Source: Aldrovandia affinis
Lineage: Eukaryota > Chordata > Actinopteri > Notacanthiformes > Halosauridae
DNA: 64,000 nucleotides
Reading direction: 5' to 3'
Assembly (NCBI GenBank): GCA_029706075.1
Contig: JAINUG010000086.1
Span: 1,859,060 to 1,923,059 of the forward strand
The position numbers and the translations under genes are program-made. This document shows positions 1 through 64,000 of this stretch, in pieces. Position 1 is the first letter of the stretch. Each line of letters opens with the position of its first letter. A model generated the notes under the pieces. It was not told the DNA's origin. It was given only the letters and a program-made list of their open reading frames with translations, and searched no databases.

Positions 1-1454
1 AATTTATAAAGCTGTTATAAAATGCATTCTATTTTCGTACCTTGACCAGGGACCAGACCAGACATCCAGGGACATTCATTTAAATATGGTATGATATATA
101 AAAAAAAAGGTTATAAGATAGAGAAGGGGTCTTTTGACAGCCTTTGTGAAGTGCTTGTGGATATAAATGCTGCCTCTGACTTCTGTCCACTGGGGGGAAG
201 CATTTAGTTGAATGTAACCTAGAACATTACTTTCAAATTCAGGGAAGTCTGTGCTACCACTTATCTGTTCAGAATGTACCCAAGTCTTTAAAGAACGTAA
301 AACAAAGAACACATAAAGGTGGGGTTTACAATTTCGAACATTAGCCAGCAGTGCAGATCGCCCTTAAACTACTTCATGAACCAAGGAGTTCTGATACAAT
401 AAACTAGCCTTAATTCGATTACCATTCAGTTACTGCCTTCAATTTCTGTCTCAAACGCTTTCGACAGCGGCAATTGAAATATACTGGTGCCGGAGTGATG
501 AGCCCAGGAATCCACATTAATCCACATTAAATCCTCGAATGCAAAGAGGTGTCATTTCTAACAAGTCTTGACTGTGGTCTGTCAGGGAGACCCGATTTGA
601 GACTTGCTGAACTCGCACAGGTGATTATCTAAACGAGTTAATTATCCACCCGCGTGCCGACGCTCTCGTTTCCCCTAGTTATAAGGGAGCGAGAACATAT
701 CAAAACATAGTCACGGCAGTATAATTTCTCGTGATTTTTTTTCAACCTGTTTTGTCTGGCAATATTCTCAGTTACCGTGGGCTGGCATCACATGCGGTCG
801 GTCTCTCTACTGTGCAATTAAGACGACTTGTTTGTGTGAGAGCTGCCGTAATAGGATCCCTGGTGATGGTTGCAGCCTTCATGTTGAGCAACAATTACAT
901 AAACCTGGTCACTGCGTAGCCTGCTCCTGTGTGGTATCTGTGGCGCTCTTAATCCAGAGAAAAGCAAGTAAAACATAGAGAGACTTATTTCACCCACCGC
1001 CACTGTTCGGAAGCCATTGATTACAGCAGCTAAACGTCAATACGAAAATGGGAAGACAATATCAGGCATAATGACGGACGAAGAATGCAATGCCGAGTGG
1101 TGGTTCCAGACAAATTAATAATACTTTCCTTGTTTTGGGGGTTTGCTAAATTAAGACCGATGCCCGAATTAGACAATGGTGCTGGCTGAATTTACCCAGC
1201 CTTATGAACTACTCTGCTGCCTCTATCGAAGGGTAACGGTACCAGGTTTTCTCTAACGTAGCCTAATAGGCAACAGTTATTTTTGCAAATACAGTCAAAC
1301 CAAATACTTCACGGTGGTTTTACAACACGTCACGTATGATGCAGGATTGTGCACATAAAGCTGCCTCTGTTGCCAGTCAGTATAAGATAATAGTGGGTCT
1401 GTAACTTTCTTGCTGATATAAGTGACATTTATTTCCCGGTGACCTTAACCAAAG
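1..1454. other. Unique AT-rich DNA, no gene seen
   Basis: No frame longer than about 80 codons and none resembling a known protein. No repeat family was recognised. Short frames here have no supporting composition or motif. Confidence 0.6.
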
Positions 1455-1530
1455 GACTTTTTTTTAAACCTATAAGCCACCCATACAGCTATATATTTAC
1501 TGAATCAGTTTAGGTTAAGCAGCTGGTCAC
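1455..1530 (-). repeat. Degenerate V-SINE-like body fragment
   Basis: Read on the minus strand, the segment has the order found in the SINE body at 2647-2830: a 'taacctaaactgattcagtaaat' type stretch followed by 'agctgtat'. It has no tRNA head and no L2 tail, so it is a short decayed piece. The family name is an inference from the fish SINE body ending in an L2-type tail. Confidence 0.4.
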
Positions 1531-2646
1531 AAGACCAGTATGTCCACAATATCTCACTGCCAGCTGTGTAGAAGATGTAATGAGCTTCTTTGAATGGTAT
1601 GACACAAATGGTGGGGCTGTGTGTAATAGAATCCATAAGGGTGAAAGGATTGATTTCCTGGTTTATTCAGGTAGAGCTTTCACATTTGTCTGCCTTGCTT
1701 TGTGATGGCAGGAGAACTGCAATAAAGGACTGGCAGAAAAAAAACCCTGAAGATCAAGGGACTGAGACTGGAGAGAAAGCCAACAAAGAATCAACCAACA
1801 AAGGCAAAAAAAACTAAAACAAGAACCAAGATTCCCGATGTACCAAACGCCCCAAATCTAAGAAAAAATATTGTTTATGCATGTCATTTGGACAGAAAAG
1901 ACAAGCAGAGGGGTGTACGGTGCTGTGAAAAAAAGAAGAAAAAAACACTCTTTATTACATTTTTATCGAGGCCTATACCAGGTAATAACATCTCATATGA
2001 GACCTGCAACTGAATAAATGCACATATCTTTTCATTCATACCAACATGCATATAGGATTAATGTTAAGCCCATGTACTTATTTCCAATTTAACAACCACA
2101 TGTTACATTTATTTGAGTCACCAACCCCTATGTTTTAGTACCTGGTTTTCCAACTTCAATTAATTCATAATGCTGCAAAACATAGCTCCTTCTCTCACAG
2201 TGAGACACATTTTAATTTGATTAAGGTAATAAAAAGTGGAAACAAGCTTTAATTAAATTCTTAACTGATCCTGGAAATGTTGTAAATTGTTAATATTTCT
2301 GTCTGCAGGAGTACATAATATGAGCCTCCAAGGACTTCTGGTTCTTCTTAGTCTCGACAGTCCCTCCGCAGCCAGAGCTCATCCAGAACCCTATAAAAGG
2401 CCAAACTAACACCAACACTGAACCTTCCTCTTCTCAGTAGTCATATACTGTAAATACTTCTCCCAGCAGGGCTCGAAGAGGCTGAACCTGATTGGGTGAT
2501 ACCAAGTTACAGTACTGGAGGGGTCGGGTTTGTTTGTGGCAGAATAGGCCAGAACCATAATGCATAGAGCCATCCCAACAACCTATAACAAAATTGGGAA
2601 ATTCCCAATTTTTGACAGTAGAGGTAATGTTGTAAATGATTCTCAC
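1531..2646. other. Unique DNA, no gene seen
   Basis: Apart from short A-rich runs near 1735-1945 nothing is recognisable. The open frame at 1590-1817 ends in a low-complexity Lys/Glu-rich stretch and has no family resemblance. Confidence 0.5.
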
Positions 2647-2830
2647 ATTTACATTACATTTAACATTTTAGGTATTTAGCAGACGCTCTTATCCAGAGCG
2701 ACTTACATAGTTTACATTTCTTTACATACAATCCATTTATACAGCTGGATATTTTACTGAAGCAATTCAGGTTATGTACCTTGCTCAAGGGTAAGTCCAA
2801 CCGTTAAATGTTCAGGCAAAGAACATTGCT
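2647..2830 (-). mobile_element. SINE (V-SINE-like) 3' part with L2-type tail
   Basis: On the minus strand the order is: body motif CCTTGAGCAAGGTAC, then CTGAATTGCTTCAGTAAA, then AGCTGTATAAATGGAT, then the tail GTCGCTCTGGATAAGAGCG, TCTGCTAAATA and short TGTAAA-type repeats. This is the layout of tRNA-derived teleost SINEs that borrow the 3' tail of L2 LINEs for mobilisation. The tRNA-like head is missing, so the copy is 5'-truncated. Confidence 0.7.
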
Positions 2831-3270
2831 TCTATGTAACAACGCCAATTGTGACACATGGACCTCCACTTTTATCTGGTGCAAGCTGGAAAATGTGAAT
2901 TCCAAGCTGAGAAGCCTCAGCAACCATTACTTAAATGGGATTGAGTGTGTTGATTGTGGTGTTTGATTAATATTCTCAATTCTCAAGTCATAGATTGTTT
3001 TATAATATCTTATAGTGATAGGGGACTCCAGAACAGCCTACATGTGTTTGTATATGTAAGGGTAATGAGCATTTATTTTAGTTGTCCACGGTTCCCTTTC
3101 ATGTTTGGGGAGGGGTTAAATAGTCAACTGACACAAGTTTGAGATTTAGGCTAGAGAAAACAGACCACTTTGTTACAATGAAATATTGCAAGGACCCTGA
3201 GCCAATAACCTAATGTCAAAACATACTGTCCCTGTCTCATATACTGCAACTTAAAACCTAGGTATCCAAC
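2831..3270. other. Unique DNA, no gene seen
   Basis: No motif, repeat or coding signal was recognised. Confidence 0.5.
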
Positions 3271-3299
3271 ATCATTATTATTATTATTATTATTATTAT
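3271..3299. repeat. (ATT)n microsatellite
   Basis: Roughly nine uninterrupted ATT units starting after one ATC unit. Confidence 0.95.
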
Positions 3300-3425
3300 G
3301 CGCCTTTCAAGAAATAATAATAGATAAAAGTTACATAAAACATACATTTAATACAAGCACAACAGAACGGAGACAACACAGGAACCACAGAAACTAAATA
3401 ATAAACAGAAGTTTTCGGCTTTGAA

Positions 3426-3434
3426 ATCATCATT

Positions 3435-3471
<37 letters not shown>
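3426..3471. repeat. (ATC)n microsatellite
   Basis: About 15 ATC units with one ATT. In one frame it reads as poly-Ser and on the other strand as poly-Asp; both readings are artefacts of the repeat. Confidence 0.95.
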
Positions 3472-3749
3472 GACAGGATTGCCATGGAGGGATTTGTAGG
3501 TGAGGAGGAGGAGTTTTTGATTGATAACATCTTGAATCTCAAAGCCTTTTACAGTGGGGGTAGGTGCTACACATTTTACCAATGGAATCTGTTTTGTGCC
3601 AAAACACTCACCACACTTTAGCTGAGGTGGAAAGAGAGTGGTTATTTAGCCAGTTAAGCTGGGAGTTGACTACTTTGCCAAATTCTGAGAGCCAGTCTGG
3701 ACATTTGACCAAGACATAGCGGAACTCCTTCTCTTTGCATTAAGTGCCA

Positions 3750-3945
3750 AGGGGTCTTTTATGACCACAGTGATTCGGGACCTTTGTTTAAAGTCTCAAT
3801 TAAAAGAAGGCATCTTCTGTCAAAACAGTCCCTGCACTGGATACGTTTTTTCTGCTTTGTCCAGTAGAATGCGTGCCCCCGACTGGCCCCACCCGCACCA
3901 CTGCCAGCAGAAGCCTGCTTTTCCTGGGATGGCTCCCATTCCAAT
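3750..3945. repeat. Degenerate teleost interspersed repeat
   Basis: A run of blocks (TTTTATGACCACAG, GGGACCTTTGTTTAAAGTCTC, GAAGGCATCTTCTG, CAGTCCCTGCACTGG, CCCCGACTGGCCCCACC, CACTGCCAGCAG, GGGATGGCTCCCATTCC) in the same order as a well-known high-copy fish repeat whose intact copies read GGGACCTCGGTTTAACGTCTC and so on. The family name is not certain. No coding capacity is seen. Confidence 0.5.
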
Positions 3946-3960
3946 TCCTTTTTGGTGTTG

Positions 3961-6729
3961 ACAAGTCAGCCATATTGCTTCCATATTGCTCAATTATTAA
4001 TGTTGGCAAAGCAATGCCAATATTCATGCCATTTCTATAGGCATATAAAACCTTGGTGATTGCACCCTGCCAAAACAACTAAATAATTGGCTTTTGGGCA
4101 CACGTGCCTTCTAAATTCTAGATTTGAATGAAATGACATGTTTCCTCCTAAATCCTGTTCCTTTCCATTCCAGTGGTTATGTTTTCCTCCTTGCAATATG
4201 CCATTTATTGATAGGGGATTCTGAATGAAGCCAATGGCTTCCACTTTATTGTGTGTACTACAGATTAGACAGTGTCCTACAAAGAGCGTGCTTGAATCCA
4301 GTAATTCAAGCTCTGAAAGAATGCATATTAAGGTCTCCCAGTGCTGCAATTTAAAGTCTGCCTGTGGATATTGACTTTCATAAATATAAATTTGAGCTTT
4401 GTGCAAGGTTTTAATCCCTGGCTTGTTTGGAGCAAACCAGGTCAAACATGAAATGTCCTTGACTACTCTGATAAAATAAAGCTGGTGGATGTGGCCTTTG
4501 AGTGTTTCACTGAAGCTATGGAATTGTTTATGCAAGTCTGACATCTGGGATGCAAAAAGACCAGATTTCTGTATGTTACTTCGTGAAGATACCACAATAT
4601 ATTAAGGCTGATTACGGTATGATGAGAAAAGGCATTTAATAATTTATTTGTAGAATCTGGTCCTTAGTGAGCTCAAAGTTTGTGTGCACGCATTGCTATT
4701 TGCAGGCATAAAAACCTGTCCTATACAAATAAATAATACATGCATACTCTTAAATTATGGATACAGTTCCTAATATTCTCCATCAGGGAGTAGTGTAACA
4801 CTTGGAAATAGCTCTCTGCAGCATGTACTGAAATAATGATGAGCAAAAGACATCATCAGATGTGGAAACAGTATATAGATGTGCATATTTATGTGCTTGT
4901 GGTACCTCTGCTATTAAATCATTTGATTAGAAACAACAGTATTATATATATATATATATATAAAGCATTAATTAATTTCTACCTTACAAGCACTCTGATT
5001 TCAGCAATAGTGCATTTAGCCTTTATTACAGTCACAGGAGGCAGTATTTTGTTCACCCATGATGGCCTGATTTGCTTATTGCTTTATGAGTGTAAACAAT
5101 TCACAATAGTATGATTTTTTTCAATATTAAATTCACTACAATAACAGGCATACAGAAAACATATACAGAGACAATGTGCTGGTTGTAGGTTTCCATTACC
5201 TTGGTCACATACAGGGGGCAGCATTGCCTCAATGTTATTTTCTGCATGTCAAAAGGCAAAATATTGCCATGACAGTGACCCAAATACACTAATTGCATGT
5301 GCCCCATTATTAAATATAAATTATGCATGAGTAATTGTTAAAGATGGAACGTCTTTCTGATTGGCCTCCTGGGAAGATGACGCCTGACACTTATGTTTAC
5401 AAAAAAACAACTGATTACATTATTGGCTCAAATGCACCAACTAAAGGCCACTGCAAAGTTCAAAAAGCCCTGTATCATAATCAGTAATTGCAAGATTCAG
5501 TGTGGCTAATACAAATATGTGACAACGTGCAGCTCCGTAGTCTAAAAGGTTTACTACCATTTAGACTACTTTCGGCAAATATACATTTAGCACCATGTCC
5601 AACTGGATTTGTATAAATATAAAACAAATAATACAAAAAGAAAAGTTTAAAAAGTCATGTTTTGTCTACGATGAAAGTATTTTCGTGATCTTCCTGGGTA
5701 AATAAGGGTTAAATGAATGAATGAATCTTTATATAAATAAATAAACAACACCCATTTTAGCACTGGACTACAATTGGCAAGGTGTAATCAGTACCATGGA
5801 CAGCTCACACGGCCATTTTCTTAATATGCTGACACATTTCTGGTGATTTTAAATGCGCCACACTTTTTCTGGATCTACATCGGACTAACTATTCCTCATG
5901 TTTCATAACAATCAGCCCCACGTCTACATCAAGAGAAGTAGATCAGGATTGTGTACAGTTAATTACACTATATTGACTATAATAGCTGTTCCAAAACTAT
6001 GGGTGGAGACCCACCGGAGGATCCTGAGAGGGGGCTGAGGAAAAAAAAAGATTTGTTGTGTATTATTCACTTTCCATAAACATTCACACATCACACTGGT
6101 TACCTGTAGAGCACTAGCTACAAGTTGCTTTGACCTAAGTTAAAACCATTTTAATTTCATATTTGATCATATTTATGATATGATCATGATCATATTTAGC
6201 CTACATTTTAATAAGAGGTGGGTCACAGAAACATTTATTTGCTCAAGTAGGTTGTGGGCCCAGAAAGTTTGAGAATCACTATACTATTAAGTTTTCAGTG
6301 GTAATGATGTAAGCCCACCTGTATGGCCTTTTTGGAAGGGTGAGACGTTTCTTCATGATGTGCATGAAATCTATTTTGTCTGAGGGAGGAAGGTGTCTTA
6401 TGCTTTTAATTCATGTCCCATATTGGAATATGGTATATGATATAGTTTTATTTCCCAATGGGACTGCCCAATTGCATTTGTAAGCCCGTCCCATCCAGCA
6501 ATGTCCTCTGTCAATATGAGTGGGCACAGACTGGCATGTGAGTCCACAGAAATATGTACACCCAGCCATTTCACTTCGCTACTTTTTACTTCTGTAGTCC
6601 AGCAACTGAACTGCGTAGCCATTGCGCCAATGGACTGCACTGCCTGTTTAGGTGATGCAGTGAGGATAGCTGATGTTTAAAATATGATTCCACCCTTCTG
6701 AGTTCACTACCTCAGAAGTGGACCATATA
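3961..6729. other. Long stretch without a recognised gene
   Basis: It contains a 186-codon open frame on the minus strand (4035-4595) that matches no family known to me, has no repeat-like or compositional support and is probably chance. A short (AT)n run lies at about 4942-4962. A poly-A tract near 6042 is followed by unique sequence. Confidence 0.45.
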
Positions 6730-7304
6730 CAGTCAAGCCGGAAAGTCTGCACACCCCTTTCACCCTCTCCACGTCTCATTGCATTACAGACTTATTCTAC
6801 AATAGATTAAGTTCATTTTTTGTCTCAAAATTCTACACAAAATAGCCCATAATGACAAAGTGAAAACAGGTTTTTAGACATTTGTGCTGATTTATTACAA
6901 ATCAAAATGTAAAATATCATTTTAGCAGAAGGACAACCATCTCTGCACCGCTCCATCAATCAGGCCTTTTCAAATCATGTCCAATCAATTGAATTTACCA
7001 CAGGTGGACTAGAATCAAGTTGTAGAAACATCTCAAACAGTATCAGTGGAAACAAAACGCACCTCAGCTCACTTTTGGGTGTCATATCAAAGGGTGTGCA
7101 CACTTGTGTACATATGATAGTTTACATTTAGATTTTTAATAAATTAGCACAAATGTCTAAAAACCTGTTTTCACTTTGTCATTATAGGCTATTTTGTGTA
7201 GAATTTTGAGACAAAAAATGAACTTAATCTATTGTAGAATAAGTTTGTAACGCAATGAAATGTGGAGAGGGTGAAAGGGGTGTGCAGACTTTCCGGCTTG
7301 ACTG
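6730..7304. mobile_element. Tc1/mariner MITE with about 210-bp inverted termini
   Basis: The element starts CAGTCAAGCCGGAAAGTC and ends in the inverse complement GACTTTCCGGCTTGACTG, and TA dinucleotides flank both ends (6728-6729 and 7305-7306), as for Tc1/mariner insertions. The inverted termini run about 210 bp and include GACAAAGTGAAAACAGG and its complement. The roughly 150-bp centre contains AAGGACAACCATCTCTGCA and CCATCAATCAGGCC, remnants of a Tc1-type transposase region in antisense. No transposase frame remains, so it is non-autonomous. Confidence 0.9.
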
Positions 7305-7530
7305 TATGTTGTGACTCTTCTCATATGGAGGCATCGAATATGCGAAGGTCTGTTTAATATGCTGTTGTCCTGGGGCATATACCAATGGACATTGTATAGG
7401 TTCCATTTTTTAGGGGCACTAGCCCAGGAATTTCACCTCAACAGTAAAACTATTTGTTTTAATAAGGAACCATTGATATATCTGAAGGTTTTAAGTTAAT
7501 AGATTTAGTAGAGCCCAACTTATTAGAATA
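7305..7530. other. Short unique spacer
   Basis: Nothing recognisable between the Tc1 MITE and the LTR to its right. Confidence 0.4.
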
Positions 7531-8145
7531 ATGAGACAACACAATTCATAACATAATTCAAGTAACATTTATTAAACAAACAGAATATTTGCTAAATATA
7601 ATGCAAGTGGAGTACCGGTATATAACGGATTCAACAAGAATGCATGAGATTAATAACACGTATAAAATACCATTATTAAAAGATGAAAAATTTGACTCAA
7701 GATCTAAATAATAGAGTGTGCTATACTCAATCTCTATTCAGAAGTTTAAATCTCTGGTTATTCCTTACAAACATGGCACATGTGGCCTTGCTCTCTCCTC
7801 TCCTTGGCTGGAGTCGGGGCTGTGTGTTCCAGCGCAATCCAGTCCAGTAGTCGGTACACAAAGGGGGGTCCTCAAACAATCCAAAATACTTCTCAAAATA
7901 CTTCTCAAAAACCTCTCCACAACACTTTCCACAATCACCACCCTACTCCTTCTCTCAGTGTAACACAAACAAGTCATTTAAATAGGCCTTGAAATTGCCT
8001 TCAGCTGTCCGTAGTCCTCCGGCTTTACGGGCTTCAGCTGTGGGACTGCAGGCTGCTGGGAAATGCAGTCTTTCCCTCTCCAGTGGCTCCCAAGAATTAA
8101 AGAGGCAGGCCGCCATTTCCTCGTCCTGCCCCTTGGTATGCCACA
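7531..8145 (-). mobile_element. LTR of the TGTGGCA family, minus strand
   Basis: On the minus strand it starts TGTGGCATACC at 8145 and shares blocks with the LTRs at 24495 and 27096: CATTTCCCAGCA, CAGCTGAAGGCAATTT and the promoter-like AAGGCCTATTTAAATGACT (against AAGGCCTATTTAAAGGACT). Downstream come degenerate TTTTGAGAAGTA repeats. The block GGTCCTCAAACAATCC (plus strand, about 7867-7882) is shared with the LTR at 55533. The left edge near 7531 is approximate and I found no convincing target duplication. Confidence 0.6.
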
Positions 8146-8424
8146 ATAGTTACTTCCTGTAAGTAATTCTACTGCTAGTTCAGTTTGAGGTTGACCTTGG
8201 AAGTTCAATGTGGAGAGGGCTTGGATCCCTTCATAGATCCAGAGATGCTCCTCTGTTGCTGAGGGAGTGAAAGTCATGCTGAGGGCAAGGTCAGGGAGTT
8301 TTATAGTCCCAGAGATAACCGAGCCTAGGTATTGGATGCCCTCCAATAACAAGAACATAAGTCACGACAGGAACCCGGGAGGTGGGGGGACCAAGGCATT
8401 CCGCTCCTACTATTAACATATGAT

Positions 8425-9834
8425 AATGAAGCATATAGCAGATATTTTCTGGTAGCAAGCGAATGTGTTACAGTATACCTGTTGCTAGTATATAATACAC
8501 TAAAACTGTAAAAAAAGGCAGATTTTTGTGCCGTTTTTCATTGCAACAGTACACAGGGAGGCACTTTTCATAGTGACCCTGTCCTTCTAGATAAATGGGT
8601 CAAATTACTAGGAAAGATCATACTTTTCTGAATTGACCTAATACAAACACAAAAACAAAGAGGCTTTGCAAAGGTATTGCTCCTGAAGCCAGTCGCTATT
8701 CCATAAATGTATCCTGGGGACCCCGCAACCGGGAGTCAACATGGACATCCTGGTAAGTGTTACTTTTTTGTAAAGCTAACATAGATGTTTATCTCAAATG
8801 AATCACATTTCGGTAACATCAGCCTATAATATATGGCCATAAAGCATCCAATTTACAGGAAATCTAATATAGTATGGTTTATAAAATTGCGGAAAATTAT
8901 AATGTTAGCCATACGGTAAACAATTTCTGTACATACATTTAGTGGTGTAGTCATATTCCATAAACCCACCTTATTTTCACATCCTTGTGTATATACCCAC
9001 CTACATTTTACAATTTACATTTTAAGCATTTAGCAGATGCTCTTATCCAGAGCGACTGACAAGATGTGCATTAATACATGATAAGAGGAATCATTGTTCG
9101 CGCAAGCTATCAGTGCAGTAATACAGCAATAGACATACATCATTGTTGGTGGCTGCATACATACCTGTAACATTGAGAAGGAAAAGGTTAGTATTTTATT
9201 ATAAAAATTTTTTTAGGAGTAAACAAGTATACATATACAAAAAGTATTAAACATGTAGGCAGTGGTGATGACAATTGGCTAGATGTACAGAATTCAGTGG
9301 TGAGTTTTGAGTCTCGCGGAAGATGGCCAGTGATTCTGCGGTCCTGACCGATTGCAGAAGATCGTTCCACCACCGAGGGGTCAGGACAGAGAAGAGGCGA
9401 GACCGCGAGACCGCGAGGAGCAGCTGGAGTGATGGGACAGTCAGTTTGCCAGAGGAGGCAGAGTGGAGGGGTTTGGCTGAGGTGTAGGGTGTGATGAGTG
9501 AGGGTATGATGAGTGAGGGTGTGATGAGATTTGAATCTGATGGGTGCTGCGAAGGGAAGCCAGTGCAGATAGGAGAGTAGAGGGGTGACATGGGTGAACT
9601 TGGGTTGATTGAACACCAGACGTGCGGCAGCATTCTGGACTAGTTGCAGTGGCTTGATGGCACAGGCCAGTAGGCCTGCCAGCAAGGAATTGCAGCAGTC
9701 CAGATGAGAGATCACCAGGGCCTGGACCAGGAGTTGGGTGGCCTCTTCGGTGAGGAATAGTCGGATCCTCCGGATGTTATGGAGGCAGAATCGGCAGGTA
9801 CATGTGATGTAGCCCGAGAATGAAGCATATAGCA
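8425..9834 (-). repeat. 16-bp direct repeats bracketing a LINE-containing segment
   Basis: AATGAAGCATATAGCA occurs exactly at 8425-8440 and again at 9819-9834. The second copy abuts the truncated 5' edge of the minus-strand LINE, as a target-site duplication would. The LINE tail is at about 9005, so the repeats would enclose the LINE plus about 560 bp of non-LINE sequence (8441-9004) on its 3' side. Confidence 0.6.
9005..9818 (-). mobile_element. 5'-truncated L2/CR1-group LINE, C-terminal reverse transcriptase and 3' tail
   Basis: The minus strand encodes the conserved block after the reverse transcriptase palm: LVQALVISHLDCCNSLLAGL, then AIKPLQLVQNAAARLVFNQP, then HVTPLLSYLHWLPFAAPIRF. It is followed, with frameshifts, by the RWWNDLLQSVRTAESLAIFR block. 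The 3' UTR ends with the L2 tail (complement of GCTCTTATCCAGAGCGAC) and short AAATTGTAAA repeats at about 9005-9040. A tandemly repeated TCACTCACCATAC-like segment (9485-9535 on plus) interrupts the frame. No APE or YADD segment is present, so it is a dead copy truncated at about 9818. Confidence 0.9.
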
Positions 9835-9839
9835 TATAG

Positions 9840-11196
9840 CTTCATTGTGCATTGTATCTCAGTTGGAATCATCTCGTCGCGTGCTAGAAAGTGTAAGTTA
9901 TCCAGCGTTAGATTTCGTGTTTAGCTTCTGCATTCGCTCCCTGTTTCACTGGTTGCAAGTAGCAGTTAATGCTACTTGGTTATCTTAATTAGTATTGTGT
10001 TGCTGATGTTCCAGTGGTTATTAGTTTCTATCGCTGCTAAGTTTTATTTCAAAGTTGATTGGTACTTGCCTGTTTTCAAGCCTCCCCAGATGAAGACTCA
10101 GCAGACAAAGACGTAGGAGTCTATCTGCAGGAGTCCACCAAGGGAGGTCAGCTAGGGAGTGCTCGCCGCACGGTAAGTATCATAGTCCTGTATCTCCCTG
10201 TTCTTCCTCTGCATCGAACACTACATGCTACCACCCTATCCCAGTCCATGTGTCCTCTTCTAGATTACCTAGAAGGAGAGATTCTACCCACACCCATAAT
10301 CTCTCCAATCTCATCCTCCCTCCTAGATGCCAGTCCGCTGTCCGGAAGGCCGATTTCATCTCGGCCCAGGGCTCACTACTCTCCCTGCAGTTCCAGGCGC
10401 TCACGGAGACGTGGATCACTCCTCAGAACACGGCCACTCCTGCTGCTCTCTCTGCTGCCTACACCTTCTCCCACACTCCACGACCCTCAGGTAGAGGTGG
10501 AGGGGCAGGTATACTGATCTCCCCCCTGTGGAGATTTGGTATTGTTCCTCTTCCTCACTTCTCACCCTCCTCCTTTGAATTTAATGCTGTCACTGTCACT
10601 GTTCCATGTAAACTGCACATCATTGTTCTTTATCGCCCTCCAGGTCCACTGGGGAGTTCCCTAGATGAGATGGATGCCCTACTCAGCGCCTTCCCTGAGA
10701 ATGCCACTCCCGTCTTACTCCTCGGTGACTTCAACCTGCCGCTGGAGACCCTTCAGGCCTCTGCATTCCTCCCCCTGCTTCAGTCCTTAAACTTCACCCT
10801 GGCTGAATCCCCATCCACCCACAAGGCCGGTAACCAACTGGACCTGATCTTCACTAGGAACTGCGCCTCACCCAACATTATGGTATCTCCTCTACATGTG
10901 TCTGACCATTGCTTTCCGTCTTTCTACCTCCCCCTCCCCTGTCTTTCTCCCTCCCCCTCCCCTCTGTACCTAAACCATCTTCATCTGCTCCCACTGTCCT
11001 TGTCCGTCACAACCTCCTCTCTCTCTCCCCCGCTGCCCTGTCAGCTACTGTTCTACCTTCCCTTCCTCCTACTGATGCCTTCTCTCAGCTACCTACTGAG
11101 GAAGCATCATCCACCCTACTTTCCTCTCTCTCCTCCTCCTTTGACTCCTCAGGCCACCTGGTAGGACCAGTCAGCCAGACCGGTCACCTATTATAG
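9840..11196 (+). mobile_element. LINE 5' portion: 5' UTR and APE endonuclease
   Basis: The frame at 10250-11164 encodes an apurinic-endonuclease-like domain of non-LTR retrotransposons. Visible motifs are GGGAGILI, the HIIVLYRPPG block, LLLGDFNLP (catalytic Asp/Asn) and HVSDHCFPSFYLPL (the terminal SDH). Upstream 9840-10250 reads as a 5' UTR with CACGGTAAGTATC resembling a splice donor. The frame is decayed after about 10960, and the LINE ends at about 11196 with no reverse transcriptase. It lies in opposite orientation to the LINE 3' half at 9005-9818, with a palindrome (9821-9844) at the junction. Confidence 0.85.
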
Positions 11197-11199
11197 CCA

Positions 11200-13329
11200 C
11201 ATGAGACATAGCAACAACTTGTAACACAATCCTAGGCAGCTGGCATTCTGAGATTATGGTTTGGCCTGTTTTTTCACCACACCAAATTAATTTGATGAAT
11301 TTCTCTTTACAATGGTCAGGTGGGTAGGGTGTCTTATTGAATATTCATCGATCCTGAATTCCTAGATGAGTGAAATGGTTTACAAATGAGATTACATCAA
11401 GGCAATATTTAAATAGTTTACTTCATAATTTTGTGAAAAAAACCCCACATGACCCATACTGTTATTGACTATAGATCAATTGTCTATATATAATTTTTAA
11501 ATATATAAATAACACACTTTGTGTAAAAAGATGAATCACTACTCCACTAGCTTTCAGCACAGCATGCACAAAAGGTAAGTGAAGAAACTGTGCTTCTTCT
11601 TGCCAATTTAAATGGCAGAATCTGCACAGGTCAGATAAACTTAATTTTATGTCATCAATATTGGGGCATGGAGAATGAAGAGTATGCTATGTTTACTCAC
11701 CAGTTTGAAGTGTACTTGGATATAGTAAAATGCACACAATTTTGTGATGCAAAGAAAAATAATGCTACCACTAGCCTAAATAGCCTAATTGAGAATAATT
11801 AGCTATAGGCCTACCTGTTTTTGGTCTTGACTATTCGTATGATTAATTGCTTTATTGTTAATCGATGAAAATCAATGGAAATAGCTTGAGAGTAATGATC
11901 AGTTTAAAAATAAAATCACCTGTCTCTCATATCCAGCTCACCAGCCACCAACTGCTTATCACAGGTAGTGATGTTGCTTCATTACTCAATTTTCAAAGTG
12001 GAGGGGATATTTAATATTTAATGCATAGTGTTCACTTTTAATGTATTTTGGGTCTTTTGAAGCAATCTGCAGAGTCCATTACTTTAAACACACTAGGTAG
12101 TAATAGTTGAATGGTTTTAAATAAATGCAGTTAAACACTTCATAATAACTACTTTGAAATACCTACCTTGCTCTTTCCTAACATTTCTTAACTTTAGCTT
12201 TGCCCTGGAAGAATTTAAACTGGCTTGCTAGTTAATAAATTACAGCCCTCAAAGCCTTGATAAATATTACAAAGTCATTAATTCCAGCCAGGGGAAATGA
12301 ATTTTAATAGATTTTTCATATGATCAATTACCCCGTATAATAGGTTATTGTTTTATGGTTCTTTCCAAAAAAGCAGGGGCATTAATCTAAATCAGTAGGT
12401 GTGACATATAGAAGCGATCAGTGCTTTTGTTAGTCATCCTGTTAATTTCTCTTCTTCTCTGTCATAATAACTTGTGGCACTGCAGAAGTAGGCAACTCTG
12501 ATTGGTCAGACTTATGGGACACTTAAAGCCCTTAGTCAGCAATTCATGCCCTTCATCAACATTTTTCTTCTTCTTTTTTTCCGTATGTGTAGCTGTGAAT
12601 GCTAGATTTACTCTCACATAAGGCCATGTTTAGCCACAGACAAATAAATGAAATGTGAACATTTTTCTGGGCATGATCTAAAATTCTGAGAACTCTGAGC
12701 TTCAAACATCTCTCCATCAAAACATATTTTAGAGGGGATGTTTTTTTCAGCTGATGTCAGTACCACAGAGGTCTTGCAGGATGAAGAGGCTCTTATGAAT
12801 TATTTTACTTTCCCTCATTGACCCCCCTACAAAAGGGATCAAAGAAACACGCTATTCTCTGTGGACAAATATCTGTCTGTAGCAACATTGTTCTGGTGTC
12901 AATTATCCCTTACCACCTTCCATCCACTTATGAAGACTCGACTCTTTACACATTAATTTCAGCTGAGATTTGAGGTGGGCTGCAAGAATCAGAATCTTTA
13001 AACATGATTCCAGCACATGCACATTAATATAACTCTTTTATCACAATTTGGATGCAATCTGCCAAGTCGTACATCCAATTTGTGGTTCTTGAGTGTCTTC
13101 TTGAGCAATGTTGTGATGTGACTGCAGAGATTGTCAGTAACTTATGGTGCATTACGTATTTCGCTGCAACAAAATTCTAGAGAATAGAGGGTGAAGAATG
13201 CATTAGCAATGCTGGTTTAGGAGGGACTTTCAATTTGGTTTTGCAGTGTTGTTATTGATTTGCTGAACAGACATCCTTACACAAAGAGCAACATATGGAC
13301 CATACTTTTTACATATTAGCCATGTTGGA
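11200..13329. other. Unique DNA, possible conserved non-coding element
   Basis: No coding signal or repeat was recognised over 2.1 kb. The block at about 12130-12370 is rich in TAAT/ATTA cores (TTAATAAATTACAG, GTCATTAATTCC, GAATTTTAATAG, CATATGATCAATTA) and lacks simple repeats, a texture common in vertebrate developmental enhancers. This is only a resemblance; cross-species alignment would be needed. Confidence 0.3.
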
Positions 13330-13445
13330 TGTATTTGCTCACAGTAGGATCCTTGCTCAAAGGTACAACAGCAACTCTCCACCCAAGGATTGAACCTACA
13401 ACCTATTGGTTACCAGCCAGAACCTTCACCTCTGTCCCACAATGC
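13330..13445 (-). mobile_element. Degenerate tRNA-derived SINE fragment
   Basis: The minus strand reads a B-box-like GTAGGTTCAATCC, then TGCTGTTGTACC, then TTTGAGCAAGGATCC, as in the SINE type whose body appears at 2647-2830. It has no intact A box or tail. Confidence 0.5.
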
Positions 13446-13601
13446 TGGCAGCTGTTGGGAAAATAATACACATCTAGTCAAGCATATTGTATTCCTAGGG
13501 CATTGTACATTATACATTAATGTTGGCTATGCCTGTTTGGAGGTTTAATTGCAGGGAACAATACTGTGATCATGTGATCCACATACAGTATATTTATCCA
13601 T

Positions 13602-13989
13602 GCCATTAGATATCCATCCATCCATCCATCCATTGTCTAAGCCGCTTATTCCTGGTCAGGGTCGCGGGGGGCTGGAGCCTATCCCAGCATGCGTTCCGGG
13701 CGAGAGGCAGGAATACACCCTGGACAGGTCGCCAATCCATCGCAGGGCACACACACCATTCACTCACACACTCATACCTACGGGCAATTTAGACTCTCCA
13801 ATTAGCCTAACGTGCATGTCTTTGGACTGTGGGAAGAAACCGGAGTACCCGGAGGAAACCCACGCGGACACGGGGAGAACATGCAAACTCCGCACAGAAA
13901 GGCCCCCGGCCTGGATTCGAACCCGAGACCTTCTTGCTGTGAGGCGACAGTGCTATCCACTGCACCACCGTGCCGCCGCCATTAGATAT
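13602..13989 (-). mobile_element. Complete tRNA-derived SINE with 12-bp target duplication
   Basis: The SINE body spans 13614-13977, flanked by the exact duplication GCCATTAGATAT (13602-13613 and 13978-13989). On the minus strand it begins GGCGGCACGGTGGTGCAGTG (A box within TGGTGCAGTGGATAGCAC), has the B box GGTTCGAATCC, a body with TTTGCATGTTCTCCCCG and AAAGACATGCACG, and ends in (ATGG)n. This is a very abundant teleost SINE; three more copies lie in this window. The open frames across it are antisense artefacts. Confidence 0.93.
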
Positions 13990-15904
13990 GTTGACTCTAA
14001 TTATACCATTCACAGAAATGCAGAGACAGATGATCCATTTCAGTGTGTGTTGGTTAATGCATTCAGTATGAGCTCAGTGGAGGTTTGCAGGCATTGGAAA
14101 AAAAAAAAACCTTGGAGTAATCGTTAACTCTCCATTGTGGAGCCAAACTTCTAATTTGTATTACAATCAGAATAGGAGTGTCTAATAAGCACTGCTCATT
14201 GTTCCAGAAGGGAAACTGAGTGTACTGAGAATACAAGTACAGGGCTGAGAAATTGGCATCTGCGGTGACATGAAATGTTTGTGGTAATCCTGTTTGAAGG
14301 TGGATTTGAGATAATATTCCTAATCATGTCGCTTTGTGTGTGCAGAAGAGAGGATCTCTCTGGTTTATTTTAAAAATCAAAACCTCAACTTATAAATTTG
14401 CTTTTGCAGTGGGCAAAGCAATATGTTGATATTGTTAATATGTCAATGTGATGGGCTACGGGGTCAGAGCCATCATTTATGCCCAACCATCTCTGTAGCT
14501 GTTTCAGTGGAAAGGAGCAAAAGTTGTCCAATCCATCACCCCCCTCCGGCCCTGATTCGATAAAATAGTTTGTCCTCCTCAGTTATTTTTGAGTTTGGTA
14601 TTTATTTTAAATAAGTTCTCACTCCAGGGTTGGAGGGGTGTGGGGAGGATTGGGGCTGTGACCCTCCTTAGTGGGTCAGCAGTTGTGTGGCAGGTACCAG
14701 TAGAGGTTTTCTCAAGTTTACAATCTACATGGTACATGCACTACTATTACCCTGAAGGCCAAGACTCAGTAATAGTCTCCAACTGCATCAGGTGTCCTTT
14801 TGCACTCACTCATGTTTCATTTCTCATTTCTTATTGGCTGCAGCTAGGCCTCAGAAGCCAGCAGGAATGTTGCTCTGGGCAATCTTTTAATTCTGCTTTT
14901 GATTCATATTCCTCTGCTTGATTTCATTAATGTCATTGCCTGTATTTGCTTTAAGTGTTATTTTAACAGTTTATTTGGGGTGCCTTGTTAGCATATTTTA
15001 GATTTTGTTGTGCTATTATTAGTTATTATTAGTTCTTCGGTCATCATTTATTCAGTATTTATCAGTCTTTTATTTTTGTGTTAGTGAATTAGGAAAGTGC
15101 TTTGAAAGACAAATATATTTGGGTGGGCGGGGGTGCCAAGGGAGTTATTTTCAACCACAATCAATGTCGGCACCAACTTTGCCGATGCATGGGAGCCATT
15201 TTAAAGTGTTAATATTATAAACTAAATCATCTTTGGTTATTTGAGAATGGTGCTACAGACACATGCGTAGGAATACCCTCCCACTGTGAAAGCATTGCTT
15301 TCTATTTCAATCACAAATACAAACAGTCATCCACAACTGAAATGCATACAGAGAGACTGGATATTTTATGTGGAAAAATTAAGTAAAACGTTTTTGCATT
15401 CACTCAGTGATCAATAAAGTCCTCGTTTGACTCCTCTTAGTCTGCTTTTTCAGACATACACACACACACACACACTCGCTAATCTTGTATAAATCTTCCT
15501 CAGAACTGCCTAAAAAGAAAACATGTAATAACATTTTCAATACAGACTGCAAGCCTCCATTGTGATGTTGACTCTCATGAAATAGTTACAGCATATAATT
15601 TATTTTTCTTGCAATTATTTCTTGACAAGGATTTATGTGGGCTATATTTATTAAAATTATTGCTGTGATGACAATTTAATCACTTTACCATGCTAAGTCT
15701 GAAGGCGTCAAAAGCAAACTATCAAGTTCCCATTGATATTGCGACCACTCAGTGCATGCCATATGTTTACGCATCTTTTTGGAACCTCTGCAGCAAACCC
15801 ACTTAGTACACCTCCATTTCAACTGGCAAGTTTGATGAAATTGTACAGATGATTTTGTTTGTTTCTGTGCATGTGCGTGTGTGTACATGCGTATATTTGT
15901 ACAT
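13990..15904. other. Unique DNA with a (CA)n tract
   Basis: No gene or repeat family was recognised. A short (CA)n microsatellite lies at about 15452-15475. The 110-codon frame at 14589-14921 has no family resemblance. Confidence 0.45.
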
Positions 15905-17500
15905 TTGTACATTTTAAGCATTTAGCAGATGCTCTTATCCAGAGCGACTTACAAGATATGCATTATTACATGGTAAGAACAATCATTGTTCACGCAAGAG
16001 ATCAGTGCAGTAATACAGTGATATACATTGTTGTTGGCAGCTGCATACCATACCTGTAACACTGGGAAGGAAAAGGTGAGTAAATATCTGTATTTGTTTT
16101 GAAGAGTAAACAAGTATACATATACAAAAAGTATTAAATAAGTAAGCAGTGGTGATGACAATTGGCTAGATGTACAGAATTCAGTGGTAGTGGAGTCTGA
16201 AAAGGTGGGTTTTGAGTCTCTTGCGGAAGATCGCAAGTGATTCCGTGGTCCTGACCGAGTGCGGAAGATCATTCCACCACTGAGGGGTCAGGACAGAAGA
16301 GGCGAGACCGCGAGGATCGGCTCTGGAGGTAAGGGGGGGCAGTTCCTCTAGCCGCTTGATAAGCTAACACTAGTGATTTGAATCTGATGTGTGCTGCGAT
16401 GGGGAGCCAGTGCAGAGAGGAGAGTAGAGGGGTGAAATGGGTGAACTTTGGTTGATTGAACACCAGATGTGCGGCAGCATTCTGGACTAGTTGCAGTGGC
16501 TTGATAGCACAAGCCGGTAGGCCTGCCAGCAAGGAATTGCAGTATTCCAGACGTGAGATCACCAGGGTCTGGACCAGGAATTGTGTGGCCTCTTGGGTAT
16601 GGAACGATCGGATCCTCCGGATGTTATGGAGGGAGAATCGGCAGGTCCAGGTGATCGCTGCGATGTGACCCGAGAAGCACAGCTGGTCATCCAGGGTCAC
16701 TCCAAGACTCCTGGAAGACTAGGATGGGACACTATGGAGCCTTCCACGATGATTGAAGCATCAATCATCGGGGAGCCCTTCGCTGGGAGGAAGAGCAGCT
16801 CCGTCTTCCCCAGATTCAGCTTCAGGTGGTGGGTCGACATCCAGGCAGAGATGTCAGCCAGGCATGCAGAGATCCACACTGGGACCTGGAGAGAAGGAGA
16901 GAAAGAGTTGAGTGTCGTCGGCATAACAGTGATAAGAAAAACCATGAGCAGAGATAACAGAACCAAGTGACTTGGTGTACAGGGAGAATAGGATGGGGCC
17001 TAGCACCGAGCCCTTGGGACTCCAGTGGAGAGGGTGTGGGAAGAGGAGAGGGATCCTCTCCAGGCCACCTGAGACATTGGGACTTGACCACTTGTAGAGC
17101 CTCAGTGAATGCGAGCAGAGCAGTCTCTGTGGAGTGGCCTGCCTTGAACCCAGATTGGTTAGGATCAAGCAGGTTGCTCTGTAGTAGATGAGCAAACAGT
17201 TTGTTATAGACAGCTCGCACTAGTGTTTTGGAAAGGAATGGGAGGAGAGACAGGTCAGTAGTTAGAAAAGACAGCAGGATTCAGAGAGGGTTTTTTGAGG
17301 AGGGGGATGACATGGGCGCTTTTGAGGGGAGAGGGGACAGAGCCAGAGGAAAGGGATGAGTCAAAGGGGAGGATGTCCATAGCAATGGACTGGAAGAGGG
17401 GGGAAGGAATGAGGTCGAGAGGGCACGTGGTAGGACGGTGGGAGTAAACAAGTTGAAGGATGTCCGAGTCAGGGAGGCGTGAGAAGGAAGACAGCATTAA
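15905..17500 (-). mobile_element. Decayed L2/CR1-group LINE covering the reverse transcriptase
   Basis: Successive minus-strand frames show an ordered reverse transcriptase: HRPTTCPLDLIPSPL (about 17440), [15 protein letters not shown] (about 17150), [20 protein letters not shown], and the catalytic YADD (complement of 16914-16925, context [12 protein letters not shown]). Then come STHHLKLNLGKTELLFLPA, SRLEYCNSLLAGLPACAIKP, the HWLPIAAHIRFKSL block and the C-terminal RTTESLAIFRKRLKTHLF. The 3' tail with CGCTCTGGATAAGAGC lies at 15915-15955. A deletion removes sequence between ALL...EAL and the GSVLGP block, with frameshifts nearby. No APE domain is present. Confidence 0.92.
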
Positions 17501-18429
17501 TCATTAATTAATAAAAGCATTCACTTTGTGAGCAATATAATTTCAAGCATGGGCCATGATATTTTATGTCTTAAGATCACAATATATATCACAATAGTTA
17601 CTTTTGCACTATCTGCAAACTTATTTTTAAGGTGCTGAAAGTAAGGAAGATGAAGTTATGAGCAGTTTTTATCAAATGTCTACTGTGCTGAGAAGGATGC
17701 ACAAAGTTCCTGGACTAATAATGGTGACAAGAAAGGACACATTTTTCAAGGAAATTAAAAAATGCCTTCTAGTCAATGTAATATCGAAACACTCGCCAGG
17801 TGTAATGGAGTTTAGCTGATGAATTGCAAGATTGGCTATGCACGCTTTGGGGGGATTTGTTACTGACAACTTTCGAGGTCAGAAAATCATACTAATTGGT
17901 TATTATATTTATATATTTATATAATATTTACAAATAAAAAACAAAACAAACAAAGGATAGAAAGAAGAGAGGTGCCTTCTCTACAGATTTCTTAGTCTTA
18001 GATATACCAGTTGATTTTAACACTCGCATTAATAGATTATTAATGATTATTAATTTAATGCGCATACATTCAATTGAATTAAAAGGGAGGATAATGGCAG
18101 CAATTACAGTCCAATTGGTCATATTCCATTTTCATTCAAAGGCAAGGATATACATTTGTGTACATATACATACATATACATGTGTGCAAAGTATAAAACA
18201 ACCTGTGTACAATACTGCAGAACAAGCCAACGAGTCTGAATACTCATTCATGCTAAACTAAACCATGCTAAAGACACAGTGGTTGGTGTGCAACACACAT
18301 AACCACTTAATTTCCTGGCATTCAGTTGTGCTGCTGCAGTTATTGATTGAATCAGCTGCACACCCTCCTTTCTAACATATGAGCCATTTTTCTTGCTCCG
18401 GCTGAAAACTAGCCATGTACTGTACCAGA
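17501..18429. other. Unique DNA, no gene seen
   Basis: AT-rich with short TATATTTATATA runs near 17905-17930 and degenerate TACATATACA repeats near 18155-18185. No coding signal. Confidence 0.45.
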
Positions 18430-18822
18430 TCCATTACTTTATCCATCCATCCATCCATCCATCCATTATCTAAGCCGCTTATTCCTGGTCAGGGTCGCGG
18501 GGGGCTGGAGCCTATCCCAGCATGTGTTCCGGGCGAGAGGCAGGAATACACCCTGGACAGGTCGCCAATCCATCGCAGGGCACACACACCATTCACTCAC
18601 ACACTCATACCTACGGGCAATTTAGACTCTCCAATTAGCCTAACGTGCATATCTTTGGACTGTGGGAGGAAACCGGAGTACCCGGAGGAAACCCACGCGG
18701 ACACGGGGAGAACATGCAAACTCCGCACAGAAAGGCCCCCGGCCTGGATTCGAACCCGAGACCTTCTTGCTGTGAGGCGACAGTGCTATCCACTGCACCA
18801 CCGTGCCGCCTCCATTACTTTA
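18430..18822 (-). mobile_element. Complete tRNA-derived SINE with 12-bp target duplication
   Basis: Same family and orientation as the copy at 13602-13989. The SINE spans 18442-18810 with the duplication TCCATTACTTTA at 18430-18441 and 18811-18822. The tRNA-like head (GGCGGCACGGTGGTGCAGTG) is at the right end and the (ATGG)n tail at the left. Very few substitutions separate it from the first copy, so the family has been active recently. Confidence 0.93.
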
Positions 18823-19320
18823 TTTAAGATCAAATGTTTTATTTTGCATTTTGTAAGAGTTGTTGTCCATAGTACAGATATATTTGCATAATTACACTGC
18901 GAGTGTATGTTTTATTAACTTAAGGGTACAAATTGCCAGTTTGAGGGTACACCGTATCAAATTGAGGGTATGCACCGCTAATCGCTGTGAAGGTCTGATT
19001 TATTAGTTTGAGGTTACAGAAGGAAAGAAAAAACTCCATTGGAGTGTGACGTCTTGGGGGGTTGTGAATTTAACAGCCATTTATCGGCAGATAAATTAGA
19101 TTTATGTGGGTTTGTTTGTAACATGATTTGTTAGATGATCTGTGCTGTATGATGACTGTACTGCATATGCTGTATTTTGACCACCTGTCAGTCATTATAT
19201 AGTTATTCAGACTAAAAACAGAAGCAGCTAGAGCACAACCAATGTATGCTGTGTGCTCGCTCCAGACTGCCACACAGTGAATGCACGTTTTTATGTTAGC
19301 TACATTACCATATACAGCAT
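18823..19320. other. Unique DNA, no gene seen
   Basis: A short loose repetition of 'tttgagggtac/attgagggtatg' near 18920-18975; otherwise nothing. Confidence 0.4.
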
Positions 19321-19684
19321 TGTAGCGATAGTGAGCCAGGCCCACCCAATTCTCCGTTAATGATTGTGATTAGTTAGTTCAGTAGGGGTTCAGGTGGGGC
19401 ACTATAGAGTTGAGTATACAAGCACAAGTTGTTGAAAGCTAGTTCTCTTCTTCTTCTGGTAGTCCATGTTCGAGAGTGTGCGAGATGGATGTGTCAATTT
19501 CCACGGCTACCGAGAAAGCTAAAGTGCTCCGTTTATTATTTTGGTGCCTCTCCCTACTGCCCACCAAGTGTCATAATAAACGCCTTGGCGGCAGTTCAAC
19601 GTGACCTTTCTTGTCCGCCTCTGTTTCTCCAACCCTGTTGGCGACCAGCGGGCTAGCAAGCTGCCCCGTAGGAGCATCGCTACA
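19321..19684 (+). mobile_element. 5' LTR (TGTAGCGAT...ATCGCTACA)
   Basis: The 364-bp LTR is bounded by perfect 9-bp inverted termini TGTAGCGAT and ATCGCTACA. It carries a polyadenylation signal (AATAAA within CATAATAAACGCC, about 19571). One base after its end comes TGGTGTCAGAACCTGG, which fits a tRNA primer-binding site of vertebrate Ty3/gypsy-type elements. No matching 3' LTR was found in the window, so the element is incomplete. Confidence 0.85.
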
Positions 19685-19685
19685 C

Positions 19686-19701
19686 TGGTGTCAGAACCTG
19701 G
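19686..19701 (+). promoter_or_regulatory. Primer-binding site of the LTR element
   Basis: TGGTGTCAGAACCTGG begins one base after the LTR terminus. It starts with TGG, complementary to a tRNA CCA end, as expected for a minus-strand primer site. The tRNA species was not determined. Confidence 0.7.
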
Positions 19702-19746
19702 ATATCGCCCACGCCTCGCACTGGGTTGCTTGCTGCATTAAAGGTC

Positions 19747-20393
19747 ATGGCAGATAAAGAAAATATCACAGTTGGGGGAGGAGAGCTGTCTTTATTGACC
19801 CCGCCACACACACCTGCGTTAGAGTGCATGAAACAGAAGTCTGCACTTCTTTTGATTGGAGCGCAGATTGTTAGGCCACGGCACTGGGCATTCTCGCCAG
19901 AAGGGAACAGCTTCCGCGATGCAAATAAAGATGACGCCGGCCATAATGCAGACGTGGCTAAGGAAGAGAGCAGCAGGCCAGATGTAAACAAACATGGCGG
20001 CGGCCATAAAAAACATGGCTAGCAACAAACCTAGCAAACGGGATGAACAAAACTGGGAACAAATCAAGATTCAAAGAGAGAAAGAAGGAGCTTTAAAGCA
20101 ATGGATTGATGAGGTCAAACTGATGAAACTAACGATGACAGTAATCAGAGAAGAGGATATTGAGCAGCTTCTCCCCTTAATACAGGTGGGCAACATGACG
20201 TATTGGAGTGTTGTAGGGTGGTTGGATGGACGTTACGGGAGTACAGATAAGCCTCGACAAAGGCTCAGCATAGCTCACCGTAGCGAGCTAAGTGCTAGCG
20301 AGAATGCTAATCGTAATGGGTTTTCAAATGGCGAGGCTACTGTTAGCAACTATGCTAACACTAGTGACTTGTTACAGGGAAATACATTTACAT
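19747..20393 (+). pseudogene. Gag-like leader protein relic of the LTR element
   Basis: It starts MADKENITVGGGELSLL at 19747, just downstream of the primer-binding site, and runs open in that frame to about 20022. Similar-texture coding continues in another frame from about 19994 (MASNKPSKRDEQNWEQIK, then VIREEDIEQLLPLIQVGNM and WLDGRYGSTDKPRQRLS) to about 20393. The switch implies one frameshift near 20000. The Arg/Lys/Glu-rich composition and the position suggest a gag-type protein, but no CCHC knuckle, protease or reverse transcriptase follows. The frame is cut by the TTAA element at 20394, and no continuation is seen beyond it. The gag assignment rests mainly on position. Confidence 0.55.
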
Positions 20394-20607
20394 TTAACAT
20401 CTTCGTCTTTTAGTCACACCCAGGGCCTTCGGGTCAATTTGACCCGGCTCATGTTCAACCATTCTAAAGTCGTTATATCACATGTTTAGTACATTAAATG
20501 AGCCAAGCAGAAGAAGTTTCATAGAAAAAAAATATTTTAACATACTTTTCCTTGATGTTGAAATTTTAAAACGGGTCAGATTGACCCGAAGACCATAGGA
20601 AGGTTAA
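20394..20607. mobile_element. TTAA-flanked MITE, piggyBac-like
   Basis: TTAA lies at both edges (20394-20397 and 20604-20607). Near each end sits the palindromic block TTCGGGTCAATTTGACCCG (right copy with one change), a signature of a common teleost piggyBac-type MITE. The outermost bases of the two ends differ, so the left border is less sure. It has no coding capacity. Confidence 0.6.
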
Positions 20608-21229
20608 CACTTTTTTATTCTTCCATCTTGTACATAAATAGTAAATGTAACTTTTGGAGACATGACCACAAGAATAACACAACTTTAATAAGGTTTAAAA
20701 GACACTGCAGTGATTACCTTCTATTATGCATCTTTGCACATTTGTTAATGAGTAAATCAGAATCAAAATGAGACTTGGTTTCATCGATTATACAGTGGTA
20801 GTTGTATAATCATTTTTCCCTTTCACCTAACCACAAAGCACAGTTTTTAGCACATTTTTTGCTAGCATTGTTTGCATGTCCAAAAATATTGGGAATCCCA
20901 CAGGTAACATGCTTGAAACTGCATAGCAAATGTACCTTCTCATTAACTTCTAATCAAGTCGCACCTCCATGTGGTTCATTTGGAATTTGAACATGTGTGT
21001 CATTTGCAAGATACTTACAAAAGCATACTGAAAGGGGACTACTCTGACTGCCCATAAATAAATAAATAAAATATAATTTTACAAACTGACAACAATAACA
21101 ATAGCTGCCATTACGCAAAGCGGAAATGTAAAACACGGAACATCCGGTTTACTATTCTAAGTAAACAACATTAGCTAACCTGTTTAATATTTCCGTGGAC
21201 TGTCAAAAAAGAAGAGAAACAAAGGGGAA
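20608..21229. other. Unique AT-rich DNA, no gene seen
   Basis: No coding signal. (AAAT)n-like bases near 21055-21075. Confidence 0.4.
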
Positions 21230-21620
21230 GGAACTGATTAACACAAAATTCTCTATAATGTCAAATAAAAAAACAACTCTAAACCTTTTATTTTCTTAAA
21301 TAATTACAAATAAAAAACTGACAATAACTGGTTGCATAAGTATTCACCACCCATGATTTAATATTTGGCAGAAGCATATTTAGCTGCAATTACAGCTGTG
21401 AGTCTATTTTATCTCTACAAGTTTAGTCCCTGACAAATAAAGAAATAAATAAACATAGTGGGTATACAAAGTTTTTACCCCTTTGGAACTTTTCACATTT
21501 AATTTTCTTACTTCATGGAATCGAAATGAAAATACTCAATAGGATTTTGCTGTATGCTTTGGGTGGTTGTCCTGCTGGAATATGCATCTGGCGTTATGTA
21601 CAGAATTTTGACAGTGTTGT
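21230..21620. mobile_element. Degenerate Tc1-like transposon fragment
   Basis: Blocks such as TTGCATAAGTATTCACCACC, GGCAGAAGCATATTTAGCTG, CAATTACAGCTGTGAGTCT and TGCTTTGGGTGGTTGTCCTG follow the order found in non-coding and antisense transposase parts of fish Tc1 elements. No inverted terminus or frame is intact. Confidence 0.5.
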
Positions 21621-21889
21621 CACGCCAACTTGTAATCATATTTTTGATCTGTCTGTACGTAGAAACATGCCTGACCTAACTGATCATCCAAATATCGAGC
21701 AGTAGCGGCCCAATTATATACCTTTATCCTATTGGCTAATAGAGCTCCCAATGTAAAACAGAAGCAGGATAATGGTTTGGTGAAAATGGTAAGCCAGATA
21801 AATTGGTTTCTCTATTTTAACCCTGTGTTTTAAAATAAAATCAATATTAATTAAGGCAAAATTGGAAATCAGTGTTAGCTAGCACTCTT

Positions 21890-22043
21890 CCAGTGCACCC
21901 TCTCTCTCTCTTTCACAATCATACCAAGGGAGAGAGGCGGACATTCTTAGTGCGCCCTCTTTCTATCTTTCCCACACACACAGGAAGCACTCTACTCAGT
22001 CACTCTTAATGAACACACACAAACTCAACAGACTCCACACAGA
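21890..22043 (-). repeat. Fragment of LTR family A
   Basis: On the minus strand it contains GTGACTGAGTAGAGTGCTTC followed by CTGTGTGTGTG, also present at about 61487-61515 inside the family A copy. A preceding GGAGTCTG...TGTGTGTGTT is shared as well. It is a short piece with no ends. It also contains a short (CT)n run near 21899-21912. Confidence 0.6.
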
Positions 22044-22092
22044 CTCCACCTCCCAGAAGCTTGGATTACAGACGTGCGCCACCATGCCCGAC
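22044..22092 (-). pseudogene. 7SL (SRP) RNA 5' fragment
   Basis: Read on the minus strand from about 22092: GTCGGGCATGGTGGCGCACG, then TCTGTAATCCAAGCTTCTGG, then GAGGTGGAG. This follows the 5' Alu domain of vertebrate 7SL RNA (GCCGGGCGCGGTGGCGCGTG, CCTGTAGTCCCAGCTAC, GGGAGGCTGAG). Only about the first 49 nucleotides are present, so this is a retro-fragment, not a functional SRP RNA gene. It sits between an LTR fragment and a LINE 3' end. Confidence 0.7.
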
Positions 22093-22099
22093 AGAGTCA

Positions 22100-22640
22100 C
22101 ATCAAACACCAACACTCAAACGACACGCCCACGTACACCCCAGCCAGACCCCTCCGCTCCGCCTCCTCTGGCAAACTGACTGCCCCATCCCTCCAGGCGC
22201 CTGGCAGCCGCTCCTTGCGATCTCGTCTCTTCTCTGTCCTGACCCCTCGCTGGTGGAACGACCTCCCGCAATCGATCAGGACCGCGGAATCACTTGCAAT
22301 CCTCCGCAAGAGACTCAAAACCCACCTTTTCAGACTCCACTACCACTGAATTCTGAACATCTAGATAATTGTCACCACCACTGCCTATTTGTACAACACT
22401 ATATACCCGTTTACTCCATTTATTAAAAAAAAAAATTAAAAAAACCCCAAAACATACTAACCTTTTCCTTCCCAGTGTGTTACAGGTATGGTACGCAGTT
22501 GCCTGCAATGATGTCTATCGCTGTATTACTGCACTGATCTTTTGCGCTAACTATGATTGTTCCTACCCTGTATTTATGCACATCTTGTAAGTCGCTCTGG
22601 ATAAGAGCATCTGCTAAATGCTTAAAATGTAAAATGTAAA
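22100..22640 (+). mobile_element. 5'-truncated L2/CR1-group LINE 3' end
   Basis: It encodes the C-terminal segment RPLRSASSGKLTAPSLQAPG, then LFSVLTPRWWNDLPQSIRTA and ESLAILRKRLKTHLFRLHYH before a stop at about 22349. Then comes the 3' UTR with the tail TAAGTCGCTCTGGATAAGAG and AAATGTAAA repeats at 22587-22640. The similar copy at 44178-44960 shows that the part upstream of about 22130 is missing. The CDS stretch is open, so the copy is fairly young. Confidence 0.88.
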
Positions 22641-22719
22641 TGTAATAGTTACTCACAGCATCCAGTACACAGCAGACGAAGGCATCTTTCTTTAGTTGAG
22701 TTGTTTATTAGGGGGTCAT

Positions 22720-22895
22720 CCCTATGTTCCCACAGCCCTATGTTCCCACAGCCATATGTTCCCTCAGGCCTACATCCCCCCCCCGTCATATTGCTGCAGT
22801 AATAGTGATCATCTTGGTTTCAGAGAGTTATTTAAGAACAAGGAACATTATACATATTTAGGAACATAGGGCTGTGGGAACATAGACACACTCCT
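22720..22895. repeat. Palindromic cluster of TATGTTCCCACAGCC units
   Basis: Three near-tandem 20-bp units (CCTATGTTCCCACAGCC, CTATGTTCCCACAGCC, ATATGTTCCCTCAGGCC) at 22720-22770 are followed about 100 bp later by the inverse complement AGGAACATAGGGCTGTGGG at 22860-22880. This gives a fold-back structure typical of a MITE, but no clear target duplication was found. Confidence 0.55.
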
Positions 22896-22979
22896 GTTTA
22901 TTAGCAAAGTAAAATGAGCAGGATAACAAAGAAATAAAATATGCTGGTAATACTAACTTGTTCTTTTACTTCTGTTCAC

Positions 22980-23075
22980 TTTTGCCTTTACGTTTACGTT
23001 TAGCATTTATGCTTACGCTTACATTTTCGTTTACGTTTTACATTTATGCTTACGATTACGTTTACGCTTACGGTC
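22980..23075. repeat. Degenerate (TTTACG)n-like hexamer array
   Basis: Repeated TTTACG, CTTACG and ATTTACG-type units (CTTTACGTTTACGTTTAGC, GCTTACGCTTACA, CGTTTACGTTTTAC, CGATTACGTTTACGC). It resembles a decayed hexamer satellite. Confidence 0.6.
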
Positions 23076-23719
23076 AAAAACTGTAGTGCTCCGAGGCTCC
23101 TAAAGCTTCCACATTCTACTTCCTCACTACCTTAAATGAAATGCTTCACTATAAATAGCAGTGCATTATGGGCGATACCTGGCTTAAAGGACCACCAGCA
23201 GCAATAAAACTTAAAGTGATATTCCACATTTCAAAAATATAAATAATATGTAAATACATAACTATGAACTTATTTCATACAACATATACATTTAGATCCT
23301 TTTAAACAAAACTTATTTCTGGCTCCTACACCAACATTAACACAAATGTTTAATTTTCTAAGTAAAACATACTATACTATACTATTATGAGAACATTCAC
23401 AATTCTATAAGTTATCAGCAATGTTAAATATCTATGCAGTAGTTCACTTAATTAACAAGGAATTAAATTCTTAAACTATTGACTATTGAGATTCAGACTT
23501 TGTTTTCCTACAATTTATCATTAAAAAAACCAACAATATCCAAAACCACTTGGATTCAATCAGTATTTGTCTAATGCAAATGTTCCTATTTTCCCCTCAT
23601 AAACTCTTCATTTATTTAGGCAACTGCTGAACTTGCTAAACTGTTTGTAAAAAGAAGAAAAGCTTTATATTTACTCAAAGTCAGGGACAAATCCTGATTG
23701 AATCCAGGTGTCATACATG
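23076..23719. other. Unique AT-rich DNA, no gene seen
   Basis: No coding signal or recognised repeat. Confidence 0.4.
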
Positions 23720-23866
23720 TTTGTCAGTGTCAGGTGCGGGACAAACCCCAGCCACCCTCCACTAAGATTCCTAATCCTTTTTTTATATTAGGATTCCACC
23801 CCCAGGACAACCCAAACAGCACGCAGACAGGCAAGTAGAACAAGATACAATATTTATTGATTAAAA
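23720..23866 (-). repeat. LTR-like 3'-end repeat, copy 1
   Basis: About 145 bp closely matching 27973-28116. On the minus strand it carries AATAAA (within AATCAATAAATATTG) followed by a segment ending in CACCTGACACTGACA, as the 3' end of an LTR would. Homology between copies stops at ATTTATTGATT, so they are not two full LTRs of one element. Confidence 0.5.
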
Positions 23867-24494
23867 TTCATGAAAGGTAGGACAGACAGTATTCCTACTC
23901 TGACCCCAATGTACTTGGTTCCCCCTACCCCACTGTAGCGACCGTAAAGGCAGGGCAGGTAAGCTCCACCCCACTCTCACCATAAGGCGGCAACCTGCTT
24001 AACCAAAAAAAGCACACTGCACTCCACACAGCACACTCCCCTGTTCCACACACACTTTGAGGGAGGGGTATTTACACATAATTTCCCCCCCACTACCCAT
24101 TGGCAACCACTCCGCCAAACCGTTCCTCTAGATACTGCCGCCCCTTAATCCCCCTTCCCCCAGGAACCAATAATTGGGGCCCTCTATCACACCCACACCA
24201 ACACAACACCCATCACAAAAGAAACACAAAAATAATGAAAAGGGAAAGAAAACCACACTGGGGAGGTCGCACCAGCCCAAGCTCCCCCCAAAAGAAAAAT
24301 AAATAAATTGAAAGTTCTTCCAGCTGGCCTCCCCACTCCAATCACGGCCGCTCTACTCCGGCAACAGCTAGCCTCTCCTCGTCTGGCCACGCCCCCTCCA
24401 GATCCATGCTTGCACGCAGTTCAGGTGACAAATACTGGAAGGAAATAACAGCGCTTTCAGGAAGAGCGATTTCGCTGTGCTACGATGTTCACGC
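23867..24494. other. C-rich spacer, no gene seen
   Basis: Poly-C runs and pyrimidine-rich sequence on the plus strand; possibly the rest of an older LTR in minus orientation. No coding signal. It is the immediate target region of the LTR element that begins at 24495. Confidence 0.35.
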
Positions 24495-25121
24495 TGTGGC
24501 AGCCCGATGGGCTGCACTAGGAAATGGCTGCCTGGCCTACAACACATGGCAGCCATTTTCACTACATTTCCCAGCATGCCACCGCAACACCTGAATGAAG
24601 TCAGGCATGGGGAGCTAACGACCAGCTGAAGGCCATTGCAAGGCCTATTTAAAGGACTCGCTCCCAGCACACAGCAGAAGAGGAGTCGGAACGTGCGTGG
24701 GAAGGAGTGGTGTGAAGAGAGAGAGTTTTGAAGAGAGAGAGTTTTGAGAGAGAGTTTTGAGAGAGAGTTTTGAGAGAGAGTTTTGAGAGAGTTTTTGGAG
24801 AGAGAGAGTTTTTGAGAGAGAGAGTTTTGAAAGTGTGTTTGTTTTTTGTGTTTGGATTTGGATTGCTGCTTTGGATTTTGACGACGGATTGGACAACGGA
24901 ACTTGGACCTGGATTGTGGATTTGGGTTACGGACATTGACAAAGAGACAAGGATTGTGGACTTTGTGTTTGTATTCCCCAAAAGACCCCACCCTGCGTTT
25001 CGTGTTTGTTCGTACAATAAATCATAATTGTTGCTGATATTACTGCCTCCTCCGTGTTCTTACACTTGCCTACGCCCTCTGCAAGGTCCGTGAGTGTCGC
25101 CCAACCCCTGGGGACACCACA
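24495..25121 (+). repeat. 5' LTR of the coiled-coil-bearing element
   Basis: 627 bp, TG...CA. It contains the TATA-like GGCCTATTTAAAGGACTC at about 24642-24659, a long GAGAGAGTTTTGA-type tandem stretch (24717-24835) and AATAAA at about 25016-25021 as polyadenylation signal. Compared with the 3' LTR it has an extra segment of about 31 bases just after TGTGGCAGCC. Confidence 0.92.
24717..24835 (+). repeat. GAGAGAGTTTTGA tandem repeat in the 5' LTR
   Basis: About eight loosely repeated units. The equivalent stretch in the 3' LTR (27285-27365) has fewer units, so the array changed in copy number after or during insertion. The Ser/Leu-rich frames on the opposite strand are artefacts of this repeat. 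Confidence 0.85.
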
Positions 25122-25123
25122 TA

Positions 25124-25140
25124 TGGTGGAGAACGCGGGC
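25124..25140 (+). promoter_or_regulatory. Primer-binding site
   Basis: TGGTGGAGAACGCGGGC starts two bases after the 5' LTR and begins with TGG, as needed to pair with a tRNA CCA end. The tRNA was not identified. Confidence 0.7.
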
Positions 25141-25207
25141 AGAGGGCACCTATAGGCAAGAGGAGGTAGTGCAGCAGGATTCTTCTTTGGTTTGTGCAAC
25201 GGACTCC

Positions 25208-27166
25208 ATGAAGGAAGAGATGGAGAGACTGAAAAGACGGGCAGCCATGGTGGAGGACCAATGGCGTGTCACCCTCCGTGAGGTCCAACAGCTGAAGCAG
25301 AGTGCCCAGCTTGAGCTGTGCAAGGCAAAGCTGGAGGTGAGCGCCTCAGAGGAGCGCCACCTGCTGGCCGTGATGAAGTTACGAGAGGAGCACCACATGG
25401 ACTCCCTGGGAGCGCTGGGAATCATGGCTGGGGAGATGGAAAAGGAGAAGGCGTCCCATGGCGATGAGATGAGGCGTGTCGAGTCCCACAACCTGGCGCT
25501 CAAAGAGCAGGTGAGAGCCCTAACCCAGATGCGTGAGGATGAGCAGCGACAGTGTCTGAAGATGCAGGAGATGAACGTGGAGCTGCAGCAGAGGCAGACC
25601 GAGCAGGAGAAGCTCCTGGCCCAGAGAGATGACGTCAGCTCCCAGCTGCAGGAGGTGAACCGCGCCAACAGCCGGCTCCTGGAGCAGCTGACTGAACTGG
25701 GCCAAGAGAAGGACAAACTCCAGCAGGAGCTGGAGGAGACCAGGAAGATGGCGGACAAGCGCAAGGCCATGCTGGACGAGCTGGCCATCGACGTGGCGCA
25801 GGAGAAGTCGCGGCACAAGGAGGAGCTGAGCGACGCGTGGCTGCAGCACGAGAAGGAGGTGCTGGGCGTGCGGGCGCGCTACAAGAAGGAGCTGTGCGGC
25901 CTGCACGAGGACAAGAAACGCACTGAGGAGGAGATCCGCTCACAGCTCCGCGACGAGAAGGCCCGCACTCGGGAGCTGGAGAGCATACAGCAGACGGTGG
26001 AGAAGCTGCAGGCTCAAATCCAGTCCATGGAGGGCACCAAGGGATGGTTCGAGCGCAGACTCAAAGAGGCGGATGAGACGGCGGAGAAGAGTGCGCTGGA
26101 GCACCAGGAGCAGGTCCAGAAGCTGCAGCTGGAGCAAACCGCACAGCTTCAGGGGAAAATGGCGGAGATGGAAGCCCAGCAGCGGGCCACAGAGAATGCA
26201 TTTCGGGAAGTACTGAAGGTCCAAGCCGAGACTGTGCTGGACCTACAAGACCGACTGAAAGGGGTGAGTGAAGAGCTGGACGTTGTAAAGTGTGTTCCTG
26301 TCACCCAAGACGCTAGCCCACAGGTGGAGTTCTCACAGCCAATGGAGCCAGCAGGAGAGGATGACCAGACATTGGAGTGGGGACAATGGTCCTCAGTCCC
26401 ACTCAGCCTGCCGGACCTTCAAGGGAGCCTAGAGGAGCTATGGGGGGACCATAGGGTTGAGGAAGGCCTCCTAATTAAGGCCGAGGCCTGTTTGAGCACC
26501 CGACCATCTCCTGACGTGGTAAGTCCATCTCCCTCACTAACATTAAAAAGAAAGAGAAGAAAAGTGGATATTGGAAATTCTCATCTGAAGAAAAATGGTA
26601 AACAAAATAGACTGACTTGTAAACGAAAGGACCGTGGGAAGCGTCTGTGGAAAGGAGATGCCAATATGAAAAATAAAGTAAAGAATAAAGCTAACCATCT
26701 GAAGAGTGTGTTTTCCCCAGTTACCCCACTTGACCACATGGAAGCAACGTGGCAGTGGCGGAAAAGGCCCAAGAGAGGACGCCAGATGATGAAGCTGCAT
26801 CACGTGCACTGGTGGAGCCATGGAACGTTGGTGAAGACCAGAACAGGAGCGGTGACCGCTCCGTCCATGGAGCCCAGAGCCTGTACCCACTGGTGGCCAT
26901 TTTGTGGCAGAAAAGGTGAGCAACTTGCGTCACTCATTAATGTCTGCCAGACATTTTTTCAGGCGAATGGAGATGGGATCTGGACGTTTGACCCGGGTGG
27001 AAAACTGCCTGAGTGGACCTGGAGAGGGGACCTCCTGGTGGCCGCTGGGAATAGGCCGCTCAGCCCTCCCAAGGTCAGAGCTGAGGAGGAGGGTGTGTGG
27101 CAGCCTACAACACATGGCAGCCATTTTCACTACATTTCCCAGCATGCCACCGCAACACCTGAATGA
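25208..27166 (+). CDS. Coiled-coil protein captured in an LTR retrotransposon, GRIPAP1/GRASP-1-like
   Basis: The likely start is ATG 25208 ([14 protein letters not shown]), the first Met downstream of the LTR and primer site. The frame is also open upstream to 25094. It gives 652 residues. Residues 1 to about 360 are almost continuous heptad-type coiled coil rich in Glu, Lys, Gln and Leu. Residues of about 155-289 ([69 protein letters not shown]) match in order what I remember of vertebrate GRIPAP1, a Rab4 effector of recycling endosomes that binds GRIP1. Then come an acidic linker (about 375-440), a basic tract [13 protein letters not shown] that could be a nuclear signal, and a Trp-rich tail; the last 20 or so residues are encoded by the 3' LTR. 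The GC-rich, intronless frame in AT-rich surroundings indicates captured mRNA. Protein function in the element is unknown. Expression would depend on the LTR promoter. Confidence 0.75.
27083..27093 (+). promoter_or_regulatory. Polypurine tract
   Basis: GAGGAGGAGGG lies two bases before the 3' LTR start, the position expected for the plus-strand primer of an LTR element. Confidence 0.75.
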
Positions 27167-27658
27167 AGTCAGGCATGGGGAGCTAACGACCAGCTGAAGG
27201 CCATTGCAAGGCCTATTTAAAGGACTCGCTCCCAGCACACAGCAGAAGAGGAGTCGGAACGTGCGTGGGAAGGAGTGGTGTGAAGAGAGAGAGTTTTGAG
27301 AGAGTTTTGAGAGAGTTTTTTGAGAGAGTTTTTGGAGAGAGAGAGTTTTTGAGAGAGAGAGTTTTGAAAGTGTGTTTGTTTTTTGTGTTTGGATTTGGAT
27401 TGCTGCTTTGGATTTTGACGACGGATTGGACAACGGAATTTGGACCTGGATTGTGGATTTGGATTACGGACATTGACAAAGAGACAAGGATTGTGGACTT
27501 TGTGTTTGTATTCCCCAAAAGACCCCACCCTGCGTTTCGTGTTTGTTCGTACAATAAATCATAATTGTTGCTGATATTACTGCCTCCTCCGTGTTCTTAC
27601 ACTTGCCTACGCCCTCTGCAAGGTCCGTGAGTGTCGCCCAACCCCTGGGGACACCACA
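27096..27658 (+). repeat. 3' LTR of the coiled-coil-bearing element
   Basis: 563 bp, TGTGGCAGCC...GACACCACA, followed by the target duplication ACGC. It has the same TATA-like box and AATAAA as the 5' LTR. It lacks the extra ~31 bases near the start and has a shorter GAGAGTTTT array. Confidence 0.92.
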
Positions 27659-27662
27659 ACGC

Positions 27663-27972
27663 ACACACAACACAGCTGGGCACTTCCTTGTCATGGTGGA
27701 GTGGAGCTCCATTGTCAGCCAATTCTCCACCCTGGGATTTCCGCCTGGTTCTGTCATCACAGCTCGCTCGCTTGATCCTTTGCGATCCAGCACTCTCCAC
27801 TCCAGAAACTCAAACTAAATAATTAAAAAATTTAAAAAACTAAAAACAAAGGCATACACACATTCCCACCAGCACCACCCAGGGGCGCTACCCCCTGTGG
27901 GGGCAGCTAACTGCTCACCATTTTCCATGCTGCAAGGGCGCCCCTAGTGGTGGATCCTGCCGACTATTCCAA
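27663..27972. other. Spacer, no gene seen
   Basis: Continuation of the target sequence that was joined to 24494 before the LTR element inserted. It has an A-rich run at 27815-27850 and the common CACCACCCAGGGGCGCTAC-type sequence. No gene. Confidence 0.4.
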
Positions 27973-28116
27973 ATTTGTCGGTGTCAGGTGTGGGACGAAC
28001 CCCATCCACCCTCCACTAAGATTCCCAATCCTTTTTTTATATCAGGATTCCACCCACAGGACAACCCAAACAGCACGCAGACAGGTAAGTAAAACAAGAT
28101 ACAATATTTATTGATT
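27973..28116 (-). repeat. LTR-like 3'-end repeat, copy 2
   Basis: Same repeat as 23720-23866 with scattered substitutions, in the same orientation, including the AATAAA complement in ACAATATTTATTGATT. The two copies lie on either side of the LTR element but are independent of its target duplication. Confidence 0.5.
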
Positions 28117-30859
28117 GCCACTGACCTCACCGCACGTCACTGGAGGGGAGGCGATAGAGAGCAGAGTGAGGGTGAAACACAGTGGCCTGGATTCAATCAG
28201 CATTTGTCCTTAATATGTGATTCACAAACATCGTAGTTAAGGAGAAACGTTGTTTGAATCCAGTCCAGTGAGTTCATTACAGTGACATTTGCACCAACGC
28301 AGTGAGAAACAAAAAAGTTTACCCAGACGGAACTTTATTTTCACTCGCTCTTAAAACTGGAAGTCTTTCAGCATCTTAAAAGCTTAAATGGTGTGCAGAT
28401 GTTGAGAGAATATAAATCCACGCGGGGTGTCTATGAGCCATCAATCATTGCTGGTTGATGCTCATGCATTTAAAAGTCTAATATCCCTCCACTCTACTAA
28501 GAATTTTTATATAAGAGAACAGCCATACAATGAAACAGGGAGAACTCAAGGGGAAACGGTGCCAGCAGACATTCCAAAAATATTTTTCTATCTTTCAAGA
28601 GTACTGACTAAAAAGCACCTGCTATGAATGCAACATTTTTTTCCAGCTGCAGAGTGTTCAGCATACACCATGCATCTTGCACACGCCTCGGCTTTCATAC
28701 TCCCAGCGCCCTGCTGTTTTGCTCCTCATGATCTCCTTCATAATTGCCAGGGTTTCTGCATGTGCAGAATCAAAGTAACCTCCGCGATATCTGTGCAGTG
28801 CGTTGCCGATGGCTACCCTTTCTTCCAAAGTTATATAATCTCCCCACCTCATCTGGATTCCTGAACTGTGCTGGCATACCTTTGTAGTCTACTTTGACAG
28901 CTCCACCAGAGCAAGCCTTGTTTGTGTGTGGCGTCTGAGAGATCCCGTGAATCTCTACATGTGTGTTTCTCGTCATTGTTGTTTCTATCAGAGGTTTTGT
29001 GAATCTACTGCAGCAGACTCATAACCTTATTGTGGGTGCATGCATCGCAAGTTTGTGTACATATTCTCCAAGTTAGGTAAAAGTCAAACAAACAGATTTA
29101 TTAGGAATGAACCAGTGGGGGTAAAGTAATAGACAGATCATGTGTTTATTTATTTCGTTTCTTAACCAAATTTGAACCCCAATGTTTTTCTTTTTCTCCC
29201 AGTTCAGAATTTAAAATTGTTTTTGCAGGCTTGTCTCATCACAAAACAAAATGTTTTTATTGACATTGACTCTATTTTCTGTATGTTTTTTCAATAGTGA
29301 TATTTTATTCAGCTAGGGACTGTGGGATACAGGGCAGGGAAGCAACAGCAGCACCAAGGTTTAACTTTCAACCTTCCACTTTAAACATTCCAAATCATTT
29401 TCCACTTCTTTAAGCCACACTTTTTAATTCCTCAGTGTAGTAGCCTCTGTGCTCTTTTTTTTAGATTAGAAAAATAACTTTTTTTACTGTGTGGTCATTC
29501 AAAAATAAGTTTATAGCAATCATAAACTATTTGCTGTGCCCTCCAGGCCAAGAGCAATATTACACAGAAGCAGCCACATTTTCTCAAAGGGACCACACTG
29601 CATTTCTAAAAATGGCAAGATGAGGGTTTGGCATTTGAAATACTGGACTGTGTGACATCAGGCATAATCGAGAATGCTTTCGATTAAACCATCATGGAAA
29701 TACAAACTTGTGTATTGAGATTCAATGCACTTTTTGTTTGTCGTTCACTGTGAGAATGGTCTTCCCTTCTTTTCACTTCTTGACCCCAACCCCCATTTAT
29801 CATCTACAGCTGATCCCCACCTTCCTTAATCTCCCAGTCATTTTCCGACTGATATCGAAGGCCTCGATAAAATCTCTTTAAAGAAATCCTCAAATGCTTC
29901 TTGTGTCCCGATAGCTTACAGACAAATTCTCACTCTCACTGGTTGAGACTGGAGTGTCTCAAAAATTCCAACATTAGCTTGATTATTCCCATGCCAAACT
30001 GTGGCAAATCAAAATGCCAACTAGTATGCCTGTTTAATACATTTCAGAACAGTTTAGTTAACACCCCTTTGTTACATATTCCACCCCATTATTTAATATA
30101 TATTTGAACATGTATTATGCCCCATAGCTTTCCACATTAAATTAATCTAGTTACTTGCTTAATATTAGCATACCTTGCTTGCAAGCTACCTAGCTGGCTA
30201 ACTGTTTCTTCTAATATTTTCTTGCTCTCAGTAGCCACAGCCAGATACGTCCGGCCGCAGACAATGTTGATAGATTTATTTTCCGTAATCACGGAACAAA
30301 TTGTACATAATGTAACAATATTTCAGTGCTGATTCCAGTTTAATCCTGCCATGCGTGACCATTACCATAACATGATAATAAAGGAATACATAAGTAGTTT
30401 TACAGCACATTTACATTTACCGGCTATCATAAAGTTACACGTTTTTTGGTGGTCAGGATAATACAGAGTCAGGATTATGACCGAGTGGGCCTGTTCTCAA
30501 GTAGCCTAAAAACCTCTTCATGATCACAGTTACCATGGAAATGACATACTTTTTTTGCAAACACACTTTTTAATTAATTTTGGGGATAGCTGAACACTCT
30601 TTTGCCTGTGAGTTGACACAAATATTGATTGAATCCAGGCCTGGAAGCAGGTTCTAGACTGCTTTGATTGGGGGGACAGTAAGAGATGTTGATTAGTGTT
30701 AATATGAGTGTTCTTTAGGACTGTAAGCTATAACGTGCACTGTTTTATGTTTTTTATCTAAAACCATAATAATTAATACATAAACCTATCATTTCTTAAA
30801 TTTTAAACCCTCCTCCACTCCCCCTCTTAGAGTAGGACAACTTTATTCATGTCCAATTA
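28117..30859. other. Mostly unique DNA with an unrecognised short coding-like patch
   Basis: The minus strand at 28658-28976 has two overlapping open frames (RWGDYITLEERVAIGNALHR...; MTRNTHVEIHGISQTPHTNK...) with protein-like composition, but I do not recognise them. They could be a decayed exon or element. The rest shows no coding signal. The block 'gattgaatccaggcctgga' type sequence recurs near 28190 and 30630. Confidence 0.35.
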
Positions 30860-31379
30860 TGTAGTGGGGATTGAAGGTGGAAGAACCACACGCAGATCTC
30901 ACGAGTATCTCAAAGCTGAACGCAAGCGATCAGCCACTAAATCTGAGAACAGACTAGGGAGCGGGGAGAACAGATAGAAAAGAAAAGGAATAAGGAAACC
31001 CGGGTACAAAACTCCACAGGAATAAACCCAACAGAAACAACCCGAATAGGGCAAACACTCCTCACCGAGGAGCTATGGCAAAAGAAAACAAATGACTACT
31101 GAGACTTTCGCTCTGGGGGACATTAGCCCCAACAAACAAAAAATAACTTCTTAAAGGAAACCACTGAAGTGGTGAGCTTAAAACCCTTTACCTGGAGACG
31201 ATTAATCTCCCTAAAAGTCCACCACAGAGTGGTGAAGCTAAACCTTTATTTTAAGATAAATAAGTTTGTTCTTTTCTCTTTTTAATAAGAGAAACCACAG
31301 AGTGGTCAAGCTAAACCTTTGTTCAGAATACCCGCTAGTTTACACAGAAGCGTTTGAGTGAGGGAAGAAGAGACCTTAA

Positions 31380-32938
31380 CCCCCTGAGGTCGGCTGGATC
31401 GGTGCCGATCCCAGCAGCAATACAAGTATATTACTATTTCTAACTTCGCGATATTTTATCATACACACGCGGCAAAAACATTGACAGAAACCTTAGAATC
31501 GCGACTTTCCGATTTGAGCACTGGCAAATCAAATGGGATTTTTTAAATTAGCTTAATTAGACCAAAAGTAAACCTTGCTTTTTACTCTGTTTTTTACCTT
31601 TTAGTAACGTCCCCCTTCTATTGACATGTTAACGAGGTGCTAATTTCGGGAGGGGTCGGGCCATGTGTGAAAACGCCGGCATAAACAACACAAACTGAAG
31701 AGGACAGTCTATGCTGATATTTATTTTATTTCGCTTTGTTTTCAAATACTCGTGAAAATATATATAAATTCAGCGTCTTGTGACTACATATTCCGCATGT
31801 CGCAATGTAACAAATTGCAATAGGCACAGAAAATACTTTTCAAACAGCCTAAAATGTTATAAAATATATCGTATGTCTGTGTTTACGCTTGCAATCTGCC
31901 AGCAACAGTATATTCACGAGTATATTTTCAAATACTCGTGAAAATATATGAATTCGCGTCTTGTGACTACATATTCCGCATGTCGCAATGTAACAAATTG
32001 CAATAGGCACACAAAATACTTTTCAAACAGCGTAAAATGTTATAAAATATATCGTATGTCTGTGTCTGCCAGCAACAGTCTATGCTATTTATTTTATTTC
32101 GCTTGTTTTTTTATTTTTTTTACATCTTGTCTGTGTTTACGCTTGCAATCTGCCAGCAACAGTCTATGCTGATATTAATTTTATTTCGCTTGTTTTCAAA
32201 TACTCGTGAAAATATAGCCTATGAATATCGCGTGTTGTGACGCCAAACATTCCGCGTGTTGCAACGTAACAAAGAGCCAAAATGGCGGCTGCTGACAAGA
32301 AGCGCTTGTCGTGAAAGGAGAAATGGTAACTCAAATATTGCTTAGCCATTTAAAATCTAAATGGTTGTTTTAACTCTAAAGAGGCATGAAATCACAAAAA
32401 AAGTTTAATTGGAAGACGCTTTTTTTTCCTTGGGTCTCAGGATGGCCTTTTGAGAGAGAGATGGCCCATCTGACAGATCTTAGAGGTGTGGACAATGAAT
32501 AATGAATATTCAGGTATTTAGCATTTAGCCCTCCCACAGCCTGAAATAAATGTGACCAGTTCTGATAAAAACAGGTTTTTAGCTATTTAGATCTCAGATG
32601 TGCTAAACTATTTTCACACCCTTACATAACCAAGACCTTGGTGAACAAACGCACATTGGCAAGACAATTCGTCACTATAGTTTAGTGTGTGCTTTCACAT
32701 CTTTTGTGACAGCAGAAAAATTTACTATTTTTAACTTGTGTGTTTGTAGATCTATTTACAAGCTGCATATGATACTGACCAAACTATTGATGGCATACCA
32801 ATGTAGCTGTGATTGTCCTTCAAATTAAAATATCAAACACTTTGGAGTAAGTGTGTGTTAAATTGATGAAATTGAGATAAATATCAGACCATGCCAAAAT
32901 CAAAAAACATCTAAAAGCTTAGCACGGACCTCAGGGGG
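31380..32938. mobile_element. piggyBac-like TTAA element, copy 1
   Basis: It is flanked by TTAA (31376-31379 and 32939-32942) with inverted termini CCCCCTGAGGTC and GACCTCAGGGGG. It shares long blocks with the copy at 52856-54534 (AACTTCGCGATATTTTATC, TTGAGCACTGGCAAATCAAA, AAATATCAAACACTTTGG and others). Just inside the left end is the palindrome GGATCGGTGCCGATCC. The region matching the transposase first exon of copy 2 is missing and replaced by tandem duplications, so the copy is non-autonomous. Confidence 0.88.
31740..32215. repeat. Internal tandem duplications in piggyBac-like copy 1
   Basis: CAAATACTCGTGAAAATATA recurs at about 31742, 31926 and 32197. TTTACGCTTGCAATCTGCC and CCAGCAACAGTCTATGCT recur between them. 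About 2.5 irregular units of 185-270 bp are absent from the copy at 52856. Confidence 0.8.
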
Positions 32939-33121
32939 TTAAGTAGGAGACGGGATTAATACTAATTGCTCTCAGCTGAGAGCAATCAGAGAACCCACCG
33001 ACACGAGACCATATAAGGGCAGCAGAAATGACAACGATTCCTTTCAGAAGAAAGAGGAAAAGACCATCACATGACCACGCGCCCTCCAGAGGCCGAATGA
33101 GGTAAATCCGTGACACAATTA

Positions 33122-33324
33122 TATCTAATTATGATCGATTCTTACATGGACTGGTACAGTAAAGATTAGCTACCTGCCTTCGTCCAGTATAGTTTTCCAG
33201 TCTACTAACAGTGCTATTTTCTATTTACATGTGAAGCTATACTGTAATTGGTCCATCATTTTCTTTTCAATTTTAAACCCACCTCTTATAGGACAACTTT
33301 ATCAATGCCCAATTATATTTAATT
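33122..33324. other. Spacer with a local duplication
   Basis: AGGACAACTTTATCAATGCC followed by CAATTATAT at about 33291-33320 resembles the target flank AGGACAACTTTATTCATGTCC at about 30835-30856, a diverged local duplication predating the LTR insertion. Confidence 0.4.
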
Positions 33325-33376
33325 AACTGGATAAGAGCGTCTGCTAAATGACTAAAATGTAAATGTAAAATGTAAT
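33325..33376 (+). repeat. L2-type LINE/SINE 3' tail fragment
   Basis: GGATAAGAGCGTCTGCTAAA followed by TGACTAAAATGTAAATGTAAA, the tail shared by L2 LINEs and their SINEs. The body is missing. Confidence 0.7.
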
Positions 33377-33734
33377 TATTATCTCATCTTACATGGAATC
33401 TTACATTGTGTTTTGCTCATGTTACATGTTTTCAAGTTTATTTTCCCTCTGATACCTTTACCTGTCACCACCCCTCTCTTAGGACATATTACAGTACTTA
33501 CACTAATTATCTTACAACAGGTTTTATAAGGTGTTTTGAGTTGTTTTTGTGTGTTTTTATGTTTTGTGTTTTTTGTTTTAAGTTCTGTGACTCTTTTCAT
33601 ATAATACACATTTCATGGTTTAGTCTATCTAAAGCATCAGTAGCCTATTACAGCATCAGTCTTCTGTTTCTGTGTGCAAAAACCCAGTTGTTATGGCCTT
33701 CTCATGAGCCAGAATCACCAAGTTTCTCTTTCTC
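33377..33734. other. Spacer, no gene seen
   Basis: T-rich with TTTTTGTGTGTTTTTATG-type sequence; no coding signal. Confidence 0.35.
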
Positions 33735-34806
33735 TTATGTAACATTGTGCGATGGAAGGACATGGGACAAAGCTGAGAAAGAGCTCTTGCATGCTGCAGA
33801 TGATACTCCAATCACAAGTGCAGTTACATAGAGAAGATGGAGCTCGGGAAAGGCTTCCTTAAACTCTTGTAGGTGTTTGCATATGCTGGAGAGGTCTGCA
33901 ACAGCAGAGGTGAACTTCTTTTCCAACATGACTTTTGCAACACAAATGTCATTAGACAGGCTATCACTGCAGGCAGTACCTGCCAGCCTCTGCAGGGGAC
34001 TCAACAAGGCAACATCTAGAAAAGAGGGAGATTGAGGAAGAAGGCAATTCACTGCCTTCATGAGATCAAGATTGCCTCTGGAGAACCTGGTCTCCATCTC
34101 CATGGCTCTGTTCAGAATATTGAGAAGAGCTCTCTTCTCTTCAGTCTTGGAGACTTGGAGGTTTCGATGTGACCTACAGTGGATAGAGCAACACTACCTG
34201 TGAGCTGTGAGCTTATTGTTTTATTTCTTTTAGCTGCTGGAGCAGGGTTGTCTATCTCAAAATTAGTCAATGAGTCATCATCTCTCATCTCCCTGAGAGC
34301 ATGTCGAGATGCACTGACTACTTCCCCAGCATGGCACAGGTCAACAGAATGAGCCTGTAGAATAACATTTGCAGGCTTCAACGCACCAAGCACTTTGAAG
34401 AGGAATCTTCCTATTTCAAAGAAATTATGCTTCCTCAGCATCATCAACAGCCCTGATGCCTCTGTGCAGATATCCACTGCTGCTGCACTGTCCTCCAAAA
34501 CCTCTGAAAGGACACTGAGGATAGCATCCTGATTTTCCACAAGGCATTTGGTCACATCATGGTGACTTGTCTACCGTATCTCCAGCAGAGAGATTTTAAG
34601 GGAGGGGACATCATAGTTTTGTGACACATAATGATGATGAAAAAAGTGCAGTGATCCTGAGAGATCAAAAATGTTTTCACGCATGGCACTGCCTGCATTG
34701 CATGGACAAACTGCTAAGTGCAGCTGGTGATTGTAGCAGTGGATATATGAAATATCCTTCCCTATCTTTTTTGCAACAAGGCCTGGACCCCACCCCTGAT
34801 CCCACT
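33735..34806 (-). pseudogene. hAT-family transposase pseudogene, C-terminal part
   Basis: Reading the minus strand from 34806 through several frames gives GVQALLQK, then YNHQLHLAV with Cys/Ala-rich context, SGSLHFFHHHYV, VPSLKSL, DVTKCLVENQDAILSVLSEV, SGLLMMLRKHNFFEIGRFLF and ending LVIGVSSAACKSSFSALSHV (33750s). This is the order of a hAT transposase: the DGASVMSG-GVQ core, the L(S)DTRW-like segment and the C-terminal dimerisation motif with Ser/Ala-Cys-Lys/Glu-Ser/Arg-Phe-Ser. Stops and frameshifts are frequent in the part nearest 34806. The copy resembles ZMYM/P52-type hAT transposases; the exact subfamily is uncertain. The N-terminal continuation lies beyond the LTR at 34807-36348. Confidence 0.8.
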
Positions 34807-36348
34807 TGTAGCGCCCCCTTGCTCTCTATGCTTAACGAGGGAACTACCCTGAGTTCTATTTATAGGGACGATATGTTATCGTCTTTAAAATTATAATCAT
34901 AATAATAACTACTACTCACCTGGTACTGATTTACTTATGAGCTTGAAATGGAAATAACCAAATACAAGGAATCACTGTAAAATTAGTTGAACCATTTACT
35001 AAAAAAGATTGCAATACAAACATAAATCATTCGGTTTCACTTTTTAAACAAACAAAACATCTGTCCTCTGACAGGGTAAATCACAACACTGTGTTGACTC
35101 AACTCAAATTACATTTCACATTTTCTTATACTTTCCAAAAACCAAGCTGTTACATAAAAGAGCCTTAATACTTTTAGGAAAAGAAAAGCCGGCAAAATAA
35201 AATACCCCAACCATTTGCGTTGCAGGCCTGGTGCGGTGCTCGCGTGCGTTGTAGCTACTCCTTCACTCTACTGAGCAGAAAGATAAAAAACAGCGCACTC
35301 ACAGTTTCACGAGATAACAGCGCTCACGGCTGCTTTCTCCTGAGTCCGTGCTGTAGCTAGAAGGAAAGTTTGACGAAACACCGGGAAGTTTCTTTCGCCA
35401 CGATCTCCTCCGCGTTGCTCAAACACTTTCGAGTTCCCCGTGTTGGCGAACTGCAAAATCCTTTGAACAGTCCAGCAAAATCAGCTAGCTAGCAAGCTCA
35501 CTCACTTGCTCAAACACTTTCGAGTTCCCCGTGTTGGCGAACTCACGTGTACTGAACAGTCCAGCAAAATCAGCTAGCTAGCAAGCTCACTCACTTGCTC
35601 AAACACTTTCGAGTTCCCCGTGTTGGCGAACTCACGTGTACTGCACTTGGCTAATTCAGATGACCGGCTGACAGAACGTTGACTTCTTGCAGAAGAAATT
35701 GTTCATAGTCAGATACAATAACTTATAAAGTCCTCGGGTTGAGCACTTAACATTATCATATCATTCCAGCATCCTAAAAATACGTGGGTAACACATTTTC
35801 TTTTAACTCAAAACTCTAGCACATTAGCTAGGCCTACTTCTCAGCATTCTCGTTAAAAACTCCCTTTCGATCGGCCGGGGCGACCGAGGCCATCGCCCCC
35901 TTCCGCCTCGGGGATCTGAACCCGACTCCCTTTTAACTTCCCAAACGCCTGACCTTCAACTCAATTCTGATTGGTCAATACAAATCACACCATATCACAT
36001 CAACTCAACAGTGAACAATTATCAGTCAGGCAATCATTTTACTTGGACCTGGAAAAATAAACAATTTACAAAAATACAATACACATTAAAATATAAAATA
36101 ATATAAAATATACATTCAAGTATGTTTCTCTATGTGTACAAATCAAATTATTACTACAGCCTTTCCATCCATATAAATCAAATATTTTAACAACCAAAAT
36201 GTACTTCAGGTCATGTGACTAATACATTCCAGGAACTTCACCATAAATGAATACACTATGTAAACACACTGAATATTTGTAACCTTTTAAATCTATTTAT
36301 ATGTATCTATTTATTGAACTTATTAACTATATTGTCCACAGGGCTACA
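34807..36348. mobile_element. Solo LTR (TGTAGCGCCC...GGGCTACA) inserted in the hAT transposase gene
   Basis: A 1,542-bp block with TG...CA ends that are also inverted repeats (TGTAGCGCCC and GGGCTACA), flanked by the exact 4-bp duplication CACT (34803-34806 and 36349-36352). The flanking transposase frame joins across it, so the block is an insertion. It contains no recognisable coding region but holds a 90-bp tandem array and GC-rich patches (GATCGGCCGGGGCGACCGAG), consistent with a long solo LTR left by LTR-LTR recombination. A non-autonomous DNA transposon with similar ends cannot be excluded. Confidence 0.8.
35415..35650. repeat. About 90-bp tandem array inside the solo LTR
   Basis: TTGCTCAAACACTTTCGAGT with TCCCCGTGTTGGCGAACT begins at about 35415, 35506 and 35595. 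Intervening CAGTCCAGCAAAATCAGCTA and GCTAGCAAGCTCACTCAC are also repeated. About 2.7 units, nearly identical, so recently amplified. Such arrays in LTRs are often enhancer repeats. Confidence 0.9.
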
Positions 36349-36530
36349 CACTCATAACTGAAGCTCCATTGGAGAATTGACTGATGATTTGGTCTGCACT
36401 GTAGCATGAGTCAGAAAGATTTTTTAGGATTTGGGTCATCATAAATTCTGCATCCAACTGACTAAGTTCAAGCAGACCAATCAGGTGTTCCTCAGGAATA
36501 CCATTGCAGCTAACCAACACACACACCACA
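36349..36530 (-). pseudogene. hAT-family transposase pseudogene, upstream part
   Basis: The minus strand from about 36525 encodes NGIPEEHLIGLLELSQLDAE, then ILKNLSDSCYSADQIISQ and FSNGASVMS at the LTR junction. This is the stretch before the catalytic-core motif D/NGASVMSG of hAT transposases (the first residue is Asn instead of Asp here). It continues in the same order into the 33735-34806 part once the LTR and one CACT copy are removed. Sequence beyond 36530 is not recognisable, so the gene is 5'-truncated. Confidence 0.8.
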
Positions 36531-38769
36531 GGCGCAGCCAGCTAACCACTGCCAGCAGGCGATAGAAAATTATTTGAAATAATATTTATAGTGACCCCAA
36601 CAACCACTACTGGATGCAACTAGCAAGTAGCCTAATAAATATATCTAGTGGCAGAAACACAGAAAACTAAAGCTCTGAAGAGTACAGAAATGTGCAGCTA
36701 TCGTGCAGAGTGCAAGGAATACAGGCAGCTTTGTACAGTCGTCAAAAGACAGCATCTACTGATCAGAGAAGTGGCACCGCTCTCCAGCTGCGTCTCCATA
36801 TTTTATATGGCCAAACCAACCAATCAGATATTAGTAAAACATAATATATGTGGCACTGTTATGATTGGCTGAATTGACGAGGACAAAATAAAATAATTCT
36901 TATTTTTGCAGTTTGGGATGAAGCAGGGACACTTGGGGAAGCGTTGGGGAAGCAGGCAGAGCATTTGGTGCGGCATTTCCCCCCCCCCATGCCCCATGCA
37001 TGTCTAGAACCGGCCCGGCCTGGAAGTCATTCAACACAACTTAATCTGCATTTGTAAGACAGGCTGATTACGGTTGTGATATAAAAAACTTTAAAATTCT
37101 TGTTTCTTGAGGTGCTTGTTTCCATTTTACTGACTGATAGGAGACTATAGGAGACTGTACAGTGCATCGCGTGTTAGAATTGAAGTGTAAGTAACTGCAC
37201 ACATTGATAAACATAGGCTCTCACTTGTTTCTGCTCACGCTGGGCAACTAGGGGTTAGTCTGATCGTGGCTGCTGGTGCTGCACAGCACAATCCCACCAG
37301 CCATTTGTCTGGATTATTGATGGCCTTGCGTAGGGCTTACGCTTTGGAATTTGATGCACTGCCTGAGGGCACCTTTCGGAAACGCAAGCCACCATCTATC
37401 TAAACACGATTCAGGTGGACCTTTCTTTGCTTAGACTGAATGGCCAATGGGGGGGTATACAAAAAGCACGATGTCAAAGACTCAAGGTGCTCGTGTCAAA
37501 GAGCAACAGTACCACTGCAGAGGATGGATCTTGTGAACCACAAACTTGATGAAATCGAGAATCAATGTTGGGGTCAATTCCATTTCAATCAGTCAATAAA
37601 TTGAAATCCAATCCATGTATTGAACATGCCCATACTGTTATTTACTGAGTATTTTTTAACTGACTGAACTGAAATTAAATTGACCCTATCTCTGTTGAAA
37701 ATATAGAGATATGAAGATATATGATGGAAACGTTTTATCACTAATTTAAAAAAATTCTGGGATAGAAGTGTTGCTGACTCGGTTCATTTGATAGTGAAGT
37801 GATAATATATACAATAAATAAATAAACAAAGTCAATTTAACTCGATTTGTCAGCTTTATTTTCGCATTTGAGTTGGAAGCTCATACAGTATGGCTGACCA
37901 CAGTGACATCCCGTCCATGCAGCCTCATTCGGTTTTGTAATTGAAGTCTTCAAAAGGCCGTAAGGCTCTGCTCATGCATTCACAATGAGGAAAAGTCCTC
38001 CTTTCAGAAAACAAGTTAAATGGAAAACACTTTGCCAAAGAGATTATGAAGAATCTGAATTCTAAGTCTGTGACAGAGGTGTTAGGCCGAATGTCTAATT
38101 AGTTTGATGAACTATGTGCAGACAATGGAGACAATCTATACATTTCTCCCTGAATCTGTAATTCCGCAGCACCTGCATCCACTGCTTTCTAAGTAGGCTA
38201 ATGGGCAGGTGCCTGGATTAACAAAAGCATGTTGTGGTGCTTTTGTGTTGTGTACAGTATTAAAACCTTGTGTGCGTTTTTCTGTCCCTCATATTTTGAA
38301 TGGCAGCAATTCTATAGTCCATTTGAGAAACAAATTATTCATGGATTTTCAGGGCTTTCTACTCTCCGTTATGGGCCAGTGTCTTTCTCAAATGAGTGTT
38401 TGTCATTTGTAGCCCCTGGGCAGGTCATATAAGGATGAAAAATGAATTTTGAGAAATCTGTCAATTCTGTCTGCTGCAAAAATGGATGTAAACTGATGTC
38501 TGCGTGGCCATTGTTCAATATTAAATTAAACTATAAAGACAGATGAGCAACACATTTTGTTATTTTAAAATGTTAATTAATACTTTTTTTAAATTGGTGG
38601 TCTCCCACACCTGCACCAACCTATTTTAAACTGTATAAAATAAAAACTAAGACAAAATGTTAATGAAGATTTATTGTTATTGGAATTTATTTAGAATACT
38701 TATTAGGGGTGCCAATAATTGTGACACAAAAAACTTGTGAAAGAAAATATTTTTCTCTGAACTATTATA
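36531..38769. other. Unique DNA, no gene seen
   Basis: A short poly-C run lies at 36980-36989. The stretch at about 37160-37190 (GCATCGCGTGTTAGAATTGA, then AGTGTAAGTAACTGC) weakly resembles the LINE 5' UTR near 9870-9900, but too little matches to call a LINE. No coding signal. Confidence 0.4.
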
Positions 38770-38920
38770 ACATACGCCATTTAGCAGACACTTTTATCCA
38801 AAGCGACTTACAATAGTGAATGCATACTTTTTTTTTCTTCAGTATATGTGGTCCCAGTGGGAATTGAACCCACAACCTAAGCATTGCCAACACCATGCTC
38901 TACCTACTGAGCCACAGAGG
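38770..38920 (-). mobile_element. tRNA-derived SINE with L2-type tail
   Basis: The minus strand begins CCTCTGTGGCTCAGTAGGTA (A box), has the B box GTGGGTTCAATTCCCAC at the complement of 38857-38873, a short body, then ATTGTAAGTCGCTTTGGATA and AAAGTGTCTGCTAAATGGCG. It is about 150 bp, and head and tail are both present. This is a common teleost SINE layout; a functional tRNA gene is excluded by the long 3' extension. Confidence 0.88.
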
Positions 38921-39719
38921 AAATATACATTATAAAATATATATATATATATATTGAACGCACCTGAATATACTAAATAAAAAGAAAAAGATTTTTACAT
39001 ATATAATTTGCATTGTAACTATTTTTGATTTTTTTAACTTTTAATTAAATGCATGCAACCAGAAAATAGCTCATAACCTGCATTTTATACAGCATTTTTT
39101 GCTCATTTTCAGTGGAAAGGTATCCACTGGCAGACTTGAGCAAAATTCTGGACCTGACTGTCTTTGATTCACACTGTGGATCAAGTGCCAGGAATCACAG
39201 CTGGAAGATAGCTACAGAAGTATGGGAGCTCCAAAAGGCAATGCTTTTTTTCTGTTCACCAGTAAAATCCATAAATTTAGCAAGTTTGAGGGTTCGTGTG
39301 AAAAAGTTGCGGTTTATAGTCCAGTTATTTGCTATTTTTAGCTAGCATAACCTGTATTTTATGATTTTTTGCTCATTTTCAAGCTAAGACCTGACTGTCT
39401 ATTCTGCTAGTAGCCAACATTATCTTGAGAAATGTGACTTATACTTATGTATAGTCAATGTTTTTTTCTTGTCAGGGGCACATGCAGCCTTTTTTAAAGT
39501 GAAAGCTGTATTTAGTATACCATCCGAAATGTCTAAACATCTGAAAGGCATGTTACGCATTATCATCATTCGTTCATTTACACAATGTGCCACTGACAGC
39601 CGAAGATTGAAAGTTGTGAAGCTGTCTTCTCATATGCCAGGGTAAAACACGTTGCATCTTGAAGGGGTTGAGATGAACAGGGTCACTTGTGAAAATATGT
39701 AGGAAGGTAAGAGCTAGAC
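38921..39719. other. Unique AT-rich DNA
   Basis: (AT)n at 38936-38954. The short frame at 39112-39345 resembles no known protein; sequence around it has internal similarity (TTTTTTGCTCATTTTC recurs near 39095 and 39367). Confidence 0.4.
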
Positions 39720-40020
39720 CTCCTGGGTGGTGTATCGGTAAGAACATCCGATGTTGCCAGCTGCGACTGGGGTTCGATTCTGGCCAGGAGTGCCACTAGG
39801 GGGCAGCAATTGGCGCTCGGACCCAGAAAGGGGGGAGGGAAGCCGATATTCAGCTCGCTGCACAGTGGTCCTGTGTGTTACAGTGACGGCTTGGTGGGTG
39901 CCGGCTCGGAGGAGGCAGTGTATCGCTCACTACCAGTCTCAGGACTGCGGCAGCGAGGTCTCATACAAAGGGGAATTGATATAAAAAAGCAGGTATAATT
40001 GGCTACTAAAAAATGGGGAA
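39720..40020 (+). mobile_element. tRNA-derived SINE, second family, with intact tRNA-like head
   Basis: A 71-nt tRNA-like head (39720-39790) has perfectly pairing ends CTCCTGG and CCAGGAG, an A-box-like GTGGTGTATCGGTAAG and the B box GGTTCGATTC. The body has GGGGGCAGCAATTGG and AGAAAGGGGGGAGGG. The 3' part TATAATTGGCTACTAAAAA and GGGGAATGAAAA matches the minus-strand copy at 46225-46490. The right border is approximate. Confidence 0.75.
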
Positions 40021-42479
40021 TGAAAAGCAAAAACTGAAAACAAACAGAAAGGTAAGAGCTGTCAGGAATGAAGGAGTTCGAATCGGGGCAATATGCAAGT
40101 CCTGCGTCTGTATTTCGATAGAATGGACTCCTTTACATCCATCCACATAAATGGCATTACTGAGCGAAACAATTTCTGTCCCCCATAAATCGACAGGTAA
40201 GGTAAAGTGAATGGGCAACATATATCAGAAACCAGACATTAAGAGAGATCTTGTATGGGCTCTGTTATGTTGAAATGTGATGATAATTAGAACATAACCA
40301 GGCTCTCAGAGGTTGTCCGTGGTTTAATATCTTTAGTTTATTTATGGTGAACACTTATTCCATAGGAATGTTAAAAGAGCAAGGTTTTTTTTTAAAGATT
40401 ATAGAATTGGTTGCTCTCATGTCCCGCATGTACAGTATAAACTGAATATTTTGTAGTTTCGATTTAACTGGGCTTAGCTTTCCATGAGGTCATGCTGTTA
40501 GCCAATTGCTCTGTATATAGTAGAGTAGAGGCTATCTTACCTGTGTGAACTTCAGGACTGCATTGATACCTTTGATCTGCATGGGGATGGAAATGACTTA
40601 GCTGATATGACTAGAGCCCAGAAAATCTTGAGCATGTGATCATCTGGGCTGTCAAGCTGATTTTCAGCAGTTACCCTTCAGGTGTCCCAGTAGGCCCTCT
40701 GAGTTCAGCAATAGTATGGAAATCAGCATAGACATGCAACAAGTTATATTAGGGACTAATTCTGAGGTGTTCGTCAATGCAAAACAATAAAATTATGTCA
40801 ATAAGGGTAAGTGTGGGGGAAGTGAAACATGGACGCACAAACAATATTGAGGCACATTATATTGATGACTGAGTAAAACAATATCTTATTGGTACATTGC
40901 ATAAAGACGGATTCAATTTATTTTGCATTTCTTGCAACTTATTTTTAGGCCATACAAGAAATATTACTGACACTTAGACACAAAAACACCAAAAATGCCT
41001 GAAATGGACACGGGCGAGGGACAAACAGCTGCCAAAAAGCATAACGGGAAAGAGAAGTAGTTTATCTTCATAATTTAATTTATGATTTAACAGAGGTATT
41101 GGAGAAATAGCTTTCTCTTGTAGCGCAACATAACAATGAGTCTGGTTGGCTTCAACATTCAGTTGTTTCAGAGTCGGGAAGGCAGAGTTCACAAAACTCA
41201 TTGAACCGTCCATTTATTCAAAGCAACAGAAAAGCTCACAGGCTATTATTACCTTGATAAATTGAAACAACTGAAAAAAACAGAGCTCATTTAACAAGCT
41301 TACAAACATCTGAAGCTGTCAGGAGTTTTTTTTACTATAAACACGTTTGCAGTCTGGATGCAGAAAACCTCTCACTCAATTCTATTCCAGGTTTTGATGA
41401 ATACTGTTACTCAAAACGGTCAAATGACTTCCAATGGCCAAATGCTACTTGTCAGTTGTTACACTTCTCTTGGCTTCAACAGAATTAATATCTTCTTATG
41501 AGCAGGTTTTCACACATCGGATAAATGTCAATCCATGGAATAAAAGACAATTTTTTATACTAGAAAATTTAGACCATTTAACTTTTTCCTTTACTTAAAT
41601 GTGCGATATTCACAGCTGCCCCCGTTTTTTATTTTCGTGTCCCTGCTGCAGGCAGCTTGTTTTATTTTTTTACCTTTCAATATTGTTAACACTGTAAAGC
41701 AGGTGGCTCTCCTAAAAAAAAAAAAGATTTATGTGTTCTTGATGAAAATGTTTGTTTATTGCAGCATTGTCTCATACACTACACATCAAACAATATAATA
41801 ATAATTGTCACGTCATTAATGACAAGTCATTATTCTCATGCGTGTGACTAAGTGTTAATGGAATAATTAACTGAAATGATTTTCATTGGATGATTGTTTG
41901 ACACATGCCTTGAAATAGAGGCTCCATCGAACCCTTGGTGGTGGGGGACTGAAATACATGTGAGATAATAACCCAAGATCTTCTCTGGGCCCTGCACATA
42001 ACATACGCTTGATTCATACAATGTTGTTTGTCTGTTATTTATAGAACCTTTTATTTCCAAACCTACAAAAACAGTTGCAGAAAACATATACCATGATTAT
42101 TACTTTTGGTGTGATAGATTTAAAGATGTTGTTACTTTATTAGCAGACATTGTATATGTGGATGCCTCCGCAACATATTAAACAAATCTTTACTTTTCTC
42201 ATGGTTTCCCTCCATCAAAGTTTGAACCAATCCCTGAAATGACCAAACCAGTTTCCGTTCCATCCACAGAGGGGAAGCACAAAAAAAACCAGGCATGAAA
42301 ATACTAACCTCGGTGCAAATGTCCTCTCATCCTCAGATCCAAAATATCAATCTGCTCTTGCAACAATTGTGTTTATGCTAGGAAAGGGCTTTTTGTGTAC
42401 TCAAAATAGAGCCCTATGGCTTCATGAGAAACAAAAAATATATGTAAGGAAAAAACCTAGTAGCTATGGTATAAGCGGA
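40021..42479. other. Unique DNA, no gene seen
   Basis: No recognisable coding region or repeat family over 2.4 kb. All frames are below 80 codons. Confidence 0.4.
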
Positions 42480-42640
42480 ATAACCCACTCCAAGATATGC
42501 ATTCTGCCAGGCGCTGCCGTTCCCACCCCAGAAGTGTGTATATATTCTGAGAATGTTGTAACCACTGAGCCATGCGGGAGGCCTGGCAGCAATATCAATG
42601 TGGCTACGTGCTTCGTACACCACAAGGCCCCGTAGCCACT
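42480..42640 (-). repeat. Possible tRNA-like head with adjacent hairpin
   Basis: The minus strand has GTGGCTACGGGGCC...CGTAGCCAC (9-bp perfect arms at about 42600-42640) followed by GCATGGCTCAGTGGTTACAA, which looks like a tRNA A box. No convincing B box was found, so a SINE call is tentative. Confidence 0.3.
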
Positions 42641-42998
42641 TTATTAAGTAATGACAATATCTGTCCCCCATACACTGCACGACCCCAGATATAACACTTT
42701 TTGCAATCAAACACAGGCAACTGCACTGAACAAGACACAAACGTTGGTAGCGGTGGCATTACCCTCTAGCTCACCGCGAGCTCACCGCGACCATCAGTTT
42801 TACACAGTTACTAATAACACACACAACATGATTTACCACACATAACACTAACTAACACAGGTGGAACAAACAAACACACAACAATGTTCCCCCACAATGC
42901 CCTGCACACATATTTGCATATAGCCACCCACCTGGATCGCTACAATATATTATATATACAGTATGCACGGCTGTTAGCCAATCACACCGTGCGCACAC

Positions 42999-45065
42999 TA
43001 GGGGTGTAACAGTATACTGGTATGATGGTATACCACAATATTAAAATATGAAATAGTAGGCCTACTATCATAATACCATGATAGTAAATCATGTGGCAAA
43101 GCTATTTTCATGCGGGGAAAAAAATATGTCAACCGTTACCCTAGCAAAATGTCTAAATAACCCATATGAAATAATATAATACTGGGCCTGGGGTGTCTGC
43201 TCATGTTATTTAATCCCACCACGTCTTTGGCTGTTCTTGCATTTTGTTTACAATGCAATTGGGCACACAGCCCCCTTGCATGTCACAACCCTGGTAGGTA
43301 GCGGTTATATATTATAGCAAAAATAGGCTATAATACTTGTGTCAATGTAGATGTGTTTATGCAGATTTTAATGTGAACAAGTTTGTCTTTTAGAATATAC
43401 CAATGTTTTGGTGAATTTCTCAGTAAGCTATTTAAATTATTACAAGCTAAATTACTATCGTAAACTTTAGTAATTTGTATGTAAAATAGGCTACTTTGGT
43501 CATTTTAATCCTTGGACTATTTTGTATTTAGCTATGTCCAATATGCGTGGCGTGGCGTACAGGTGTAACCTGTACTTTTTGTACGTTTTAATAAAAACTG
43601 TTTAATACACCTAAAACAACTTGCATGGTTGTATTCGGGACAAAACTCGCCAACGATTTATATATTATATATAGGTATTGTGTGATATATGGAGAAATAT
43701 ATACCTTTTTTTTACACATTTTATGACGGGGCATAAAATATACTCTTATCTATGGCAATGACATGGTTACTTGCTGAAAGTTGCATCCGTCGCTCTCAGA
43801 AACAAGTTGTGAACAAACTTCACAACTCTGAAGAAGCAGTGCACCAAAATCGCAAGGGGTATTAGCTAGCTAGCTACACAGCATAAATCTCCGTTTGCAG
43901 TCCCTTATAAAATCTGCGATGTCCAACGCTCATTCCGATGCCGGTCTGTAATGACGAATTATATCCCCCCCAAAAAGCGAACTCGTTCATCTGTGTGGAC
44001 TTAAAAATTCAGGAAAAAAAATGGTGTTGTTGAGAACGGATCTCCCATCTGTAGAATGTGGGAAATGTAATAGCCAGAATAGGGAATATGTCAAACCTTG
44101 CATTCCATTATTTTTCTATTAAAATGGTATATAAATCTGCAAAGAGCCATATAATAAACAAATTGAGTTGAGTTGAGTTCACCCAAGAGGCCACTCAACT
44201 CCTGGTCCAGGCCCTGGTGATCTCACGTCTGGACTACTGCAATTCCTTGCTGGCAGGCCTTCCGGCCTGCGCCATCAAGCCACTGCAACTAGTCCAGAAC
44301 GCTGCCACTCATCTTGTGTTCAACCAGCCGAAGTTCACCCACGTCACCCCTCTACTCTCCTCTCTGCACTGGCTCCCCATTGCAGCACGCATCAGATTCA
44401 AGTCACTGGTGCTTGATTTTCAAGCGGCCAGAGGTACTGCTCCCCCATACCTCCAGTCACTCATCACTCCCTACACACCTCCCAGATCCCTCCGCTCCGC
44501 CTCCTCTGGTAAACTGACTGTCCCTTCCCTCCGGGCGCCTGGCAGCCGCTCCTCGCGGTCTCACCTCTTCTCTGTCCTGATCCCTCGTTGGTGGAACGAC
44601 CTTCCGCAATCGGTCAGGACCGCGGAGTCACTTGCGATCTTCCGCAAGAGACTCAAAACCCACCTCTTCAGACTCCACTACCACTGAACTCTGTCCATCT
44701 AGCTAAATTGTCTTCACCACTGTTTACTTGTTCAACACTATACTCCCAAAAATAAAAAATTAAAAATAAAAATTCACTAACCTTTTCCTTCCTGGTGTTA
44801 CAGGTATGGTACGCAGATGCCTGCAATGATGTCTATTGCTGTATTCCTGCACTGATCTCGTGCGCTAACTATGATTGTTCCTACCATGTATTAATGCACA
44901 TCTTGTAAGTCGCTCTGGATAAGAGCGTCTGCTAAATGCTTAAAATGTAAAATGTAAACTTTGTGATATTTTTTTAGCTTAAAAACTAATACCGTGATAT
45001 ACCAAAATGATTACGATTATCATGGTATGATTATCATACTGTGAAAATATACCGCCACAGCCCTA
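42999..45065. mobile_element. Non-autonomous hAT element with 8-bp target duplication
   Basis: The termini are TAGGGGTG (42999) and CAGCCCTA (45065), inverted with one mismatch, with further shared subterminal GTATGAT and CATACC motifs. They are flanked by the exact 8-bp duplication GCGCACAC (42991-42998 and 45066-45073), the hallmark length for hAT insertions. It is about 2.07 kb, of which roughly 0.78 kb is a later LINE insertion (44178-44960). No transposase frame was found in the rest, so the element depends on an autonomous relative. Confidence 0.9.
44178..44960 (+). mobile_element. 5'-truncated L2/CR1-group LINE inside the hAT element
   Basis: An open frame begins in the reverse transcriptase C-terminus (MISRLDYCNSLLAGLPACAI, then QLVQNAATHLVFNQPKFTHV, SSLHWLPIAARIRFKSLVL, RWWNDLPQSVRTAESLAIF) and ends at about 44687. 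The 3' UTR carries GTAAGTCGCTCTGGATAAGA and ends with AAATGTAAAATGTAAA near 44958. The reading frame is intact over the retained part, making it one of the youngest LINE copies here. It is truncated 5' of the LVQALV block. Confidence 0.92.
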
Positions 45066-45073
45066 GCGCACAC

Positions 45074-46224
45074 ACAAATCCAAAAAGTGGCCAGGTGAGC
45101 TATATATTAAAAAACACTTTGGACAAAATCAACACGTGATGACCACATGGTGCTTTAATTGATATCTTTCATATGTTATGGTATTTATTTATTTTTATTA
45201 ATGGACATATCCTTTATAAAATATGTTTAATGGTCCTATGTTGATTTTAACCTTCCTTTTTTCCCTCTGCTTCCCTTTCACACAAATAAATGAGGCCTAA
45301 CCACAGTGACCTAGAAACTTCACCTTGCTGGACTCTGTGAGATTCCATTTTCCCCCTCCTTTTCTTGATGTGAATCAGAGCCCACTGGCTTATTTTATCT
45401 GCGGCAGAGGTTTCTGCGGGCAGGGGGTGGGGGCGTAGCTGGAGCCAGACACCACAAATCCCTGCTCTGAGCTGATCTGAGGCTCTGATCTCATTCCGCT
45501 AATAAATCTCACACGAGAAAACAAACCAGCTTTTTTGTACCCAGAGCTGAGGGCGTTTGCATCCGGCGAGCTGCTGCCAGCTTATCATTTGAAAATTTAG
45601 CAAAACAGCAGATGCTATTCTTCTATAATACAAGGCTATTTCACCACTATCCCACCTGCCCCATAGTGCACCCCCACCCTGCTGCCTCCCCCCATATTTG
45701 CACATTTCTTTTAAGCCACTGTTTGTTGCCATTACAATAAAAAAAACTACACAATAAGTTAGATTTGAAGTGAATAAAGAATAACCATGTTATTTCCAAA
45801 GAAGACCAAAGCAGTGAAAAACACACTCTGGCAACTGATATCTCCCTCCCACCTTCCCGACCTTGTACATCTCCTGACCTTGTCACATGGCAACCATAGG
45901 TGAAACCATACTTATTGCACTGTGGCTAAGCTGTCACAGTGGACTGTTGAAAGATACAAAATGCTTAACATTGATGCACCTTCTTTATTGAAAGCAGACA
46001 TGGCAATTTAGCTGTCAGAACCTGAGCAATGATACACCTTGTTTAGTTTCATTTACTGATCCCTCTTGAATTGTCTGCTGTATTACAAATGGCTATATCT
46101 TAGTATACGACTCCTTGTTTATAAGCATATTAATCACATAAATAGATATATAAAGATATTAAAAGGTAAAGATATGTTGGAAAAATTATGTTTTGTACCA
46201 CATAGTCAAAATATACATTTCTTT
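45074..46224. other. Unique DNA, no gene seen
   Basis: No coding signal or repeat was recognised. The part near 45290-45500 is GC-richer and could be conserved, but nothing specific supports it. Confidence 0.35.
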
Positions 46225-46490
46225 CCTGTTTTTCTCCCAATTTGGTAGTCAATAATTGTACCCTCTATTTCTTTCAATTTACCCTCCCACATGATCCTGT
46301 TACTCATCAGACAAGCAGGTTTTCTCGTACAGGGACACCTTTTGCGTTTCTCGGCGAGCCCATGATGGCTCACCCTCCCCCCTTCCCCCTCCCTCTGGGT
46401 GGTCTGCCAATTGTTGCCCCCGATGGGGTTCTCGGCCAGAGCGGACTGGCACAGCTGGGTTTTGAACACTGCAGTGGGCACACATGTAAT
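46225..46490 (-). mobile_element. SINE, second family, headless copy
   Basis: The minus strand has GGGGGCAACAATTGGCAGAC, GGGGAAGGGGGGAGGG, then GGGTACAATTATTGACTACC and AAATTGGGAGAAAAAC, matching in order the body and tail of the SINE at 39720-40020. A GTTCAAAACCC remnant could be the B box. No intact tRNA head. Confidence 0.65.
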
Positions 46491-46815
46491 TCCTATGGTT
46501 CAGTTTTTACAGTCTCCATTATTATTCAGTTTCCTGTCTGTGTCACAGTGTCCTGTATGCAATGCTCATAATTTCGCATTTCATTCTTAAACAAATCTGG
46601 GGATTTATCTGTGTTTATTTAGAATTTTTTAAAAACTGGTAAATATTGGATGAAACATTTAATTACGCAAAAAACTGGGTGAAAATCTGAATTAATTAAT
46701 TTAAATTAATATTTTTATAATCTCAAGTAAATTTGATTGGCAGCAGATTCATGGTTTCCTTCCAATTTTCTCTCTACTTCCCATGTACTGAAATTGTGGG
46801 AGGATGTCCCCAGGG
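46491..46815. other. Spacer, no gene seen
   Basis: Probably decayed sequence downstream of the gene relic at 46816-47054; no further similarity was recognised. Confidence 0.35.
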
Positions 46816-47054
46816 TCAAATGTTTTGTTCTGCATCCCTAATTTCACCCAAAATGTTAAACGTTTTTTGATCAATCAGAGCCGGTTTATCATCAGTGTCA
46901 TTTCCCAAGTACTTGAATTGAGAAATGCAGCGATTTAGTTCTAAATAAGTGAAATGCTTTTCCTGCAAGTGATTAATAAGCAATGCAAGATCACAAGAAA
47001 CAATGCTCTCAAAGAATTCATGGCTAAGGAATGGAGGCAACCCCAGTTGACAAA
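46816..47054 (-). pseudogene. Multicopy teleost 'GDNLGSH' protein relic, downstream part
   Basis: The minus strand from about 47054 encodes HVCQLGLPPFLSHEFFESI, VSCDLALLINHLQEKHFTYL and ELNRCISQFKYLGNDTDDK, open to 46816. From memory this order (HDLFEG-like, then SYDLAL, KHFTYxELN, RxSQF) belongs to an uncharacterised multicopy protein family of teleosts, probably transposon-related. It continues the frame at 48180-48735, separated by an LTR insertion. Sequence below 46816 no longer matches. Confidence 0.6.
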
Positions 47055-47059
47055 CATGA

Positions 47060-48170
47060 TGTCACACGCCACGTGACAATCCCTGGATGGGAACAGAGCA
47101 GTCTGGAGACGGAGTGGAGTTTGCCGGTCTATGGACCAGATTTTTTTTTTTTTCTGTCTCTCCCCCCAGACATGGGAGAGAGACAGTGGGAGAGTAGGTT
47201 AACATAAAACAAACACAAACAAAATCTTCACCCTACTTGCCGCGAAGCTTTCTGGCAAAAACAATGAACTAAAATAACAAGCTAAAATAATCAAACCATA
47301 AATGAAAGCCCCGCCTCCTCCGAGGGGGGAATCCCCTTCCGGGGAAACACAGAACAAACACAGACAATCAGCGGCTTTCCACACCACCTTCATACATTCC
47401 CACACATCAATGACAAGACTAACTCTCAACACTCACACATAATGACAAGACTTCTTCTTCTTCTTTCGTGTATCACCATCACTGACGGACCTTGGTCTGC
47501 CAGCTTGGCGATTTGGTGATGACATTATTTTTCACGAGCTTTCTCGTTACTTGCAGGGGAGGCCCGCATGAAGGCTGTCGTCTTCTCCCCACTCACACAC
47601 ACACTCATACCTACGGGCAATTTAGACTCTCCAATTAGCCTACCGTGCATGTCTTTGGACTGTGGGAGGAAACCGGAGTACCCGGAGGAAACCCACGCTG
47701 ACACGGGGAGAACATGCAAACTCCACACAGAAAGGCCCCCGGCCTGGATTCGAACCCGAGACCTTCTTGCTGTGAGGCGACAGCGCTACCCACTGCACCA
47801 CCGTGCCAGCCAATGACAAGACAAGACTAACTGATTCCCCACTCGCCCCACCTGCTCTCAAATAGGCTTACTTTCTGCCTGGCTCAGGTGGGACTCGTGA
47901 GGCAATCACCCAATCACAATCACTCAACACCAAACAATTCACATTCTCACACACAAACGCAATCAGTCAATTGAATTCCAATCAATTGCTAATTAAATAA
48001 TAATTAAATCAATTATGGCCTTTGGAGCAACCTTCCGGGCGACACCCGGACACCCTGTGAGAGTGCCAAACCTGCCCCTGGAAAGTCTTTCTGCTCCAAA
48101 GGCCTCCACAACATGTACAAACAAAGGCAACCATGCCACTCCCATGTGGCCCAGACCGACGCCCTCCACA
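47060..48170 (-). mobile_element. Solo LTR of family A inserted in the 'GDNLGSH' gene relic
   Basis: On the minus strand it starts TGTGGAGGGCGTCGGTCT (48170) and ends CACGTGGCGTGTGACA (47060), 1.11 kb. It shares both ends with the copy at 58997-59542 and several inner blocks with the copy at 60596-61860 (CCTTTGGAGCAG...GACTTTCC; CCCACCTGAGCC and AAGTAAGCCTATTT; TTCCCCGGAAGGGGATTCCC). Flanks CATGA (47055-47059) and CCTGA (48171-48175) form a 5-bp duplication with one mismatch. The gene frame resumes across it, which supports insertion. A SINE fragment (47591-47812) lies inside. Confidence 0.82.
47591..47812 (-). mobile_element. Truncated tRNA-derived SINE within the LTR
   Basis: Same family as 13602-13989: the head (complement of CTGCACCACCGTGCC, with GGTTCGAATCC B box) is at the right and the body ends at about 47591. 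The part with the GGATTGGCGACCTG block and (ATGG)n tail is missing. No target duplication was found, so the truncation may reflect later deletion. Confidence 0.85.
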
Positions 48171-48179
48171 CCTGAAAAT

Positions 48180-48735
48180 GTTTCAGATCATTGCAAGGGG
48201 AGTCAAATGTACACCATACACAAGATGGAGGCCACTGGTGGCCAATTCCTGGACATTGTTTTGATAGGTGTTTAGTTTTTGTAGAACCACAGAAGTGTGG
48301 CATGTCCTGGAATGTTCCTCTGTCTATGTCACACCACCTGCATAAATACATGCTCCTGCTGAAGTTTTCCACAAACCCTCCAATATTGTGTGACCCCAGA
48401 TTATCACCAGTTATGCACACAGAGCAGCTTTAAGGACTCCACCACTTAAAACTAAGCCTCTTTCCTCAAGATCTTTAAGATCATTCACAAGTGATTTGAG
48501 AACCAGATCAAGACCAAAATATTTGCAATCTTTACATAAAAGAACAAGTTGCATATGGTCTATGTTGGACCTATTATGAGGAAGAATGTCAGCCAAAGTG
48601 AGGTAGATAGCAAGTATCTTGTGATTTTTGTTCCTTGAACCTAAAGGATTCACAACCTCGGAGGTATTCCGATACAAGATAAAGCCCAAGGATAACGCCT
48701 CGTTTTGGAAAAAGGGAATATCTTTCCATCTCTCA
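48180..48735 (-). pseudogene. Multicopy teleost 'GDNLGSH' protein relic, upstream part
   Basis: The minus strand encodes FFQNEALSLGFILYRNTSEV, VNPLGSRNKNHKILAIYLTL, HMQLVLLCKDCKYFGLDLVL and LVNDLKDLEERGLVLSGGVL, then, after one frameshift at about 48411-48420, CITGDNLGSHNIGGFVENFS, YLCRWCDIDRGTFQ and FDSPCNDLKHFQV at the LTR junction. GDNLGSH, the Cys-Arg-x-Cys pair and FDSPxNxLKHF are the family signatures I remember. Biochemical function is unknown. The C-terminal continuation is at 46816-47054. It is a clear pseudogene: frameshift, LTR insertion and missing ends. Confidence 0.65.
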
Positions 48736-49315
48736 CATCTTCAAGTCAACCTTCTGCTTGAGAATAATATAAAATAATATAACAATAATATAATATACCA
48801 TGGAGGGCGGCGGGCCGACTGTAGGGGGGGCTGTACCTTCACTAAGGGACTGACTGTTTCACTGCCACGCGTGCTCATGCTCCAGGTGTCTCACACACCC
48901 ACATACCCACATACACACGCCACACGCACGCACGCAAGGAAAAAGGTGTCAGTGTACAGTACTTGATTAGCACTACAACCAATAACAACATGCAGTGTGA
49001 GGGACAGGGACCACTATCCTGGAGAATGCCCCACCCACGAGTACAGCCGCAACCGCTCCAAACAAATCTACAAAGCCCAAAAGACCAACCAAAAGAGATT
49101 AAATCAGGTCAAATAGGGGCACTGCGGCAGTCAGCAAACTATACACCAATTGCCCATCCAAAGTTTATTGTACCAGGTATATATAGGTTACAAGACTTGA
49201 CACTAAAGCCTGAGTAGCCTGACATTTACAGCAGTTGAGGCTACTGTCATTCGGATGGCAAATACTATAAATCAGTGGCTAAAGCAACACAAATGTTATT
49301 CCCATAAAATCGTAG
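48736..49315. other. Spacer, no gene seen
   Basis: ATAATATAA repeats near 48770-48800 and CACACGCACGCACGC near 48915-48935. No coding signal. Confidence 0.4.
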
Positions 49316-51115
49316 AACCGGCTTCAGACCTGGCCACTCAACAGAAACCGCTCTCCTCTCGGTCAATGAGGCACTTCACACCGCACGAGCAGCCTCCCTC
49401 TCCTCCATCCTGATCCTGCTTGATCTCTCAGCTGCCTTCGACACTGTGGAGCACTCCATCCTCCTGTCCTCCCTGGCAGCAACAGGGATCTGCGGTACAG
49501 CCCTCGCCTGGATCGATTCCTACCTCTCCGGTCGCTCCTTCCAGGTTGCCTGGGCTGGTAAAGTATCACCGCCTCACTCCCTCCCCACCGGGGTTCCACA
49601 GGGCTCAGTCCTCGGTCCCCTTCTCTTCTCTCTGTACACCCGCTCCCTTGGCTCTGTAATCTCTGCCCAGGGCTTGCCTGAGGGACATTCAGAGCTGGAT
49701 GGACAGTCACCACCTAAAGCTCAACCCAGGTAAAACAGAAGTAATCTTCATTCCTGCCCTAAACTCTCCCCACCTTGATTTCTCCATTTCTCTAGGTGAC
49801 ACCTTGGTGACATCATCACCCTGTGCGAAGAATCTCGGTGTGGTGATAGACACCAGGCTGTCCCTATCAATGAACATTGCAGCGGTAAGCCGGGCGTGCA
49901 TATTCTTCCTGTATAACATCAGGAGAATCCGTCCCTTCCTTACCACGTACTCTACCCAGCTCCTGGTCCAAGCAATGGTACTGTCCCGCTTGGACTACTG
50001 CAACTCGCTTCTGGCTGGCCTTCCCGCATCTGCCATCAGACCCCTGCAACTCATCCAGAACGCTGCAGCCCGTCTGGTCTACAACCTTCCTGGACACTCC
50101 CATGTCACCCCCCTGCTCACTACCCTCCACTGGCTGCCTGTTATAGCTCGCATCAAATTCAAGACATTGGTCCTAGCATACCAGGCAGTCAAGGGATCAG
50201 CCCCAACATACCTCCTCAAGATCTTCAAACCCTACACACCTGCCAGACCACTCCGTTCTGCTACCTCAGGACACCTAGCACCTCCCCCCCTCCGCACCTG
50301 CGCTTCCTGGTCACGTCTCCTATCGGTTCTGGCTCCACGATGGTGGAATGACCTTCCTGTGGAAGTCAGAACAGCTGAGACCCTGGCCACCTTCAAGCGA
50401 CAACTGAAAACTCACCTCTTCAGGGTGCACCTCTCCCCGTAATCCGGTTTTTGTTAACTTAGGGACATAGTTGCTTAGTTTTACACATGTCTACTTGTTT
50501 ATGTATTGTATTAGGCTTAGGCATTATTTTCTGCATTGATTGCTTTATTGCTACCTTTGAATTGTGGCTACGGCGGCACGGTGGTGCAGTGGATAGCACT
50601 GTCGCCTCACAGCAAGAAGGTCTCGGGTTCGAATCCAGGCCGGGGGCCTTTCTGTGTGGAGTTTGCATGTTCTCCCCGTGTCCGCGTGGGTTTCCTCTGG
50701 GTACTCCGGTTTCTTCCCACAGTCCAAAGACATGCACGTTAGGCTAATTGGAGAGTCCCGTAGGTATGAGTGTGTGAGTGAATGGTGTATGTAGTGCCCT
50801 GCGATAGATTGGCGACCTGTCCAGGGTGTATTCCTGCCTCTTGCCCCAATGTATGCTGGGATAGGCTCCAGCCCCCCCACGACCCTGACTAGGAATAAGC
50901 GGCTGAAGATGAGATGAGATGAGAATTGTGGCTACAGATTTACCTACAGGGTCCTAGTTTAACTATGTGGTTGCTCCTAGCACCTAGGAACTGTACTTCC
51001 CACTAGGGTGGCTTTCAGCTAAACTGTTCTTGACTACGGTTAACACTTTGTTGTACGTCGCTCTTGATAAGAGCGTCTGCCAAATGCCTATAATGTAATG
51101 TAATGTAATGTAGAA
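49316..51115 (+). mobile_element. L2/CR1-group LINE lacking the YADD segment, with a SINE in its 3' UTR
   Basis: The reverse transcriptase starts [18 protein letters not shown], then ILILLDLSAAFDTVEHSILL (first catalytic Asp in SAAFDTV), GVPQGSVLGPLLFSLYTRSL and GSVISAQG (49670). The frame then jumps to the thumb-proximal HHLKLNPGKTEVIFIPALNS: the YADD segment is deleted at about 49672. From 49699 an open frame of 247 codons covers NLGVVIDTRLSLSMNIAAVS, VLSRLDYCNSLLAGLPASAI, the HWLPVIARIKFKTL block and RWWNDLPVEVRTAETLATFK, ending at 50442. The 3' UTR contains the SINE 50572-50922 and ends with CGCTCTTGATAAGAGCGTCT and (TAATG)n near 51100. Loss of the catalytic Asp pair makes the copy inactive. 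Confidence 0.93.
50559..50935 (+). mobile_element. Complete tRNA-derived SINE inserted in a LINE 3' UTR
   Basis: The SINE spans 50572-50922 with an exact 13-bp duplication GAATTGTGGCTAC (50559-50571 and 50923-50935). The head GGCGGCACGGTGGTGCAGTG and B box GGTTCGAATCC are at the left; the tail is (GATGA)n-like here rather than (ATGG)n. LINE sequence resumes after the second duplication, so the SINE arrived later than the LINE. Confidence 0.94.
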
Positions 51116-51869
51116 GGCAAAGCTAACGTTATTCAAATATATTTTTAACAAGGCAAAGCAGATGTTATTCAATTAAAATCTTAGACAAAGACAAAACAGC
51201 AGTGACAATGTTCTTAAAAGACAAACACCAATTATTAAAGTAGTTATAAAAATACATCAATTCACTCATTCCTTAAGTCATTCATGGTACATCTTTTTAT
51301 AACAATGTTTACACTGGTTAAAAAGACTAAATCAGTACTTTAACAAATGTGCATTCAATATTCAATTAATTCACAATTACATTTCTCCATGACGTCGGAA
51401 ATAATTAATTCTAAGGAGCTAGAGGCTCCGCAAAGCGATTTCTTTGGCTTTACCTTTATAGCAGCAATACATCATAGCGACAATGCATTCAACACTGGAT
51501 ATCCCAATGCACCTATTTCCAAAACAGAATGATGTGTGGTTCAGAATACCTTTTGTAATGCAACCCTGTGAACAGATCGCCCAATAAAAGGTATAAAACA
51601 TGTACACAAATACTGCTTATACAATACCTTCCGTAGAAAACAGAAGCATTTAGCCTGGAAGCTGGGGGAAATGCCAGTGAAGGCCCATAACGCACCTATT
51701 CCGACAATCAATATCTCAAAAAAATACAAACATAGCACACATATTACAGCAAGTACAGAAATGATAAAGAGCATACCTCTCAGCAGCAATCGACTCTACA
51801 CAAGAACATGCCACAGCATAGAAAAACCAGGAGAAAAGCTTGGTTACAGAGGGTTTTACCTGAGGTATA
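51116..51869. other. Unique DNA, no gene seen
   Basis: No coding signal or repeat family was recognised. Confidence 0.4.
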
Positions 51870-52575
51870 CAGTGGAACCTCGGCCCACGAACTTAATTCG
51901 TTCATTGTTGAACCGAAATGTTCGCGAACCGAAATAATTTTTCCCATTGAAATTCATGTAAATCCAATTAATCCGTTCTCCAGCCCCAGAAACACTTTTT
52001 TAAAACTTTTATATGGGTTTATGTGTGGCAAAAATATAGAAAGGAATTAAAGATAACCTTAATTATAGAAAAATACATTAATACTAGAATAAAACATAAT
52101 AATTGTACACTTTACCTTTGTGGTTGATAGTTTCTGGCACAGGTGGATGGTGGAGGAGGAGGATTTAGCCATGTCGTACTGCTTGGCGAGATCGGAAACA
52201 CGAACACCACTCTCACGTTTAGCTATTATTTCCTTCTTCGTTTCTACTGTAATACGCTTTTAGGCTTCTTAACACCACTATCAGTAGCACTTTTCACTTT
52301 CTTGGGAGCCATAATGAGGGCAAATTGAATGGAAATAGCACAAAAATAACGTGTATCAAAGGAGAACACAACGACGAACGATGTAAACAACGCTGAGTAT
52401 TAAGCACAACTGACGCTATCCACGACTTGCTACGGCGAGAAGCCCACGAGTTTGTGTGTTTGTGCGTTCGTGCACCGAGGGCTTGTTCGCGGGCCGAGTG
52501 AAAATTTGTTCGGAAAGTGTGTTCGCGGGCCGATTTGTTCGTGAGTAGGGGCGTTCGCGGGCCGAGGTTCCACTG
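51870..52575 (-). mobile_element. Tigger (pogo-type) element with transposase N-terminus
   Basis: The inverted termini CAGTGGAACCTCGGCCCACG and GGCCGAGGTTCCACTG are flanked by TA (51868-51869 and 52576-52577). Near the right end GTTCGCGGGCCGA recurs three times. The minus strand from 52312 encodes MAPKKVKSATDSGVKKPK and, after a stop and frameshift, VRVVFVSDLAKQYDMAKSS: the start of a Tigger/jerky-type transposase with its psq/CENP-B helix-turn-helix (SGVRVSDLAKQYDMAKST in intact members). The DDE domain is deleted, leaving a 706-bp internally deleted copy. Confidence 0.9.
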
Positions 52576-52855
52576 TATATACTCTTCCGCAAATTAGGTA
52601 ATTGTCCTGTTACTTCCACATCCACGACCAAAACTATGCAGGGGGCTGCAGGAGACTAGGACTACGGTGGCTGCAAAATGCAAAGTTTATATGCGGGAGA
52701 TGCATTTCTACCAGATACACAATCAAAGTCAGCTTTTCATGGAGCTTTGAAAGTAAATGTGATTGCCCAACATCATGCATCTTATATAATATAAATTATT
52801 CTATTATAGTTTGAATAGTAGAGGCTGGTAACAACAGCTTTGAATGCAACTTTAA

Positions 52856-54534
52856 CCCCCTGAGGTCGACGGGAGCGGCGCCGCTCCCAGCAGCAATAAA
52901 AGTATATTACTATTTCTAACTTCGCGATATTTTATCATACACACGCGACAAAAACATTGACAGAAACCTTAGAATCGCGACTTTACGATTTGAGCACTGG
53001 CAAATCAAATGGGATTTTTTAAATTAGGTTAATTAGACCAAAAGTAAACCTTGCCTTTTACTCTATTTTTTACCTGTTAGTAACGTCCCCCTTCTATTGA
53101 CATGGTAACTAGGTGCTAGTTTCGGGGAGGTGTGTGGGGAGGGGCGTCGGGCCATGTGTGAAAACGCCGCGTAAACAACACAAACTGTCGACAATTTGAA
53201 GCAAGATTTTATACAGACATACAATTTTATTCAAGATGGAAAGATTTTCTGCGCTGCAGTGTTTGAGAGCATTGATGGAAAGCGACGAGGACAACAACTG
53301 ACGAAGAGTAAGTAACTATATTTGATTTGCCATGTTATCAAATACTCGTATATATATTCAATATATGAATTCCGCGTCTTGTGACTACATATTCCGCGTG
53401 TTGCAACGTAACAAATTGCAATATGCACACAAGATCTATGGAAGAATACTTTTCAAACAGCCTAAAATGTTATCAAAAATCGTATGTAGCATGATCGGTT
53501 TCATGATCTCACGTCCTTGTAAAGTCGATTCTTGTTTTTGTTTATTATAAGAGTGCTTCTGTTTAGTTAAATCCGTGTTTGGGATTACGTTTTGGATTTG
53601 CTGTTTAGCTAGCTTTGTTTGTTCCAGTTCGTTTATCATTTTGGTTTGTTTTGTGAGTTATTTGCGTGTCGCCTCCGACATTGTTTTGCCTACGTTTGTG
53701 GATAATAAAATAAGAGCCAAAATGGCTGCTGCCACAAGAAGCGCTTGTCGTGAAAGGAGAAATGGTAACTCAAATATTGCTTAGCCATTTAAAATCTAAA
53801 TTGTGAGTTGTTGTTTTAACTCTAAAGAGGCATGAAATCACAAAAAAGTTTAATTGGAAGACCCTTTTTTTTCCTTGGGTCTCAGGAGGATATTATGTGC
53901 ATTATTGTTAGGCTGTATGACTTGTAATATGTGGCATTCCCTGTATATACTGTATAGTAGTTTGTGTGCTGTTTTCAATAAATCTTCCAAAATGAAAAAG
54001 CATATATTCTTCTGCATGGCTCACTGACTTGCTTACTCTGATGGCCTTTGAGAGAGATGGCCCATCTGACAGATCTTAGAGGTGTGGACAATGAATAATG
54101 AATATTCAGGTATTTAGCATTTAGCCCTCCCACAGCCTGAAATAAATGTGACCAGTTCTGATAAAAACAGGTTTTTAGCTATTTAGATCTCAGATGTGCT
54201 AAACTGTTTTCACACCCTTACATAACCAAGACCTTGATGAACAAACGCACATTGGCAAAACAATTCGTCACTATAGTTTAGTGTGTGCTTTCACAACTTT
54301 TGTGACAGCAGAAAAATTTACTATTTTTAACTTGTGTGTTTGTAGATCTATTTACAAGCTGCATATGATACTGACCAAACTATTGATGGCATACAAATGT
54401 AGCTGTGATTGTCCTTCAAATAAAAATATCAAACACTTTGGAGTAAGTGTGTGTTAAATTGATGAAATTGAGATAAATATCAGACCATGCCAAAATTACA
54501 AACCATCTCAAAGCTTAGCACGGACCTCAGAGGG
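52856..54534 (+). mobile_element. piggyBac-like TTAA element, copy 2
   Basis: Flanked by TTAA (52852-52855 and 54535-54538) with termini CCCCCTGAGGTC and GACCTCAGAGGG. It matches copy 1 (31380-32938) over most of its length. Just inside the left end is a GC-rich palindrome GGAGCGGCGCCGCTCC; copy 1 has a different palindrome there. It retains a short candidate first exon (53236-53301) but no DDD catalytic region, so it is non-autonomous. Confidence 0.88.
53236..53301 (+). pseudogene. Candidate first exon of a piggyBac transposase
   Basis: It begins MERFSALQCLRALMESDED, a 21-residue frame ending in TGA and followed at once by GAAGAGTAAGTAAC, which resembles a splice donor. piggyBac transposases commonly begin with a short RF-x-A/S-x-x-A...SDE/SDD segment, which this fits. 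No downstream exon was recognised. The corresponding region is absent from copy 1. Confidence 0.5.
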
Positions 54535-54538
54535 TTAA

Positions 54539-55532
54539 ATGAAAGTGTAAAATTTCTCAAAAGATAGACAGTTGTGTGAAAAGTGTGTGTGATTGCATAC
54601 TAGCTAGCTTATAAAGTGCACAAGTTCAACATAGCTAGCTTTTGCGAATGTAAGAAAACAAGCATTAAATTGCCACTCAAAAAATATTCAACAGTTCAGA
54701 TAACAAAACATATTTGCCTTTTAACGTACCTAAGCCAGTTATTTCACTCATTTTCCACACCCACTAATTGCAACCCCTAACCTTATCAAGAGCAAATCCC
54801 ACATATTAATGTCAAGTATCTCCCATAATCAACACTGTGTATGGTTGGAAATGCAGGCTGAAATTGGTAGCTAACCAGCTAATTTAAACATCAAACTGTT
54901 AACATGTAGCGAATGACTACACAGATTCATTCAAATGAATGCACAGATGTAACCAGTGACAAAAAACAAATAACAAAAAAATACAGCTAGCAAGCAAACT
55001 AAAAACCGACAACTAACCGCCAATTTAGCCATCATGGCACATGGTCAAGAAAGTAGCTAGCTACGTAATGTTAATTTTAGCTGACTGACTTTAAAATCAT
55101 CGAGATATAGATGTATAATATGGGTGACAAATAGTTAAAACATACAGTTAGCTACTTCCCATAATCAGCAATTCAAAATGTTAGTTATGCATTACCAATC
55201 AAACTTAAAGTCAGGTAGGTTTCAAAAGGTTTGTCGTCTTGCTTGGTACTTTTGAACATAGGCTACGCAACTAAGTTTGATCAGTCCATCACTGGTAGGG
55301 TAATTTGTTAACTTACCAATGATGGACTGATCAAACTTAAAGTCGGGTATGTTTCAAAAGTTTGTCGTCTTACTTGGTACGCAATTAACGTTTGAGGACG
55401 CGAACTGCATACTGGCATACCACTTATGTGCACCCCTGCCTATACCGCTATAAATACATGAGTATCAGATTGCATACAAATACCTAAATATAAATAAACC
55501 ACAACAAAGTAAATGATATAGGCTATACCTGC
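54539..55532. other. Unique DNA with a local mixed direct/inverted repeat
   Basis: A 52-bp direct repeat (ATCAAACTTAAAGTC...GTCGTCTT.CTTGGTAC) at about 55198-55250 and 55329-55381 encloses an inverted pair (GATCAGTCCATCACTGGTA and TACCAATGATGGACTGATC). No coding signal. Confidence 0.55.
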
Positions 55533-55928
55533 TGTAGCAGAACCCGGGGTGTTGAGTTGCAACTCCGCCAGTGATCAATAATAAAAGCGATAAACAAAGT
55601 AAAATGCCAACCAGTTTTGTTTATTCTTTCAAGGGGGAAAGGGAAGGGGAAGGGAAAAAGGTCAAGTCCACAATCCTTGTTCGTAATCCAATATCCAAAT
55701 CCAATATCCAGTCTAATAGTCGGTACACAAAGGGGGGCCCTCAAACAATCCAAGTGACAGGAATCAGCCCCTTTAAATAGGCCTCAGCTGTATGTAAATT
55801 TAGGTGGGCTGCAGGTGCGTTCCCACATTTCCTGTCCGGCCATACAGGGAAAAGGGGTGAAGCTAGCGTCCCACCACGTACCTCCCGTCAATCACTCGCC
55901 CTCGGGCTGGCTCTGGGCAGCTGCCACA
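55533..55928 (-). mobile_element. LTR related to the TGTGGCA family
   Basis: On the minus strand it starts TGTGGCAGCTGCCCAGAGCC (55928) and ends CCCCGGGTTCTGCTACA (55533). It shares AGGCCTATTTAAAGG, the block complementary to TAGTCGGTACACAAAGGGGG and CCTCAAACAATCCAA with the LTR at 7531-8145. Flanking CTGC/CTAC could be a 4-bp duplication with one mismatch. No internal region is attached; probably a solo LTR. Confidence 0.65.
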
Positions 55929-55938
55929 CTACCTAGAC

Positions 55939-55943
55939 TAATA

Positions 55944-55974
<31 letters not shown>

Positions 55975-55975
55975 T
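55939..55975. repeat. (AAT)n microsatellite
   Basis: About ten AAT units, then ATTATAATTATTTTATTATT. Confidence 0.95.
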
Positions 55976-56320
55976 TATAATTATTTTATTATTTGGCAGG
56001 TAAAAGGTCGTTGGGTTTGTCTGGGTATCTAAATATGCAAGTGTTTGTCTGGGAGAAGGGGGCGGGGTGGGGGGAGCCTAAAAAACTAAAAATGGTTTGC
56101 CTAGTGTAGTCTATCCATTTAATCCGGCCCTGCTGACAGCCTTCAGTTGTTTGTGAACTGGTTGACTGAACAGGTCTTCCTTTTAAATTTACTGCAATTA
56201 TTACATCCTGTGATCTTTTCTGTGACTTCATTGAATGTTTTATTACATTTCAATGTATTGTTCTGTCAATGCTGTGAACCTATTTTGGCAATTTTCCATA
56301 TGCATTATATAGTAAATATA
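55976..56320. other. Spacer, no gene seen
   Basis: No coding signal or repeat family was recognised. Confidence 0.4.
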
Positions 56321-57687
56321 CAGTGGGTTCGGAAAGTATTCAGACCCCCTTAAATTTTTCACTCTTTGTCATATTGCAGCCATTTGCTAAAATCAATTAA
56401 TTTCATTTTTTTCCTCGTTCATGCACACACAGCACCCAATATTGTCAGAAAAACACAGACTTGTAGAAATTTGTGCAGATTTATTACAAAATAAACACTG
56501 AAATATCACATGGCCATAAGTATTCAGACCCTTTGCTGTGACACTTGCATATTTAACTCAGGTGCTGTCCAATTCTTCTGATCATCCTTGAGATGGGCCT
56601 ACACCTTCATTGGAGTCCAGCTGTGCTTAATTATATTGATTGGACTTGATTTGGAAAGGCACACACCTGTCTATGTAAGGTCCCACAGTTGACAGTGCAC
56701 GTCAGAGTAAAAACCAAGCCATGAAGTCCTAGGAACTCTCCATAGACCTCCGAGATAGAATTGTGTTGAGGCATAGATCTGGGGAAGGGTATAAAAACAT
56801 TGCTAAAGCATTGAAAGCACCCAGAACAGTGGGCTCCATCATTGTGAAATGGAATAAGTTTGAAACCACCACAACTCTTCTTAGAGCTGGCCGTCTGGCC
56901 AAACTAAGTAACCGGGCAAGAGGGACATGGTCAGGAGGTGACCAAGAACCCAATGGCCACTCTAAGAGAGCTTCAGAGTTCCTCTGCAGCGATGGGAGAA
57001 CCTGGTAGAAGGACAAACATCTCTGCAGCACTCCCATCAATCAGACCTTTATGGTAGTGGCTAGACGGAAGCTACTTCTGAGTGAAAGGCATATGACAGC
57101 CCACCTGGAGTTTGCCAAATGGTACTTAAAGGACTCTAAGAGCATCAGGAAAAAGATTATCCGGTCTGATGAGACACAAATTGAAATTTTTGGCCTGAAT
57201 GCCAAGTGCTACCATAAAGGTCTGATTGATGGGAGTGCTGCAGAGATGTTTGTCCTTCTACCAGGTTCTCCCATCGCTGCAGAGGAACTCTGAAGCTCTC
57301 TTAGAGTGGCCATTGGGTTCTTGGTCACCTCCCAAGAACCCTTGGTGCCTTTCCAAATCAAGTCCAATCAATATAATTAAGCACAGCTGGACTCCAATGA
57401 AGGTGTAGGCCCATCTCAAGGATGATCAGAAGAATTGGACAGCACCTGAGTTAAATATACAAGTGTCACAGCAAAGGGTCTGAATACTTATGGCCATGTG
57501 ATATTTCAGTGTTTATTTTGTAATAAATCTGCACAAATTTCTACAAGTCTGTGTTTTTCTGACAATATTGGGTGCTGTGTGTACATGAACGAGGAAAAAA
57601 AATGAAATTAATTGATTTTAGCAAATGGCTGCAATATGACAAAGAGTGAAAAATTTAAGGGGGTCTGAATACTTTCCAAACCCACTG
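56321..57687 (+). mobile_element. Tc1-family transposon with fold-back arms and decayed transposase
   Basis: Termini CAGTGGGTTCGGAAAGTATT and AATACTTTCCAAACCCACTG are flanked by TA (56319-56320 and 57688-57689). The left arm (56321-56662) is repeated in inverse orientation at about 57345-57687. In addition 57226-57335 is an inverse copy of 56931-57040, inside the transposase, while 56663-56930 occurs only once. The element is 1.37 kb against about 1.6 kb for complete fish Tc1 elements. Confidence 0.92.
56741..57225 (+). pseudogene. Tc1 transposase remnant
   Basis: Frames show the N-terminal helix-turn-helix region RHRSGEGYKNIAKALKAPRT, IIVKWNKFETTTTLLRAGRL and AKLSNRARG. After a deletion and frame changes comes the catalytic-domain piece LLLSERHMTAHLEFAKWYLK, then IIRSDETQIEIFGLNAKCY, with the second catalytic Asp in SDET. 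The region between and the C-terminus with the last acidic residue are missing, and the 3' end has been replaced by an inverted copy of the element's own sequence. It is inactive. Confidence 0.88.
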
Positions 57688-57689
57688 TA

Positions 57690-58996
57690 GCTGCTGAGTT
57701 TATGGGAGGTTATGGGAGGTTTCCTGAATTCTACCATTCCAACTGTCAAACAACTGTATGAAGTCAACGAGAAGGCAACAAGAGAGAGCTTCTTCAATGC
57801 CTCCGTTAAATAATAAATTAAATCGTGCTGCCTCATTTATTTATGCTTTTTGACAGCTGTTTTCCCCATGGCAATGTCCGTCTCAGACTGTCATTCTTTG
57901 AGATTTTGTGTCTTTATGTGCCAGTATATTGTAATACGTGTCGTGGTCTAAAAATAAGTTGAAAGTAGGATATTGTTTCACTCAGTCATTGATAGAAATG
58001 CATCTCAAAGTTGTTTGTGCATCTGTTTTACTCCTCACATTTACAATTAACAACATCATTTTATTGTTTTGCACTGATGCACTTGTATTCTGGCAAAAAA
58101 ATACATAGTTATTTTTCATATATTTTTGTTAAAAAAATTTCCGTTATGACTGATCCTTATGGCTCTTTTACATTTTATTTTTTTGGAAATTACTTTCCTA
58201 TGCCTTAGAGCTATAATTGATTGAAAGGGCTCTAATTGATGAAAGGGACCTGCACAGAGGCCTCCCAACCCTTTCTCTTGGTGGTAATAGGGCTGTCATA
58301 TTATATTTGAATATAGAATCTAATTTCGAATCGAGTTTCAAAGATGAATGGGTAGATTCAATATATGTCTATTTTTTAAATATAAAATGCATTGCCCATA
58401 AGATAACCAAATGGTAACACAAATGACCACGAATGCAATAGACATTTTTAACATAATGTTTTGAGTAGCCTACCCTATTCTCTGATATTTTTTCCAAGAT
58501 GTTATCTTATGTGTTTGATGGAGTATTGTTTGTCTTCATATTTTGCACTTTGCAAATTGCCAAGATGATCTGTTTTGTCTAAGCATGCGGGTATCACTTT
58601 AAATTACACAAGGCTCCAGTTAAAACATAGTGATAGCACAGAACTCGTTGTATTTGGACCTAAGTCAATATAAGTTTGCTTGTACAAATGAGAATTTCTC
58701 ACAATTTGCAAAGGAAACAAGGTGACTTTTCCAGTGAATATTGAAGAGGATTTTAAACTAAGGAAAGGAATCCCCCGCTCAAGAATGTATTTTACGAAAG
58801 TGGTACTCAAGACTATTTCCCAATATTGACAGGTCTGTAACAGGCATATTCGAATACTATGAATCAATGAAAGTTCTCTGAATATTGAATATCATTTTTT
58901 TGTTAAAGTGATCACCCTAAAAAGAAATGCTTCTGTAAAACAGGAATTTTTAAAAATGAGCAAAGTGCTCTCAGTCAAGGAAGTTATTTACCACCT
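57690..58996. other. Unique AT-rich DNA
   Basis: No coding signal. The part 58285-58920 has weak ends TAGGGCTGTCA and TGATCACCCTA that look hAT-like but lack a target duplication. Confidence 0.4.
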
Positions 58997-59260
58997 TGTC
59001 ACACACCACGTGACAATCCCTGGACGGGAATAGAGCAGTCTGGAAACAGAGTGTATTTTTTTGGTCCACGGACCAGATTTTTATTGTTTCTTGATAAAAG
59101 TGATCTGATCCCCGACACGGGCAGAGAACTAGACCAGGAGCTTTCAACAAATAAATAAAACTAAATCCGTCCATCGCCCTCACGGGTTCAGGACACAAAA
59201 ACCATAAACTTTAAAACACAAAACTATCACAAAATAAACTGAAACTTTCCAGTTCCGTTT

Positions 59261-59347
<87 letters not shown>

Positions 59348-59542
59348 CAGTTGCTTTTTCTCCTCGGTCTCCCACGCCTTTTCCTTCCTTGTTCCAGCCA
59401 CCTACTGAAGAGAGCAGACACGTTTTAACGCACACAGATGTAATTATTAGACCCAAGACCGGTGTGTGGGCTGGCTGCTCTGCCAGTAGGCGTGGCCTAC
59501 CCTAATCACCCTGATTAGCTGCTGAGACCGACGCCTTCCACA
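58997..59542 (-). mobile_element. Solo LTR of family A with 5-bp target duplication
   Basis: On the minus strand it starts TGTGGAAGGCGTCGGTCTC (59542) and ends CACGTGGTGTGTGACA (58997), with an exact 5-bp duplication CACCT (58992-58996 and 59543-59547). AATAAA within AACAATAAAAATCTGGTCC on the minus strand supports the orientation. It shares the last 80 bp with the copy at 47060. A (CTTT)n array is embedded. No coding region is attached. Confidence 0.9.
59257..59347. repeat. (CTTT)n microsatellite in the solo LTR
   Basis: About 22 uninterrupted TTTC units. On the minus strand it reads as a Lys/Glu repeat in short frames that are artefacts. Confidence 0.97.
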
Positions 59543-59547
59543 CACCT

Positions 59548-60595
59548 CTTTGAGCATGACAGAGGAGGTATCATTAGAAACACGACAATGTTAAAGAGGA
59601 TCGTGATGATCAAGAATCATCCTCTGGTGAAATTGAGCATTCGGAGGAGGAAATAGTCTCTCATTGTAGTCTCTCATTCACAAACTGAAAATATCTTCTT
59701 CCTCAGCCATCACCTACAAGAGCAAGAGATGTTCATGGCCAAAAATGGAAAAATAGCATGGTCTCCATCACCACCAAAATGTCAGGGTAGACTATCAGCC
59801 ACCAACATCCTCAAAATGGCTCCAGGGCCTAGCATGTCCATGACAAACCTGCCTGTGGTTCTAGCTGGTAGAATGTGCAAGATGCCGGGTCTGTTCCTTT
59901 CGTAATAACTACAAGACCAGTACCATATGCTTGAAATGCAGAAAGTGTATCTGCAAACAAAAAGCAGTCACTATCATCTATCATCACACTATCATCTATC
60001 TGTCCATAATGTGCAGTGATATAAATAGGTGATAAGCCCACAGTACAGTAATTGTGTTATACATTGATTAAAAATGTTCTTGGTCTCACAAACAATACAT
60101 ATTGATTGAGTAAAATTGACATGCAGCATAATAGATGCTATTAAACACACAGAATATGAAAACAAGATCAAAAACACATTAGCAAATAGCAAGAAATACC
60201 TCTGCAAATAGTTAATACACATACATTCTGTGCATCATGTGCTGTGTAATGAAAATAAGTAGTCCATTGCATGCTTTGTAATGACAATTAGTGTTGTAGT
60301 GTAAAGTAAATGTTTTCTATATTAGCTAAAAACAAGTTGGCAAGTCACAGCAGCGATTGGTGAGGGAGGAGCATTTATTTTAAATGGAGAGGAAAACCTT
60401 TGCTGAAGGCATGCAAACTGTCAACAGGAAAGGATGACAGAACCGGTGTCTTGGCCATGTGCTCTTTGATATCAAACATGTCGCATTTGCCGCTGATTCT
60501 AAGCAGAGTATAGGGTCAACTAAGCCAGCCCGTTTAGATAAAATGGCAAAATATAAAAAATAAACAATAAATAAATATTAAAGAGAGAAACATAG
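59548..60595. other. Unique DNA, no gene seen
   Basis: No coding signal or repeat family was recognised. The TCATTGTAGTCTC-type duplication near 59655-59680 is minor. Confidence 0.4.
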
Positions 60596-61860
60596 TGTGG
60601 AGTGCGTCGGTCTCGGCAACAGGGGAGTAGCAGAGTTGCCTGTTTCGTTGCCACAGTATTGCTGTGGAGGACCTTTGGAGCAGTTGGACTTTCCGGGGCC
60701 AGGCTTAGCAATCTCGCGGTTTGTGAGATTGCTGGTAGGTGCCCGGAAAGCTAGCTCCGAAGGTCATGCGACAGCTCTCTGTCCCTTCTGCCAGTACATT
60801 CTCCTTTTCCTGGTTCTGCATTGTGGCAAACGGCTAGCGGAGTGGGGCGGCGGAGTAGTCCACTCTCACTTACCTAATTGTGGCTGATTGGGGACAGCTG
60901 GGGTCAGTCCAATAAAATAAGTGCTGATTCCCCAGTTCCTGACTTCTCCTGGCTTGAGCAAACAGTGTGGAAAGCTAGGTCTTTGTGATGTTAACAGAGT
61001 CGTTTGTTAACCAACAACTGAATAAATGTGTTATTCCTAAAATCTTATCTTGTCTTCCTGGTTTCATGTTTCAGCCTTGAGTCGGTTGTAACAGTCTGAA
61101 TCAATCAGTGTTAATTGGAGTGAATGTCAAGTTAATAATTCACTTGATAGTTTGTGTCTATGAGTGAGTGTGGTGTATGTGAATTGTGTTGTTAATTGAT
61201 TGTGATTAGGTGTGTGAACAACAGACGTGTGAGTCCCACCTGAGCCGGGCAAAAAGTAAGCCTATTTAAGAGAAGGTGGGGCATCAGTGTCGATCATGTC
61301 GTTCACGTGTGCATGCGTGTGTGTCGTGAGTGCTAGTTGTGTGGTGTGTTGGTCTTGTCGTTCATGTGTGCATATCGTTGGTGTGAATCTTGCCGTTTAA
61401 TGCGACAGTGACGTATCAGTGAGTTGTTCCCCGGAAGAGGGTTTCCACGTTGGAGGATACGGAGTCTGTGTGTGTTTGTTAAGCGTGACTGAGTAGAGTG
61501 CTTCCTGTGTGTGTGATAAAAGAGAGAGGGCTTACACTGAAATAGTGGAGAGTGTCTTTGGGTGATTGTAAGAGAACTCGAGACTGAAAAGTTAGTGTCT
61601 CTGTGTGCATGGGTTTAGGAATCACTAGAAAAGTCATGAAATATGTGTGTGCCTGTCAAAGTTAAAGAGGAAATCTGGACGGAGAAGGCGCGGTGTCTGT
61701 TATATGTTTAATCGTGTTAAATGTGGGGGAAACACTGAAAAGTTGTGGCCTTCCATGTGTGTCAGTGTTGTTCCCCGGAAGGGGATTCCCACCTCCATGG
61801 AGGCAAACTTTAATTAGTTTGTTTATTTTAGTTTAATAAATAACTACAATAATTCACTGG
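60596..61860 (+). mobile_element. LTR family A copy, plus strand, 3'-incomplete
   Basis: It starts TGTGGAGTGCGTCGGTCTC (60596). It carries, in order, the family A blocks GGACCTTTGGAGCAGTTGGA, GACTTTCCGGGGCC, GAGTCCCACCTGAGCCGGGC, AAAAGTAAGCCTATTT, TGTTCCCCGGAAG (twice, near 61425 and 61770) and GGGATTCCCACC. AATAAA occurs at about 61021 and 61837. The typical 3' end (CACGTG...TGTGACA) is absent and no target duplication was found; an unmatched segment (about 60790-61093) may be an extra insertion. No protein-coding capacity was recognised. Confidence 0.65.
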
Positions 61861-61892
61861 AAATACTTATTATGTTGCCTTTATTTGTATTT

Positions 61893-62000
61893 ATATCAAA
61901 TCAAATCAAATCAAATCAAATTGAGTGCATTGTCACAAAACGCTTAACAGAAGGGAACCCAGGCCTAAACCCCCCAAAAGCAAGCCTATATCACTATCAA
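61893..62000. repeat. (AAATC)n and adjoining high-copy fish repeat
   Basis: Six AAATC units are followed by TTGTCACAAAACGCTTAACA and GAAGGGAACCCAGGCCTAAA with CCCCCCAAAAGCAAGCCT, in the order found in a common teleost repeat (CAAATCAAATTTA...GCGCTTTACA...GAACCCAGGCC). Confidence 0.6.
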
Positions 62001-64000
62001 TATCAATATCACACTGGGGTGTGCTTCACTGCACAGGCTGTTGACATATCTTTCTATATTTTTTCCTTACCCTTATTTAATGTGACTGGGGAGAGAGTTT
62101 TTGATGGGGAGACAGAAATTACACCTTCATACCAATTTTAAGTCATCATTCATTCTTATGCAAATTATCTTTAGCCTTTGCTGGCATTAGCACGGCATGA
62201 GTGCTGGAGACCGCAGAGGCCACATCTGCACTTTCAATGAGCGAGCGGGAACAAATGGTGAACAGGGCCTGGGTTTGGCTCTGCAGAGGAAAGCTACAGA
62301 CAAATCCAGACATCACAGGTCAGTAATCAGAGGGCTCATGGAACGACTGAAGAACAGAGAGAGAGAGAGAAAGAGAGGGGTCTGCTTTCCCAGGAGGGTA
62401 ATGTCACTGCTCTCAGCTGAGTCTGGTCCGTCAACATTTCCGCAGTGATGAGAAAAGCCATGGTTCTGCGTTCAGAAGGATTTCTGATTTTGCACGGATT
62501 TCAGCTGAATGACCATTGCGGATGATAGGTGGGCATTTTATTCATAATTTGACCTTGGCATCACCAACCCCTCAGAGTATCACTGTCTGCAAATTGCTTT
62601 TTCTGTTCACAGCCCCCTTGAACCTATAAACACCCTCTGGAAGAAAAGCATAAAAACGTACCATAATATTTACACAGGCAAAACTGAAGGGTGTTGGGTG
62701 TTTTACATTGTAAGGAGCAAAGTATGGTTTTGTGAGAATAAAGCAGATTGTGTTGATTTTGAAAATGAAATCATAATTGTGATGAAGGCTTTGTGTGGAC
62801 TGGGTAGTTTGTGGTTTATTGTTTCTCTGACAACATAAGGCACCACTGAGGGCCTTGTCAGGGAATTTGTGTGATTATAATGGATGTCATTCTATGTGCT
62901 GTCTAATTATGGCTTGCTTTTGGAGAGAGGCTGCCATGGTCTGTATGGCAGCATATCTCAAATAATGATTCTTTATATCTGCTCCAAAGATCCCAGACGT
63001 TCCTTCTGCCTACATTACACCGACGATGGCATCTCATAATGCCTGCTGCTCAGTCTTCTGACCGCCTCACTGTTTATTTTCTTTTCTTTTCCCTGCCGCA
63101 GTTCCTGGCTTTGAAAAGTGCTTGTGAAAACAGCAATTGAGCTCTGATTGCAGATGTTTAAGATAAATAGGTCACATCCTGGTCACTCCCTTAATTAGGA
63201 CTGGAAGCCTGGGATAGTAGAGTAGATTATTTTCAAATCATTGCATCGAATTCTTCTTGAGACTCAACAACAACAAAAAAATGCCTAATGAGAGTGATGG
63301 ACAGAATCATTATTTTCAAAATCCTGTTAAGAGTATTTACTCCAGAAATGTCAAGCTTGCCCTCCAATGCTCTGTTAAGTTAAAAATGAATCAGGGATGA
63401 GATACACGTTCTCTTTGGAGAACACATCATGCCTGGGAGATAATCCTCACTGAAGCAAGCCAAAGTTTATCCATCTCTGGACCTTAGAACCATTTTTTTG
63501 AAAGGTTTTGCCAAATGCTTTTCTTTTCAGTTGCCCTCAGAAACAGTGTTGTTTCTTTGTTGTTTCTCTTTGCCTCTTCTTCATGTCCACCCATGGAAAG
63601 AATCAAGTTTTTCCCCCCATACTCAACAGTCTCTTAATATACCAGGTAGCAAGAATTTGAGCTGTCTCTAACTAACAATTTAGTGAAATTAATTAAGTGT
63701 GCGATGTTGGCTTTGAATGTAAAAAGGTGGCGGACATAATAAATAATAAATCAATTATTACAGTGTTAATGGGTGAATGAATTGGATAAATGAGTCCAGA
63801 TCCGAGTGTCTAGGTTCATGTGTATGTGTTATCTGACAGTCTTAATAGTGAAAGAGAGTAAATATAAACAACTGGATTATGATAACCATGTTTATCTTCT
63901 AGTATGTTTTTATCACAGAAATGGCTTCCAATCTAGAAATGGCAAAACTTTGCTTTCTGTGTATTTGTCAATTTTACAGAAAGGAGTATTAGTACATTAT
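62001..64000. other. Unique DNA, possible conserved non-coding elements
   Basis: No coding signal; (GA)n near 62359-62374. The stretches 62140-62240 (with ATGCAAAT on the minus strand and GCAAATTATC) and 62880-63260 (CTAATTATGGCTTGC, CAATTGAGCTCTGATTGCAG, CTTAATTAGGACTGG) are free of repeats and dense in homeodomain-type TAATTA cores. Conservation cannot be tested from one sequence. Confidence 0.3.

What the first reader, a model, noticed from the sequence alone, without database searches (positions are those of the whole stretch)
24495..27658. A complete, young LTR retrotransposon whose only gene is a host-like coiled-coil protein
Matched LTRs, exact ACGC target duplication, primer site and purine tract show a real retrotransposition event. 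The 2-kb interior has no gag or pol but one long GC-rich intronless frame (25208-27166). Its residues of about 155-289 follow, from memory, vertebrate GRIPAP1/GRASP-1 (for example [20 protein letters not shown] and [12 protein letters not shown]). Host-gene capture by LTR elements is well known in retroviruses but rarely described for non-autonomous LTR elements in fish. If the frame is conserved between copies, the captured protein may aid the element or act as a new host gene.
Basis: partly seen in the sequence, partly recalled or inferred. Interest (0 to 1): 0.88.

Follow-up and report, generated by a model that had tools for sequence, protein, structure and literature searches.

The report
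Fish retrotransposon with spliced GRIPAP1 segment
A small, recently active jumping element in a deep-sea fish carries its own zinc-knuckle and coiled-coil protein gene into which a spliced piece of the host gene GRIPAP1 was swapped in frame, and this hybrid has spread and been reshuffled in the genome.

Summary
The element is real: 5' LTR 24495-25121, 3' LTR 27096-27658, ACGC duplications, open frame 25208-27166. The genome is, by its proteins, Aldrovandia affinis. The GRIPAP1 call is right: 25572-26175 matches six exons of the fish's own GRIPAP1 gene at 93-100% DNA identity, introns absent. But GRIPAP1 is only about 31% of the frame. The rest is the element's own ORF; LTR-bearing relatives carry it with a CX2CX4HX4C knuckle and a coiled coil, seven of ten fetched reaching past the site without GRIPAP1. 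A GRIPAP1 mRNA piece replaced about 66 residues of that coil, with 8- and about 5-nt microhomology at the joins, as expected for template switching. The 26 interiors compared, chosen for likeness to the window copy, all carry the segment, but their tails differ by up to 27%: recombination between elements. LTR pairs differ by 0-5%. Changes arising among copies look near neutral (omega about 0.7); a function of the chimera is not shown. No pol or helper was identified. Capture of host genes by LTR elements is known; this is a well-resolved new variant.

The parts
24491..24494 (.). target-site duplication ACGC, left copy
24495..25121 (+). 5' LTR, TGTGGCAG...ACACCACA, 627 bp, with a 13-bp GAGAGAGAGTTTT tandem repeat inside
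24646..24653 (+). TATTTAAA, TATA-like box in the 5' LTR
   Evidence: motif match; function inferred
25016..25021 (+). AATAAA poly(A) signal in the 5' LTR
   Evidence: motif match; function inferred
25124..25141 (+). putative primer-binding site TGGTGGAGAACGCGGGCA two bases after the LTR; tRNA not identified
   Evidence: position and sequence; inference
25208..27166 (+). open frame of 652 aa (P0001), chimera of the element's own ORF and GRIPAP1; runs into the 3' LTR
25235..25570 (+). coiled-coil part of the element's own ORF; 79% DNA identity to L056 (no GRIPAP1) and 81% to L063 (knuckle plus GRIPAP1)
25572..26175 (+). captured GRIPAP1 segment, about residues 405-605 of A. affinis GRIPAP1; blocks 25572-25652, 25649-25747, 25746-25961, 25959-26073, 26075-26156, 26147-26175 match six successive exons, introns absent
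   Evidence: 93-100% identity per block
26171..26780 (+). tail of the element's own ORF after the GRIPAP1 junction (73% identity to L056)
27079..27095 (+). polypurine tract AGCTGAGGAGGAGGGTG
   Evidence: sequence; role inferred
27096..27658 (+). 3' LTR, 563 bp
27659..27662 (.). target-site duplication ACGC, right copy

Best explanation
The element belongs to a large LTR family of Aldrovandia affinis whose relatives carry one gag-like ORF (CCHC knuckle, long coiled coil, basic C-terminal part) and, in the copies read, no pol. During reverse transcription of such an RNA the enzyme, supplied in trans by an unidentified element, jumped to a co-packaged spliced GRIPAP1 mRNA at GGAGCAGG and back at about GAAGC. 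This replaced about 66 residues of the element's coil by GRIPAP1 residues 364-605 in frame. The chimera kept LTRs, primer site and purine tract, so it could be copied on. It amplified, lost pieces by internal deletion (the window copy lost the knuckle part and the first captured exon) and exchanged tails with related elements by recombination. SHOWN: anatomy, TSDs, exon-exact intron absence, parental gene, relatives without GRIPAP1, junction microhomologies, mosaicism, recent insertions. INFERRED: co-packaging and template switching, a pol donor in trans, a gag role of the ORF, the recombination mechanism. The captured coil is most likely a tolerated coil-for-coil swap carried as a passenger.
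For: L023 matches seven successive exon blocks of the gene in order with six introns absent; L029 does so with an internal gap, L063 matches five of the seven, the window copy six. The gene's exons lie on C213. Ten loci found with the knuckle part: 10 of 10 have LTR-like sequence (69-81% to the window LTR) on the 5' side; seven (L053-L057, L060, L062) run on into the tail without GRIPAP1, three (L058, L059, L061) do not reach it. L063 is an LTR-to-LTR copy (3' LTR cut by the end of the fetched stretch) with an 819-codon open frame holding knuckle, coil, GRIPAP1 and tail. 5' join: element L056 GTGGAGCAGGAGAGC, host CAGGAGCAGGTGGAG, chimera GTGGAGCAGGTGGAG; 3' join: element AGAAGCC, host GGAAGCA, window copy GGAAGCC. 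26 of 26 interiors hold the segment. Identity to the window copy: GRIPAP1 94.5-99.3%, tail 73-100%, C part 75-99.6%. LTR pairs K2P 0-0.05 in 22 pairs, no substitutions in L029 and L030. Exact 4-bp TSDs in W, L012, L013, L016, L017, L023, L029 and at the outer ends of the L015 and L024 tandems.
Against: No autonomous partner was identified, and searches score only the best 40 or 150 places. One A. affinis protein model, P0135, joins a piece of this family to an integrase fragment (E 2e-7, 31.5 bits, just under the cut-off); I took it for a gene-model join but did not read that locus. No capsid domain is recognised (no Pfam family at E<=1 for P0122), so 'gag-like' rests on the CCHC pattern and position; the loci showing the knuckle were found with a query containing it. 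Relatives without GRIPAP1 have LTRs only 69-81% like the window's, so the immediate acceptor was not seen. At the 3' join many copies have A, as in the element, where the window copy has G, as in the gene, so the switch point is uncertain by a base. 5' starts of the GRIPAP1 homology differ among copies.
Confidence: 0.87

Rival explanations
1. The chimeric coiled-coil protein is functional: it assembles with, or alters trafficking of, particles of a helper element, and selection keeps the GRIPAP1 part.
For: Disjoint-pair test with CpG sites apart: GRIPAP1 omega 0.63 (65 nonsynonymous of 109, 76.3 expected, z -2.4), coil 0.68 (44 of 66, z -1.5), C part 0.93 (75 of 105, z -0.3). All distinct changes against the parental gene: 72 nonsynonymous to 49 synonymous, omega 0.60, z -2.8; those shared by at least half the copies 4 to 10, omega 0.16. 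L029 and L030, with no LTR substitutions, are open through coil and GRIPAP1. Open frames of 787-819 codons lie next to GRIPAP1 hits at C69, C1447, C2489, C136.
Against: 20 of 25 copies have a frameshift in coil, GRIPAP1 or tail (some may be assembly errors). Changes found in two or more but fewer than half of the copies have omega 0.77 (z -0.8), singletons 0.68 (z -1.6). The shared class includes changes on the constrained host gene's own branch.
Confidence: 0.25
2. A processed GRIPAP1 pseudogene made by a LINE landed inside an element copy.
For: The segment is spliced.
Against: It is an internal mRNA piece cut inside exons at both ends, without poly(A) or duplications of its own; it replaces element sequence, stays in frame in several copies, and has microhomology at both ends.
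Confidence: 0.04
3. The non-GRIPAP1 coiled coil is a second captured host gene rather than the element's own ORF.
For: It is a coiled coil; no capsid or pol domain is recognised in it.
Against: CCHC knuckle in front of it; LTR-like sequence beside it in 10 of 10 loci; at least 150 places in the genome; 29 of 29 protein hits are from A. affinis (proteins of 299-952 aa only).
Confidence: 0.08
4. GRIPAP1 was captured several times independently.
For: Different 5' ends of the GRIPAP1 homology and different tails among copies; a one-base difference at the 3' join.
Against: Homology ends at residue 605 in 23 of 26 copies; 14 changes against the parental gene are shared by at least half of the 26 copies; the 5' join has the same bases in L029 and L063. 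Internal deletion and recombination explain the rest.
Confidence: 0.08

Closest known systems
Bs1 of maize (passages in PMC13317346, and PMC5408686)
   Same: LTR element carrying pieces of host genes (three are named) in a hybrid ORF (title of a cited paper)
   Different: Here one host gene, swapped coil for coil; relatives without the insert and the intron-bearing gene are both at hand; many copies, in a vertebrate
LTR-mediated retroposition in metazoans (Tan et al. as described in PMC5408686 passages; the original was not seen)
   Same: template switching at short similarities between element RNA and cellular mRNA, often part of the mRNA only; reported for zebrafish, mosquito, chicken
   Different: here the chimera is a multiplying and recombining family; the passages seen describe retrocopies in general
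Crocodilian ERVs that captured KIT-ligand and nectin3 mRNA (PMC4299795 passages)
   Same: vertebrate LTR elements with captured host mRNA in several copies
   Different: there retroviruses; capture without loss of an ERV domain or in place of env; purifying selection reported. Here no recognised pol, capture inside the gag-like ORF, selection weak at most
TR-GAG non-autonomous elements of plants (named in PMC10552921 passages; details recalled)
   Same: LTRs plus a gag-type ORF only
   Different: here in a fish, no recognised capsid, long coiled coil
Retroviral gag-oncogene fusions (recalled)
   Same: in-frame host segment inside a gag-type frame, defective element needing a helper
   Different: no sign of infectivity; a coiled-coil segment without a recognised signalling domain

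Membership tests
LTR retrotransposon | matched LTRs beginning TG and ending CA, short target duplication | tested here: met
LTR retrotransposon | primer site and polypurine tract next to the LTRs | tested here: inconclusive
   positions and purine tract fit; tRNA for the primer not identified
LTR retrotransposon | multiple dispersed copies | tested here: met
autonomous Gypsy, BEL or retrovirus-type element | pol (protease, reverse transcriptase, integrase) | tested here: not met
   window copy: no Pfam family in P0001 at E<=1, interior 1974 bp. Family as a whole not searched for pol; P0135 joins a family piece to an integrase fragment and was not read at its locus
TR-GAG-like gag-only element | Gag domain (capsid and zinc knuckle) | tested here: inconclusive
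   CX2CX4HX4C in 5 of 5 relatives scanned (found with a query holding it); no capsid domain recognised; the window copy lacks the knuckle
LTR-mediated host-gene capture | spliced host mRNA segment between LTRs | tested here: met
LTR-mediated host-gene capture | microhomology at the switch points | tested here: met
   GGAGCAGG and, to within a base, GAAGC; element side read from L056 only
GRIPAP1 (GRASP-1) gene | full-length GRIPAP1 with its N- and C-terminal parts | tested here: not met
   residues 364-605 at most of 882

The most novel reading that the evidence does not exclude
A vertebrate gag-only LTR family in which a coiled-coil module of a host trafficking protein replaced part of the element's own coil, and the chimeric protein acts in the element's favour (assembly or endosomal routing of helper particles), so that the chimera spread and recombined its way through several element lineages.
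Probability: 0.2. Interest if true: 0.82.

Novelty: new variant of a known kind. Interest (0 to 1): 0.6.

Why it matters
With host-gene capture by LTR elements, source, acceptor and joins are seldom all at hand (my judgement). Here one genome holds the intron-bearing source gene, relatives of the acceptor without the insert, and many forms after capture, with both switch points readable to about a base. Capture, amplification, deletion and recombination can be followed step by step in a vertebrate, outside infectious retroviruses. It also warns annotators: several A. affinis protein models (for example P0009, P0010, P0012, P0021) join recognised host domains to pieces of this element.

Tried and rejected
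Chance coiled-coil similarity: rejected by exon-exact DNA matches. Pfam gave nothing for P0001, P0122, P0004, P0013, P0029 and only weak hits under the cut-offs for the other proteins scanned; the strongest, an integrase fragment in P0135, is told above. The solved-structure search gave five hits at E 0.088 or worse. Residues 365-652 alone found no protein at E<=0.001 among 2210 candidates. The Acipenser hit P0003 is a GRIPAP1 with an internally repeated stretch, not an element copy. Other dN/dS estimates for the GRIPAP1 part: pairwise against the window copy mostly 0.2-2.5 on few changes, 0.37, 0.46 (p 4e-5), 0.50; set aside because CpG sites mislead them. CpG-aware: 0.63, 0.60 over all distinct changes against the gene. 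Dropped before counts: L019_7229+ (not an interior: sequence inserted in an LTR); L011, L014, L026 have one LTR only. Primer tRNA: compared from memory only, no match. Literature: the four terms LTR retrotransposon, captured, host gene and GRIPAP1 together gave no paper; some searches were seen as listings; this is not proof of absence from print.
Full report
WHAT IS THERE. The window holds a complete LTR element: 5' LTR 24495-25121, interior, 3' LTR 27096-27658, both LTRs TGTGGCAG...ACACCACA, with ACGC on both sides. TATTTAAA and AATAAA occur in each LTR, TGGTGG follows the 5' LTR by two bases, and AGCTGAGGAGGAGGGTG precedes the 3' LTR. The LTRs differ at 6 of 562 aligned bases; the 3' LTR lacks 33 bases near its start and 31 in the GA repeat (spacings). 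The open frame 25208-27166 gives 652 residues.

ORGANISM. The best protein hit is an A. affinis protein, and ten of the best twelve are (AAFF_G numbers). The lengths of the contigs holding P0011 and P0123 (3,129,969 and 1,982,102) are those of C213 and C935 in G000, where the gene and the protein were then found. A. affinis is a halosaur, Notacanthiformes. The name is inferred, since G000 bears none.

THE GRIPAP1 PART. A. affinis GRIPAP1 (P0011, 882 aa) is the closest GRIPAP1: 199 of 212 ungapped residues identical, against 180 of 211 for Albula and 178 of 212 for Conger. The gene's 3' exons lie on C213 at 692982-718223. In C213:685000-692500 seven exon blocks for residues 355-629, and an eighth beyond, are separated by introns. 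L023 matches the seven blocks in order without intron sequence; L029 does so with a gap across blocks four and five; L063 lacks those two; the window copy matches six, 93-100% each, ending inside the last. So the insert came from spliced mRNA of the fish's own gene. Rab4 binding of GRASP-1 was mapped to a coiled coil at residues 280-300, with other regions perhaps involved (PMC2808209, passages); that numbering was not mapped to the fish protein, but it lies before residue 364, so the captured piece is probably a coiled-coil stretch without that site (inference).

THE OTHER PART IS THE ELEMENT'S OWN. L029 and L028 keep a longer 5' coding part. Protein P0123, without GRIPAP1, shares it and has CICCMEYGHQPSEC (CX2CX4HX4C) before the coil. 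29 of 29 hits of this part are from A. affinis (proteins of 299-952 aa). A genome search with it scored 150 of 1211 candidates and all 150 matched, with open frames up to 882 codons. Ten of these loci were cut out, about 3.4 kb each: 10 of 10 have LTR-like sequence before the ORF (69-81% to the window LTR; partial in L053), seven run on into the tail without GRIPAP1, three (L058, L059, L061) do not reach it. L063, fetched because a GRIPAP1 hit lay nearby, has knuckle, coil, GRIPAP1 and tail in one 819-codon frame between two LTRs, the second cut by the end of the stretch. In L056 66 residues lie between QVEQ and EAQQRATEN; in the fused copies GRIPAP1 364-605 stands there. How many family members carry GRIPAP1 was not measured.

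JUNCTIONS. 5': element (L056) GTGGAGCAGGAGAGC, host CAGGAGCAGGTGGAGAGC, chimera (L029, L063) GTGGAGCAGGTGGAGAGT; shared GGAGCAGG. 3': element AAAGAAGCCCAGCAG, host ATGGAAGCAGTGAAG, window copy ATGGAAGCCCAGCAG; shared GAAGC. Many other copies have A before GAAGC, as in the element, so this point is uncertain by a base. The window copy keeps the 3' join; its 5' side is a later deletion. Against L063 it also has 39 bases where L063 has 428, so the knuckle is gone.

SPREAD AND SHUFFLING. LTR search: 40 scored of 3620 candidates, all matching; C part: 40 of 1324; the 5' part of captured GRIPAP1, read from L029: 40 of 52, all at 98% or more. These are lower bounds. I compared 26 interiors (the window's and 25 from 19 loci), chosen through LTR or C-part similarity to the window copy, so not a random sample. 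26 of 26 carry GRIPAP1; its end is residue 605 in 23 of 26 (exceptions L015_1985+, L020_2036-, L029). GRIPAP1 identity to the window copy is 94.5-99.3%, but the next 133 bases are only 73-79% in ten of 25 copies, the drop starting about 20 bases after the join, and the C part and LTRs group differently again. Trees of the segments differ accordingly (no formal test). Recombination between element RNAs is the simplest reading. Six of 20 loci hold LTR-interior-LTR-interior-LTR arrays (L015, L020, L022, L024, L025, L028); outer ends share CTGT in L015 and AGGT in L024; L020 and L028 have ATAT on both sides, in AT repeats; L022 and L025 are cut. Several insertions lie in AT or CA repeats (not tested against chance).

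AGE AND SELECTION. Of 22 LTR pairs K2P runs from 0 to 0.05; L029 and L030 show no substitution, though gaps. Middle LTRs of tandems are shared, so those pairs are not clean clocks. Frameshifts in coil, GRIPAP1 or tail occur in 20 of 25 copies, in-frame stops in 3 of 25; a 1-base loss recurs at one place in five copies and may be an assembly error. With CpG sites apart, disjoint pairs give omega 0.63 for GRIPAP1 (13 pairs), 0.68 for the coil (13), 0.93 for the C part (11). Against the parental gene, changes shared by at least half the copies are 4 nonsynonymous and 10 synonymous, but include the host gene's own branch; changes in two or more copies below half have omega 0.77, singletons 0.68, neither clearly below 1; all together 0.60, z -2.8. 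A weak constraint is possible; a function is not shown.

COMPARISON. Known kind: LTR-mediated capture of host mRNA (maize Bs1; retrocopies in zebrafish and others; crocodilian ERVs; passages). What differs is the place (inside the gag-like frame, coil for coil), a carrier with no recognised pol in a fish, and source, acceptor relatives and product side by side. Therefore a new variant of a known kind.

Noticed in passing
window 7972-8145 (minus strand): A diverged fragment (69% over 176 bp) of the start of a related LTR.
   Followed up: partly
window 6722-6931 and 7103-7312: A 210-nt inverted repeat, 92% complementary, 171 nt apart; perhaps a foldback or DNA-transposon remnant.
   Followed up: no
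window 2662-2752, 9016-9106, 15908-15998: Three copies of a 91-nt repeat (63-100% to the reference copy), perhaps SINE-like.
   Followed up: no
L015, L020, L022, L024, L025, L028: Tandem LTR-interior-LTR-interior-LTR arrays in six of 20 fetched loci.
   Followed up: partly
flanks of L013, L016, L018, L021, L027, L030, L063: Insertions in or next to alternating purine-pyrimidine tracts such as (AT)n; not tested against chance.
   Followed up: no
A. affinis proteins P0009, P0010, P0012, P0021, P0136, P0138: Protein models with host domains contain pieces of this element; probably gene-prediction joins or intronic copies taken as exons.
   Followed up: no
A. affinis protein P0135: A model joining a piece of this family to an integrase fragment; a gene-model join or a lead to the pol donor.
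   Followed up: no
Acipenser ruthenus protein P0003: GRIPAP1 with an internally repeated stretch of the same coiled-coil region; model or assembly error possible.
   Followed up: no
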